Of a stretch of DNA of 64,000 nucleotides, positions 1 to 64,000 are shown in pieces. A model generated the notes under the pieces. The model had not been told where the DNA came from and searched no databases. It worked only from the letters and a program-made list of their open reading frames with translations. Source of the DNA: Bedellia somnulentella (Eukaryota; Arthropoda; Insecta; Lepidoptera; Bedelliidae); the NCBI GenBank assembly GCA_963576735.1, contig OY755187.1:16554001-16618000 (forward strand), written 5' to 3'. The position numbers and the translations under genes were made by a program. How positions within the stretch are numbered: the stretch's first letter is position 1; each line of letters opens with the position of its first letter.

Positions 1-600
1 GAGTCTCACTATATGAATTATTAAATTGACTAAGATAGCTGACACTATAAGCAATGTCTGGCCTGGTGAGGACCGCCAAGTACATTAATCCACCAATTAA
101 CTGTTGATATGGATACTGACAACATACATTTAATGATTTTTCTAGTTTTAAATTTGCCTCCATAGGAGTATCTGCAGTTTTACATTGTGACATATTAAAT
201 TTCTTTAATAAACTATCAACATATTGCTCCTGGTCAACAGTAATTACATTTTTAGAAATATTAACTCTTAGACCTAGACATTGTTTTACTTGACCTAAGT
301 TTTTAATTTTAAATTGACTACCTAGTTCTTGAACTAGCTGTTCAGTAGCTCTAGTACAATTTGAGAACACAAAGAAATCGTCAACAAATAATGCAATAAT
401 TAATTTAACATTATCTTTAAATTTAGTAAACAAACAAGGCTCATATTCAGATTTTTTATAACCTAGACTAATTAAATAATCATTTACTCTCTGGTACCAA
501 GCCCTAGAAGACTGCTTCAAGCCATATATTGCTCGTTTTAATTTTAATACCTTAGTGTTATCTGTAGCATCACACTGAAAAGTAACAGGTAACACTCGAG
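1..600 (-). pseudogene. Copia-type retrotransposon reverse transcriptase (fragment)
   Basis: Minus-strand translation is open through this stretch and carries the Ty1/Copia polymerase signatures in order: YGLKQSSRAWYQ near 530-500, the catalytic FVDDF near 390, and YLAVLTRPDIAY near 90-60. In Copia elements this part of Pol copies the RNA into DNA inside the virus-like particle. The frame runs off the left window edge, so RNase H and the 3' LTR would lie outside. Integrase, protease and Gag are absent upstream. Instead the frame continues without a stop into an unrelated Arg-rich sequence (see next feature). I see no stop codon in the fragment itself, so it could be young or part of a chimeric ORF. 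Confidence 0.85.
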
Positions 601-1360
601 AATTGTCGTGGAACCTTCTCCTGATTACTTCAGGTGTCTCACGATCAGCCAACTCAACTACGGTCTCACGTAAAGTTGAGAGTAGAACATTTTCGGGTCG
701 CGGCTGTAGGTTACCATTCTCATCCCTACGTGCTGCTGCGACTACAGGAAGATATGTTATATCCTGTGAATCAGTGATAACTCCTAGAGCGTCAATCGTT
801 ATCTTAATGGCTAGAGGATACATGTTGTATCTTGCGATATCCTCTATGAAATTCGCCCTGACGTTAGAGTGTGTCTCAATCGACTGCGGGGTCCTAAGCA
901 TAACACCCGACTCCTTTCTGGTCTTGATTACCTTGGCTTCAAAGGCAGCTAAGAACACTCTATACATAGCATATATACTGGGCATTTCCACACTCGCCCG
1001 GTATTGGCGCGCGGCGTAAGTTGTTATTACGCATCCGAAACCCATTGTGCGTGTAGTGACCGGCAGCATTTGCGGCTTCTTATTCACATTTTCAGTCAAC
1101 TTCGCTATCTGGTCTGCGTCCATGCCGACGAACAACTCCTTCTTTATTTCCTCCTGATTTTGTATTAACGTTTGCATCCCGGTTTTGAAGCGATGTTGTT
1201 CCATTCTTTTGCGGTTGTAATTCTGACGCGACTGTGACTCCTGGTTTCTCCTTGGCTTGTGCGGATGACGCTGGTTGCGGCTGTCTCCCGTCTCACTCCC
1301 TTGAAGGTCATCTTCGGTACGGCGGTTGTTTCGCGAGAACTGCGGAAAATTCCTAGGCAT
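601..1360 (-). CDS. Unknown Arg-rich ORF, open into the Copia fragment; possibly virus-derived
   Basis: An ATG at 1360-1358 opens a minus-strand frame of about 250 codons that continues without a stop into the Copia polymerase frame below 600. The first 70 residues are rich in Arg, Asn and Gln (MPRNFPQFSRNNRR at the start), a pattern typical of RNA-binding capsid or Gag tails. A compact non-repetitive domain follows. Base composition is clearly more GC-rich than the flanking AT-rich repeats. I do not recognise the family. An RNA-virus coat or nucleoprotein origin is a guess from composition and from the virus-like block 2 kb away. It interrupts a Harbinger transposase that starts at about 1400 on the other strand. 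Position 600 as the boundary is approximate. Confidence 0.45.
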
Positions 1361-1399
1361 CTTGCTCGCTCGTGGGGGCTGAAATCAGTATCCAAAAAG

Positions 1400-1909
1400 A
1401 ACTACAAATTTATTTTTATCGATATTGGCGCATACGGTAAAGAATGCGATTCAACTGTTTTTCAAAATTCAAAACTATATGAGTTACTTATTAACAATAA
1501 CCTACCATTGCCTGATCCTCAGCCACTGTGTGGTTCTAATAGACAAACCCCGTTTGTATTTGTCGGTGACGAAGCTTTTGGACTAAGCAAACACATTATG
1601 CGTCCATATGGAGGTAAAAATCTCAATATACGACAAAAGATTTACAATTATCGTCTCAGCAGAGCCAGAAGATATGTCGAATGTGCTTTTGGGCTTATGG
1701 TGAATAAATGGTGCATTTTTCACAAACCAATAGATATGTCCTATAATGTTGCTACGGATATTGTAAAGGCATGTTGTGTCCTACACTATTATGTCGCAGA
1801 TCGGGATGGTTATCGGCAAAACGATAAATTGGCAATAATTGATGATGAATTTCACTCAGCAACAGAGGATCACTACAATGGCAGTTACAGAAGATTTAAT
1901 CATCATTAA
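1400..1909 (+). pseudogene. Harbinger (HARBI1-like) transposase, C-terminal fragment
   Basis: The frame from about 1400 carries DDE_4 endonuclease motifs: DIGAYGKECDSTVF (second catalytic Asp region), PFVFVGDEAFGLS, and YNYRLSRARRYVECAFG, which contains the catalytic Glu, then NKW. These belong to PIF/Harbinger transposases, which cut and paste the element together with a MADF or Myb partner. The N-terminal half is missing: codons before about 1400 belong to other sequence read through. The frame ends at a natural stop at 1909. A MADF partner exon lies just downstream on the opposite strand, the usual Harbinger layout, as seen twice more in this window. Confidence 0.85.
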
Positions 1910-1929
1910 AGCAATAAATATTTACTCAC

Positions 1930-2119
1930 CAATTTCGTTCTTTTTATCACAAGCAAAATTATCATATTCTGGATATAAAATTTTAGCAATTTGCTCCCAT
2001 GCTTTTGCTTTTAAACTTTTATTTTTAAAGTCCATATTGGACTTATCCCAGAGGATTTCCCTTTCTTGTACTAACGTAATAAGGTAGTCCATATCAATGT
2101 CTTCTTCGATGGTACTCAT
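1930..2119 (-). CDS. MADF DNA-binding partner of Harbinger, first exon
   Basis: From the ATG at 2119 the protein begins MSTIEEDIDMDYLITLVQE and continues through a MADF/Myb-SANT-like fold (LWDKSNMDF, AWEQIAKILYPE). The exon ends at 1930 followed by GTGAGTAA, a good splice donor. In Harbinger elements this second protein binds the terminal repeats and brings the transposase into the nucleus. The remaining exons would have lain beyond the transposase exon, in the part of the element replaced by the 600-1400 insertion. The equivalent gene at 48.7-50.8 kb has the same start style and the same donor position. Confidence 0.7.
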
Positions 2120-2204
2120 TTTACTTACAAAAATCAACAAAAAATAATATAAAAGAAACGTGACGAGGAAGCGTGTGCCCTTCTTTGTGACAAATAAACA
2201 ACTG

Positions 2205-2400
2205 AGGCCCGGAGCACACCACACGGTGCGTTGCGGCGGTGCAACGCATTCCCCTCCCTCCGCCTCGTCTCGGTGCTAGCAACTCCGGTGCGGCGCCGCA
2301 CCGCATCGTGTGAAATACTAAAGATATTTCTATGTAAAACAACGCAGCGACATCGCTCCGGCGCCGCGCCGCCGCCGCAACGCGTCGTGTGCTTTGGCCC
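2205..2400. repeat. Right terminal and subterminal repeats of the Harbinger element
   Basis: GC-rich imperfect repeats with the phrases GCCCGGAGCACACCACACG and GGCCAAAGCACACGACGCG (reverse strand) flank variants of GTTGCGGC. The outermost copy ends at about 2400, followed by TTA, the 3-bp TWA target favoured by Harbinger. The matching left end is not in the window because the element is cut at about 1400. Confidence 0.5.
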
Positions 2401-2414
2401 TTACTGCCGCGTCA

Positions 2415-2990
2415 AAATTATTAGTTTTAAAATGGATATTATTGAAGTAATAACTGATAATTGAAGAGGCGAAACGAAGAGGGACCCATTTTCAGAAAAC
2501 CTGTTTTTACGGGAGGGACAAAAAACTGTTTATTTTAAAAATTAAACAAGATCATGCATAATTTTTATTTTTATTTCGATTAATATGCTTAAAACTATTA
2601 CATAACAAAAAAATAAAAGTTTTATGTTAATTAAACAAAACATAACATAACATAAACGTTCACGCCGTTTATCCCCGAAGGGGTTGGCAGAGGTACCAAT
2701 ACTCCTGAACTCACATGGCAAGCGCCATCTAGTTTCCAGAGAAGGTACCCACGTTTTGCTTAGACAGTGTACTCACGTGATAGGGGGCAGGCCTATCGCC
2801 GTTTTGTACGAATACACTGTCACATGACTAAGTACAACTCAGCCATGTGGGTTTCCTCACGATGTTTTCCCTCACCGTTAGCAACCATGATAAATTAACC
2901 ACACATATGACTTTAGAAAAGACAAATTGGTGTAGGCCCGTCCCAGGATTGGAACTCACGCCCTTCTGTTTTTCGGGCGGGTGTTCTACC
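2415..2990. repeat. Left arm of a long inverted repeat (partner 9156-9735)
   Basis: Reading this stretch and the reverse complement of 9156-9735 gives near-identical sequence for about 575 bp, starting at AAATTATTAGTTTTAAAATGG and ending at CGGGCGGGT. Both arms contain the transposon-end motif GAAGAGGCGAAACGAAGAGG at the same offset and the same SINE copy, so the arms arose by inverted duplication (or homogenisation) rather than two independent insertions. Together they bound the transposase and virus-like block. Confidence 0.85.
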
Positions 2991-3003
2991 CACTGGACTA
3001 TCA
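2646..3003 (-). mobile_element. tRNA-derived SINE, copy 1
   Basis: Minus-oriented copy. The 5' head near 3003-2940 has a pol III A-box-like AGTGGGTAGAACACC and a B-box-like GTTCCAATCC, followed by a conserved body (ACACTGTCACATGACTAAG, GATAGGGGGCAGGCCTATCG) and a tail ACGTTTATGTTATGTTATG. Four further copies sit at 9.15, 14.6, 35.5 and 36.2 kb. It does not fold as a functional tRNA and lacks an intact anticodon arm. Confidence 0.8.
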
Positions 3004-3172
3004 TGTCGCCTATAATTAATATAATATATAATTAAACAAACAGATACTTAATTAAAAAAATCAAAATAATGGGCCCTTCTTCTAGTGACCGCGTTCCATG
3101 TTCCTGTTTTCTAGTTATTTTATAGTTATGGGTTCGGCATACAGGTTATTATAAAAATCTATTGCCTTTGCC

Positions 3173-3475
3173 TTAGACACAGTACCAGACGATATCGGCA
3201 GCGGTGCGATGGTCAACAACAACAATCCGGGCCATGAGATGCACCCCATCCTCCATCACTCCTTTCGGTATGCCGCAGCCTCTACACTTATGGTCTGCCG
3301 GTAGCCGGTATCTCCTGAGAGATGAGTTAAACTTGTCGTACGGCGCCTCGAACCCACGCCTATTACAACCGCACTTCTTCTTCTCTGTTAACAATTTTCC
3401 TGCCTCTTCGATGAAAAGTGCCCAACTGTAGCGATAATCAGGGCGCATCTTGGGCACATCTATCTTCCCAATCAT
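3173..3475 (-). CDS. Small Cys/His protein, third ORF of the virus-like block
   Basis: A 100-codon ORF whose ATG overlaps the stop of the 868-codon ORF as ATGA, the arrangement some dsRNA and other RNA viruses use for coupled termination-reinitiation. Residues 34-36 are C-G-C, with a second pair C-R-G-C about 30 residues later and an HLMARIVVVDH tail, so a metal-binding fold is plausible. It ends at a natural stop. I do not recognise the family and see no polymerase motif. Overlap, common orientation and matching GC content tie it to the two ORFs upstream. It may be complete, or the start of a longer truncated viral gene. Confidence 0.45.
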   Translation of the reverse strand: MIGKIDVPKMRPDYRYSWALFIEEAGKLLTEKKKCGCNRRGFEAPYDKFNSSLRRYRLPADHKCRGCGIPKGVMEDGVHLMARIVVVDHRTAADIVWYCV

Positions 3476-6078
3476 AGGGCATCTGACGGTTTTTTGTGGT
3501 CCAGGTTGGTTTCCGCTTTGACCTCGTCCGTCCCCACCTTTGCTGCCGCCGCCTGGGTAGGGAGTGGAGGAGTGGTAGTATCCACACTCCCAGGCGACGG
3601 CCCATTTGTAAAATTCTCTTCTTGCTCATCGCCCTCTTCATCTTGGTTCTTTTTAGGAGCGTCACTCCTTGACTTTGCCAATCGGTTTAGTGACTTTTCA
3701 ATCGTGCCGCCTACACCGCGGGTAAGGTACAGTTGTTTTTGCGCGGTTCCCTGCACCAGGACCCCGGCACAAGCACGTCGCCTTACGGTGGTAGGTTGGG
3801 TCAGCGAGCTCTCTATTCTTGCTGCCACGTCAGAAGACATGACCAGGACCCGCAAATCCCCTTGCACCCAGTCCCTCTCCAGTACCCTAATGCCCCACCC
3901 GGATGCCTTTACGATGCTCGTGGGGTCCGTTATTGCATAGTTGCCCGACCACCCCATCGAGCTTGCTAACACACTAAATGTATGGCTCTCTACCCTAAAA
4001 CTGTATCCATCGGCGTGTAGCATCTCTGGTTTCGTGGCATAGCGTAGATCTTTATGTCTTAACATTAGGGCGTCGTAACGGTCCAGCATCTTGGCGATAT
4101 GTGGCATATCAGTGGCAATAGGGCCTGATTGCACCAGCATCCCCTCCGTCCAATGTGACGCTTGTCCGGTTTGCAACTCAAAACCGTCGATACCCGTTAT
4201 CACGCAACCCTTTGAGCTGGAGTACTCATTCAGCCACATTGATGAGCCGGTCCTAATCCCGGTGAACGTAGACACGATGTTTTGGTGGAGGTTCACCTCC
4301 CATGACCATCGTGCCCTGTTTTTGTCGCGCGAGATCAACATATCAACAATGTCTGTCATACAGTGCCCCGTGTTTAGTGTCTCAGGAGTACCATAGACGG
4401 CTTCGCGCCAGTACCCCTTTCGTGTGGACATATCCGCGGGGACGGCGAGGGCATCGAGCCAGCCCGCCGCCACCATCCACTCCTCTATACCCCTACGCAT
4501 GGCGTAGGAGCGGGACAGTTGATCAATAGTGGAACGTGAGGAGACGTCGAAACCATCATCTCCCCCCATTATCACTCCTTCCCCGAGGACAAAACGGCCT
4601 ACCCCGAGTCCCGTGGCCAATTCCACCTCATTGTTCCAATCTCCGAGGAATAGCGCGGGCTGCCGCTCTGCGGTCATCTTGTCGGTAAAGACGTGGTTCG
4701 TAGCGGTTATGGCGGAGGGGTGCAGGAAATATTCATCCTCGTCCACCCCCTCGCATATCGGTAGGCAAGACGTCCCATAGGCATCATTTCTGAATGCAGC
4801 GGGTAGATGATAAGTTTTCCTCTTCCCGTCACGATCCACCGATACTTCCGGCTGGGGAACATATCTGTGAACCAGGTTCACCACCATCTCGTCTATTACT
4901 TGCCACGATGGCCTCGAGTCACATCTGGTGGCTAGCCACTCGGAAGCTACTTTCACTAAGGAATAGTCCGTCTTCATAATGTCGTCCAGCATCCCTAGGA
5001 GCATCGGCCCTGAATTATAGGCGGGTATACGCTCCATGCTAGGTGCCCCCTGCCTCCTATGGGCGTCACGGTCACTCACCAGGTGTCTGTAGACTTCGTA
5101 TGTATAATCTCCTAACTCCACGGCTTCTGCTGTGCTCGAAACCACGAACACAATCCTTTTGGCTAGGGATGGTATCGTCACCAAGCCCTCCGTTCTGAGA
5201 AAGAAGGACAATTGTCTGGAGTCTACCCCCCCAGGCCCATTTACGTCGAATAGTTCGGTGCGCCATAGCAGCGGGTATCTTAGCCGGGTGACAGTCTGTA
5301 AGGCCCTGGTCAGGTGCAGTTGACCGGATGACTCGTCCAGGATAATTAGGACGGTTGACGGATCCTTCAAACTCCATGCTACGCCATCCTGTATTGGTAG
5401 TCTTCCAGTCAGCCTACCCACGACGTGCTCCAGGGTATGGACCCCTATGACACAGTGGCTGTATTTCCAACCGTCTATCCGGTCCAGTGCAGCCCATTCA
5501 GTTGGGACCGGGGCCTTCATAGGTACGGACCACTCCACCCCTGTCGGGAATGAAGGGCCCGGCTGTCTCAGATAATTGTAAAGTAAGGCCTTCATCATAA
5601 TTATTGACACATCGGCACGCGAGTGTTTGACGTATTCGCACGCTAATACCTGCACCTCCGGGCAACTTGCCACATAGGTCCATATCTTATTTGCATGCGT
5701 ACTATTGATACGCCCATCGCGTGAGGAAGGGTCCACTAGCTCCTGGTCTAAAGATATGACCCTGGTAGTGCCTATAAGACTCCCGGCATCCAAATGCGGG
5801 TCGTAGTGGACACAAATCCAGGTAGGATCACACAATATGGACCTGTCATATGCCTTGTTCCTCTCGAATATGTTCAGGGCAGTGGGCCCACCCGTGAGTA
5901 TGTCAAATAGGGATGAATCGTCGTACCGGGCGTGTAGCCCGGTTAAGGAGGCGCCACACCCGTTATCCCCTAAACAAGCTTGCATGCGCGAGACCGCAGT
6001 ACGCCTGGCCGCCCGTGCAGAGAGCCTAGGCATGCCTCGCCTTGAGAAAGTCTGTTGATACTGGTGCAGGGCCTCCAC
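3472..6078 (-). CDS. 868-codon intact ORF, virus capsid-like (inferred endogenous viral element)
   Basis: A single unbroken ORF of 868 codons in a region where almost everything else is broken. The annotated start is a GTG at 6078. The frame is open further upstream to about 6117, where the previous ORF overlaps it. The protein is globular, without transmembrane segments or transposase motifs, and ends in a charged, low-complexity tail. No intron signals are needed. The region is GC-richer than its surroundings. The size, the packed co-oriented neighbours, the G-run overlap upstream and the ATGA overlap downstream resemble a toti-like dsRNA virus coat gene copied into an insect genome. That origin is inference: I recognise no signature motif. 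Alternatives are a Gag-like or novel element protein. Confidence 0.5.
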   Translation of the reverse strand: MEALHQYQQTFSRRGMPRLSARAARRTAVSRMQACLGDNGCGASLTGLHARYDDSSLFDILTGGPTALNIFERNKAYDRSILCDPTWICVHYDPHLDAGSLIGTTRVISLDQELVDPSSRDGRINSTHANKIWTYVASCPEVQVLACEYVKHSRADVSIIMMKALLYNYLRQPGPSFPTGVEWSVPMKAPVPTEWAALDRIDGWKYSHCVIGVHTLEHVVGRLTGRLPIQDGVAWSLKDPSTVLIILDESSGQLHLTRALQTVTRLRYPLLWRTELFDVNGPGGVDSRQLSFFLRTEGLVTIPSLAKRIVFVVSSTAEAVELGDYTYEVYRHLVSDRDAHRRQGAPSMERIPAYNSGPMLLGMLDDIMKTDYSLVKVASEWLATRCDSRPSWQVIDEMVVNLVHRYVPQPEVSVDRDGKRKTYHLPAAFRNDAYGTSCLPICEGVDEDEYFLHPSAITATNHVFTDKMTAERQPALFLGDWNNEVELATGLGVGRFVLGEGVIMGGDDGFDVSSRSTIDQLSRSYAMRRGIEEWMVAAGWLDALAVPADMSTRKGYWREAVYGTPETLNTGHCMTDIVDMLISRDKNRARWSWEVNLHQNIVSTFTGIRTGSSMWLNEYSSSKGCVITGIDGFELQTGQASHWTEGMLVQSGPIATDMPHIAKMLDRYDALMLRHKDLRYATKPEMLHADGYSFRVESHTFSVLASSMGWSGNYAITDPTSIVKASGWGIRVLERDWVQGDLRVLVMSSDVAARIESSLTQPTTVRRRACAGVLVQGTAQKQLYLTRGVGGTIEKSLNRLAKSRSDAPKKNQDEEGDEQEENFTNGPSPGSVDTTTPPLPTQAAAAKVGTDEVKAETNLDHKKPSDAL

Positions 6079-6098
6079 AAACGCATGCCACCTGTCGT

Positions 6099-6966
6099 CT
6101 AGGGCCGGGCACCCCCCCTTAATCTGATGTTATCATTATCGCCAGCTGCGGGCCCTTGCAGGGGAGTGGATCGCGTCAGCGGGTTAGGGGCAAGATCTTC
6201 TGCCGAGGCGTATTGAGGAGGGGACGCCACCAGGTTCACCACCGGAGGATTTCCGGGTTCAGCTGCTGGGACCATAGGAACCGCGTGAAGAGATGGCTCC
6301 CGCGCGGCGGACATTGACCGTGTCGTTGGGCGCCGTGCAAACGATGGGCCCGGGGTGCTGTCACTCCTTGTCCCCACGTCCGAATCACTAGCGTTGGGGC
6401 CAACTGAATAGCTCCGTGGGTCGTAGTCGGTAATTGGGGGCCGCTGCCTCAACTTTTGCTTCCTAAATTTCCCTCCGCCCTTGCCCTTCGACTTCGGGGT
6501 GGTCAATGCGCGGTCGGAGCCTTGGCTGGGTCCAGGGGTGCCAGGGTCCAGCGAAAGTAAGCCTAGTTGAGGCAGGTCCATTTCCTCAGAGGTGGCAGCC
6601 CCCCCTGAGTGGCCGTTGCTGTGCAAAGGGGGGAGTAGTACTTCAAGATGCCTCGCCCCCAGGCACATCTTGCGCCAAAACATGTAGCGCGTCGGGTATG
6701 TTGTTGCTACGTCAACCCCCCCTATGTTAGATCTCGAGGTGGTGTGCCTCACCACCTCCCCTTCGATCAGGCGTTCTACGGCGTCATCGGAGACGTTCCT
6801 CGGCAAGGACAGCCTCGTGTCCCTCCCCACACGGCTGCCCAGGTCGGCTATGAGCATTACACGTGTAGCTCCAGGGTTCGCTGTGAAGGATATGTTCCCG
6901 TTCAGGCTATGCATCTCCCGATTGTGGGCGGTCGCTGCCGCCCGCAGGGCTTCGGCGTTCTTCCCC
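6099..6966 (-). CDS. First ORF of the virus-like block, in frame with a transposase end
   Basis: This is the last ~288 residues of a 428-codon ORF that starts at 7385 in transposase sequence. From about 6966 the character changes: an Ala/Arg-containing globular part, then a long Pro/Ser/Gly-rich low-complexity tail with basic patches (KSKGKGGGKFRKQK). Its final codons overlap the start of the 868-codon frame. Within that overlap the phase G_GGG_GGT fits a -1 slippery heptamer, and a -1 slip there would enter the 868 frame. The natural start of this protein is lost at the transposase junction. Family unknown. Grouped with the virus-like block by frame overlap, orientation and GC content. Confidence 0.45.
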
Positions 6967-8641
6967 ACATACTGTGCAAGATTTCTGACATCTTTAAGCT
7001 TGCCTGGTTTGATGGGTAGCTGTCCTGGGTACATTCCTTGTGTTGGAAATGAAAAACTCATTGCCTGGTCTTTTACTATGCTGTATTTCCAGTTATTCCA
7101 GGGAGGGTTGTCTTTTTGGAAAACAAACTTTTTATATTTAGTAATGATATATTTCACTCTGCGGTCATTTAATGCTTTTATCTTTTGTGTGGGTATAAAG
7201 TATGGTTCTAGTTGTGTTGTGAAGTCTTTTATCATATCCCCTGTAACTTCAACGGTTTTAAACATTTCAGATATCTTGTTTATCCAATCTTCAGGAGTTT
7301 CAACCTTCTCAATCCGTCTTTGCATTTTTTCAATCATTGCAAAATGCCGATCACATGGGAGGTAACTGTGGCCTCTTTCTGGCAATTCTTTTCAAATTTG
7401 CCATTTTGAACTAATGACTGCCAAAATCGTACCATTGTATGGTTAACATTCTGGCCTCTACAGCCATCAGTATATATCAAAAGATGTTTGACACCCCTTT
7501 TCAAAAATACTCTGAGGTAATGATCTAGTACAGAAGCTACTTCATTAGCTCCCTTTTTGGCAATATTTTCTGGCCAACGATAAATAACACTTCTTCCACT
7601 TTTCCCAGAGTAGACAGACATGACATGAAGCCATAACTGGCGGCTGTAAAATACTTCCCCGATTGCCATATGAGGACAAGGAATGTTTTGCTTGAAATCA
7701 AAGCATATTACATCAGTTTCTGGATTGGTTTTGCAAAATTCTAAATCACTTCTTAATTTTGAGTAAAATAAATCTGCCTTCATTTTATGACACTTAAGTT
7801 GTGTCTCATACTGCTTCTGTACTGTATTACTTATCTCTTTATCTATTTTGGCTTTCAAACCTTCACATGTACTGCAAACATCAGTCCGTGGCCGTCCAAA
7901 GGGATAGTTATAGTGTTCTTGATAATAATTCAAGTAATACTTGTACGTCACTTCTGCTTTTACAGTCTTTGCATCAGATGGGCGGTTGATTGTAGCATAC
8001 ACTTCTGGGAAGTGCAGTTTTAAAAACAAAATGTACATTTTAAGTACATTTAGTTGTGACGACAGATACCTCTTTTTCATACCAGTTTTACCATAGTGGC
8101 ACAGATCATAGGGAAAGCTTTCAATGTTACATTTGACAAGATCTACAAGCTGATCACTCTTTTTGTTTGCACGGTTATTATGACGTTCTCGAAGATCTTT
8201 GGGTAATTTACCTTGCGCTTTCAAGTTAGCAACTCGTCGAACTCTCTTTGTTCCGATTCCATGTAAACTGGCAAATCCTTCTCTGCACACTCGTTTGACG
8301 ACTTCTCCAATGTGTACTTCATAGATGTAATTTTGTAGACACGGTCGATTCCCACTAGTCGATCGAACAACGGGCTTCACTTTGATTAAATTTTGTAAAT
8401 ATGCGTCTTGAGCATTTTGCTCACTAAGACCATTGAAGTTTTGAAGGATTCTTGTCGATAAATTTGCAGTAAACGACGACAGACACCTTCTTTTACATCG
8501 ACATGTCTTCCCGGTTTTACGTTCAGATTTTGGTTAATTTTTCCTGTTTGTATACGCCTCTACTTTAGCTCTTTTTACTTTTGCTAAATTATCCTTCCAT
8601 TGCTCTTCATCTCTTTTACGTTTTGGAGTGAATTCGCTCAT
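6967..8641 (-). pseudogene. DDE-type DNA transposase of unassigned superfamily
   Basis: Minus-strand coding from ATG at 8641 (MSEFTPKRKRDEEQW) through a Cys-rich N-terminus (CRCKRRC near 8495, VCSTCEGL near 7880), the core DVICFDFKQNIPCPHMAIGE, then LIYTDGCRGQN, then GHSYLPCDR. This order is shared by a large, poorly named family of insect and cnidarian transposon proteins. I take the conserved Asp residues as the catalytic site (inference). Two breaks: an in-frame TAA near 8535 and a frameshift at 7340-7385 just before GHSYLPCDR. The last recognisable family block (LPIKPGKLKDVRNLAQYV) ends at about 6966, where the frame continues into virus-like sequence. I do not assign it to Sola, Zator or another superfamily without a search. 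Confidence 0.65.
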
Positions 8642-8749
8642 TTTTTAGCTCGACAACCATAAAAATATTGAATTTAAACCGCCAAATAGAAAATAACCTC
8701 AAAATCGTTTGACAGTGACATAACCTGTCGATGTTGCCAGTCCGAAGAA

Positions 8750-8945
8750 AAACGGCCCAATTTGAAGAAATGGGCCTGTCTTCTATTCACTCAATAATCA
8801 AATGTCGTATTTGTCTATGGTAAAATGGGGCCGTTCTTCATGCGACCATCTAGAAGCCATAAACTAAAGACGTTTAATAAAAAAAAAAAAAAGTCTAAAA
8901 GTTGTCGAATGGGCCCCTCTTCGTTTCACCTCTTCAATTAGAGCT
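8750..8945 (+). repeat. Subterminal repeat cluster and inner end of the transposon
   Basis: Variants of AATGGGCCNNTCTTCNNNNNNAC occur near 8782, 8824 and 8908, with a further copy near 3068 and, as GGGTCCCTCTTCG, near 9652. The 8908 copy continues as CACCTCTTCAATTA, the same terminus found inverted at 2460 and direct at 9652-9680. Arrays like this are normally transposase-binding sites. They lie just upstream of the transposase start, so they mark the right end of the element before the outer arm was added. Confidence 0.6.
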
Positions 8946-9155
8946 CGAAAAAAGAAAAAACGATTTTGGATTCATCATCTCTTATTCGTCATCGTTTAAA
9001 CAACGGACAGTTTTCTAAAATATTTCCGAACTTAATGATTACCCCGATAAGTTCTTCAAATATTATAGAATGCATAAAGAGAGTTTTTACCAGGGTTGAT
9101 ATAAATCCTGTTATTAAAAAAAAAAAATATCGGATTAATTTGATTTATTGGATTT
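8946..9155. other. Spacer between inner transposon end and right arm
   Basis: An AT-rich 200-bp stretch with a run of A at 9115-9127. A short open frame starts at 8966 (MDSSSLIRHRLNN) but runs through the A-run into the SINE, so I do not call it a gene. Confidence 0.4.
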
Positions 9156-9735
9156 TACCCGCCCGAAAACAGAAGGGCGTGAGTTCCAATCCTGGGACGG
9201 GCCTACACCAATTTGTCTTTTCTAAAGTCATATGTGTGGTTAATTTATCATGGTTGCTAACGGTGAGGGAAAACATCGTGAGGAAACCCACATGGCTGAG
9301 TTGTACTTAGTCATGTGACAGTGTATTCGTACAAAACGGCGATAGGCCTGCCCCCTATCACGTGAGTACACTGTCTAAGCAAAACGTGGGTACCTTCTCT
9401 GGAAACTAGATGGCGCTTGCCATGTGAGTTCAGGAGTATTGGTACCTCTGCCAACCCCTTCGGGGATAAACGGCGTGAACGTTTATGTTATGTTATGTTT
9501 TGTTTAATTAACATAAAACTTTTATTTTTTTGTTATGTAATAGTTTTAAGCATATTAATCGAAATAAAAATAAAAATTATGCATGATCTTGTTTCATTTT
9601 TAAAATAAACAGTTTTTTGTCCCTCCTGTAAAAACAGGTTTTCTGAAAATGGGTCCCTCTTCGTTTCGCCTCTTCAATTATCAGAGCGCAAATACAAGTT
9701 GTTTCTACTAAATCCATTTTAAAACTAATAATTTA
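9156..9735. repeat. Right arm of the long inverted repeat, with SINE copy 2
   Basis: Reverse complement of 2415-2990. It contains the plus-oriented SINE copy from about 9160 to 9495, with the same unusual head insertion (CGAAAACAGAAGGGCG) as copy 1, then the AT-rich segment and the transposon terminus CGCCTCTTCAATTATCAG near 9680. The outermost 25 bp match the left arm's outer edge. Confidence 0.85.
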
Positions 9736-9757
9736 AATCAGATTTTTTTGATTTAAA

Positions 9758-11345
9758 TCAGATTTTTTCAAATTGCAAGGCTGCATCACTTTCAGCGGTC
9801 GACAACTTTTCTTGGGGCAATTTTGGATTAACCACGTAGGCTAGATAATGAGCCGGTGTCATAGCTTGGCGGTAACGATTCATGACAAACTTTATTTGGA
9901 TCATGTTAAGTTCTTCTTCCAGTTGATCTATCAATTCTTTCCAGATAAGAACACTATCTGAAATAGTACACTTATCGATCTGAACCTTGTCTAGAGCTTT
10001 TGATATTGGCTCCAGTCGTGCCACAAGATCCTCTGCATTTCTTTTAATATTCATATTTTGAATAAGGTTCCTGATTTCAAAGCTAATTTCCTCGTATATT
10101 CATCTGCTATTTGCATCAATATCGCCCAGTTTAATATAGCTCTTTAGTGAATCACACATTGTGTTCCATCTCACTTCTTGTGGCATTACTAAACTGTTCG
10201 CCTTGGTGAGTGAATATTTAGCATGCGCGAAATGATTATTTCTGAAGTACTTGATTACTTTCAGGACATGTACTGTAGCATCTCGAATTTCTAAATTTTT
10301 AACCAGTAAGTTGAGAATGTGCGCGCCATCATCGTCACCGATGTTAGTTTGAAGCTATCTACGCATTTTTGCCATATTGGCCGCGTTATCTGACACAACA
10401 CTTCTGACTTTGCAATTCGGTATGCAAAGTTTTATTTTGGTATTTATTAAATATTTCTATTCGATAGTTAACACGAAAATAAAAGACTAATTTGAATATT
10501 TTCCATTTAAAATAAATAATTGTAATGTTATGATTTTTTAAAGATTGTTCAACTTTTGTACTTAATGACGTCATCGATCGATAAAATCACGTAGCGACAT
10601 GCAAATGAAGCGAAATGTTTTATAAAAATGTTGCTGATTGCAAAACATATCACGAATTTGTGATGTCAAATGAAATTATTACGATATTATACTAAACAAA
10701 CCTATGATTTTCGATATTTTATTAATAAACTGCAACACCGTATGTCTTTGAAACAATATTGAAGGTCAAACACTGTTACAGTTTTTTGATAAAATAACAG
10801 TCATCTTAGCTTTAGTTGATATAATTTCAAGAAAATATTGTTTATAACCATAATATCTCGGAATGGTTTTGTGATCAGCATCACTTTAGTAAAACTTTGC
10901 ATACCGAATTAAACAGTTGTTCCGCTTTTTGAATACTCGAATTTGCCACAGTTTCTAGTCGGCAGTGTGATGATTGTCGGTCGTATCAATGGTATCAACC
11001 AGGACAATTTTACCATCGTTCGTTGTGACACACGAGCAAACGATAGGATCGTTTCGTATGTTGGACCACCCATCGATTGACAAGCACACAGTCTTATTCT
11101 ATAAATCTGCTTTACATTTCTTTTGCTCTTCGTTGAAAATATGATCGAGCAGTTTACCTCCAATATCCAGTCGATTTGGAGGAACGTAGCCAGGATGCAA
11201 CATACTCATCAATTTCTTTAACTCCTCGTGATCCGCGTGCAGAAAAGGAGTATTTGTTGCATAAAAATACCTAGCGACTTGCAAATCAAAACGATGTTTT
11301 ACTCGTAGCGTAGCATTTGTTTTGACTACGTAACCATCGAGATTA
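9758..11345 (-). pseudogene. hAT transposase pseudogene A (interrupted by a MITE)
   Basis: Minus-strand blocks follow hAT order: VARYFYATNTPFLHADH near 11275, NRLDIGGKLL near 11160, SIDGWSNIRND near 11080 (first catalytic Asp), VVSDNAANMAKM near 10400 (second Asp), then MPQEVRWNTMCDSLKSYI near 10190 and a C-terminal helical region to 9758. hAT transposases excise and reinsert elements with 8-bp duplications. The coding line is broken by a MITE at 10418-10906 and by stops near 11098 and 10356. The N-terminal BED finger is missing, because the sequence above 11345 belongs to another hAT. Confidence 0.75.
10418..10906. mobile_element. MITE with 17-bp inverted ends and AATT duplication
   Basis: Begins CGGTATGCAAAGTTTTA and ends with the exact reverse complement, flanked by AATT at 10414-10417 and 10907-10910. 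Removing the insert and one AATT rejoins the hAT reading frame between AEQLFN and CKVRSVVSDNAAN, which proves the insertion and its direction in time. It is 489 bp, AT-rich and non-coding. The target could equally be read as AT or TA inside AATT, so superfamily is undecided. Confidence 0.85.
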
Positions 11346-11349
11346 TCCT

Positions 11350-12159
11350 ATGAAAAAATATTTTCTTCACATAATTAATTAAAATGTCTACATCACTATA
11401 GTTTAAACGTAATGTTTCTGTTAACCTATGCAAGGCGTGAGCTAAACAAGTGGAATGTTTTTAATTGGGAAACGTGTTTTTTAATATTTTGCCAGCTAGT
11501 AACATATATGCTACGCTATCGGTACATAATATTAAAACATCTTGTACTTTATTTTCTAATTGACATCCCCATAAGTTTTTTAAACATTGAATCACAAACT
11601 CTGCTACTGAGCGACTATTAACCACATCTAAAGCTTGACAGGTTAGCAAGTATATTGGTTCTGAAACATTTTCACTTAGAGGTTTTACTAAAAAGTTTAC
11701 AACAAATCGACCCAGACTGTCAGTGGTTTCGTCTAACGATATCCAAATCTTTTTGTTTTGTATTTTACTTTGGATAAGTTTCATTTTACTGTCGTAAATT
11801 TCACTCAAGTACTTCTTTCTCAGCAAAGACTCACTTGGAATGGTTCTGTCTTTGTTGTTACATTTACAAATGTATTTTTCGAAAAAATTGCGAAAATTAG
11901 GGTTGTCAACTTTTGACCATGGTATGTTGCAAATAATTAGAAAATGAACCAGATCAAAATAAAAATCACTTGGCGCTGCTGCTTGAACACCACGATGTTT
12001 TTGTGACTTCAGATGTCGGTTCAAAATAGTTTTCTTTGCATTTAAACGTGTCTCACATTTTGTGCAAGTTATACTGCTAGTTGCCGGATCGTAAAACATC
12101 TCTGGGTAATTTCTTATCCATGATTGAGCTATGTCTTCTTTTTGAGTTGATTCCGCCAT
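11350..12159 (-). pseudogene. hAT transposase B, N-terminal part
   Basis: ORF from ATG 12159 with a zinc finger near residues 32-56 (CTKCETRLNAKKTILNRHLKSQKH-like spacing C-x2-C..H-x5-H), then ISLDETTDSLGRF (first catalytic Asp region), LCTDSVAYML (second) and, after a stop at 11461, CLAHALHRLTETLR. This is the CGGBP1-like type of hAT. The sequence switches near 11345 to hAT pseudogene A. The catalytic Glu and dimerisation domain are missing. Confidence 0.75.
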
Positions 12160-13000
12160 TATGGCTGAAAAGAAGACTATTCGTTAATTATTTTAACACT
12201 CTGTATTGTATTGCAAATACTCGTATGATCTGTTTTAGAACAAGTTGCAGAATACAATGTGTAAGCGCAATAGGTACATACAATGTTTTTTTTTTTTTTT
12301 GTAAAATACAATAATCCTTACCTTGTAAATACAAGACGCAACGCAGAGTTCCGAGATCCGTAGCACAAGACGTCGTTTCAAGAAAAACCAAAATCCAAAA
12401 CCAAATCACGATGCAAATCAGAATCCGTTGTTGAATAGCCAAATCGTTAGAAAATTGCAAAGGAACACAAAACACACCCGTACGCATGGCAAGCAAAGCG
12501 ACGAATATTTTCAAGTAACTAATAGATAGATAAGATAACAAAAGACATGCATTACCGGGGTTTCTTGCACCTACCTGCACACAAACCGGTTTTGACAATG
12601 CTGTCTCACTCGCACAAGCAGCCAAAGTTACCTATCCGTCTCACTCGCACATTCACATTTATAACGCTTTTTTGAACATAACGAGAATTGTAAATTCAAA
12701 ACTGAAATTGATCTCCATTTATTTTTCGATATATTCCATAATAGTTAAAATCTTAACGTTAGTAAATGTGCAGCTAAGTGCACAACAAGCTTTACAATGT
12801 TATTCAAATATTGTTCTCAACGCAAATAATTACGGCTCCTCATTTAAAAACCTTTATTTGAGTGTGCATTCAATTATATTTATAACCAAAACGCTAACGG
12901 TATTCATCCCGAAACATTGGGTTTTTTTCCATACAAGTAATGTACATACAAATAATATATTGTAATAGAAAACACTACAAACTTAATGAAAATACATTTT
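12160..13000. other. Upstream of hAT B; no supported gene
   Basis: AT-rich sequence with a T-run at 12284-12300. Several short frames exist on both strands but none has recognisable motifs. The first 450 bp may be 5' flank of hAT B. No inverted end was found. Confidence 0.4.
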
Positions 13001-13092
13001 ATTCTATATTCCGAACATTAAATGCATCAATTCCGAAATCCCGAAATCTTTACGATAAAGAAGTGCTTTCCATACTAAGCCGCCGGTCAACT

Positions 13093-14381
13093 TTAGGTAA
13101 AGTTGCATCCGATTATCCGATCTATGTATAAGATATAAAGATAGTAAGTTACCTGCACTCGAGGCATTACCATAACCATATTTTTGAGATCGACATATCG
13201 CACACATAGAGAAAACTGTTCAATTCCTGATACATCCAAAGTTTCATCTGCAAGGATACTGAAAAACCCTGATTCATTTGCATCTTTTACGATTTTAGTT
13301 TGAATTAATTTACCACAGATATCAATAATTTCGTTTACGATTTTAGGACTTGTATACATTGCATTTTTTTTTTGCATTTTCTAAATGTTTTTTGAGTGTA
13401 TTGTCACCCGCTTCCACTCTGAACCTTAATAGGGCTCTAAATTTTCCATCTCGAGAATCTCGGGCATCTAGTGTTTTGGAAAGATCAGAACTCTCGTCAT
13501 CACCGCGAAGTGCAATTTCATTTTGTCCGCAAAATATAACTGTTTTTATTATGGGTCTAATAGCGTCTCTATTCTCTAAGATTTGCTTCCTTCGGTTAGA
13601 ATCGAGTTGACTGATAACTGAAAGTGTTGAATCAGCTTGTTGCACGAGGAAATTTTCCGCTAAAGTCGTTGATTCCTTATGATAAGCAGTTTTCTCGTGA
13701 TCGCGAAACTTCTCCACTGCGTGTTTCCATTTAACGAATGGATTATCAACTAAAACACCTATTTTTTGATGTTTACCCTTTCTAACGCAATCTTTGGAGA
13801 ATGCCACACAATATTTACAAAATGCACCATCAAAGTGTTTTGAATACATCAACCATTTCCATTTGTTAATCCAGTTCCTTTGAAACTTCAACATCTTTCC
13901 ACCCACATTTTTTGCTGGGAATTGAAAGTCATTATCTGGATTGGTCAGTGAAAGAATAATTGTTCTCACCGCGTCTGGTACAGTTGTGTTAGAAAATTCC
14001 TTTGATTTTAAAATATGATGTCCAGTATCGTGTTCGTTTGGGACTTCCAGAGCAGTATCTGTTTCCTTAAAACATATATTAGATAAGTGAGAAGTTGATG
14101 ATCCACTTGGTCTAGGTTCATGCTGTGGTGCAGCGAAATCATCAGCAACAGGTAGAGTCGTACTGTCTAGATTGACGATTTTTGATAATGTTGATGGTCC
14201 ACTCGTTCCGGGTTGATTCTGTGGTTAAATCATCAGCAGCAGCTAGAGACGTTGTGTCTAGGTTGGCAATTTTCGATAACGATTTATCAGATGTTTTAAA
14301 ATTTCCTTTGTCCATATCTTCCTCTCTATGTTTGGCTATTTTAGGCCGGAAAAAGTCGCTTATTTTAGAATTACGCTTCAT
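13093..14381 (-). pseudogene. hAT transposase C, ZMYM/TTF zinc-finger type
   Basis: Starts MKRNSKISDFFRPK at 14381. Then comes a TTF-type finger block (WLMYSKHFDGAFCKYCVAFSK near 13860), VGVLVDNPF, KAVEKFRDHEKTAYH, and after a frameshift near 13375 a DUF4371-like core (YTSPKIVNEIIDICGK, ILADETLDVSGIEQFSLCVRY). This is the order in ZMYM1-like hAT proteins. Frame breaks lie between 14142 and 13969 and near 13375. The second half (after about 13150) is absent, so the element is 3'-truncated. Sequence down to 13000 is not recognisable. Confidence 0.75.
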
Positions 14382-14520
14382 TGTCGTGGTGATAGGCAGG
14401 ACTTCGCTTCATCACATACGTCAAATTGTAGATAGTCTCAGTCCTTTTTTTTCTCGTTTTTAATTGATTGAATGACTCGTTCAGCCCTGTAAACGTACAA
14501 TAAAAATTAGTAACTACTCA

Positions 14521-14640
14521 ATGAAGAACTAGCGGTGCCCGCGACTTCATCCGCGTGGACTAACAGTTTTAAGTGAACAACAGCGCCATCAGTTGCCTTT
14601 TCAATAAACTACATCATTCAGATTCAAAACATCATCATTC
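14521..14640. repeat. Lepidopteran interspersed repeat fragment (TGCCCGCGACTTCATCCGCG)
   Basis: The phrase GTGCCCGCGACTTCATCCGCG is a very common short sequence in moth and butterfly genomes. It lies directly before SINE copy 3. A companion phrase GGTGAACCGATTTGGATGAA is at 15074. Element type not assigned. Confidence 0.45.
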
Positions 14641-14644
14641 AAAA

Positions 14645-15012
14645 CAGCCGTGATAGCCCAGTGGGTAGAACACTTGGTTATCGTGCAAGCGACTAGTGTT
14701 CGAATCCTGAGTCGGGCCTACACCAATTTGTCTTTTCTAAAGACATATGTGTGGTTAATTTATCATGGTTGTTAACGGTGAGGGAAAACATCGTGAGGAA
14801 ACCCACATGGCTGAGTTGTACTTAGTCATGTGACAGTGTATTCGTACAAAACGGCGATAGGCCTGCCCCCTATCACGTGAGTGCACTGTCCATGCAAAAC
14901 GTGGGTACTCTGAACACCAGGTGACAAGTCACGTGATGTTCAGAAGTATTAGTACCTCTGCCAACCCCTTCGGGGATATTCGGCGTGAACGTTTATGTAT
15001 GTTATATGTTTA
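14645..15012 (+). mobile_element. tRNA-derived SINE, copy 3 (best head)
   Basis: Full-length-looking copy: head GTGATAGCCCAGTGGGTAGA (A box TAGCCCAGTGGG), B box GTTCGAATCC, SINE body with ACATGACTAAG.. on the reverse, tail CGTTTATGTATGTTATATG. The pol III promoter boxes are about 35 bp apart as expected for tRNA-derived SINEs. Confidence 0.85.
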
Positions 15013-15029
15013 TATACATCATTCCTAGA

Positions 15030-15850
15030 TTTTAAATTATATTATTATATTATATTATTATATCTTCTCTTCCGGTGAACCGATTTGGATGAAATAAAGC
15101 CTACACTTTTTTTTATACGGGCTCACTCTTGGCTTCGGGGGCGAAGGTGAAGCCTAAGATGGAAGCGAGTTTGCCCGGAAGCCCACAAGAGGGCACTGGT
15201 TACCCCGCGCCCGCACACTGACAGAACGCAGCATTTGCTACTTGGCGCCAGACTTCGACGGGAGGGTGGTAGCTAGTCATTAATTACAAATTCCTCGGTA
15301 CCTACAAAACAGTACCTGACTGACTGACTTACTGACATACAACACGCAAAGCGTAAACTACTAGGTACTACATTTATATTTATTTTTTGTGATTTTAAAT
15401 TATTCTTGTCATATTTGTCTTTTTGATATCTTTTGTATAGATAAACGTTGCCGAATTGGAATATGAATAAAAAATTATCATAGAGTATATAACGAAACCG
15501 GCAAAACCCAGTCCAGATAGTTACCAAAGTACAAAATTGAATTCCCAACGGCCCGTTTACGAAATGATAATTACTTTTTATGCACAATTATCTAGCCCAG
15601 GTAAAACAAACAAATATAACAATATTATTATTATATTTGTTTGTTTATTATTATTCTTTTTTCACTCACCTGTAGCTTGATTGAACTAAATCTACTACAC
15701 AACCGAGCGTCGGCGCGTGGTGGATTAACAAATGCAATCATAAAGCGTGCGCACGAACAGAATCCGTCGAGCGAACTGAACCGACCGATTCGGTGTCTGC
15801 GAGGGCGGTGAGGTGGGGCGGCCCGGTCACCGTGGCCGGCCGAGGCGGAA
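15030..15850. other. Repeat debris, no supported gene
   Basis: An (ATTAT)n stretch at 15045-15062, a repeat fragment near 15074, a GC-rich piece at 15120-15270, and an AT-rich hairpin near 15615-15655. The open frames here lack recognisable motifs. Confidence 0.4.
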
Positions 15851-15854
15851 GTTA

Positions 15855-16931
15855 TTAATACTTGCTCCAATGACCGTTGAGGTGCCCCGCCACCACCCGC
15901 CCACCCCGCAGATCAAAACTGAGAGTCATTTTTGGCACTGTACTTACTACTGAGGGATTTATTTTATGGGTTGCATCTATTTTCGGGAGGGGTCCGGACC
16001 CCTTGGACCCCCCCCCTGGGTACGTCCTTGACTCCAGGATAGTTATTTTATTTCTTGAAGCTCTTTGGCTCGGTGCATCTTTAGATTCCGATTGATGGAT
16101 CTGACTGGGACTTTGTTCGCTTAGATGTGTATCTGTGTGTATCTTATTTTTCATATCTTCCTCTTTGGTATCCGTGAGCGTCTCTTTTTTCGTATCTACT
16201 TCCTGCAAAGAAAATAGTTTCGCCTAGAAAATATTTGAACATGATTTTTTAATCAACTTTAACAAATTTCGGCACATTTGATATTGATATTTTCAAATTA
16301 ACATTTAAACAAAAAACTTTTACATTTTCAATTTGAAAATCAATGTTTACGGAATCCAAATTTCTTAAAACCATAAAATTGAATGTATTCTAATAAATGA
16401 AATAACGGGAATTTTATTTTCGTAATTATATTGTAAGTACGGCCGACGTGCAGAAATGGATACTACAGAGCATCGAGCGGTGATATACTGATTATATACA
16501 TATATAGTATATATATATATATATATATATACTTACTGCTCAAAAGAATATCTTAAGGGATAAGTATATGAATATTACAAACATGTTTTTAATTTTTAAC
16601 ACAAAAATATGCCTATGACTCCAAGAAAAAATAATCTTAAATAAGTGAAACTTAAAGTAGGTACCTTAACTTCCTTAGGTACTTGCAGTTTTGACTGAAT
16701 TTTCGAGAAGAAACCCATTAATGCACCTTTCCTTTTCATCAAAATAACTTTCAATTCTTGAATTTTAGAATTTACTTTGTCTTCGACACTCCCGGCGGTT
16801 TTAAAACTTTTCCATAATTTATCAACTTCTTCTTGTAAAGTTCGTTTAGTTTTTGAATCAGCATACGCTGCACAATACGCATCATATAAATTACGGTAAA
16901 GATTACGCAAATCCACCTTACTTTTGCTCAT
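15855..16931 (-). CDS. Two-exon gene of unknown transposon family
   Basis: Exon 1 (16931-16665) encodes MSKSKVDLRNLYRNLYDAY..., a basic helical domain with VDKLWKSFKTAGS and LKVILMKRKGALMGFFSKIQ. It ends KEVK before GTACCT. Exon 2 starts at 16202 after TTTTCTTTGCAG in the same phase with EVDTKKETLTDTKEED. The N-terminal domain resembles one found at the start of several insect transposon-encoded proteins, but I cannot name the family. After about 16030 the frame enters a GC-rich insertion (PGGGSKGSGPLPK) and loses character, so the gene is truncated. Confidence 0.45.
16494..16532. repeat. (TA)n microsatellite
   Basis: Uninterrupted TATATATA tract within the intron-side flank of the previous gene. 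Confidence 0.9.
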
Positions 16932-16932
16932 T

Positions 16933-17690
16933 TTGCTTTTAAGTAAATAATAATTCGTAAAGTAGCTAGTATGTCACTCAGCGAAAGTCAATTGGTAAAT
17001 GAAGACTAAAATCGCAACAAAATCGCGGCGGTATTGTCACAAAGGGCACAGACACAGGTGTACAGCGCGCTTACGGCGTTGTAAATTGAGACTTATTGCC
17101 TTTGAAATACGTTCGCTATTTCGAAAACAATTATTCATTAAACTCTGCCAGAAAAATGGTATCAAATTTATAGGCAACGAATACATCCAAACGAATCCTA
17201 GTATGTTGAAGATTAGTTGAATAGTATAATAATATATAATAATTATACAAAGTTAGTTAACAACTAAAATATTTGTTTTAAACTTAAGTAGATTGAAACA
17301 TTGTAGTGAGGGTTGTGAGGTCACAAACATGGAACTCCTCCCTCCCCCCTGTCACGATATGTCACATTTTGTGGACCCCTCCCCCCCCCTAGAGGATGTA
17401 ATTAATGGATCGTCCCTTACGAACTTTTAAATTTAGTTGGACCTTATATTTCATATGAAAATACTCGATTCAGAGATGCAATATCACCGAAGGAGAGACT
17501 TTCAGTAACTTTAAGGTAAGTATATGTTAAATTTAAATGGTTTCTTTCATTAACGATCCCTCATGATTGCATTGAAAAAAAAAGTTGGATTTACTATTTT
17601 TAGAACTAATTTAAAATAATATTTAAATAAAAAAAGTTACTACATATTAGTGACGTCAAATATCTCATCTTTATCAATTGATTGGCCAAA
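16933..17690. other. Intergenic, no supported gene
   Basis: Nothing convincing. A C-rich patch at 17338-17392 resembles low-complexity debris. A donor-like GTAAGTATAT occurs at 17515 but without a credible exon. Confidence 0.4.
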
Positions 17691-17693
17691 TTG

Positions 17694-18480
17694 TTAATAA
17701 TAATTATGAGCATAATTTCTCTCAGTTGAGATTTGTACATCTTGTGGCATTGGCATTGGTGGTGCTATCGGTTGAGTTGGAGTTGTACTAGGCAATGACT
17801 GTACTGTAGATGATGACAATGTTGGTGATGGTGATGGGGCCATTGTTGACATATAATATGTACTAGTTCCTCGATTTGCATTTTGTGGTGGTAAATAAGA
17901 TTGCATAGTATACGGCATGTAGGTACAAACAGGCACAGGTGGCACGTACTCTAAATCTTTTGCTTGTCTCATAACTCGCAAAATTTCAGTCTTCGCAAAA
18001 AAGTTTTGTTTCTCATTTAATTTTTTCATCATTGGTATTAACATATATGCAAAGCTTTTATCTTCATCTATATTTTCTTGAGATGTTGATTTGTGTTGTA
18101 AAATGTCAATCAACTGCTCTTCAAAAGTTCGTAAACCTTTTTTTTTTGTTAGTAACTGGATGATGTTCTATTGAATTTAGAGATGGAGCAGAACAGCTTG
18201 TCCGTGGAGCTGTTGGTTCTGAAGAAACAGGCAATCTATTTACAATGTTCTCACTAGACTCAGAGATTGGATGTGCATTTTGTGATTAAATATTGCTTAT
18301 TGTTTGTTGTTTACAGATGGAAGGCAATAAAAAGAGTAAATTGTCAAAATAATAATATTTCCTCTTCTTTTTAGCTGCTTGGCCTGATTGTACATTTCTC
18401 AGCAATGCCAACTCTTTTCTAAAACGATCCTTTAAATTCCTCCACTTATTCTGCACTTCCTTGCCTACAACAAATAATAT
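17694..18480 (-). pseudogene. MADF-BESS partner gene of Harbinger element 2
   Basis: Reading from about 18470: KEVQNKWRNLKDRFRKEL and KKKRKYYYFDNLLFLLP, the C-terminal half of a MADF domain. Then a Ser/Pro-rich linker, then a BESS motif at 18065-17960 (DEDKSFAYMLIPMMKKLNE), and a Thr/Pro/Ser-rich tail to the stop at 17694. MADF binds DNA and BESS mediates protein contacts. In Harbingers this is the second essential protein. A stop near 18285 and frame change near 18140 show decay. The first MADF exon (expected beyond the transposase, above 19.4 kb) is not seen. Confidence 0.75.
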
Positions 18481-18519
18481 TCCAATATTTCTCTATAAAT
18501 TAACATTTGATTTTAACAG

Positions 18520-19408
18520 GTATCTTGCTACTGGGAATAGTTTCTACTCTCTACATTTTGAATATTTATTGGGTCATACGACAATCATAGAAATAGTCGC
18601 AGATACCTACAAGAAGTTATTTCATTGTTTACAGCCAATTTATGAATATATTATATGCCCGCTGAAATAAATGGAGAGAGATTGCTGGTCTTTTTTTCAA
18701 AAACATATTTTCCAAAATGTGTTGGGGCTATTGATGGCAAATTGGTGAGAATTAAAAATCCCGATGGCGCTGGCTCAGAATTTTACAGCTATAAAAACTT
18801 CTTTGCAAAGATTTTGCTAGCAGTGTTTGATGCTGACTACAAGTTTATTGCGGTGGATTTCGGAGCTCATGGTGCTAATAGTGACTCCGGTGTTTTGAGA
18901 AATTCAAGATATGGCCAGAAATTAATAAACAGTCAATTAAATATCCCTGGGCCAGATAAATTGCCGCATGATGAAAATGGCCAAAGTATGCCGTTTGTCT
19001 TTGTTGGAGACGAAGCATTTGCTCTCTCAACGCAGATTCTCAGACCATATCCACGGAGAAATTTAAATATAAAAAAAATACAATTACAGGTTAACTCGCG
19101 CACGTCGATTAATAGAATGTGCATTTGGCATTTTATGCAATAAATAACGAATATTACACCGTGCAATTGACGTCAACTCCACATTTTGTAACGATGTAAT
19201 AATGGCATGTTGTCTGTTGCATAATTTCGTCTGAAAAATAATGCGAATAATAATGATGAAAGTGAAGAATATGACTGTTCTTTACAAAGTTGCAGTTCAA
19301 CCAGAGTACGAAGCAATACTAATGGTTTAAACACAAGGGACTATTTTGCAAGCTGCTTCACATCTCCTTTAGGCTCTGTTTCGTGGCAGTATGATCGTAT
19401 ATTTCTAC
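18520..19408 (+). pseudogene. Harbinger element 2 transposase, second exon
   Basis: Begins at the acceptor TTTTAACAG/G with RYLATGNSFYSLHFEY, as in the copy at 49.5 kb (RYLATGQTFMDLQYSF). Then come KCVGAIDGKLVRIKNP (first catalytic Asp), VDFGAHGANSDSG (second), PFVFVGDEAFALS and RLTRARRLIECAFG (Glu). Damage: a frameshift around 18660, another near 19073, and a stop in CNK*RILHR at about 19141. Frame continues to a C-terminal LGSVSWQYDRIFL near 19405. The first exon is missing or unrecognised. Confidence 0.8.
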
Positions 19409-19617
19409 GAGATTCCCCAATAACACTGAGGATCTCTTACAGGAAATTCAAGATTTGAATAATCAACTTCAAAGTGCGCATGAGGAATTAGATAATTTAA
19501 CTTTAAATGTACAGAATTTATTAATTAAAAGTAAAGAAAAATTTATTACCTTCAAAGTATTATTGCTGGCTCACCAATTCAAAATATTGGCTTAACAAAA
19601 AAAAAGAAATTATGTAA

Positions 19618-20700
19618 TAAAAGGGTTAGTGTCCGACCGAAACTGGTTTTCCGGCCGAAACCGAAACCGAATTTTCGGCCTTGGCTTCAGTTTCGGCCGA
19701 AACCGAAACCGAAACTAACGTGGTGGTACCTATAAAATTGCTTAAAACACTGAAATTTGGTGTATTTTACCTATTATTTTGCCTCAATTAGGGAAAAAAA
19801 AATTAACACATTATATTAGGTTTGGTGTAATCATTTATGTTATAAAAAATATGAATCACATTTTTACAATTTTATGAAATTAAGTTTTCAGTCAAATCAG
19901 TCATTTAAATCAAAGCAATAATTGTCACTGGTGCATTAAATACTCTGTATTGGTATTTTGAGATCTTTCCCTCTAATACTTAGGATTGTATTTATACTTA
20001 GAAGAATAATCAGTCTCTTAGGTACCTCTTATATAAAAATAATAATTAATATCACACCCAGTTCAAGTTTTAACATACATAGTAAAAACTCATATTTAGA
20101 ACTAATAAAGATACCTATACCTAGGTCACAATTTATTTATTTATTCATTTGCATCACACAACAGACAGTTAACAATACACGTTTAAAAAATATTTTTTTA
20201 TAAAATATATGAAAACCACCCTACTAGGTGTGTCGACAAATTAGTAGGACATTCACTATTAAACTAAAGTTCAAACATTTAAATAGAAAACAGTTATAAA
20301 ATCAAATAAAAACAACTTCTATGTATCTTATAGTTTGGGTTTTGTACTTTTTTGGTGTTTGGTATTATTAATAATTAATAGTTATAATTGAATAGTCTTA
20401 TATTATACGCTAAGAAAAGCAGTTTGTCTACTTTTTCACCACGTAAATTATTGCGACGATCCGAGTACATTTGCCCAGCAGCACTAAAGAGCTGCTCACT
20501 CGGGACACTGGTAGGTGGAGCTGAAAGATATTTCAAAACAGCACTTCTCAATGTTGGATATGGACTACTGTTCCAATAACTGTATATGTCTGCATTGCGT
20601 TGTAATAATGGCTCCGACAGGTAAGACTGAATCTTTTCTTTCAGAAAGTGTTTTATGTCTTCTTCAGATTCTGTGGCCTCTGTTTAACTAGACGTATTAT
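19618..20700 (-). pseudogene. hAT remnant with dimerisation domain
   Basis: On the minus strand 20690-20388 encodes LKEKIQSYLSEPLL, then YPTLRSAVLKYLSAPPTSV, PSEQLFSAAGQMYSDRRNNL and KVDKLLFL. This is the hAT C-terminal dimerisation domain that closes most hAT transposases. The 19630-19720 segment has inverted repeats of TTTCGGCCGAAACCG and a GGGTTAGTGTCCGACC edge that probably marks the 3' end of the element. Everything upstream of the domain is lost. Confidence 0.7.
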
Positions 20701-21167
20701 CGTGCACATCCCAAAGACTCTCTTGACTCTCTTGTGACGACAAGCAAGCTTTGGCTTGCAAACACTAACATTTAACTTTATCAATCAAATTCCATGAATT
20801 TATAGCTTAGGAAATAGCTGACGTAGTATTTTTATTCTTTGTATAAAATATGGTTAGTTATGAAATAAAAAAACATTTTTTTACAAAATTATCTTAGTTT
20901 AATTTTAGAATATAAAAAAAATATCATATTTTAGACGCATTTGTAACTAACCTAATTTTTTGGCACTTTTTGGTTAGTATGAACTTAAAATATTAAAAAA
21001 AAATAGAAATGTAAGAAAAACTTTAACTAAAAGATATTTATGGCACTTCTCGTATCTTTATAATAACAAAAAAAAATTACTTCTGAGATCAGCATAAAAT
21101 TAAAAAAAAATGACAACCAAAATCAAAACGACTTCTTCCAAACTAACAAAATAACATATTTTAGTCT
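20701..21167. other. AT-rich flank of piggyBac, no supported gene
   Basis: AT-rich stretch with short inverted GCAAGCTTTGGCTTGC at 20740-20760. I looked for a TTAA plus CCCTTAGTAGG left end of the piggyBac and did not find it. Confidence 0.4.
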
Positions 21168-23048
21168 TTATACTTTCTGGCAACTGGAACATACAACATT
21201 TGGGACGGAATGTGTCTTACAAATAAAATGTAAACATTTAGAACATTTTAGAGAATGTTTTCGGTCATTTTTCCAATCGCATAGGTAGCATCTGGCCCTT
21301 TTCCGATTTGAAATTGAAGCTGCAGAAGAGGTCGATGCAACTGGTTCTTCAAGCTGGGATGGATTTTCCGGCTGCTTATGTATTTGCTCCAAAATGTTAT
21401 CAATCCTCCTCTTTAGATCATTGGAAAAATTAGCATACCCTGTTTTCCGTTGCAATATAAATGGTGTTACCAAATCTAAACCTATTTTCCTAATATATTT
21501 GTTCCTCTTCATGCGTTTTTCAGGATTGGAGGCTTTCCAAAGTACATATCCATTAGCTGCAGAAATATTCAATATTGCCCAAAAAATTACACATGGCCAT
21601 CTCTGAGTTCTTCTTCCTACCGAGTAATTCGCACATTTTTGGTCTAAAGAATCAACACCGCCTTTGGTACTATTATAAAATTGAATGATTTCTGGTTTGC
21701 CGCTTTCAGTGTCGACGGATTCATCATGGTGCATAGTTGAAATCAGGACTACACTTTGATTTTTTTTAGGGACAAAAGAGCAAAGAGTTTTATCATTTGT
21801 GAAACCAAATAAACTAGAACCTACTGGACGAGTTTTATGCGGTAAAAATTCTGGAGGGATTTCGCGTTTATTTTTACGCAATGTTCCGACATATGTCAAG
21901 CCCACTTCTTTCAGTTTATCGACTAGTTCGATCGAGGAAAACCAATTGTCTGCCGTGATATTTCTATTTGAATTCTTCAAAGGTTCGGCTAATTCCAAAA
22001 CTGTGCGTGTAGGTATAGATACATCAGTTCTTCTTGATTCTGTTTTACCAGTATATATAAAAGCGTTGTACAAATAATGAGTTCTAGAATCGCAAAGGCA
22101 TAAAATTTTGATCCCATATTTCGCCGGTTTTGATTTCATGTATACTCTAAATAAGCATCTTCCTCGAAACGGACACAACATCTCATCTACAGTGATATAT
22201 TCAGAGCAACTGTAGTTTTTTTGGCAATTCTGTATAAACATATTGAATACTTCAGATATTAGCGCAGCTCTATCGTTTGCTTTTCTTTCGGTCCTCGTTT
22301 CAATGTCATCAAAACGTAAAGCTGACGCAATAAAAAGGTATCTTTTTAGAGACATAGTCACCCTGAAAATATCTCTACCTGTACCATCCGAGTTCCATAA
22401 ACCTTCAAGATCTTCATGTCCCGATTTGAAAACTCCAGCCAAAATGGTAAGACCCAAAAAAGCGTCCATTTCAGTCTTTTGTATGGAATTTGTAAAAGCA
22501 CCAGTGCTTGAATTAGACTCCCTGAATTCCGTAATTTTTTTATTGGTATGTAAAATAATTGTTTCAAGCATCTCATTCGTCACTAACAACTGCCATGACT
22601 CCAACTCTGACATATTAGTTTTTTCACGAGCTGGGCCTACTAAGCCAGGAAGGTGTGTAATTATGTTATGCCTCCTCGTTCGGGATCTACTTGGAGCTGT
22701 TTTAGACCATTTGTAACGATTTTTACCTCGATAACAATTTGACGTCCGCCCTCCTTCATCCTCATCTTCTTCGCCCTCATCTCTCGTATTTTCGTTCCTC
22801 GTATTTTCTCTTATTCTCGTATTCTCCTCTTCGTTTGCACTGTCGTCAGAACTTATTCCAAATACACTGACTTCTGAGCAACTAACAGGTTCGGGACTGT
22901 CTCGATCGCTGATGATTTCGTCGTCACAAAGTTGGTTTATATTTGGTGTCGTTTCATTTTCAGATTCCAAATCATCATTTAAGTCGTTCATCAACTCCTC
23001 TATTTGTCTATCGTTCAAAAAGCCCCCCATTGTAGAACAAATATTCAC
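21168..23048 (-). CDS. piggyBac transposase, intact 626 codons
   Basis: Uninterrupted ORF of usual piggyBac length. An acidic N-terminus (residues 20-100) precedes the DDE_Tnp_1_7 core. The three catalytic Asp candidates are visible: D288 in EYITVDEM, D367 in NITADNWF, and D466 in KGGVDSLDQ. The C-terminus carries a Cys-rich finger (CYLCDWKN...CSKCLHFICK...CSSC) that binds the subterminal DNA. A second ATG (MGGF) at codon 7 may be the true start. piggyBac excises precisely from TTAA. The right terminus is visible at 23300 but the left one is not, so the element as it stands may be immobile in cis, although the protein could act in trans. Confidence 0.95.
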   Translation of the reverse strand: MNICSTMGGFLNDRQIEELMNDLNDDLESENETTPNINQLCDDEIISDRDSPEPVSCSEVSVFGISSDDSANEEENTRIRENTRNENTRDEGEEDEDEGGRTSNCYRGKNRYKWSKTAPSRSRTRRHNIITHLPGLVGPAREKTNMSELESWQLLVTNEMLETIILHTNKKITEFRESNSSTGAFTNSIQKTEMDAFLGLTILAGVFKSGHEDLEGLWNSDGTGRDIFRVTMSLKRYLFIASALRFDDIETRTERKANDRAALISEVFNMFIQNCQKNYSCSEYITVDEMLCPFRGRCLFRVYMKSKPAKYGIKILCLCDSRTHYLYNAFIYTGKTESRRTDVSIPTRTVLELAEPLKNSNRNITADNWFSSIELVDKLKEVGLTYVGTLRKNKREIPPEFLPHKTRPVGSSLFGFTNDKTLCSFVPKKNQSVVLISTMHHDESVDTESGKPEIIQFYNSTKGGVDSLDQKCANYSVGRRTQRWPCVIFWAILNISAANGYVLWKASNPEKRMKRNKYIRKIGLDLVTPFILQRKTGYANFSNDLKRRIDNILEQIHKQPENPSQLEEPVASTSSAASISNRKRARCYLCDWKNDRKHSLKCSKCLHFICKTHSVPNVVCSSCQKV

Positions 23049-23098
23049 TAAAACAAAAAAAGTTAAAAATTATATTCAGTGAAAATAGTTACTTATTT

Positions 23099-23304
23099 GG
23101 TATCGTGGGTCGAACGTGACCCAGCCGGGTACTTACCTCCGCTCCTAATTTAGTCGCAGCGCTGCACGTCCGCCCCCCGCCGCAGCTAGCGACGCACTGA
23201 GAATACGTAGAAGCGCGCAGTCGTAGCATAAATATTTAAAGAATAATAACCGAAAATGTTCGCTTCTGGGTCAAACTTGACCCACGATACCTACTAAGGG
23301 TTAA
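23099..23304. repeat. piggyBac right end with subterminal inverted repeat and TTAA
   Basis: GTATCGTGGGTCGAACGTGA at 23100 and its inverted partner GTCAAACTTGACCCACGATAC at 23269 form an inverted subterminal repeat. The terminus reads ACCTACTAAGGG followed by TTAA at 23301-23304, the piggyBac target. Confidence 0.75.
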
Positions 23305-23788
23305 TGATTAAATATGTTTTAACTCGCTTTTGAGAGACTACAACATTTTTGCGATTTTGCACACGCTGCCGACGAAAAGAAGATCTATTGACATTAAATT
23401 CTGATAGACGGAAGTAGACGTCACAACCACAGTTGCTCGCCTGTCACTCAATTTATTGTGGTTTGGTGTTTGGCAAAGTTTCTTCTTCCCTGATGGGTTC
23501 AGACGACGAAATAAATTGAGATAATAAAGAAATTGAAGACTTTTCGGTTAATGCCGAGATATTTTTGTTTTCACGCTCGCGCGATTTTCAAAGCGTTCTT
23601 CTTCTTTTTCTTACATTTGTTTAAAGTTTTTCTGCCCACTGAATCAATTAAAAATTGGTGTCGATTTTTGTCGTACTGCTATTAAAAACTGCTTGTCTTC
23701 TTTTGAAGTCATAATATTTAAAGAATCACTATGAGCAATATCAAATAAACCTTCATTTTTGTTGCCATTTTTGTTCTTTTATCTTCAA
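23305..23788. other. Spacer between piggyBac and foldback repeat
   Basis: AT-rich, no motif recognised on either strand. Confidence 0.4.
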
Positions 23789-24012
23789 TTAGTATAAGAT
23801 CCCGCTACTAAATCTCTGCGTTCATAACGTATAAAGTCAAACACACATTTTAACATAAGTTTATGAATAAGAGAATACACTGACAAGACGCAGCCAGGCA
23901 AAAGTGGCCGCAAGTAATTTAAATTTAATTTATGTTTATTATTTTTCGGAGACAAATTTCGTTTACTTATTTTCGAAATATAATAACATCCCCATCATAG
24001 CGGTGTATAATA

Positions 24013-25303
24013 CGAGGGCTGCTATTTATGTATCCGGAATAAAAAAAAGAAACAAACATATATCAATTAATATGGTTTTATTGCTTCTCAAAATATTCGC
24101 CGCTCAGATCTATACACTTTTGCATGCGTTGAAACCAATTTTCATAGCACTTTTTCCACTCAGACTGAGGTATCTCCAAAACGTGCATTTTGAACGCATC
24201 GACTGCCTCTTCGCGGCTCGAAAAACGTTGACCACGTAATTTTTTCTTCACATTTGGAAATAAATAAAAATCATTGGGTGCCAAATCAGGGCTGTACGGC
24301 GGATGACCTGTCAATTCGATCTTTTGAGCTTCTAAAAACTGAGTTGTGACGGCCGACCTGTGACAGCTAGCATTGTCGTGATGCAGAATGATTCTACGTT
24401 GTCGGTTAGTCTTTCTTATTTGTTCAAAGACTTCCGGCAAACAAATGGTCGTATACCACTCCGAATTAACAGTTTTACGATTCTCTAAAGGCACTGTAGC
24501 TACATGGCCATTTATACCAAAAAAACAAGCGACCATTTGCTTCAATGTGCTTTTTGCACGAATAACTTTTGTTGGGTTCGGCTCATCTTGGAACACCCAC
24601 ACCGTGGACTGCTGCTTAGTTTCGGGGTCGTAAGCGTAGATCCAAGATTCGTCACCTGTGTAGATATTATAAACAGCTTTTGACGCACCACGGTTGTATT
24701 TTTTTAACATTTCTTTGCACCAATCGACACGAGCCTGTTTTTGATCAATACTCAAGTTGTGCGGAATCCAACGGGAGCAAATTTTTTTTACAGCTAAATG
24801 TTCATGAAGTATCTTATGTATGCTCGTCATACTAATGCCCAGAGATGCCTCTATCTCACGATATGTAACATGACGATCTTGAGTTATTAGTTCCCGGACA
24901 GCATCGATGTTTTGAGGTACAACGACCGTTTTAGGGCGACCTTCTTTAATTTCATCAGTAAGCTTAGATCGTCCACGATTAAACTCGCTAAACCAGTGAT
25001 ACACAGTGGTCTTTGAGGGTGCTTCATCCCCAAAAGTTGAAGTAAGCTGATCGATGCACTGTTTTTGAGTTAGACCACGCCGAAAATCGTAAAAAATCAT
25101 GGCACGAAAATGTTCACGAGTTAAATCCATGGTGGTGAAGACACGCAATTTTCAAAATGACGCTACGATGTGAAAACAATTGACAGTCACATAAAAATAA
25201 ATGTATTCTAAAGCTAAAGAGTTCTATTTTTAAATGATGTAATTACTTTTTAAATTATTGTTCTGTAAGTGGCCAGTTCCGGATACATAAATAGCAGCCC
25301 TCG
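24013..25303 (-). mobile_element. Full-length mariner element
   Basis: Inverted ends CGAGGGCTGCTATTTATGTA..., about 27 bp and essentially perfect, flanked by TA at 24011-24012 and 25304-25305. Length 1291 bp, normal for mariner. It contains one uninterrupted transposase ORF, so the copy may be capable of movement. Confidence 0.95.
24078..25148 (-). CDS. mariner transposase, intact (DD34D)
   Basis: 356 codons from 25148. The ATG at codon 7 (MDLTREHFRAM) is the likelier start, giving 350 residues. The N-terminal half has two helix-turn-helix regions for binding the inverted ends (RRGLTQKQCIDQL, YREIEASLGISMTSI). The catalytic triad is D166 (TGDESW), D258 (HHDNASCH) and D293 (YSPDLAPNDF), with exactly 34 residues between the second and third, the mariner hallmark. 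Mariner moves by cut and paste into TA. No frameshift or stop is present. Promoter sequence would lie in the 155 bp between the ORF and the right end. Confidence 0.97.
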   Translation of the reverse strand: MRVFTTMDLTREHFRAMIFYDFRRGLTQKQCIDQLTSTFGDEAPSKTTVYHWFSEFNRGRSKLTDEIKEGRPKTVVVPQNIDAVRELITQDRHVTYREIEASLGISMTSIHKILHEHLAVKKICSRWIPHNLSIDQKQARVDWCKEMLKKYNRGASKAVYNIYTGDESWIYAYDPETKQQSTVWVFQDEPNPTKVIRAKSTLKQMVACFFGINGHVATVPLENRKTVNSEWYTTICLPEVFEQIRKTNRQRRIILHHDNASCHRSAVTTQFLEAQKIELTGHPPYSPDLAPNDFYLFPNVKKKLRGQRFSSREEAVDAFKMHVLEIPQSEWKKCYENWFQRMQKCIDLSGEYFEKQ

Positions 25304-25596
25304 TAATAATAACACCAAATAATGTAAACTCTTTTTATGAATAAATTACTATTACTATTACTAGTGTATATAAAGAATATAAAAATCCATAGGTGCCGTT
25401 GCAAATTCGGCCGCAACTACCTCGCAGCCAGGTGTAAGTAGGTTATATTTTGGTGTGTTTCATATGGTCATAAGTTACACGCATATTTCTTATATGAAAT
25501 TAAAGCTATTTTTTTCCTAATATGATAGATAATACATAGCTGCCTGTGAAAAAGCGGCCGCAAATTAGGGTTGCCAATGGCAAAGGCGAGGGTCTG

Positions 25597-25965
25597 AAGT
25601 ACATACATACATACATACATATACTCACGGCTATAGATCCCTAGATGGGGTAGCCAGAGCTAAGGAATTAGAAATTCCTCAGCCACTTTTGGAAAGTCAA
25701 GTGGGGAAAAGATGGTAAAATAAAGGTAAAATTGGTGATGGGTCTCCATCCGCATCGCCCAAAAATCCCTTAAAAGCCCCAATACCGTTAGTCGCCTCTT
25801 ACGTACACCCACCGGAAGAAATGGGGTAGTGCTATTCTAAGCCGACACTACACAGCAAGAAAAAATAAAAGAGCATCTCGTTCATGCTATAGAATAATTA
25901 ATGTAAGGGAAGCAAGAGAAGTTTTTCAAGATGGCACTAAGTGGCGATCGATAGTCTCTGCCTAC
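25597..25965. mobile_element. SINE-like short elements in the foldback loop
   Basis: 25597-25860 begins ACATACATACATACATAT and CTCACGGCTATA and ends CCGACACTACACAGCA. A second copy is at 58861-59105. 25890-25965 on the minus strand matches the related element at 37177-37320 (GTAGGCAGAGACTATCGATC). These are non-coding. I know the phrase as common in Lepidoptera but cannot give a family name. Confidence 0.7.
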
Positions 25966-26139
25966 CTAAATATAACCTACTTACACCTGGCTGCGAGGTA
26001 GTTGCGGCCGAATTTGCAACGGCACCTATGGATTTTTATATTCTTTATATACACTGTTATGATGGGGATGTTATTATATTTCGAAAACAAGTGAACGAAA
26101 TTTGTATCCGAGAAATAATCAACATTAGTTTAATTGTTC

Positions 26140-27545
26140 TTTATTAATACTTAACTAAAGTATACTTAAATTTACATATGCAATTTATAACTTATTTACT
26201 AATATTTACATGTCACAATACGCGCCCCGTGTCATATCTGGTGTAAAAGTGCCTAGCACGCTTGCAGCATTGCCACGTTGTATTGCCAAAGATATTCTTT
26301 GAACCAGATAAGACACGGAGCGTGGATCTGATCCCATGTCCCTCAAGCGCCGTCCAATGCTCCGAACAAGCTTCCACGCCTCGTCACACCACGCGAAGCT
26401 CACCTCGACCGCAAACGGCACGAACCAGTACGTGTCCTTCAGAGCCAAGTACTTCGCGTGCTTCTGAGCAGCTGCCCACTCCGCTGCGGCACGTGGGGCT
26501 CTCGTGGCTCTGGGCAGGTGGGATGCTGCGTATGTGCTGACGCAGGTGGCGTCCCACACGAGGCATCGTCCCTTCTCCCACGGAATGAGAGTGAGTCCAT
26601 CCGGACGTTTACCATCTGTCCTCAACAATCCGGGAGGCTCCAGTGCACATGGCACACCGGCGGAAACAAGTGCACGGCGGAGCACATCATTCAGCATGTG
26701 ATGACGTGGAAACCGACCAGCTGACTTTGCGCAGCTTAGCCCGTGGTGCCCACGAACATCAACTGCTGCCCCGCACCTGCATCGGTGTGCATCGCATACG
26801 TTGCCTCCGAGCCGCAATGCCACTGCCACCCTTAAAGACTCATCGTCCAGGGCGGTGCCCAGTCCGGGTGAAGGTAGAGCCTTCAACCAGGCACCGGATT
26901 CAGGTAGGCCTGCAGCTTTTAGGCGAGCAACATCTGGCCCAGTAGCTATCTGTAGCATGTCCGATACCCTCTTTTCGCAACACGGATCGTCCCACTGCCT
27001 TTGTATGTGGGGTTTCTCAGGGTGATCTACTGCGGGACATACTGACGACCAAGCTTCCTTGGCCTCCCCAGCAAATGGGATGTTGAGCTCGTCGCCCTGT
27101 AAACAAAGAATGTTAGCGACGAGTTCAACCACCCCATGCGAGGAAGCCAAAAAAGCTGGTAAGTTTGTGTCATGTACCCGCCTTACACCCAACCCCCCGT
27201 GACGAATTGGCAGCGATGCCTGCAGCCATTGTGTCTCATCCATGCTCACGTTGAGGATCCGCTCCAATGCCACCCTAATGTATTCATCTACTTCAGCAAC
27301 AGAGTCAGGATAAAGCCACGTTGGAGAGGTCCTCAACATGAACATTAACTTTGGAATACTTAGGCAACTTCGAAAGAGGGTAAATGCGACATGACAGGAC
27401 AAATGATCCAAGTGCTGGCCAGCCTTTTCGAGCATTTTTACCTTATTTTGAATCGCGACCGGAACTGCGTCCCCGAAAATAGGGGCTCCAAGTAGATCGA
27501 ACGAACCTCGATCGATGATTCTAATGTCTGGGAAGACCCGACTAA
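26140..27545 (-). pseudogene. LINE tail with CCHC finger and restriction-like endonuclease-type domain
   Basis: The minus-strand frame from about 27545 (VFPDIRIIDRGSFDLLGAP) continues through the 409-codon ORF to the stop at 26206. The C-terminal part shows C-D-A-H-R-C-R-C-G..GHHGLSC (zinc knuckle) followed by GKRPDGLTLIPW and LVWDATCVSTYA. This order, finger then PDG..WD, matches R2/NeSL-like LINEs that nick DNA with a restriction-like endonuclease (family assignment inferred). The polymerase proper is missing by 5' truncation. It sits inside the right arm of the foldback repeat, and the arm resumes at about 27545. Confidence 0.65.
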
Positions 27546-27802
27546 TTAAAATTACTTGCGGCCACTTTTGCCTGGCTGCGTCTTGTCAGTGTATTCTCCT
27601 ATTCATAAACATATGTTAAAATGTGTGTTTGACTTTATACGTTATGAACGTAGAGATTTAGCAGCGGGATCTTATACTAAATGTTTCTGAGCGTATTTTC
27701 TTGTTTCCTTTAATGGTTTTTAGATTATGCCATTCTTTAAATAGCTTTTCAATTTTTCTGATGATATGTTTTTTTTAAATGAATCGGCATACTAGTTTTT
27801 TA

Positions 27803-28575
27803 GGGTTCCGTAGCCAAATGGCAAAAACGGGACCCTTATAGATTCGTCATGTCTGTCTGTCTGTCCGTCCGTCCGTCCGTCCGTGTGTCACAGCCAGTTT
27901 ATTCCGAAACTATAAGAACTACATTATTGAAAATTGGTGCGTAGATGTATTCTGTAAACCGCATTTAGATTTTAAAATAAAATCTGAAAAAAATACCAAA
28001 ATTTTTAGGGTTCCCCATACATAGAACTGAAACTCAAATTTTTTTTTTTCATCAAACCTATACGTGTGGGGTATCAATGAAAAGGTATTTGAAAATGATG
28101 TTGAGGTTTCTTATATAATTTTTTTCAAAACTGAATGGTTTGCGCGAGAGACTTTTCGTGGTAAAATGTGTGTCCCCCCCCCGTAACTTCTAAAATATGG
28201 GCATGATAAAACTGAAAAAAATATATGATGTGTATTACTATACAAACTACTAACGAAAATTGGTTTGAATGAGATCTAGCCAGTAGTTCTATTTTTAAAC
28301 GTCATAAATCAAATTACTTACCTAATTTTTTCGGGAATTTTTCCTGAATTTTCTGTGCTATAAACCTCACGGAGCCCGAGACCTTTCCAACGAATGCAAA
28401 CCCGTGGAAATCGGTTCGTGCGTCAGGAAGGAAAACCCGACTCATATTTATATAGTAGATAACACGTCAATCAAACTTACAACGAACTACAAAAACTTGT
28501 ATATTACTATGTTACCTACCTGCTGCTAGTGCTGCTACGGAACCCTTCATTAGCGAGTCCATCTCGCTCTTGGCC
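27803..28575 (+). repeat. Lepidopteran GGGTTCCGTAGC repeat with inverted ends
   Basis: Opens TTAGGGTTCCGTAGCCAAAT and closes GCTACGGAACCCTTCATTAG, so the ends are inverted. A (GTCT)n/(CCGT)n microsatellite follows at 27850-27885. A widely dispersed non-coding repeat of moths and butterflies, consistent with a MITE-like element. Confidence 0.8.
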
Positions 28576-29264
28576 GCTTTTTTCCCATAAACTTATAATT
28601 GCACAAGCCGGCAAAGTCGTAGATTCACGTACGCTTTTTTTGCTTCATTTTTGTAATGAAAAAAGTACCGCAATACTTCACGGATAGATGGCAACGTTTA
28701 TTGGCTTAATTCGGATAATAATTGACCGAGAAGCCGAACTTTACTTTGATTTCTAGTAGCTTTACTGAGCTCTCAACTTTTAGACGCCATTGCAAGTTGA
28801 AATACGTCACTATAACTCAAAGCGCACACGTTCATGACTTATTTAAACTGAAGTGCGCGGCGGGCTAGATCTCGACGCATCGGTATAGATGAGTCCTCGA
28901 GGGGTGGAGGGGAAAGACAGCGATTGTCTATGCGAGTTTCACTTGTTGATGTGATTTAAACACGTAAATGAAACATCACTGTAACTATCATTTAGACTGT
29001 TATTCGATGCTTTTTGTACAAAGTTTGACAGCTGGTAGCGAACGGTATTATTCATATTTGAGGGTATATATTCGAATGAGAAAGTGCCCTGGAGAAAATT
29101 CAAAAGTCAATTAAAAATTGAAGAACCACGCTAATATACATATATACAACTAAAATCCAACTTAAAACTTAATTATTTACAACTTAGTACTAGAAGAGTT
29201 AAAACTAGATGACTTAAATATAATAGATATTTGTAGTAAAGTATGAACAGAATTGACATAAGTG
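28576..29264. other. No supported gene
   Basis: AT-rich flank with a GC-richer patch at 28855-28945 (GCGGCGGGCTAGATCTCG). No ORF or repeat end that I can support. Confidence 0.4.
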
Positions 29265-29272
29265 AAATGATT

Positions 29273-29757
29273 TAAATCTTTTTGTTCATGAAAACCTCAT
29301 GTGGGGATTATTACTAATAAATAAAGAATAAATAAAGGAAAGAAAAATTTCGCCCGCCTGTGTCGAAATTTTTCTTTCCTTTATTTATTCTTTATTTATT
29401 AATAAGTGAATTGAATTATATTTATTAAATTGATTTATTTTAGAATAAAACACATTAATGGAATCATGGAATATATCAATTTCCATAACTTCGTGCCACT
29501 TATTATAAACATGACACACCCTAGTAATAGGTGCCTGCGAGCCTAGGTTTGTACGACTATTTGGTAGTTGAAAGGGTGCCACAACATTGTTACGACGTGA
29601 ATTTATTTTTGGTACCGACAAATTTGCATTGTTCAAAACTTCTGGGCAGTTAGTAAAACCATGTAAGGAACTATGTAAAAATATTAAATTAATTAGGCTG
29701 TCTAGTTTAAAATGAGATAGACGATCGTTATAGGGACTTCTGGTACTTAATACTTGA
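29273..29757 (-). pseudogene. LINE ORF2 C-terminus plus 3' UTR hairpin
   Basis: Minus-strand frame SPYNDRLSHFKLDSL, FLHSSLHGFTNCPEVL, NSRRNNVVAPFQLPNSRTN and TRVCHVYNKW ends at 29385. This is the typical tail of an APE-type LINE. Beyond the stop the 3' UTR has a palindrome of GGAAAGAAA..TTTCTTTCC with AATAAATAAAGAATAAATAA on both sides, then TAATCCCCACATGAGG. The same 3' UTR, complete with 14-bp target duplication, is an independent insertion at 57087-57217, which fixes the 3' end at GATTTAAAT. Confidence 0.7.
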
Positions 29758-29864
29758 CTGCAGTAGGCAAGCCAATTACACTGTGATCAAACGTCATCAT
29801 TGTATTAAGTTCTCTGTGTATGCTTGTTAGTTAGTTCTTGCTTGCTGTAAATGTATGCACAACT

Positions 29865-30415
29865 AAAATAAAATCTTTGTTGGCCATAAAGTCATCAAGG
29901 TCCATTGCCATGTTATGTAGGACTGCACATGCCACAATCACTTCCAACACCTTTTTTGTTTCAACTGCATACCTGAGTAAAGACATGGAAACCGTCTTTT
30001 AAGAACCCCAAAGAAACGCTCAAATGTACTTCTTGGCCTCTTGTGCAGGATTGTTTGGGTTTAGAAAAAGAGTCATCAAATAACATAGGCAAGGGTATCC
30101 ACTGTCCCATAAAATTAAATAGGATCCAAATCTTCCTTGCTCGAACTGTGCAGCCAGTGGAGAGTTGTTCCAAATTGAACTGATCATGAACTGTTCATGA
30201 ACTGATCCTGCCATCTTGCAATCAGACTTCATATTCTTAAATTTGCATCACACAACGCTTACACATTTACTGAAAAAAAGCCTTTTCAATTGCGGTAAAG
30301 TTCAGCCTTATTGCCACCTGGAGAATTTATTTTAACGTGCGTAAAATCAACAGTTGCAATAACTATAGGGAGTCCAGCGATGTCGTGAAATCTTGAGGCC
30401 ACAGTAGGACGCTAC
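29865..30415 (-). pseudogene. HARBI1-like transposase, C-terminal part (continues at 34.4 kb)
   Basis: Minus-strand blocks: RFHDIAGLPIVIATVDFTHV near 30390 (first Asp), INSPGGNKAELYRN, LRIMKSDCKMAGSVHEQF (HD), LWDSGYPCLCYLMTLFLNPN near 30090, and VACAVLHNMAM near 29920. All are HARBI1-type Harbinger motifs. Stops at 30300-30280 and frameshifts show decay. The N-terminal portion lies at 34405-34740. The intervening 4 kb is an LTR retrotransposon with a Transib inside it. Confidence 0.75.
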
Positions 30416-30483
30416 TCTTGAGTTGGCATATAAATGTGTTTGTAAGTGTGTTTTGTTCCGTTTTTAACTCCTTTTTTTATTAT

Positions 30484-31125
30484 AAACTTTTATTTTTCAC
30501 CACACTTGTAGCAGCTACGAATTGGCGGTATTGGCACCTTTTGCTTGCTTGTACTTTGAGCCGCACGTTCTTTATTTCCTTCTACATTTCTTTTCACAGA
30601 TTTCTACTTCATTGTTTCAAAAATTGCGAGCTTTTCTTTTAAGGCTGCATAAGATGTAAGCCCATATAATAGAGCTTTTTTGCTTTCATAATCAGTTATT
30701 CCGCCTACTATGTATTGTATGGCCACGTAATCGGCGAACTTGGCTCTTTTCCCTACCTCTTTCATCGTTAACATGTATTGGTAGCATGTTTCATATTTTC
30801 TTTTCTTCCTCGCAGCCATTATATGCATTTCTTTTGAATTTAATGCATCGGGGAATTCTTTCTGAAGAGCGGTCTTCAAGTCCTCGTAGTTTTTAAATGT
30901 TTTCTCAGACTTCAATCATAAGTCTGCCGTGCTCACTAGAGCTATTAAGAGTTTCTGATGCGCGGTCCAGCCAAATATTTCCGCATTGTCCTCAATGTCG
31001 GTGGCCCACTTCGACGAGGAGTAGGTTTTATCTTCTCCGTTAAATTTGGCAATATCGAACATCTGACCACCCACTGCAGCAACTGTAATAACTCCTTCAT
31101 CTGCTCCACCGCCTGATTTGCTCAT
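30484..31125 (-). pseudogene. Gag of a Ty3/gypsy-like retrotransposon
   Basis: Starts MSKSGGGADEGVITV at 31125. Capsid blocks are IAKFNGEDKTYSSSKWATDI, EIFGWTAHQKLLIALVS, then after one in-frame TGA at 30913 YEDLKTALQKEF, YQYMLTMKEVGKRA, YIVGGITDYE. After a second stop comes a zinc knuckle start SCYKCGEK at about 30500. Gag builds the particle that carries the RNA. Directly after the knuckle the sequence jumps into LTR-like DNA (30430-30490), so protease and polymerase were deleted. Confidence 0.7.
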
Positions 31126-31233
31126 CTTAAATTTTCTTCGTTTGCGTTGAGGTTAAACACACCACACCCCACGCCATCGTTTTTATATATTTTTGTTTCT
31201 TCTTAAGTTTCCACGCCCATATCCCGGACGAGC

Positions 31234-34142
31234 CACAGTGATTCGCGTAGAACAAGCTAGATGGACAAAATTATTTTTCGACTCGAATGGCTCTATATGT
31301 GCTTAATCATACGTATTCTGTACTTTGTTTTGCATTTCATGACTTAAGGTAAATGGGAGGGGGGTAGTGTAAATAAAAACACAAAGAATGAAAAAATAAT
31401 ATATATATATATTTAAAAAAATGCAAAAATCATGTATTCTTCCACATTAAACATTTTTCTAAACTTAAAACTAATATAAAAAACAAATGTTTACAAGTCA
31501 GTTACTTAAAAAATAATATTCTATACATGTTACAATCATTCCCTATCAATATCATCATCTGAAGAATCCGACTCTATGTAATCATTTTCATTACGAGGGA
31601 TATTTACATAAGGTCGCGAAATGGGCACTGAAGGCGGGATAACTAATTTTAAAACTTCCGAATTTAACTTTTCAGGTTTTTTCCTGGGTATATCTCTGAA
31701 GGCGTTAATTAAAGGGTCGGATGTAGTTAAAAGCATGTGTAATAAGTCTGTATTCGTGGCAATGCGAGACGTCTTTCGCGTATTGTGCAAGCGAAATCGG
31801 CGCAGGTCTTTATTACGCGCTTCTAGGGCTTCTTCGGAGAATTGTCCAATCGGAAGAAGTGCTGTCTTTATTACCTGTACACTATGCACAAGGATCTTAT
31901 GCACGGTAACGGGCATGAAATACCACGAATACAGACTTAGATACAGCTCACGCGTTTCACGACAAGCTTCTTCAAATTTCTCTAAATTTATATCATAGCC
32001 TGAGGCAAGGGTTCTTAAGATAATATCAAATTTTCTTATGAGCTCAACATTCAAACCTGTAATCTCTGCACTCTTATCTGCATTAGCAAAAAATCTACGC
32101 GCTGTGTTTCCATCGTTTGTGTTTCCGTATCCTGGCTTTGGTTTGTCCACTATCAACCCTTCTTTCTTAAATAACAACTTGATTTTGTCTGAGCGCTGTT
32201 TCACACTTTGTTTTTCATCTGCACTTCGGGCCTGCCATTTTTTGGTGTCAAGGCGATAACTAATGTGTAACAAGCACTCAAAGCTACGAATCCAAGCATG
32301 CAAAGTGGACAAACCAAAGCCAAAATCGTGTTCTACGCTAAAAGTGTCCGTTAAGGGCTCGTTCATCATTTTTGGTGTTGCTTTGCATATATAACAAGTT
32401 TGAGAAGAGCGTGTTTCCGTCAACGCGTTACAAATCTTACCATCTACCATACTAAAGATAAAATTATGTTCAACAGAAATTTGAGTATCACCAACTGAAC
32501 ATAGTGTTGGAAGTAGGAGCGAAACTTCTTCCAACACTTTATTAGTTTCAGCTACAGTGAAATCGGTGGTTTCTTTGGAAAATATAAATTTTATAGGACG
32601 GCAGTTCATTGTCGAAGAAGGGTGGGGATTTTGCCAAATAATTATATCACCATGATACGAGTATAAACGTAATGGCACGAAACAAAATACGAACAAGAAC
32701 TCATCTGTGGCCTCATGATCTTCAAATTTCTGTTTGTAGGTACTGTGGCCGGAACTACCGTCACAGCCCCACTTACTTATTAAAGTGAATGACGAATTTT
32801 GTGGAAGCACACTTCTTATAACTTCTTCCTGTGTTTATACTAATCTCTCAGCAGTTTTGTCTAAAATCGATTGTAGCTTAATTTCTGCGCGTGTTTCCGT
32901 TACAGAAATGTGCTCCGAAGGGGGATAACAGGATAAAAAACACTTACGTATACTATAGTATGATGGAAACACTTTATGTCCCGCCTTCATTTCCCACTTC
33001 CTCGTAGCTTTGTACGTGTGACTTGTACACTTAGCGTCCATATAATAGGCACACGCTTCAATATTGGTGAGAAGTCTTCCATTAGGGCAGGATACATTTT
33101 GCTCAACACTTGTTCCATCACTCGCTCGCTTTATAGCTTGGGCAACGTTCCGCTTGCCTTCCGATCTACTAGCTACTTCTGCAGCAATTGCCAACTCTTT
33201 TGCACTCCACTCAGAAACGATGCCGTCCACACGTCGTTTTTTTGTTATATATGATGACTCCTCAAAGCTCTTTTGAGGTCTTCCCGGTCGCTGAGCACCC
33301 TCAGTAGAAGTGGTGGCAACTGGAGGGTTAACAGACACCTTGAAATGAAAGTCTGTGCCTTCCAGCCATGTTTTATGCATAGAGAGAAACCTTTCCCTAA
33401 TGCGACTAGCACTTTTCCATTTCTGGGCTATTTTCGTGCTACTAGCAGCGATGCTCTTGGTGATTTCACGCAAGGATACTTCGGTTATATTTGAGAGATC
33501 AAATTTAACCGAAAGATAATCGAAAATGCGTGAATTTCTGTTTTCTTTATCGTGTTTGATCCACTCTTCGAAAAATTCAATTTTCGAAACACTAAGCACT
33601 TGCTCTGTAAAAAAAATAAAAAAAAATGTTAGAGCAAAAAAGGAGCATGGAGAATGATGTTTAATATTAAGTTTAGGCTTAGATCTACGACATATATAAA
33701 ATCTAACCCGGAGACATGTGGAGACAAAAAGTTGCAGTCTATAAAACATTTAAAATGAAATTATTTTTTTGTGTTTTTCCCACTATCCTTTAGACCGTAA
33801 AATTTTATTGGATTTAGTTACCTAGGAGTAAGATTTATATAAAAATATAATGTTCTTACCTGTACTAATAGGATCCATAGCACAAAACACTGATTCGTTT
33901 ACTGCACAAGTCATGAGGTGTTGTCGAATGTGTGGCAAAATTGCAACTGAGACGATTACAAATTAGTAATAATCGTCATTACTTACCCTTTAACACCTCA
34001 TTAGCAAGCCATAACGGGACTTTGCACAATCAATTCTTGGAAATGAGATAATAGGGTTGTTCTTGACAACATAAAACGATCAATTCCAGGAAATTGGACA
34101 ATGACTTTTGTCCACCTAGCTTGTTCTACGCGAATCACTGTG
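31234..34142 (-). mobile_element. Transib (RAG1-like) DNA transposon with RSS-like ends
   Basis: 2909 bp. Both ends read CACAGTGATTCGCGTAGAAC and stay matched for about 38 bp with one difference. Flanking 5-bp duplication CGAGC lies at 31229-31233 and 34143-34147. CACAGTG is the exact consensus heptamer of V(D)J recombination signals, and after 24 bp both ends have ACAAAA, like the RSS nonamer. A 5-bp GC-rich duplication is typical of Transib and of RAG transposition. Confidence 0.93.
31536..33878 (-). pseudogene. Transib transposase (RAG1 core homologue), one nonsense codon
   Basis: Exon 1 33878-33860 (MDPIST), donor GTAAGA, acceptor TTTTACAG, exon 2 33604-31536 (EQVLSVSKIEFFEEWI). A single in-frame TAA at about 32834 splits it into 300- and 424-codon halves. 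The second half has RAG1/Transib landmarks. D17 in WGCDGSSGHSTYKQK and D123 in MVDGKICNAL are the first two catalytic Asp. C139-x2-C142 and H304-x4-H309 are the paired zinc ligands of the RAG1 core. E326/327 lies in QFSEEALEARNKD, with E the third catalytic residue. RAG1 and Transib share one ancestor. Apart from the stop I see no damage. Readthrough is possible but not shown. Confidence 0.92.
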
Positions 34143-34402
34143 CGAGCCCCCAAAGTTGTGGGACTAGAGCAGTAAAAACAAACACTTTTAGTTGCGTTTT
34201 TAACTCCTTTTTTATTTTAAACTTATATTTTTTATTACTTTTTTACATCTGTCCAAAACTAAGTTGACTCGCAACCTTTTTTTTTCTCAATCTTTCATCC
34301 TCATCATTCAACTCTTTCACTCTCACCTTTACCATTCCGTTTCACTCATTATATGATATTATAACATTCCTTCCTACATAAATATATTCTTCTCTCAACA
34401 GT
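34143..34402 (-). repeat. 5' LTR and tRNA-Pro-type primer-binding site (split)
   Basis: On the minus strand the LTR candidate runs from TGTTGAGAGAAGAATATA (34402) to CTAGTCCCACA (about 34163). Next comes TGGGGGCTCGTCCGGGAT, an 18-nt site matching the tRNA-Pro primer-binding site known from many retroelements. Its first 10 nt lie at 34152-34143 and the last 8 at 31228-31221. The Transib element sits between, duplicating CGAGC. A partner LTR segment with CGTTTTTAACTCCTTTTTT is at 30430-30490. Confidence 0.7.
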
Positions 34403-34404
34403 GT

Positions 34405-34740
34405 TATTGCTGTTGTGTCACGGATAGGGTATCCGTGACACGGCACACGGAAGCTTTGTTGGCATTTGCTGTTCCGCCAATGACCGCTTGGAAGCTCCCA
34501 GTTGCATAGAACTGCAATGTAATTAAGAGCTGAAGTAGTGGTGATAAATAATCATTTCGTTGGATTCTCGATGGTGGGATCCTTCGTGGCACTTTCCTGA
34601 AGATTCTGCGCACCGTTTCTTTACTGAACCTGAATCGTTCTTTAAATTGGTCCTCACTGAGCGTTTCAAAGAATTTTGGCCGGCTCCTAGGAACTCCTCG
34701 ATGACAGCGTATTTGCCTCCGAGATCAGAGGCACCTCTAG
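34405..34740 (-). pseudogene. HARBI1-like transposase, N-terminal part
   Basis: Minus strand encodes (T)KRNDYLSPLLQLLITLQF followed by YATGSFQAVIGGTANANK and ASVCRVTDTLS, the conserved N-terminal helix-turn-helix region of HARBI1-like proteins. It breaks at 34404 where the LTR element begins and resumes at about 30415. The more distal coding (34620-34740) is full of stops. Confidence 0.7.
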
Positions 34741-34749
34741 TGATAATAA

Positions 34750-35540
34750 TAATGTATCCGGAGGCATCGTCAGAAAGTTGTCGAAACCAATGTGTTTATC
34801 GTCTTTTACTAAAACTTAAACACACAAACAAAACGTAAACTTTCACAAACTTGTATTAGCAAGGCAGAACTAACAGAATTTCTTATTTTATATAAAAAAA
34901 TATATAATGAACGGGGCTAGCTTGTTCCATAGGGCTTTTCAGTGCGCTTTCTGATATTGCTGGGGATTCCGATGGTGTAGTGTAGACGGAGGAGAAATTC
35001 GTGTTACTTGTCTCATTTTATAAAATATATTTTTTAAATAAGAGAATAAATAAGATAATCGCCGGTCTGTTTGTCACTAAAGGATTTAAACGAGGAATTC
35101 GTAGAATATTAGGCAGACGCTCCTGTTGGTTCCTGGGATATTATAAGACATTCTTTTATAGCTTGTCCGGTCTCCCCAACAATGGCCTTATTATATCCTC
35201 TTGAGACTCGGTGCTGATGATGACTCCTTCATTTTTAGTTTTTCTCAGTCCTCGTACTTGCGATTTCATTCCTCAGAACAGATATTTTTTGTACTAGGGT
35301 CTTAGTCTTATCACTAGATATTTTTTTGTCCTTAAGAAATATTGTTATTGAGGTTAGACTCTGGGGTCTTATAAAATCCTTTGGTCCATATATTGGCAAA
35401 AGGAACATTACAATATTACAAGAATTCCATATGGATTCTTTAAGATCTTGGATGATTTCAAGTTACCTCTTTTTTGTTCTAAAACATCAATTTTATGGTT
35501 TGTCAAGTGTTGAATTCTAGATTTAACGTGGTTCTAGATT
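34750..35540. other. Unassigned stretch
   Basis: AT-rich, with short frames on both strands (for example VLRNEIASTRTEKN on minus near 35260) that look like degraded coding sequence. I could not match them to a family. Confidence 0.3.
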
Positions 35541-35544
35541 AGAC

Positions 35545-35655
35545 GTGGGTACCTTCTCTGGACACTAGATGGCGCTGCCATGTGAGTTCAGAAGTATTGG
35601 TACCTCTGCCAACCCCTTCGGGGATAAACGGCGTGAACGTTTATGTTATGTTATG
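35545..35655 (+). mobile_element. tRNA-derived SINE, copy 4 (5'-truncated)
   Basis: Only the 3' third is present: ACGTGGGTACCTTCTCTGG to TTATGTTATGTTATG. 5' truncation is expected for LINE-mobilised SINEs. Confidence 0.8.
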
Positions 35656-35690
35656 TTCTAGATTTTAAAGTCTATCTAGTATAGACTCAT

Positions 35691-36026
35691 CTAGTCGAGC
35701 TCGTCATTCCACCACTCGTACCCTCTATCTTTCGCCGGAACAACAACGCCTAAGTGCTTAGCACAGTCATCCGTCACTATGCAGGAGAAGGACTCTGCCA
35801 TCTCACCCGGTGCCAAATTTGTGTCCAAGGTCCCCATTTGTGAATGAATCGCCGCTTGAAAGAGTTTCCAGTCTGCTCTACGATCCCGAAACCGCACCGG
35901 ACCCCCTGTCGACTCTCCAGAGTTAACGTCCCGGTGAATAGTTAAGGCAGATGTGATTTCAAAAAGAATAAGCCTGTGGTCGCTGGCACTTGCGTCTACT
36001 ATCACTCTCCAGTTGTGTAGCTTCAC
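35691..36026 (-). pseudogene. LINE endonuclease domain fragment (R1-clade-like)
   Basis: Frame WRVIVDASASDHRLILFEI carries the SDH motif that ends APE-type LINE endonucleases, followed by a linker with WKLFQAAI and WWNDELD as in R1-clade ORF2 proteins between endonuclease and polymerase. Only about 110 residues remain. Polymerase is absent on the left, where the frame stops at 35691. Confidence 0.6.
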
Positions 36027-36175
36027 GCTCCACAGTGATTCGTTTAGTAAAAGTTAGGGCTCGGGAATTATTTTATTGGTTTTTTGTAGCCTTAACCCAC
36101 TAATAAGTGCTAAAACGTGGAAATTTATTAATTTACTTCATTCTGAAGTGAAAAAAAAATTAGGTGTGTAAAAAC

Positions 36176-36545
36176 ACATAACATAACATAAACATAAACG
36201 TTCACGCCGAATATCCCCGAAGGGGTTGGCGGAGGTACTAATACTTCTGAACATCACGTGACTTTATCACCTGGTGTTCAGAGTACCCACGTTTTGCATG
36301 GACAGTGTACTCACGTGATAGGGGGCAGGCCTATCGCCGTTTTGTACGAATACACTGTCACATGACTAAGTACAACTCAGCCATGTGGGTTTCCTCACGA
36401 TGTTTTCCCTCACCGTTAACAACCATGATATATTAACCACACATATGTCTTTTGAAAAGACAAATTGGTGTAGGCCCGACCCAGGATTTTAATACTAGTC
36501 GTTTGCACGATAACCGAGTGTTCTACTGGGCTATCACGGTTGGTA
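36176..36545 (-). mobile_element. tRNA-derived SINE, copy 5
   Basis: Minus orientation, nearly full length. The tail ACATAACATAACATAAAC is at 36176 and the head with ATAACCGAGTGTTCTACTGG and GGCTATCACGG is at 36500-36545. Most similar to copy 3 (both carry the GAACATCACGTGACTT segment that copies 1, 2 and 4 lack), so two SINE subfamilies are present. Confidence 0.8.
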
Positions 36546-36954
36546 AAAATCAGTTTTTTTTATTATTGTATAATATTATAAAAATAACATTGTGTTATGA
36601 CATTAATATCACAAAAACTACTTTAGACCCATTGTATGATACAAATATCCTGTTATCGGCACCGGATCAGCGATAAACCTTATATTCATTAAAACATACT
36701 AGATAAAGAACAACCGAGACCAAAAGAGGTTTATTGATAAAAGTTCATTTTCCAAATCTGACTCCACCATACCAGGATATGTATTCAATATGTTAAAAGT
36801 ATATCTAAAATTTGGCTGTGCTATTGGCATTAAAGCATGACTATTTTATAAATTGTTTCATGTTATTTGAAACATTAGAGTTTTTAATTTATTTTGACTT
36901 TTCACATTTCGGGCATTCTGTGTGCATTTTAAGGTTGTGTGCATTTAGTGTGTT
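36546..36954. other. Flank before large hAT element, no gene
   Basis: AT-rich, no feature supported. Confidence 0.4.
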
Positions 36955-37176
36955 GTAAAAATCAGGGGCGCCGGGTTTTTAAAATTCCCGTGGGTGCTCC
37001 AGCTTTTTTAATGACATACTACCTAGTTACTACTAGTACCTACCTACTCGCTAACCTGGGGAATTTTATACCGCCCTGCGCTTCGCAAAGACACCTGCTT
37101 CTAACTTCAGGTTTAAAGCTAGGCTCAAACATTAGACTTGCGGTCGACTACTGAATGGACACAATAAAATACAACA

Positions 37177-37320
37177 TACATACATACATATTCTCACGCC
37201 GTTAGTTCCCATTGGGGTAGGCAGAGACTATCGATCGCCACTTTGTACGATCCTGGCAAACCTCTCTAGCTTCATTCACATCCATCAGTCTTTTCATACA
37301 TGCTCTTTTATTCTTAAAAT
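37177..37320 (+). mobile_element. SINE-like element (ACATAC..CTCACGCCGTTAG)
   Basis: ACATACATACATACATATTC, then GGGGTAGGCAGAGACTATCG. Matches the minus-strand piece at 25890-25965. It lies between the hAT left end and the transposase stop. Confidence 0.65.
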
Positions 37321-37397
37321 ACAAGATATTTGGAAAATATAATTTATTACATTACCCAGCAGTTTGACATGTGCGCCTATTAATAAATATCTTAAAG

Positions 37398-38072
37398 TTA
37401 TTTTTTATTCAATGCGAATGTATTTTGACGAACTACTGCTCTATTTATAAATATGTCGGCAATGTTTTCAAGCTCCAAATCATCTGCTATTTCTCTGTTT
37501 ACATGTACTACCATGTAATTATTAAGTCTTTGCTGAGTCATGGTACTCCTCAAATAAGTTTTTATTCTTAGTAATGCTGAAAATGACCTTTCAGCGGTGC
37601 ATGTTGATACCGGAATGGTTAAAATTATTTTTAATAATTTGATGACTTCTGGTGTCATATCTTTTGTAGATTCGAAATGAGTAGTTATAAAAGAAACCAC
37701 ATCCTCTACACTATTGACTTTGTAATTTTTTGTTTGCGCGATATCTTAAAGCATGTTTCGATGAAGAATCAAACGATCCATATCAAAGTCATCTCCATAA
37801 AAGTTTTTCACATAATTGCTGCTTGTATCATTATTTTACTGAGTAAGAAATAGTTCCATGTTGCTCAAGTGTACCATAGTATCTTTAGTAAAGCGCTGTT
37901 CAATACAGCCTATGACTTTATCTAACACTTCAAAATACATTTTTCGATAAAAGTCAGCTGGACTAGAAAATTTGTGCGGTTCACTAGTAGAGTCGTCTAT
38001 CTTTTTAGGTATTCTCCGTACTTTTGGTGTTTTAGGTTCAACCAATTGGCCTAGACCTCGCTTTTTTAACAT
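37398..38072 (-). pseudogene. hAT element 1 transposase, C-terminal part
   Basis: 38072-37836 encodes LKKRGLGQLVEPKTPKVRR and SPADFYRKMYFEVLDKVIG. 37700-37398 encodes PEVIKLLKIILTIPVSTCTA followed by ERSFSALLRIKTYLRSTM and LNNYMVVHVNREI, the dimerisation domain with the catalytic-Glu region of ZMYM1-like hAT transposases. A stop near 37745 and a break near 37836 separate the two. The missing N-terminal parts are at 38632-38901 and 43690-45000. Confidence 0.8.
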
Positions 38073-38645
38073 ACCCTTTTTATATTATAAATCGATAAAG
38101 GACATCAAACTTAACAACTTTGCCTATGGAATGCCTATCTAAAATATTGTAATTTTCAAAATATAATAATAATAAAAAATTGTCGTACCTAGTTCAAACT
38201 GAGAATGTATACAATGAGATTCCTTGCTTCAGTGAAAATAAAAAATAAAAAAAAAACATTTGATCTATGGTGTAAACAAAAACATAACCTCTTTCGGTAT
38301 TTTCCAGTTCAATCGCTCGCTTACCGGTTTATTTTCATGATATTATTTTTCAACGACGATCAATACAACTGGAAAATACAGAAAGAAGTTATATTTTTGT
38401 TTACAGAGCGAAAAGCATATATCAAATGTTTTTTTTTTTATTTTTTATTTTCACTGAAGCAAGGAATCTCATTGTATACATTCTCAGTTTGAACTAGGTA
38501 CGACAATTTTTAATTATTATTATATTTTGAAAATTACAATATTTTAGATAGGCATTCCATGGGCAAAGTTGTTTAGTTTGATGTCCTTTATCGATTTATA
38601 ATATAAAAAGGGTATGTTATAAAAGCGAGGTCTAGGCCAATTCCA
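38040..38645. repeat. 600-bp near-complete palindrome inside the hAT transposase
   Basis: 38040-38330 is the reverse complement of 38355-38645 with few mismatches, centred near 38342. Outermost matching bases are GGCCTAGACCTCGC, which is transposase coding sequence, then AACATACCCTTTTTATAT. RNA from it would form a hairpin of nearly 300 bp. The copying of host coding bases into both arms argues for an inverted duplication rather than simple insertion of a MITE. Confidence 0.85.
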
Positions 38646-38901
38646 AAATGTGAACCAAATCTACGGTAGATTTCCAGATGCTTTCAAATTTTTCGTCAGT
38701 TCTTTGGGACGATATAACTTCTTTGACTGTATTAATATTATCGACAGCTTTTTGCAGATGCAGAGACATCTTCTGTAACGTAGCATTTAAAGCTTCAATG
38801 CGACCAAGAATTTCTATCAGAATTTTAATGATAAATAGGGATTCGTAAAAAAAAAAAAAGTCAAAAAGTTTATTTTTCAAAATAAAGTTAAATACTAACA
38901 T
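38632..38901 (-). pseudogene. hAT element 1 transposase, middle helical part
   Basis: Encodes IKILIEILGRIEALNATLQK and FESIWKSTVDLVHILEL, the helical region between the second catalytic Asp and the C-terminal domain of this hAT type. It is cut from the C-terminus by the palindrome and from the N-terminus by the LINE. Confidence 0.6.
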
Positions 38902-39217
38902 TTTTTGAACGTCAAAGTTTTAAATTAATCGTTAATCCGTTGCTTCGGAAGGTGTTCGTAAAGAGAAGAAGCAACAAAGAAACTCTTTACATTCACATTT
39001 TTTCATTTTTTCAAAATATGGATTGTACAATTTCAGTTTATAAACATGTTTTTACTTTACAAAAGATTTTCTATGCGACCAAACCAAACGCTAGTTTGAC
39101 ATAATTAAAATAAATTGTCCATCACAAAAACCAATCACATGACGTGAGAAGAAAAATCCTCACCAGACAATTATTCCTAGGAATAACGAGGGAAGATTTA
39201 TAGCTTTACGGACATGG

Positions 39218-41852
39218 TCAGGTGCGCGTTGGGTCCTTGTCGTTTAAAAAATCTTGAACACTGTAGTAAGATTTCTTTAAAAGCATGGCTTTAATTGCCT
39301 TTTTAAAAGATGCCACAGGCAATTCCAATATGTCAGAAGGAAGTTTATTGAACATTTTCAGGGATAGTCCCATAAAGGAGTTACTTACTTTATTAAGTCT
39401 CCACTTCGGTACGTTAAGTTTCACCTTATTCCGAGTGTTAACAGTATGCCTATCACTAACTTTACTAAATTGGCCTATATTCTTTTTGGCATACATTAAA
39501 TTCTCAAATATGTATTGGCAAGGGACAGTTAAAATGCCAATATCTTTAAATTTTTCGCGCAACGAATACCTCGACCTTAACATGTAAATAGATCGGATAG
39601 CTCGCTTTTGTAAGACAAAAACTTTATGAACATCAGCCGCTTTACTTTAAAATACCGTACGACATAATACTATGAAAATAACTGAAATAAACAATGCGAG
39701 CTGTTTCTATGTCTGCTATTTCTCTAATCTTACGCACGGCATACGCTGCTGAGCTCAGCCTTTTAGAAAGTGTTAGTATATGGGGTCCCCATTGCAACTT
39801 AGAATCGATTATTATCCCTAGGAATTTTGTCTCTTTCACTAATTCTACTTTTTCACTGTCGATAACAATATTGGCGTCAACTTGCCTAACATTCGGTAAA
39901 GTAAATTTAATACATTTAGTTTTTTTGGCATTCAGAACCAGGTTATTTACAGTAAACCAATGCAATACCAGTGTGATAGCTTTATTTACGTCGTCAAGAG
40001 ATGTAGAGGATCTCGCTACATTAAATATTAAAGATGTGTCATCTGCAAACATAACTATCTCAGAATACTTTTGTACCATAAATGGTAAATCATTAATATA
40101 AATCAGAAACAGTAATGGGCCAAGTATAGAACCTTGAGGAACGCCCATCTCTATTTCCGATCCTTTCGACGTGGTTCCATTAATATCTACCTTTAAAGTT
40201 CTTTTATCAAGATATGATGCCATTAATTTCAGTGCTTGCTCGTCAAAACCGTAATATTTAAGTTTAGTCAACGCTATTTCCTTTTTTACACAATCAAAAG
40301 CTTTTGTGAGGTCACAAAATATACCTAACGCATCCCGGGAGTTTTCCCATGAATTAAAAATATGTTTCATTAGTGACACTCCTGCATCTACAGTAGACCT
40401 ACCTTTAGTAAAACCATATTGCTCGTCATGGAATATATTATTTTTATTAAAATATGAAAGCATTTGGTTGGACATGATTTTCTCGAAAACCTTACTGAGA
40501 ACTGGTAAAATAGAAATAGGCCTATAGTTGGTAAAGTCCTGACTATCTCCTGATTTATGTAGTGGGATGAGCCTACTTAACTTCATACAGTCTGGAAATT
40601 CTCCAATATCTATACATTTATTAAAAAGTATCGTTAAATGGGGAGCGATTATATTTATTATTCTGTTTATGACGAAAACTGACATTCCTGTTATGTCTTC
40701 GGTTTTTTTAAGATTAATGGTTTTAAAATTTTTAATTATATCATTACTGTCAACATACTTGAAAGAAAACTGTGCTGTTGTTTTGGTAACATTTTGTTCC
40801 AACAACTCAAGAGCTTTCTGGGGACATGAATTTAATTTCTCTGTTGTCTGAGTGGGGGTATTTATAAAATGATTTTCAAAAATGTCAGCAATTTGTGATC
40901 TTGACTGTATCAGTTCATTATCTAATAATAAATTGAGATCATGAGGGGACTTTAGTTTTCCAGTTTCACTGTTAATTATTTTCCAGACAGTCTTACTCTT
41001 GTTAGAAGAATTCTTAATTTTATGTTTTATGCATCTAGATTTAGCTTCACCACAAACTTTTTTGAAAATTTTTGAATAATTTCTGACATAAATAATAAAA
41101 TCTTGGTTGAAGTTATAGGACTTTTCTCTATAAATGTTATATAGGTGATCTCTACTTATTCTAATTCCAGCGGTGGCCCATTCAGCAAAAGAGCATTTTG
41201 TATTACATAGTATTACCTTAGTTTTTAAGATTTTGTTAAATTCTGTTTTTAGCTCATTGATGAAAGAAAGACAATTCTCTAATGTTTCACTGCTTCTCAT
41301 TGGGGGGCTGATGCTAGACCTAATATTATTTTCAAATAAGCTAAGTTTTTTTTCAGTTATCTGTCTACATACAATTGACTTTTTTTTTTCAATGGTTAAT
41401 TCTAAATTTATGAATTGTCCCTTGTGGTCTGAGGTAATGCTATCAAAAAGGAAGTGACCAGAGTAGTCACAATTGCAATAAATATTATCTAAACATGTTG
41501 CAGAGGTCGAGGTAATTCGGGTTGGCTCATTAAATACATTTAGAAGATTAAATGATTGAAAAAATGTTAAGATTCTCTCCTTTACTAGACCCTCACCTAA
41601 TAAGTCAACATTGAAATCCCCACAAACTACAACCTCTCTGGAGCTGCGGGAAGCCATCCCCAAAGCATCCTCCATCGCTGCTTCAAAGATGTCATAGTTA
41701 CCTTTGGGTGGGCGATATACACACAAAATTATATACTTGCTCAATTCAATGCATGAGATTTCTACATGTTGTTCAACAGAGAGTCTACAGATGTCTTTTC
41801 TTTCTTTAAATTTAATGTCTACATATAATAGTATCATACTACCCCCACACAT
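39218..41852 (-). pseudogene. LINE ORF2: endonuclease and reverse transcriptase (CR1/Daphne-like)
   Basis: The 736-codon ORF (41852-39642) has an APE endonuclease tail (CVYRPPKGNYD, VVCGDFNVDLL, DNIYCNCDYSG, SITSDHKGQF) and a full polymerase: LIPLHKSGDSQDFTNYRPIS, QYGFTKGRSTVDA, GIFCDLTKAFDCV, MGVPQGSILGPLLFLIYIND, and catalytic FADDTS near residue 590. A stop near 39640 separates a C-terminal piece (39583-39218, RYSLREKFKDIGILTVPCQY). ORF2 nicks the target and copies the RNA there. The first endonuclease residues are missing upstream of 41852. Inserted in minus orientation into the hAT transposase. Confidence 0.92.
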
Positions 41853-42056
41853 TATGGACTCTGTTAAAACAACTGCCCACCGTGTAATTCTTTAAACTAA
41901 AGTTCATTTGTTCTGTTTTTAACCAGTGTTCTGTCAAACAAAGTATTTTAACATTGTACTTATTAACGAATAACTCTAATTCTAATAATTTGCAGGAAAG
42001 GCTCTGTATGTTCTGATGAACTAGTGAAATATATGCCTTTTCCTTTGTCTTACTAC

Positions 42057-43301
42057 CTAGTTTAAAGCTAAATTTGCAGATACATTAGTACTTGTACTAA
42101 TAACTGCATCCAAGTCAGTTGAAATTGTTATGTTATTCAAATTAATAACATTATTGTATACTATATTACTAGCTAGTAACATAGCTAGTCGTTTTTTAGA
42201 ATAATCAGGTACTTTCAAGGTACTCTTAGTCATTAATGATTTCTTAATATAATTATTTGTATTAAAATTAACAATTTTTTGCCTATATCCCAAAGTCAAA
42301 TTATATAGTAACATATTTAATTTATATATCCTAGTGTTAACCTTATAGCTAAGATGCTTGGAATATAGGAAGTCACTTATAATTATTTTTCTAACATTTA
42401 AATTAACTAACCTCTCAAATGATTTCTTTAAGTCACTTGGATTCACCTTATTACTTGAACCTATTAAAATAACTAAAGTAGTATTCGAGTCATATTGTTC
42501 TTTTAAAATAGAATTTATTATTTGAGAGTAACTTGATAGTAACTCTATAATTTCTTCTAATCCTTCTATGTAGCTTTGCATCTCTAAGTGACTATTATGA
42601 TACTTTAATGTTATATCTTGAAGAGATTTTTCTAATTCTATAATCCTATTACTATCATGGCTAATTTTAACTTTATTATTGTCTAGAGAAAGTTCATAAT
42701 CACTACATAGTTGTTCTAACCTATTTAACTTAAACTTCATCTCATGATGTTGACTACACCTTAGTTTATTAAGTTTTTTAACATGATTCCTTACAATTCT
42801 TTAAAGTTTAAGGTACTTTTTTAACTTTTTTGAACCTTTTATGTTCACAATAGGTAGGGGTTTTTCTTCCTTTACCGGAGTAGTTAAGTCTATAGTTGGC
42901 ATATGAATAATACTATCATACATGTGCTGTAGCATAATTGAGTTCTCCTCAGATTTGTTACTCCTTAATGTATGAAGTTCTAATTCAGCTCCTGCTAGTT
43001 GTTTTTTTAACAATTGTATCTCTTTAAGTGCTGCTTCATGAAAATCATAGCTATCTTGGTGCAAACTAACATCTCTTTGCAGGGCCATCCTTTGGGCTAT
43101 GCTATCTTGTAGCTCTGCATCCATATCAACAAGTTGTTTCCTTAAACAAGAATTGGTTTTAATAATATTGTTAATTTCTTGCTCACTATCCTCACGTTCT
43201 TCTAACAATTTTATGGTATTTTCTTTTCATTTTTTTAATTCTAAAAGGGCTGAATTTAACTTCTTTTCTAAATTACTAATAGTTTCACTGCGAGTAGGCA
43301 T
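42057..43301 (-). pseudogene. LINE ORF1: coiled coil plus SGNH/esterase-like domain
   Basis: From ATG 43301: MPTRSETISNLEKKLNSALL and a long coiled coil (LEEREDSEQEINNIIKTNSC, LKEIQLLKKQLAGAELELH), a stop near 43232, a break at 42741-42800, then more coiled coil and a domain with LVILIGSSNKVNPSDLKKSF and IIISDFLYSKHLSYKVNTRI. The last part aligns in layout with the related LINE at 62 kb, whose version begins FSDGMAVGFGEIL, like SGNH block I. CR1/Daphne LINEs often carry an esterase domain in ORF1. Here the active Ser is not certain. Confidence 0.65.
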
Positions 43302-43389
43302 TGTAACTATTTCTAAGCTAATGGTACTTGATATTGTGTAACTAGGTTTTATTTACTAGATAACTTATTGACTAATTTAAGGTTATATT

Positions 43390-43689
43390 TTATGATAAGA
43401 GTATATCTAGAAAAATATAAGAAGATAAGAAGAAATATAACTTATTAATGCAGTACTTAGTTATACTGAGGTATTGTTTTAATGTTATAAATGTGTAAAA
43501 TAGAGAAAAATACTGGCCTGAAAAAACCGTTGAAACAAAATACTTTAATATACTCTCGAAATAATTGTAAAACTCAATATTCCTTTTATAGTATATCTTA
43601 TCCTTAATAAACGGAGTTCCTTTCAGTGTGAATTCTTTCAAAAACTATCTTAAATAAAATTAAATAATTTAAAAATTTAATTTTCGACA
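43390..43689. other. LINE 5' flank/junction with hAT; no gene
   Basis: AT-rich, with frames lacking motifs. The boundary between LINE 5' UTR and hAT is somewhere in 43400-43690. Confidence 0.35.
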
Positions 43690-44840
43690 CAAACACTTGT
43701 CGATGCCACAGAGTCACGTAAGATTGAAGACTTATTAAAAACCCTTTTGCTTTCGCACCAGCATCATCTTTCTGAGTTTTACTGTTGTTCAAAAAACATA
43801 GGAGTACACTATAATTGTCGAGAACTGTTTTCAATGAAGTTATACGACAGCACCATCTTGTTGGGCAAAACGGCCGTAGAGAAAGATTTTGTGCATCCTC
43901 AGCTGCCTGTAGAGATTCAAAACAAGCTTGGCGTTTCGGTGAAACGCGGACGAAGACAATGACCTCTCTTATTAATACTTTAGCACGTCATTGAAAATTT
44001 CAAATAAGATTTCAGATGTGGTTGACGGCGTTTCATAGAGCCCGAAAAATGTTTCATGTATATTGAGCTTTGAGTCCACGTAACGAAAGCAGAATGTGAC
44101 TTGTTCGTGATTGGTAATATCACTGGTTTCATCTACCATAACAGAATAATAAACAGCATTTTGTATTAATTTAATTATTTTACTTAATACTTCGTGACTC
44201 AAAATTGTACACAGTTCGTTAGCGACATCGTGTGACAGCCATTTATATTTACTGCGCTGGAGCCACATCTTTAACTCGGGAATATCCTCTGATCGCAGCT
44301 TCAATTACCGACTATAATTTGAATTTTCATCCTCATGGCCCCTTATGACTAGGCCTCCGGACATTAAATAGCGAAGAGTAGAAATCATTTTCAAAAGGGC
44401 GGTTCTAGCAGTTTTCAAATCTTCATGTTTACTTTTTGATAACATTGAGTGTACATTGACGCCACGTTCTGCATTGGCTTTGTGTAAAACACAAAAACGG
44501 TGAACTTCAGACATTTCGTGCTTTTTAAATCTTTCCAAAGCCTTATTCCATGATGAAAAACCAATCTCAGTGAATGCTTTAATGGAGTCATCATCTCTTG
44601 AGGATTTTTTTGGAGTGGAAACGCCACTAGATAGAGTTTTGTCTACAGATTTCACAAAACACTTTATCGATGTCTCCGCCATACAGTGGCCATGGAAAAA
44701 TTGATTGCCACTTACTTTGATAACTGCGTCTTTTCTTCTCTGAACATACATTTTCAGAAGTAACCGAAACATTACTTATGTTAAGCTGAGAAGAGCTACT
44801 ACTAGTACTAGTGGTAGGTTCTTCTGGGTTAGGTACCTTA
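43690..44840 (-). pseudogene. hAT element 1 transposase, N-terminal and catalytic part
   Basis: From ATG 44865 region: MDKFVVRNRKVPNPEEPTTS, then KRRSYQSKWQSIFPWPLY, FCEICRQ (TTF finger), KAFTEIGFSSWNKALERFKK, HEMSEVHRFCVL, KMISTLRYLMSGGLVIRGHE, LKMWLQRSKYKWLSHDVANE, VYYSVMVDETSDITNHEQVT (first catalytic Asp), and further down LKTVLDNYSVLLCFLNNSKT. Three frame changes (near 44625, 44304 and 43972). Type: ZMYM1-like hAT with DUF4371. It ends where the LINE begins. Confidence 0.8.
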
Positions 44841-44929
44841 CGATTCCGAACGACAAACTTATCCATAACAAAAAACAACAGTTCACGTGCTGGCTGCCTA
44901 GTCTGACTGAGAACGAGTGAAGGCGTGTT

Positions 44930-45130
44930 TGCACTCGCGTATTTGTGTGTGGTGTGATAGATGCGATGGATGCGTGCGTGCGAGCGGTGCGGGCGGGGGC
45001 AGAGAAAGGGGCGGGCGGGTGACGCGGGACGCGGGTTAAGTGGCGCGGTGGCGGCGGCGGCGGCGCGAAGAGGCGAAGGCGACGACACATTGCGGGCGGG
45101 GCGCGGCGGCCCGGCACACTGCGTGCGTGA
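44930..45130. promoter_or_regulatory. GC-rich, CpG-rich leader of hAT element 1
   Basis: A sharply GC-rich island (GCGGGCGGGGCGCGGCGG near 45095, GCGGCGGCGGCGGCGCG near 45060) directly upstream of the transposase ATG, in an otherwise AT-rich element. Likely 5' UTR or promoter (inference). The open frames across it are composition artefacts. Confidence 0.4.
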
Positions 45131-45301
45131 GCGTGTATAGGTTTGTTTCTAAGCGCGCGTATACGTAGGTAGGTATATTATTTAGATCGAATATGAGAAG
45201 TGGGTGCTGGTGCACCCACTATTTACCTCTCGTGGGTGCTGGAGCACCCGAGCACGCACGGAGTCGGCGCCCCTGGTAAAAATATTATTCTAATATAATT
45301 A

Positions 45302-45618
45302 CCTGGTTACAATAATATGTTTTAGTTCCCGTAATTCCTCAACTAGTCGCTCTAAAGCCACAGTTTTCCTCTGTGATAATTGAGCTCTTAACTGGGAAGT
45401 TGTCACAATTCATCTACGGGCTGCTTCCATGGTCATCAGAGGCTCCCTTCGATGAGCTCTTCTTCTTTGGGGTAAATTTTGGCGTGGGAAGCGCTGTCGT
45501 GTCCGAGGGGAGGTGTGAGGAGTGCGTCGAGGAGAGCGATGGGGTGAAGGATGGGGAGTAATATTATGAGTTCTATGTGGAACAGGTGGGAGGGTGCTTG
45601 GATGTTGGATTGTATTCG
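45302..45618 (-). pseudogene. Downstream part of a Myb/SANT-like gene, split by hAT element 2
   Basis: Minus strand ends QRKTVALERLVEELRELKHI followed by TVTRG/GTAATT, an exon end at 45302 with donor. Before it lies a Pro/Ser/Arg-rich linker. The upstream part continues at 54285 on the other side of the hAT element, with which it shares GAGGTTGG as target duplication. A stop at about 45412 breaks the frame. Confidence 0.5.
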
Positions 45619-46122
45619 GAGGTTGGTAGGGTTTCCGATTTCTCGAGGTTTTTTATTTCTCGGGTGTCGAGACTTCTCGAGCCTGATTTCTCGGGTCTTC
45701 TCGGGTTGTCGAGAAAAAATAAAATACGTCTTTTTTGTTTAATTAATAAAAAGAGTCAAAAAAAACAAGTTCTCAATAAAAAAATCAGCTCAAAACAAAA
45801 TTGCTAACTAAAAACAATCATACTTCTTCTCCTTATCATAACTAATCTCATCTCACTAATCTGGAATAAAAAACAAAATCTCTGTTAACTCATTGAGCCA
45901 CGCTTTGAGATTAGCAAACGAATTTAATTAAATGTATGTTATTGTAATTATTTAGGATCTAAATAAGTAAAAAATACCGCAATTGACTCGTGTAACTTTC
46001 AGGTTTTCAGATTATAGGGTGGTTAGTTACGGTGACCACCGTGACACAGGTAGCAATAAAACTTCAAAATTTGTTGTAACAATTTAATTATACTTAGATA
46101 TTAGTTTAGGATGTTATTTGAT

Positions 46123-47937
46123 TCAGATTGTCTTTGAAACCTGTTTGAATGAATTTACGATAACGATATTGTTATTTTTTATCGTGAAAGTCATTGAAAC
46201 AGGTTTTCCCTTTCGTAGGCATAATGGCACTTTACAAGTTTCACAGATATATATTGTGCGAACTGGATTACTTTTAGTGCTACATTTGGCACACCTTCTG
46301 GACGAGCTCCGTATAGGTTTATGCTTATTTTGCTGCATCCGGATCTCAATTGGGACTACTGGCTTGTGTTTTTGTATGGAAGCTGGAGTTGGAGAGCTGC
46401 GAGGGGTACTATTAGATGACAAGGCTCTTTTTCGCCCTTTTACAACGGCTGGAGCCAGGATCCCCTGGTACACTCGTCTTCTAAACATTTTCAAGTCCAT
46501 GGCCTCCAAATTCTGTACTGGCAGAGCTTGCAGATCTTTATACATAATGTACGCATTTATCACAGAACAGTCTAGAAAGTGAAAGAAAATTCTGTGCCAC
46601 CATTTTTTTGATCTGCGATCAATGCTGTAGTAGCTTTTGAGTTGATCAAAATGGTCCACAAAGTTCATATTTTTGTTGTAATCAATTACAGCTTGAGGGC
46701 ATGCAACTTCAACTGAGGAGCCATCACGTTCGCGTCTGGACACAAGACCAACATCCCTTGGGTCATGAAAGTTCGATAGAATGTGCACTGACCTTTTGTC
46801 TTTCCATTTCATAATGGACACGTTTGTGTTACTGACTCGGTAATCATATTCACCTCGCTTCAGCTGTTTGTCTTCTTTCAATGTAGGTAGATGTTTCCTG
46901 GTAGAATTCACAGTTCCACAAGCTAATATAGACTGCTGGTATAGGTCTCGTTGTAACTGATATCCATTGAAATAATTGTCAAAGTATACTTTGTAGTTTT
47001 TTCCTTGCAAACCTTCACAGAACTGCCTCACTATTTTGCCACCTAAATCTGTCTGGACTTTATCGCCATCTTTGCCAGCGTACAAATCAAAGTCTAGACA
47101 ATAGCCAGTAGATGCACATTTCATCCATATTTTATAGCCTCTTTTGATGGGCTTCTTAGGCATGTATTGTTTGAGGGTACTTCTTCCACTGAACTTCACC
47201 ATGCTTTCGTCGATAGCCACAGTTTCCGAGCATGTGTAATTTTCTTTGAATGTTTGCTTCATGTGATCCAGTAACGGCTTGACTTAATATAATTTATCAA
47301 ACTGTGGACTACCACGTTGAGGCATCAATGAATTATCATTTAGATGTAGATGATTCAGCAACCAGCCAAAGCGGTTCAATGTCATGAAAGAAGAAATGTA
47401 AGGGTCATGCAAATCAGCAGCAGAACTCCAATAGTCTTTATAGCTGGGGGTTTTCTTTATTCCCATGACCAGATTCAAAGCTATAAAAACATCCATCTCT
47501 TCTTTGGTCACAGTAGCAAAAGACGCACCTTTTTGAGTGGCATATAAGTTTGTTTGGAAGCAAATGTTCTCCTGCCACTCATTCGTCCAGAACAAACAAA
47601 AAAGTTCATGAGGCGAGGGATCTGTCAGCTCTAATATATGCGTTGGTAAGCTGGTGCTTTCACTGAACTCACCTGGATTTGACATGTGGTAACTTTTTTT
47701 CCATTTTGGAATGTCATTCTCATTATTCCCGGAAACAGAAGGAACAGAAGCCAATTGAGACAAAGGAACATCGTCTTCTTCTTCAAACTGCAGTGGCGAG
47801 TTACATGGACATATTTCCAAAGCAATAATGCGCTCTTCTTCATCATCAGAATCACCTCCATAAAAGCTGTCTCCATCTGGAATATCTTCGAACAACACTG
47901 CCTGGATTTCGTTGTCTCTTAGTCTCCTTTGTGCCAT
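46123..47937 (-). pseudogene. piggyBac-like (PGBD) transposase, one nonsense codon
   Basis: Start MAQRRLRDNEIQAVLFED at 47937. Acidic N-terminus, then LTDPSPHELFCLFWTNEWQE, EEMDVFIALNLVMGIKK, LNRFGWLLNHLHLNDN. A TAA at 47284-47286 follows DKLY; the same frame goes on VKPLLDHMKQTFKENY. Catalytic Asp candidates: SETVAIDESMVKFSGR, YKVYFDNYFNGYQL, NMNFVDHFDQLKSYYS. A C-terminal Cys finger (CAKCSTKSNPVRTIYICETC) is followed by PLCL. Termini: AGGGTGGTTAG near 46016 and its complement AACCACCCTAA near 48040. The expected TTAA is not clear. Only the one stop keeps the ORF from about 600 codons. Confidence 0.9.
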
Positions 47938-48430
47938 CGTAGAACAAGTCGCAGCGCTAGATATAAAACAAAAAGATACGATAAGTTTGTACCTAACATA
48001 AATCTCTAGTGTCACAGTGGTTAGCAGCACAAACCACCCTAATTTTTTTCATGTAATGGACACAAAATACACTTTACAATAGCAAACTTGTCATCACTAG
48101 TTGAACTTTGTAATAATAAATAGACAAATAGAAAACAAAACACTTTACTCACATTTAATTCAATACAACAATTTTTCAAAGTTTCAAATGAGCAGGGTAG
48201 AAAAATCGTCAACTGCCGAGTAAAAAAATTTCAAACCCAAAGCATCTAAAACAATGAAGCTGCTTTATCGACTAAGGCTGGCCATACACGGACAGCTTGA
48301 GCAGTTTGCCAGTGACCAACATACACGAACTGCTCGAGCAGTCAAATTCAACTGCTTCAAGCTGCCATTGATAACTGCTTGCAGCAGTTGGTATCAACTG
48401 CTCGACAAGTCCATTCAAATCAGTAGCGAC

Positions 48431-50416
48431 ATGGATTTTGAGGAGGAAGCACTTCTGCTGCTTTTGCTCATACGACGACGACGCCGGCGTAAAAATAGAA
48501 AATTGTGGGTTCATACAATATTAGAAACACGAAATTATAATGGAGAATTTAATCACTTGTTTTTGGAACTAAGACGTGACGAAGAAAAGTTTTTTAATTA
48601 TTTTAGGATGTCAATCACATCTTTTGACGAATTGTGTAATATACTCAAGGAAAAAATTAAACGTGAAGATACTATTATGAGGAAAAGTATTCCACCAGAA
48701 GAAAGGCTAGCTGTAACACTAAGGTTAGTAAAAAAAAGTGGTATTTTTTTATTGTTTATTCATTGAATATATCAGTAATAATATCATCAGATAGAACAGA
48801 CGAAGGTGGAAGGTCTTCATAGGATGACTGAGAAAACTCATCATTAGCTGAGACTGGTGCAGAGTTATAAGGCTGGTCACTTGTTGATGTAGAGGGTGCA
48901 GATTGATAACCCTTGTTGTAACTTGAATAGTTGTAATTAAGTCCACGTTGCTCACTAGCTGAATGTGCAAAATATCCTCTATTTTCACCATAATAGCTTG
49001 ACTGTGTATGCTGGGATATTCCTTTAAAGTATTTAATTACGTTGATGATTTCTGACCTTGCATCTAATTTATATTGATCTTTAATTTTTTTAAACTCTTC
49101 AGCTAGTGATAGTAAGAACAATTTGTCATCATCTTCTACTGCAAGATTTGAACTGGGTTTTTCATCAATACGTTTAGATAATTTTTCAATTAGGTCGTCC
49201 TCAGTTTTATGTCTTCTTTTTAAAGCACTATAACTTTTTTTTGCAGATTCTTTATTATGAGCGTTCCCTTCAGATTTTTCTTCCAAACTGTCTGATTTGT
49301 CTGGTCTTTCCTCAATGACCTTGATGATAACTGCTCATAATATGGGTAGGGTCGTATCTTGGTGGCTGCTGAACCACTCTTTGGTTTAATTTTTCTCGTA
49401 TACATGGTATACCCATCTCTTAATACTTTCCATTTCTTCTGTAATGACATAGCTGTAACAATGAAATTTACATACATTAATAAAAAAAACTACTCAATAA
49501 TAAAAACTACTAATGCTATTTCTCTTTTCAGGTACTTAGCCACTGGACAAACATTTATGGATTTGCAATACAGTTTTAGAATTGCAGCTACTACAATTGG
49601 CGGTATAGTGAAAGATGTATGTAAAAATATATGGATGTATATGAAAGATATGTGCATAGCACCATTAACTGAGGATAGATGGAAAGAAATAATAAATGGG
49701 TTTATGAAAACTGCACAGTTTCCGAACTGCCTTGGTGCAGTGGACGGCAAACATATAAGAATAATAAAACCCGCACAAAGTGGATCGGCATATTATAATT
49801 ACAAAAATTATTTTTCTATAATACTAATGGCCGTGTGTGACAGTAATTACATGTATACTTTCGTGGATGTAGGTTCATATGGAAGGCATGCAGATTCGAC
49901 TATTTTCGAAGAAAGTACTTTTTACAAAAGGTTACTGGAAAAGAAATTGAATATACCTGCACCTTCTTCAATATCGCGAAATGGACCTGTTTTACCGAAT
50001 GTATTTGTAGGAGATGAGGCGTTTAGCTTACAAGAAAAGCTCCTCCTCCTTACGGAGGAAAAAATTTGCCAGAGCAAAAGAGAGTCTTCAACTATCGATT
50101 ATCACGTGCTAGACGGTTTATTGAATGCACATTTGGTATATTTGCTAACAAATGGCGCATATTCCATCGACCACTTAACGTAGATGTCGAATTTGCAGTA
50201 GATATAATAAAAGCAGCATGCGTTTTGCATAACTATGTAAAGCAACGAGACGGACATAAATTCGAAGACACATTTGAGGGTCTTCCAAACTCTTTAATAG
50301 AAACAACTCAGAATGTTCGTCGAGGTGGACCTATGTTAACAACAGTCAGAGAAGAATTTGCAAATTACTTTGTGAGTGAAGAAGGAAAACTAGATTGGCA
50401 ATGGAATATGATATAA
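48431..50416 (+). pseudogene. Harbinger element 3 transposase, two exons
   Basis: Exon 1 48431-48723: MDFEEEALLLLLLIRRRRRR, LRRDEEKFFNYFRMSITSFD, IPPEERLAVTLR, donor AAG/GTTAGT. Exon 2 from 49532 after TCTCTTTTCAG: RYLATGQTFMDLQ, CLGAVDGKHIRIIKP (Asp 1), FVDVGSYGRHADSTI (Asp 2), NVFVGDEAFSLQ, then a frameshift at 50040-50065 and VFNYRLSRARRFIECTFGIF (Glu), to the stop at 50416. Splice phase is consistent (AG/G = Arg). Transposase works with the MADF partner encoded opposite. One frameshift is the only damage I see. Confidence 0.9.
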
Positions 50417-50823
50417 ACTAGCTGTATATCTACTACCTTACCAATAAACAGTGTGTAACTTGACACAATGCTATAAAATGTTTTGTCTCTGTCACTCTCA
50501 TTTAATGTCAAACAGGGACAAAACATTTTATAGCATTGTGTAAAGTTACACACTGTTTATTAGTAAGGCAGTCATTGTGTTAATATCTATTTGCTATCAT
50601 TTGTATTCGAAAATAAAAAATAAATTCATATCAATTACTCACCGATTTTATTTTTTTCCGCCACCGGTTTTTCTTTAAAGTTTTCAATTAGTTTCTCACA
50701 AATAGTTGCCCATGCATTATTTTTCTTTATTTTGTTACTGTGGTCATCAAGTTTATAATTCCATATAAGTTCTTGTGATTTTATTGCACTTATAAGCGCG
50801 TCACAATCGATGTTGTCGTCCAT
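48756..50823 (-). pseudogene. MADF-BESS partner of Harbinger element 3, two exons
   Basis: Exon 1 50823-50643: MDDNIDCDALISAIKSQELI, WATICEKLIENFKEKP, donor CG/GTGAGT. Exon 2 from 49452 after TTGTTACAG: AMSLQKKWKVLRDGYTMYT, YPYYEQLS completes the MADF fold, followed by a one-base frame change near 49320 and EEKSEGNAHNKESAKKS. The BESS motif DKLFLLSLAEEFKKIKDQYK is near 49140-49080, and a Ser/Tyr-rich tail ends at 48756. Exon 2 lies wholly inside the transposase intron, and transposase exon 2 lies wholly inside this gene's intron. Confidence 0.85.
50440..50572. repeat. 130-bp hairpin (MITE-like) between the two Harbinger genes
   Basis: TTACCAATAAACAGTGTGTA and TGACACAATGCTATAAAATG pair with their complements at 50515-50570. 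Loop about 25 bp. It sits 25 bp after the transposase stop inside the MADF intron. Confidence 0.8.
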
Positions 50824-51504
50824 TGTAACAAATGAAGCGTGCGGACGGGAAGCGTCCTCGACGTGGAATGAAGAGCGCGGGGCCCGGAGGTAACTGCGCG
50901 AGACCAGTCGACAGCTCGAGCAGTCAGTGTATGCCTGGCGACTGCTTGACCGCACGATGAAATTTCACCGTGCTGCCGACAGCCCGAAGCAGTCGTAACT
51001 GCTCGAGCGGTTCCGTGTATGTGTTTACGTAGAAGACTGTAGTTTGCTGTGCAGTCGCAGCTTCAAGCAGTCTATCCTGACTGCTTCAAGCTGTCCGTGT
51101 ATGGCCAGCCTTAGAATAGTCCTTTGCAAAGATAGTAGTTCAAGTGTTTTGTCAAAGATGGCGTTGCTTGAATGTTTTATCAGGCCAAAAGTAGGTGGTT
51201 AGCGTTCCTAACCACCATGGCTCAATCAGTTAACAATCAGCTTAAAACAAACATCTTAACTAAAAACAATCATACTTCTTCTTATTATAACTAATCTCAC
51301 TAATCTTTAATAAAAAACAAAATCTCTTTTAACAAAAAGCTTAAAACAAACATCTTAACTAAAAAAATCATAATTTTTCTCATCATAACTAAAGATCACT
51401 TACTAATCTCACTATGTGGGTGGTATGGTATCACAATTTTTGGCAGTTTTAATGTAATTAAATAAGAGATCTATCTACTATTAATACGAAAAATATAACT
51501 GTCT

Positions 51505-53422
51505 TTAAGCCTGCTTATTAATTCTTATGAAATATGCCTTAAGATAAACCAAAGCATTAATAGATTTATCAGACAGCCGGCTCCTAATCTTACTGACCAC
51601 ATTTCCCGATATGGAAAATACCCTTTCATTTTCTGTTGAAGTCGGCTTGACTGAAATTAATGCTTTGTATAGTGTTTCCAGATTAGGGGTCCTCTTGCCT
51701 GTTTTTTCAAATAGCAAAAACTCTTTTTTTATAATTGATTTGGAAAGCACCACAGCATTAGTTGATTCACCATTTCTCGAAACACCTTTTATTGCTCTCT
51801 CTAATTGAGCTGCAAAGCTGTCTTGTTCAGTTTCTGATTCGCTTACGCCTGCTTCGACAACTTCTGAATTATTTCCTGTCGAAGGTTCTGTAGTAGTGGG
51901 AACAGTGGGGTATAGACGATTGAATAAGTCTTCAGCGTATGCAATTAAAAATGTCTTGCTATTATCGGTAAAATAAGCACTCTTTTTGAGAATAAAATTA
52001 TCGGGGCTGTTTAGGTAGCGTAGCAGCGATATTAGAGGTGTATTCCGACGATCTGATATTTTCATTTTCAGAGATTCTACTAACTGAAGAGCCAAAGGGT
52101 CGTCTATACTTTCTAATTGTTTTAGCAACACATCTGTTATAGCCTCTGCAGTTAGTAAATTGGCATCTTGTCTGCTCAATGCTTCAACTGCAAGTTTAGT
52201 TGGCGTCAATATCAACCGCAATTTTTGTAGTATAGGAATATTTTCCTCTTTCCATTTAAATGAGCTATCTAAATCAATCAAGGCTTTTTTAATGGAATTT
52301 TTTAACTTCAAGAAACGCTCAATCATTGTTAGCACTGAATTCCACCTAGTTCTGACATCCTTCAATAAGACTAGTTCGGCCCCGAATTCAGTCTTCACAT
52401 GTTTTTGTAGTGTGATATTTCTAAGGGGACTCTTTCTGAAAAATCTTATGATCGAACGGGTCTCATTTAGCACTTTGTTTATGTCGTCAATAGGCTGCAA
52501 TATCGATTCATCATCAGATTCTTTGTCATCGTTATCAGTGCTGGCTTCATCAGAGCTGCTGTGTTCATCGTCGCTAACAGGTGTGTTTCTTCTAGCAACT
52601 GTAGTTACTGTTTTTGCAAAAAGTATCAAGAATAGCCAAATGGATGGCATGGTTTACACAGAGGACCATCTCACAGGGGCTCTCTCTGCCAAATTTTTCA
52701 TAACATTTGGCCCGTCGCTTGTTACGGCCAAGACATAATGCTCGAAGTCGACCCCAAAGTATTTCAAACGCTCCTCTACTATTTGTCTAACCTCTGCGGC
52801 ACCGCATTTTCCGGGTATGTAAATTGTAAACTTTTGCCTCTGCTGTATGAACACAGACGCTAAAATATCGTCTGTTTCGTATGCTCGTCCACTCGTCAAT
52901 TGTCACACTTAGCCGGTTTCCTGATGTGCAAAGCTTAGAAAGCTCTTTTATCATCTCTTTCTCCTTTTCATCATAAAACTTCAATATTAGGTTCATAACT
53001 TCGGTTTGGGTCTTTGGAAGTTTATACCCCTTGGCAGCAAGTGATTCACGGATAAATTCACTTTTAGTAATGCCTCTTATAGTAAAACCATCTTGGGCTG
53101 AAAGTTTAGCTAAAATTTCACCTAACGATTTTCTGGGTTGAACGTCAAATTTCAGTGTTTGCTGTACGTGCATAGTTTCAAAATCACTTCTTATTTTTTT
53201 TGGTGCCGTCACCCCGGAACTAGACGAACTGGTAGATGCTTCTTCTGTGTCCATTTGAACTTCGGTGGATCTTACATCAATTTTGTGTATATGAGCTAAA
53301 TGCCTCACTAGTCCGCTTGTGTTTGATCCTTTACAGGCTATGGTTTTAGGACATTGTAGACATTGCGCATTTGAGGCGTCCTTATTTTTCTTGAAATATT
53401 TCCAAACTTTGGAAGTTTCCAT
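51505..53422 (-). pseudogene. hAT element 2 transposase with BED finger
   Basis: Start METSKVWKYFKKNKDASNAQ at 53422. BED zinc finger: CLQCPKTIACKGSNTSGLVR followed by HLAHIHKID. Then SVTIDEWTSIRNRRYFSVCV (Asp 1), frameshift near 52815, YVLAVTSDGPNVMKNLAE (Asp 2), stops and frameshift around 52650, VNHAIHLAILDTFC, VLLKDVRTRWNSVLTMIERF, and the dimerisation domain LETLYKALISVKPTSTENER with VFSISGNVVSKIRSRLSD. Complete domain order with two or three lesions. Matches the enclosing terminal repeats as their source gene. Confidence 0.88.
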
Positions 53423-53510
53423 TTTGGTTCATTAGTTGTAAAATCTATAACAAACAGTTCAAGAATTAGTAAGTATTTTAGTTTAGTACCTACAAAATAG
53501 CTGACGCAAC

Positions 53511-53577
53511 AGTGGGGAGGCCTTATGCCCAGCAGGGGGTTGATGTGGTTAGGTTAGGCTGATGATGATGATGAAAA
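53511..53577 (+). mobile_element. RTE-type LINE tail
   Basis: GTGGGGAGGCCTTATGCCCA, GCAGGGGGTTGATGTGG, ending GATGATGATGATGAA. This is the well-known 3' end of lepidopteran RTE LINEs, extremely 5'-truncated. Flanked by AAAATAGCTG on both sides (target duplication of about 10 bp). Confidence 0.8.
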
Positions 53578-54284
53578 AATAGCTGTGTCCTTTTGTATAC
53601 TACGTTTGGTAGGATTGGTTAGATACGTTTTGTGTTATTTGTAGTAGATAAATTGCCATAAAACAACGTCTTAATATTATGTGTTTAGTTTAGAACTTTA
53701 GGCTTTTGTGGGATTATTACATCTGCAGTACAAATTCAATTAATGAAAACCGTAAATATTTATGCACTAACAATTTTCTTATTTGATTAAAAACAAAAGT
53801 TTTATTTCTTTAACATACCTATTCATTTTAAACAAAAATATTATTTTGGTAATACAAAAGTACTTACAAAACAAAACAAACACTTGAACTATTTAAATAA
53901 ATAATAACAATACTTACCTGTTTGTTCTGCGATTCTATTACTCGTGCGTCACTAAATAGTAAATACACTCACTATGCTGGGTTTATGATCAGACCGATCC
54001 GACCGAACACGGCGGGAGTTGAAACACGAATGAACAAAATACAACTGGGGCCGCGTCGCGCTTGCGTTTGTCGGCAAAAACAAAGGATACCGACAGACAC
54101 GAGCCGTGCTGTCAAAGGATGCCGCTGCCGCCTCGCATTTACAAAGAAAGCTAAGCGTAAAAATGTTTATTTAAACTTCTCGATGTCTCGACTTTTCTCG
54201 AGCTGAATTTCCCGGGTACGAGACCGACCGATTTCCCGGGAATTCCCGGGACGAGAATTCCCGGGAACAAACCCTAGAGGTTGG

Positions 54285-54760
54285 TCAATTGTAACAACTT
54301 CTGGATCTGGTCTGGTTGAAGGTCCAGGCTGTGGACTGATAGTTCTGATATCTACAATCATATCTAGATGCATCTCGATTCAATATACTCTCCGATGGCT
54401 GAGATTATATCGAATAAGCTGCATCTATGTCTGCAAAATCAATTACCTCATCACTATTTGTCGCCACCTGAAACCGATAATTTTTATTAGTAAATTGTTT
54501 CATGGAAACATAAAATATATTAATAAAATGAAATCAAATTAATCTTACCGCCTCAAATGACTCGACTCTGACACCAGGTAGAACAGTACCAAAACCATCT
54601 CCTTGAAGTTGAAGAAATTTTTCCTCTATCTCAGACAAGGGCTTAGCTGTTGATGGACCACCCCCAGTCCTGTGTTGGGATGTATGGATAGCAGCCACAC
54701 GGTGCTTTAATTTAGACTTATAGTAATTCCAATACTAAAAAAAATAAAATAATGTAACTA
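54285..54760 (-). pseudogene. Upstream part of the Myb/SANT-like gene split by hAT element 2
   Basis: 54740-54552 encodes YWNYYKSKLKHRVAAIHTSQ, then HRTGGGPSTAKPLSEIEEKF and DGFGTVLPGVRVESFEA, ending at a GTAAGA donor. This is the second half of a Myb/SANT-like domain as in Harbinger accessory and zeste-like proteins. A second exon (about 54473-54285) reads VATNSDEVIDFADIDAAYS. The gene continues at 45618 beyond the hAT element. One stop is at about 54405. The element it belongs to is not identified. Confidence 0.6.
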
Positions 54761-54918
54761 TATGGGTATTTCGCACTTGAGAGTCGAAAAAAAAATTGTT
54801 TTTTCCTTATATTTTTTTATCTTTTTAGTACTACCTCGAAAATATATACAAAAACAATGTGTGCAGTGTGAACGGTGTAGCTCAATAATGTTTAGAAGCT
54901 GAAAAAAATGGGCGAAAA

Positions 54919-55044
54919 GGCATGGCTGTGACATTCAGTAACATGGCTGTGATGCTTGGTGGCATGGCTGTGACTTGTAGTGGCATGTCTGTGATACTTG
55001 GTGGCATGGCTGTGACATCAGGTGACATGGCTGTGATAACTGGG
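54919..55044. repeat. Minisatellite, six 21-bp units
   Basis: Six tandem units of the form GGCATGGCTGTGACTTGTAGT, diverged mainly in the last 8 bases. The unit is a multiple of three, so the plus frame reads GMAVTxx repeats and the minus frame TAMPPxx repeats, both open through the array. No credible gene context on either side. Confidence 0.85.
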
Positions 55045-55335
55045 AAGTCATTGTTGGTGCAGTACAGCTCATAATTGTTCTAACTTACGCAGATGTACAT
55101 ATAAATAAAAAAATGTAAATAAAAACACGAAAAATTATCAACATTAAAAATCATACTCGTTTATTTAAATTATTCTTACTTTAATAGCTAGGATATTGTC
55201 ACAATAATAAATTATTCTGTCTTTGGTACGTGGTCCAATTTTTCGACAAAATTTAACCGGGCAATAAAGTTCATGCTATCACTGTGTAAATGATACAAGA
55301 CGGTGTTGGCATCAGTTTTATTCTCCAGAATAAAG

Positions 55336-56043
55336 AGAAGAAGAAAGATAAAAATAAGATAAAAGAAAGAAGAATATTCATTTAACTGCTTCGATCTTGA
55401 AAGAGTAAACTTCATTAAATATCTTGGTGTAATTATCGATCAGAATTTAAATTGGCATCGTCACGTACAATATGTTATTTCGCGAACTAGAAAATTAATA
55501 CACGGTTTTAAAAATATACGAATAGTTAGTAATCCGACATTACTTTTACAAATCTACAAAGCATTGAGTGAAAGTATTGTCTCATACTGCATATGCGCTT
55601 GGGGTGGTGCTGCAAAAATGCAATTCATCAAAATAGAGCGTGCTCAGAGATCCGTCATGAAAGTTATGATGAACCGCCCGTATAGATACCCAACCACTAA
55701 CTTATACCAAGAGGCAAAGGTTCTTTCAGTTCGTAGATTGTACATAGTGGCATGTCTATGTAGGCAACATGTTGGTCTATTGTCCCTCCTACTAGAACAG
55801 AGCAAAAGGTTTAATAAAATTCCCACACCAAAATGCAAATCAACCTTCGCCCAAAGACAATATGATTTTATAGCGTCTTATATATACAGACATGTGAATC
55901 ATACTGCCAAATTAGATACACTTACCCTTAATAGTAAATTATTTAAAAAGCACATAACTGATTGGGCACTAAAGCTAAACTATGTGGAAACGGAGAACTT
56001 GTTAAAGGTTACAAAATAGAATAGGTCTAATATATTTACAACA

Positions 56044-56086
<43 letters not shown>

Positions 56087-56495
56087 ACGCACTACGCACT
56101 CAACCGCACACACATACTATTAAATCAACTGGTATAAATTTACATTCTAAGATAATGATTCAAAATCATTATAAGTTGTATTTTTTTTTTTATCTTTTTT
56201 TCTTAATTTGCCTTTACCTGTATAACGAATCCCCTTAGGTATCCTTTTAGTTGTATTTTTTTTTTCTGTATTTGTGTTAATTTGTTATTTGATTACTTTC
56301 TTTTCCACTGTCTTCATATTTTCATTTTTAATTGACTGTTTTCATCCAAATATTAGTAAATAAGTCCTGGACCCCAATGAAAAGACCTCCTGGGAAGTCT
56401 GCCTCCCGCACTACGGGCAACCCTTTTGGGAGGCAGTGCATGCATTGTAATTTTATTTTATATTTTGTCTATTATTTGGATCTAATAAATCTTTT
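55336..56495 (+). pseudogene. LINE ORF2 C-terminus and 3' UTR
   Basis: Plus frame FIKYLGVIIDQNLNWHRHVQ (end of polymerase), ALSESIVSYCICAWGGAAKM, RAQRSVMKVMMNRPYRYPTT to the stop at 56019. The 3' UTR holds a (CA)n tract at 56041-56085 and a hairpin CTGCCTCCC..GGGAGGCAG near 56400-56440. 5'-truncated. It lies inside the gene described next. Confidence 0.8.
56041..56085. repeat. (CA)n microsatellite
   Basis: About 20 CA units within the LINE 3' UTR. Confidence 0.95.
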
Positions 56496-57086
56496 TTTTT
56501 TAATGTGAATATCAGTTATTTGTCCAATGTAGAAAACAGTTTGTTCTCTAGCACCTAAAAATTTAACGGCTACCCAGGTTCCTTCTTGTAGATGCTTCTG
56601 AGTGCTTGATAGTGTAGGGACACACTCAGTAACAGAAACAATGTCTCGTCGACTAGCTCCTGATTGCCTTCCAGTGAAGTTCTTCACAATCTCATGTTTT
56701 GACAGATGGTAATGGGTACATTTGTCAATTATGCCACATTCAGTACACGTCAAAGCTCTTAAATTGACCGACCGTGGTTCTTGTCTACTCCAGGTAATTT
56801 GATGACATTGCTTGATGCCTGAAAGATTCGTAATCTTCTCCGAACTCTGTAACAACTCATCGGCTTCTTTGATATCAGCATCACTTACCTCATAAATTAG
56901 TACATTACATTTTTCTTTCACAACTTGGGACAAATGTAGAGTAGTCTAAAATATCGTTTCCTCTGAGCACATGTTTATTGGCAGTCTCTTTAATTGTCGC
57001 TCCTACGCCATCTGCTGGGCCTTTACCGTGTGATGTTTCAGAGAAGTTCCATGTTGCCTCGGTAATGCCGAGTATGTTGACTAGAT

Positions 57087-57217
57087 AAATAAAGAATAAA
57101 TAAAGGAAAGAAACATTTCGACACAGGTGGGGAAAAAAATATTTCTTTCCTTTATTTATTCTTTATTTATTAGTAATAATCCCCACATGAGGTTTTCATG
57201 AACAAAAAGATTTAAAT
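57087..57217 (+). mobile_element. 131-bp LINE 3'-end insertion with 14-bp target duplication
   Basis: Flanked by TATGTTGACTAGAT at 57073-57086 and 57218-57231. It equals the 3' UTR of the LINE at 29273-29757: palindrome AATAAAGAATAAATAAAGG...CCTTTATTTATTCTTTATT, then CCCCACATGAGGTTTTCATG and GATTTAAAT. The surrounding coding frame rejoins when it is removed. Confidence 0.9.
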
Positions 57218-58860
57218 TATGTTGACTAGATGTTGCGTAAACAGATAAATATTATTCTTATTCTTATATTGACTGCTAGGGCCATCGGTGGATAAATGAA
57301 TAACTCGAATATTTTGATCTTTTATCATGGGGACTAAAACTTTTTTTAGATGTGCAAATACAGCAGCAGCGTCATGCCGAAGACACGGAGATACTGAGGC
57401 GAAAGGTATACAATCAATCTGTCCCGTAAGTACAGATTTGTAATATAATACGCCGGTGTGTATTGAGATTTGCTGCCGGGAAGCTGCAAAGTGGACAGAT
57501 TGTACTTCTTTATTGTATTTGCATCTGAAATTTTCTGAAAAATCTACTCTTACAAGAACCTGTCGATCCATTAAATTATCTTTTATATAGGTTATTGTTT
57601 TGTATTGAGAGCCAATATTGATCTTGTGTAGTAAAAAGGCCTGGACGCTGTCGACAAAATTATGGACCAGCTCTCTCTTCGTCGTTACAATACGAGCTTT
57701 TACGGTGCCACTCATAGGCTTGGTTGGTCCCTTCTTAGAACAACGTTCTTCGTTTGTAGTTGTATGAATTGACGTCACACACCACACTACTAATGATTTC
57801 AACGCCTCGAGGAATGAAGTATATTTTCTACCATCTTGAAGTTTTCGTGAGTTATACACATGCACGTATCACGATCGGTTAATTTAACCCGAACAATCCA
57901 AAATGGCCGAAGACGGCAAAATGTCGCATAACTCACGCGCAAGCGATGGGGGATGCTGCATTATATTTTTTGTGGAGATTCTCAAGCGAGTCACACAAGT
58001 ATCGCTTCTGCATCTTAATTTTTCTTCTAGTTATGGTATCTTTGACGCCAGGGCTTATTATCATTGAATTTGCGTCATCTTCTAAAAACTTTCGAATCGC
58101 TATTTTACGCCGAGTCCAAGTTTCCTTGGGTATTCTTTTTACGTGCCCGCATGGGCAGTATCCGATTGTGCGCGTCACCAATCTCCGTATCTTCTTCTGT
58201 AATGACTCTATCTTATTTTTCTGTTCCATGATCAAGTTATTTTTTTCTTCTAAAACTTTGCGTTTAAGGTCTCTATTTTTTCTCGCTAGTTTTAGTCCTT
58301 GCATTTTCTGTCGATGAAGAAAACTTGCTTCAGAACCGCTACATGCAGACGGTGATCCGCCACGTGAGCCGCTTTGCCTTCTTGACGTAATTGTTTCATC
58401 CCCGGAGCTGAACGGAGTACATTCCCGATCTTCACTTGTTTTGAGAGTGCTCAGCCTGTTATGGATGGGAGTAGTGGGTGCACTAATGTCCAGAGATGAT
58501 AGACGTCTGTTACCAATGATCGATGGAGAAGAAACATGTCTGACTTCATCTATGTCTGGTTCTGTTGAAGGAGTGTTTTCTCGAATAGTTCTGAGCATTC
58601 GTTCTGCGCGCTTTTTCGTTTCTCTGCTTTTTTTTTAGCTCGCTCACGCCACTCTTTACGCTGAGATCTCTGTTGCCTTGGTGTAAGATCTCCAATAAGT
58701 AAAAAATTTTTTTCTACTTTTCTTCGTTTGCGTCTTTCTCGCTCCTTCCTTTTATATTCTTCATGTTTTATGGGATCTTCGCGTATTTTCGCCCTTCGCT
58801 TTCTCTCCCTCTCCACCTTTGCCTTACTTCTTTCCTCGGGATTAGGCGGCATCTGAAATT

Positions 58861-59105
58861 ACATACATACATATACTCACGGCTATATTTCCCTAGAAGG
58901 GGTAACCAGAGCTAAGGAATTATAAATTCCTCAGCCACTTTTGGAAGTTGAGTGGGGAAAAGATGGTAAGAATAAAGGCTTTTGGTGATGGGTCTCCAAC
59001 CGCATCGCCCAAAAATCCAATAAAAAGCCCCAATACCCTTAGTCGCCTCTTACGACATCCGTGGGTAGAAAGGGGTAGCGACATTCTAAGCCGGCACTAC
59101 ACGGC
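58861..59105 (+). mobile_element. SINE-like element, copy of 25597-25860
   Basis: ACATACATACATATACTCAC at the 5' end, shared body GGAATTATAAATTCCTCAGC (inverted repeat around GAATT) and TTAGTCGCCTCTTACGACAT, ends CCGGCACTACACGGCA. Confidence 0.8.
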
Positions 59106-59507
59106 AATCTGAAATTGATTCGATTTTTTTAAGCTACTAGCTTGAGTAACTGCTACCTGGATATAGTGCCTATGAACTATCCAAGCAAGCAGAGCAGGAT
59201 GCCGAAGATCGAGCAAAGTGGAGCAGAAAAAGTAGAAAAGCGAACCCTAAGTGGATTGAGCGGGACTAAACATTTGGGACAATTGCTAGGCAGAAGAGGA
59301 AGAGCTTGCGTAGATACCTTCGTTGGCATTTCAATATTAGTATGAAGTACTGAGCTGTTAGGGAGGCCACAATATAGACTAACGAAGAGAAATCTTAATG
59401 TCTTGACAACTATACAAATGAAATAATAGCGCTAACTATACAAATGAAATTTTCAGAGCAACACTATTGTTTAATTGTCAGCGATTCCCATAAAATATAA
59501 AAAAGTC
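59106..59507. other. No supported gene
   Basis: A 67-codon open frame at 59142 has no recognisable motif. Tandem ACTATACAAATGAAAT occurs at 59408 and 59434. Confidence 0.4.
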
Positions 59508-61440
59508 TCATATAGATATGGGTCTATAACCATCAGGACTAATTATATCTCCTCCGGATTTAAGAAGAGGTACAATTTTACTATGTTTCATGAGATTTGG
59601 AAAGATTTTATTTCTTATACATTCATTAAATATGTCTGCTAAATATGGAGACAAAGTTACAATAAAATTATGGCAAACTTTCACCGACATACCCCAAATG
59701 TCTTCAGAACTTTTCAATTTAATTGATTTAAAACATTTTTCGATATCTGTAGGGCTGACGTCTTTAAAACAAAACAAAGTTTCGCAACTATCAACATTTT
59801 GTTGTAACAAGTGTTGAGCTTTTACAACCCATGTGTTTAAATTTTCAGTTGTTTTTGATGGTATGTCAAAAAATATTTTTCGAAAATACAAGCGATTTTC
59901 TCATTAGAGGTAGTCAGACCTTGATCAGATCGAACACAGAACTCCTGATAACATGGTTTACCTCGGCCTGTTTGGGTGTTGATAATATTCCACACTGTTT
60001 TAACTTTATTAGCGGATGTTCGGATACGTCGGCTTAGGTATCTGGCTTTAGCCTCTTTACATACTTTATTAAATATATTTGAGTATGTGGGAACAGCAAA
60101 GATATACTGGCCAGTACACTCTTCTGTGTACCAACTTTGAATTTGTATTTATGCTTAGCTAGAGAAACATTTCGATACCGCGATGTACGATTTTTTATGA
60201 CGCTGCTAGTATGCGAGTGAGTTCGCCGTCTAGCGGTCGCCACAGTACTCCCCTCCTAGTCGATAGACGATATCGAAGAGCTAGGAGGTACCTGTTACCA
60301 ATAGTAGAGAGGGACTAGTGTGCGAGCGAGTTCGCCTTCTAGTAGTAGAGTTTCGAGTGAGCAGTGAGGCAGAGTAGCGTGCCAGTAGATGCTCGGTAGG
60401 ATGAGTAGAGTAGTTTGGTAAGGTAAGCGAGGAGTAGAAGTTGTGGTTAGATTGAGAAATATAGTAGAAAGATTCGTCATGTTGTTGTCGGGGGTCACCA
60501 ATGTGGAAACAGCAAAGATATACTGGCCAGTACACCCTGCTGAGTACCAACTTTGAATTTGTATTTATGCTTAGCTAGAGAAACATTTTGATACTGCGAT
60601 GTACGATTTTTTATGACGCTGCTAGTATGCGAGTGAGTTCGCCGTCTAGCGGTCGCCACAAGTATTTTTTTACATATTCCCTCAATTCATTATTATTACT
60701 ATAAGCTTTTTGATCATATAAAACGAAGAGTTTTTTCTTTCGATCTATAAATACTTGGAGTTGCCCACTCACAAAACTTAAATTTACTGGTAATAGTTAC
60801 ATTTTTTACATTAAAAACTTTATTAAACTCATTTATCAGAACGTTATAAAAATATTTGGGTTTTTATTAATTGTACATGCAGGCAACTTAGACCTTTTTA
60901 TATTTATATATTTTTCTACTTTACTAGCTGTAATATGCCTTTTTTAATAACAATTTTTGGTTCTGGTATCTCTAGAGGAAAGCTAACAAAAAGGCCGCTG
61001 TGATCAGACTTTATTTTATTTATAACACTTGTACTCGAAAAATCTGCATTAGTAAATACATTATCTAAACATGTTTTGATTCTAGTCGGTTCCAAGAATA
61101 AATTTTCTAAATTGAACGATTGGAATAAACTCATCAATCGTATTTTAAGATAACTGTCTTGTAGGAGATCCACATTGAAGTCTCCACATATTATACGTTT
61201 TTTATTCCTGAAAACTTTGCTTAATACATCTTCCATTACATTTTCGAATTTATCATAATTTTGGTTATAAGGGGGTCGATACACACATACTAAGTAATAG
61301 TTTTTTAACTCTATGCAGGATAATTCCACGACTTGCTCAACGCTTAACTTTACAATATCATAACGAATTTTTTGATTTAAAATTATTTTTTTAAAATATA
61401 GCGGAGCCACCACAGGCTTTAGAATGGCGGCAGTAGTTGC
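59508..61440 (-). pseudogene. CR1/Daphne-like LINE 2, ORF2 (endonuclease and start of polymerase)
   Basis: 61413-60916: endonuclease with CVYRPPYNQNYDKFENVMED, IICGDFNVDLLQDS, CLDNVFTNADFSS, KIKSDHSGLFVSFPL. 60085 downwards: ARYLSRRIRTSANKVKTVWN and, after a frameshift near 59880, SSEDIWGMSVKVCHNFIVTL and DGYRPISI, where the copy ends at 59508 just inside the polymerase. It is interrupted by the TRIM-like element at 60086-60660. Closely related in layout to the LINE at 39-43 kb. Confidence 0.85.
60086..60660 (-). mobile_element. TRIM-like miniature LTR retrotransposon, 575 bp
   Basis: Two direct repeats of 159 bp (60086-60244 and 60502-60660), each starting TGTGG and ending CCACA, differing at only a handful of positions. 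Flanked by AGTA at 60082-60085 and 60661-60664. Read on minus, the 5' LTR is followed at once by TTGGTGACCCCCGACAACA, a primer-binding-site-like sequence, and the 3' LTR is preceded by AGGAGGGGAGTAC, a polypurine tract. The 257-bp interior has no ORF. It must borrow proteins from another LTR element. Confidence 0.9.
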
Positions 61441-61719
61441 TGGCTAAATAATAGTTTTCAAAACTAAATATGAGTTCGCAATTCTTAAGCCAGTGTTCAG
61501 TAACACATAAACAATCTATTTCATATTTTTCCAAAAACAGTTCTATTTCTAATTCTTTACAAGAAAATCCCTGAGTGTTTTGACATACAAGTTTAAACTG
61601 GGAGACTCCTTGTAAAGTATTCTTTTTATTAATATTGCCAGAAGAACCTCCTTCCTTGATTACAATATTGATGTTAGGTGACGACTTAAGGACGACAGGA
61701 GGCTATTCCATTGTCACTC

Positions 61720-62275
61720 TTAAAAGTTTAAATTATGGTTTCCACCATCGCATACTAGAAGTAAGTTTCCCCTTATATTAAATATATGGGGGTCAGTAAA
61801 ATTATATGCTAATAATTTAGCAATGTTCCGCTTTTGATTTAAGGGTATGTATACAGTACCCAGTCGAGAATTTGAATGAGGTAAAAACTTATTCAAATCC
61901 AAACAAAACCAATTGTCGCTTTGACAACATGTCACGTGACATATTAGATTATTCATAATATGAATATTGTCATTCTGCTTATTCATATTAAGTAAGTATG
62001 GAAAGGTACAAAATATAAATTTACATTTATACATTTTTTGTATTTCCAAAAGTTTATTTATACTTTTATTTAATAAATACTTATTTAATCCTATACTATT
62101 GCCGACCAGTACGACAATCGTTGTATATTCGTCATAAGTGCCTAATAATATTCGTTCTACTATATAATTGAAGTTTGCACCCGTATAGCAATGGTTAATG
62201 ACCTGTTGATTAAGATAGTTATTTAGTATTTCGCCAAAACCTACGGCCATGCCATCCGAAAATACTAAAGTTCTA
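61720..62275 (-). pseudogene. LINE 2 ORF1, SGNH/esterase-like part
   Basis: Reads TLVFSDGMAVGFGEILNNYL (SGNH block I-like), YTTIVVLVGNSIGLNKYLLN, YKCKFIFCTFPYLLN, and LGTVYIPLNQKRNIAKLLAY to the stop at 61720. Esterase domains in ORF1 are known from CR1-type LINEs. The mariner at 62276 splits it from its N-terminal part at 63585-63792. Confidence 0.6.
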
Positions 62276-63584
62276 CAGGGTGGGCCAATAATTTTTGCAC
62301 TTTTAAAACATGAATAGAAATAAAACTACAACTGTTATTTTGTTGATTATATTTTTAACGTTTTAAACATTTAATGAAATTTATTTTTTAAAAATGACAT
62401 CGTCGAGATGTGCACCGTCTCGTCGTTGGCACTCTAGCAATCGACTACGCAAACTTTGGAAAACTCGCTGACACATGCTGCGGGGGATCGCGGCTATCTC
62501 GTCGTGGATGTTTTGTTTTAATTGGGATATATTCGTCGGTTTATTAAGGTAGACTCGACTTTTCAGGTATCCCCATAGGAAAAAATCGCATGGTGTAAGA
62601 TCCGGGCTTCTCGGAGGCCATGGAATATCACCTCTGCGAGAAATCAATTTATTCGGAAACATTTCTTTGACTACCGGTAAAGTCACATTTGACGTGTGGC
62701 ATGTTGCTCCATCTTGTTGCATCCAGGTCCTGCTGTTGTATCCTTGAAATTCATGCAACTGCGGCGTCAAAAACTCTCGCAACATCTTAACGTATTCCGC
62801 TGAATTCACAGTTACATTATTTCCTTGATTATTTTCAAAGAAATACGGACCAATTATGCCCTTTGCTGATATGGCAGCCCATACTGTCGTTTTAGGTGAA
62901 TGAAGTGGCTTTTGGTGTTTAAGGCGAGGGTTTTCCCTGCTCCAATATCGACAATTGTGCTTATTCACGTGCCCGTTGATGTGAAAGTGGGCCTCGTCCG
63001 TAAACAATACATTCTCCAGGCTAGAGAATTGCTCCAGCATTGTGTCAGCCAATAACTTACGTTGAATGTAATCATTTGGTTTCATCTCCTGCACAATTTG
63101 AAGCTTATACGGGTGCAGTTTTAGGTCTAGATGCAAAATCCGCCGTAGACTGGTTCTCGGTAATGCCAGAACCGCCGAATGCTTACGCGTAGATAATTCT
63201 GGATCGTCCCGAACGGAAATTTCAACCTCTCGAATGTTCTCATCGGTTCTTCTTGAACGTGGCCGGCCTATTTGTTTAATATTCGTTGTCGATCCCGTTT
63301 GCTCGAACTTTACGACCCAAGATTTGATTAAATTCACACTTGGACACTCGTTTACACGGCGTAATCCATATTCAATTCGAAACAGGCGTCGTACAGTAAC
63401 GTAGGAATCGTTGTTTTTGTAAAATTGTTTAACACAAAAAGCACGCTGTTGTCACGTGAAGCGCTCCATCGTGACTAAAATTGCATGTAGCGACGCATAG
63501 TTTCCCGCCACCCGCGCACCCCTCCCTCCAACGGTATTCGAGAAATTTAGTGTTGCTATTTGCAAAAATTATTGGCCCACCCTG
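62276..63584 (-). mobile_element. Tc1/mariner element, DD41D type
   Basis: Inverted ends CAGGGTGGGCCAATAATTTT, perfect for about 24 bp, flanked by TA at 62274-62275 and 63585-63586. 1309 bp. It lies inside LINE 2 ORF1. Confidence 0.95.
62381..63469 (-). pseudogene. DD41D mariner transposase, one nonsense codon
   Basis: Start MERFT at 63469, then TGA, then QQRAFCVKQFYKNNDSYVTV (first helix-turn-helix), NECPSVNLIKSWVVKFEQTG, and the 318-codon ORF from 63337. Catalytic Asp in that ORF: D114 (LFTDEAHF), D209 (MQQDGATCHTS) and D251 (PPRSPDLTPCDFF), with 41 residues between the last two. DD41D marks the rosa-like Tc1/mariner lineage. AT-hook-like GRPRSRR is near residue 25. The TGA at codon 6 is the only lesion. 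Starting at a later Met would lose the DNA-binding region. Confidence 0.92.
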
Positions 63585-63792
63585 TATTTTTCGGCGGCAG
63601 CGGCGGCGGCGTGCTAACAGATGGTAATGTAATCCCATTATTTGGTTGGGGTGACTGAGATGTAACGCTACAAGTTGACGAAATATGACTATCCAGAGTA
63701 ACCGTCTCTTTGTCTATAAGACTGCCGATATGTCTGTATCTTAAATGCAGATCTTCCTGACTAACTATCATCTCGTTCAGTTTATCATTCAA
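63585..63792 (-). pseudogene. LINE 2 ORF1, N-terminal part
   Basis: Frame NDKLNEMIVSQEDLHLRYRH, then a Ser/Pro-rich linker PSVSTPPPLPPK up to the mariner insertion. No ATG in good position; the true start may be upstream or lost. Confidence 0.45.
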
Positions 63793-64000
63793 ATATTATT
63801 TTTTTTAGTTTTAGTAAGTCTATTTTTCTGTACGACTTGTTTATAAATTTAATACTATTTTTCATATTTATAAGACTTTTGTTTGTGTTATATAGACGTT
63901 TTTTAACTAATTTATATCTTTCCACTGTTTACGGCTTAAACTTTTCGAATATTTAAAAGAGGCTGTAGACAATAATGATTCTGCCTCAAGTTCGGCACAT

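What the first reader, a model, noticed from the sequence alone, without database searches (positions are those of the whole stretch)
2415..9735. Transposon enclosing a three-ORF virus-like block, with an intact 868-codon ORF
The sequence shows a DDE-type transposase gene, transposon-end motifs and ~575-bp inverted arms, and between them three co-oriented, tightly packed, GC-richer ORFs with no introns. In a locus where most ORFs are broken, an 868-codon ORF has stayed open. Known precedents exist for RNA-virus genes copied into insect genomes and for virus-transposon hybrids. Here the captured genes lie inside the element and would travel with it. If other copies share the same content, this is a mobile element that carries viral coat genes, a possible new class.
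Basis: partly seen in the sequence, partly recalled or inferred. Interest (0 to 1): 0.92.

Follow-up and report, generated by a model that had tools for sequence, protein, structure and literature searches.

The report
Foreign gene fragment stranded in transposon
A 3.8-kb piece of foreign, tightly packed coding DNA, probably from an unrecognised virus, landed inside one copy of a jumping gene; the four other copies that could be examined do not carry it, so there is no sign that the jumping gene spreads it.

Summary
The block is real, but the evidence points to a one-off insertion, not a new class of virus-carrying transposon. The host element is a DUF7869-family DNA transposon, 2462-8936. A 3784-bp GC-rich segment (6965-3182) sits inside the last codons of its transposase gene. 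The four other copies found in the same genome lack it; in each the two flanks meet directly. In the window both joints carry TGTG, so this is an insertion and hardly an assembly join. Only the 868-codon ORF is complete. It is far longer than chance gives, but no search found a relative (Pfam, PHROGs, NCBIfam, PDB sequences, a 5.8-billion-protein set, others), so viral origin is inferred from architecture alone. The long inverted arms are not the transposon's ends but a later inverted duplication containing part of a young SINE-like repeat. The transposase is broken, and the copy is young enough that an open ORF needs no selection. Whether the segment occurs elsewhere in the genome is untested: that search did not complete.

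The parts
2462..8936 (-). DUF7869-family DNA transposon (6475 bp with SINE-like repeat and foreign segment), ends TGAAGAGG/CCTCTTCA
   Evidence: ends aligned with copies L016, L019, L020; coordinates checked
2460..2461 (.). 2-bp target duplication AT, left
   Evidence: TT, TA, AT at the three other copies with both ends
8937..8938 (.). 2-bp target duplication AT, right
7388..8641 (-). transposase, N-terminal and catalytic part; in-frame stop at about 8536
6966..7385 (-). transposase C-terminal part (140 codons), out of frame with the former (frameshift near 7388)
   Evidence: tblastn with the homologues; the C27 and C8 copies read across this place
3118..3177 (-). last codons of the transposase, beyond the foreign segment
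   Evidence: contiguous with 6966 in four empty copies
3182..6965 (-). foreign coding segment, 3784 bp, GC 0.555
   Evidence: empty sites in L016, L018, L019, L020
6966..6969 (-). TGTG at upstream joint (duplication or microhomology)
3178..3181 (-). TGTG at downstream joint
6102..6965 (-). foreign ORF1 fragment, 288 codons, open through the upstream joint and in frame with the transposase piece; basic, Pro/Ser-rich tail
   Evidence: no family match, no IMG/VR relative
3472..6078 (-). foreign ORF2, 868 codons (open from 6129), no relative found
3182..3475 (-). foreign ORF3, 98 codons inside the segment, starts in an ATGA overlap with ORF2, cut off by the joint
2633..3009 (-). SINE-like repeat, young, between transposase and left end, with about 12-bp duplication (TTTGTTTAATTA)
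9157..9734 (-). inverted duplicate of 2415-2982 (left transposon end, flank, part of the SINE-like repeat)
3068..3082 (-). subterminal motif GAAGANGGGCCCATT (also at 2476+, 8769-, 8908-, 9648-)

Best explanation
The fragment holds the end of one gene, a complete 868-codon gene and the start of a third. It has since sat there as a passenger. Shown: an insertion with an empty site in four other copies, TGTG at both joints, no poly-A at the joint, all three frames open to the joints, transposase broken. Inferred: viral origin, reverse transcription of RNA, joining by end-joining with 4-bp microhomology or with a 4-bp duplication, and no function.
For: Empty site CAGTATGTG^TCTAAGGC in 4 of 4 other copies found; none of the three foreign proteins matches the five fetched stretches with those copies (tblastn at E<=0.01). 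Segment 6965-3182 with TGTG on both sides. GC 0.555 against 0.367; codon-position GC 0.56/0.46/0.60 in ORF2. ORF far beyond chance. Frames overlap without spacers: ORF1/ORF2 by about 31 nt in different frames, ORF2/ORF3 by ATGA. An AUGA overlap between CP and RdRp genes is described for a megabirna-like dsRNA virus with 60.2% GC (PMC9244493, passages). Toti-like insertions, a few within transcripts with intact ORFs, are described in three planthoppers (PMC10636211, passages). No phage or plasmid relative by tblastn and none in prokaryote contigs by a pattern scan that reaches close relatives only.
Against: No sequence similarity to any virus protein or to anything else, although the protein set holds nr and UniRef entries (source labels), and no RdRp in the fragment. 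AlphaFold models made without relatives are uninformative (mean pLDDT 31.9 and 35.3). TpA is not depleted in the block (0.98). The in-phase GGGGGGT in the ORF1/ORF2 overlap does not meet the usual slippery rule (Y = A/U, stated in PMC9244493) and the folds beside both overlaps are no better than shuffles (four stretches, z -0.07 to 0.53). A 4-bp duplication could also come from an integrase.
Confidence: 0.6

Rival explanations
1. The segment comes from a DNA virus (of arthropods, with packed, intronless genes) and was inserted as DNA.
For: Intronless, co-oriented, overlapping frames without poly-A at the joint fit this equally; orphan genes are usual in such viruses (recalled).
Against: No match in Pfam, NCBIfam or the 5.8-billion-protein set; two frame overlaps in a row are more typical of RNA virus genomes (recalled; one AUGA example in PMC9244493).
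Confidence: 0.15
2. The segment is not viral: a piece of an unknown mobile element or of another organism's DNA.
For: No viral homology at all; the window is full of transposon-like ORFs.
Against: No second copy of it within the window; no relative in phages, plasmids or the large protein set, nor by the pattern scan of prokaryote contigs; packed overlapping frames are unusual for eukaryote DNA (recalled).
Confidence: 0.17
3. One reading: a mobile element that carries viral coat genes and spreads them.
For: The segment lies between the two true transposon ends, and both ends and the 2-bp duplication are present, so the unit could in principle be moved in trans.
Against: 0 of 4 other copies found carry it; transposase with one stop and one frameshift here, and interrupted or shortened in the other four copies.
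Confidence: 0.05
4. The 868-residue protein was taken over by the host and is kept open by selection.
For: No stop inside the 885-codon frame, while the transposase has two lesions.
Against: The carrier copy is young: 11 private substitutions in about 1020 aligned bases; substitutions at that level leave this frame free of stops in 317 of 1000 simulations (indels not modelled). Transcription was not tested.
Confidence: 0.05

Closest known systems
Non-retroviral endogenous viral elements of toti-like viruses in insects, e.g. planthopper ToEVEs (PMC10636211, passages seen)
   Different: No sequence match to any virus here, so membership is not claimed; the segment lies inside one copy of a transposon gene with an empty site in other copies.
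Teratorn (piggyBac-herpesvirus fusion; recalled, also named in a passage and reference of PMC10636211)
   Same: Virus-type genes between transposon ends.
   Different: Teratorn is a fusion of a transposon with a herpesvirus present in many copies (recalled); here one fragment, one carrier copy, four empty copies, broken transposase.
DUF7869 (PF25273) transposase proteins of animals (hagfish, weevil, medaka and moray among the named rows)
   Same: The host element's transposase aligns along its length with P0001 (57% for the main part).
   Different: This copy is broken and split by the insert. A search for the name DUF7869 in the held papers gave 0; the transposon superfamily name was not settled.

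Membership tests
DUF7869-family DNA transposon | transposase homologous to PF25273 proteins | tested here: met
   27 homologues, 16 with PF25273, best E 1.9e-124; Pfam itself gives only E 0.025, below its cut-off, on the broken ORF
DUF7869-family DNA transposon | terminal inverted repeats and a target duplication of constant length | tested here: met
   TGAAGAGG ends and 2-bp duplications in 4 of 5 copies (AT, TT, TA, AT); the fifth (L018) has no complete 3' end. Matches of 2 bp are weak one by one
Endogenous toti-like (Ghabrivirales) viral element | sequence similarity to CP or RdRp of such a virus | tested here: inconclusive
   none found, but capsid proteins diverge fast (recalled) and the protein search needs shared 5-residue words
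Endogenous toti-like (Ghabrivirales) viral element | adjacent large ORFs with AUGA overlap or -1 frameshift site | tested here: inconclusive
   ATGA overlap ORF2/ORF3 and frame overlap ORF1/ORF2 present; no canonical slippery site in the overlap, no unusual fold
Endogenous toti-like (Ghabrivirales) viral element | RdRp gene downstream of the CP gene | tested here: inconclusive
   no RdRp match in any ORF; ORF3, where it could begin, is cut after 98 codons
Virus-transposon hybrid (Teratorn-like) | several copies share the viral content | tested here: not met
   0 of 4 other copies found carry it; genome search with the segment itself unanswered
Virus-transposon hybrid (Teratorn-like) | working transposase | tested here: not met
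   stop at about 8536 and frameshift at about 7388
LINE-made retrocopy | poly-A at the 3' joint and a target duplication longer than about 7 bp (recalled) | tested here: not met
   4-bp TGTG only, no A run at the downstream joint
Endogenous viral element | same joints in reads of the animal or in related species | not testable with these tools
   no reads held; one search states that this genome has no relatives here

The most novel reading that the evidence does not exclude
The segment is the only known trace of a virus lineage without recognised relatives, and the transposon copy that swallowed it still has both ends and can be moved in trans by a working transposase of the same family, so that virus genes became transposon cargo.
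Probability: 0.05. Interest if true: 0.75.

Novelty: new member of a known kind. Interest (0 to 1): 0.38.

Why it matters
Empty sites in sister copies fix both joints of the insert to the base, show a 4-bp repeat and no poly-A, and so bear on how foreign RNA or DNA enters such genomes. The 868-residue orphan protein is a probe for an undescribed virus.

Tried and rejected
Rejected: that the 575-bp arms are the transposon's terminal repeats. They contain a repeat with 43 matches in the genome (268 first-look candidates, 40 scored): the two arms, 38 other places and 3 short pieces beside these; none of the 41 outside the arms covers the first 155 bases of the arm. Rejected: RdRp for ORF2 (no Pfam match; the recalled motif order is absent). 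Not supported: a programmed frameshift. No use: AlphaFold on ORF2 whole and on residues 600-800; I ran no fold search because both models are of very low confidence. Nothing found: six IMG/VR scans, one genome-contig scan (9 stretches matched a pattern, none confirmed), phage and plasmid tblastn, Rfam on the window (0 matches), NCBIfam. Papers: searches were answered; searches failed; one search was repeated unchanged. Passages of PMC11907880 had nothing that bears on this.

Full report
What was claimed. A transposon at 2415-9735 with long inverted arms encloses three packed, GC-rich, virus-like ORFs, one of them an intact 868-codon frame.

What is there. The window lies in an unnamed 549-Mb, 486-contig genome (C19:16554001-16618000) and is crowded with transposase-like and reverse-transcriptase-like ORFs (two tested by Pfam, the others judged by eye). 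On the minus strand a transposase gene runs from about 8641. It has 27 homologues at E<=0.001 among 734 scored candidates, 16 of them with PF25273/DUF7869; the best full-length one (P0001, 601 aa) is 57% identical. Mapped back by tblastn, P0001 covers 8635-7382, with an in-frame stop at about 8536, and then 7385-6957 in another frame; the other rows that I could see follow the same two blocks as far as they reach (the middle of that output was cut).

The insertion. At 6966 the composition changes from about 0.37 to 0.55 GC. The last codons of the transposase reappear at 3177-3118, 3.8 kb further on, as the C-termini of homologues show. A search of the own genome with the transposase 5' half (7386-8907) gave 6 matches in 6 scored candidates: the window itself and four other copies, one of them in two pieces. 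I fetched all four. In 4 of 4 the two flanks meet directly: CAGTATGTG^TCTAAGGC. The three foreign proteins match nothing in those five fetched stretches (tblastn, E<=0.01). The window has TGTG at both joints (6969-6966, 3181-3178). The foreign segment is therefore 6965-3182, 3784 bp, and nothing is missing at the joint itself. Both flanks meeting at one point in four copies makes an assembly join very unlikely (inference).

The foreign segment. It is coding from end to end: an ORF1 fragment of 288 codons, open through the upstream joint and in frame with the transposase piece; ORF2, 868 codons from a GTG, 885 stop to stop; ORF3, which starts in an ATGA overlap with ORF2 and is cut by the downstream joint after 98 codons. 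The longest open run in 500 Markov shuffles was 331. Codon-position GC in ORF2 is 0.56/0.46/0.60, a pattern of real genes. ORF1 is basic (pI 9.9) with a Pro/Ser-rich tail; ORF2 has pI 6.0 and no strongly hydrophobic stretch (best 19-residue mean 1.37); ORF3 is basic (pI 9.4) with 5 Cys.

Identity. No significant match: Pfam, PHROGs, NCBIfam, PDB sequences (ORF2 and the 428-codon ORF), the 5.8-billion-protein set in two searches of ORF2 with 7997 and 7995 scored candidates, the second at E<=10, IMG/VR in six scans, prokaryote genome contigs, phages and plasmids. Limits: the protein search needs shared 5-residue words, the scans reach close relatives only, and ORF1 and ORF3 were not put to the large protein set. 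Single-sequence AlphaFold models are useless. Viral origin is thus an inference from packed, overlapping, intronless frames, foreign GC and the absence of cellular relatives. The ATGA overlap after a large ORF resembles CP-RdRp junctions of some dsRNA viruses: a megabirna-like virus with AUGA and 60.2% GC is described in PMC9244493 (passages). A programmed frameshift between ORF1 and ORF2 is not supported: the in-phase GGGGGGT breaks the usual rule, and the neighbouring folds are ordinary. Whether that overlap is native, decayed or an assembly error is open.

The arms. The true ends of the transposon are TGAAGAGG/CCTCTTCA at 2462 and 8936 with AT on both sides. The copies on C27, C25 and C12 show TT, TA and AT; the C8 copy has no complete 3' end. 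Between the transposase and the left end lies a SINE-like repeat (about 2633-3009; SINE is my label by eye) with a 12-bp duplication. It is absent from 4 of 4 sister copies and 96.4-99.7% identical to the six best other genomic matches. The right arm (9157-9734) is an inverted copy of 2415-2982 and includes part of that repeat, so it formed later. The 100% identity over 519 bp means a recent event, gene conversion, or an assembly error; I cannot separate these.

Age and selection. In four aligned blocks (about 1020 bases, 3 to 5 copies each; block 7440-8600 left out of the count because only one other copy covers it, 16 differences in 1158) the window copy has 11 private substitutions, about 1.1%, by majority and without an outgroup. 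Its private deletions are 1, 8, 24 and 15 bases. Substitutions at 1.1% leave the 885-codon frame without a stop in 317 of 1000 simulations (indels not modelled, and they would lower this number). Openness is therefore weak evidence of selection at best. The frameshift near 7388 is not shared by the C27 and C8 copies, which read across it. The C27 copy has its own stop and a large insertion, and the C8, C25 and C12 copies lack most of the gene.

Mechanism. Most likely: foreign nucleic acid, probably viral cDNA, joined into a break in the transposase gene of one copy, with 4-bp microhomology or a 4-bp duplication. The lack of poly-A and of a long duplication speaks against a LINE-made retrocopy. 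The result is a passenger. The unit still has both ends, so movement in trans is possible in principle, but nothing shows that it happened.

Known or new. Non-retroviral viral insertions near transposons are described: planthopper toti-like elements with a piggyBac predicted between two of them (PMC10636211, passages); transposase domains in the 10-kb flanks of horseshoe-crab elements (PMC12282059, passages). A search for DUF7869 gave 0 papers. Three answered searches around viral genes and DNA transposons (7 of 7 papers listed, 12 of 34, 15 of 20) listed no title that matches this case; I saw listings only, in an open-licence library. I file it as a new example of a known kind, a foreign (probably virus-derived) fragment inserted in a mobile element; membership in a named virus family is not claimed.

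Limits. The decisive search, the segment against its own genome, was asked many times and never answered. Copies of the transposon that lack the 7386-8907 part would not have been found.

Noticed in passing
L016:4103-5671: A second, distant DUF7869-family element (26% identity to P0001) lies inside the 2.96-kb insertion of the C27 copy of the transposon.
   Followed up: partly
window 2633-3009: Young SINE-like repeat, 43 matches (two of them the arms), up to 100% identity; in the window it recurs near 14698-15005, 36151-36488 and 35543-35657 (91, 88 and 97%).
   Followed up: partly
window 9157-9734: Inverted arm with a 519-bp perfectly identical core that post-dates a young repeat insertion: recent inverted duplication, conversion or assembly error.
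   Followed up: partly
window 1259-1909: Harbinger-type transposase remnant (DDE_Tnp_4, E 2.5e-21; superfamily name recalled).
   Followed up: no
window 11461-12159: hAT-like remnant (DUF659, E 3.3e-8, just under Pfam's cut-off; label recalled).
   Followed up: no
window 21168-23048: 626-codon open frame that looks like a piggyBac transposase by eye; not tested.
   Followed up: no
window 24078-25148 and 62381-63337: Open mariner/Tc1-like transposase frames by eye; not tested.
   Followed up: no
window 54919-55038: 42-bp tandem repeat, 2.9 copies.
   Followed up: no
window 6117: GGGGGGT heptamer in phase in the ORF1/ORF2 overlap; the fold beside it is no better than shuffles.
   Followed up: partly
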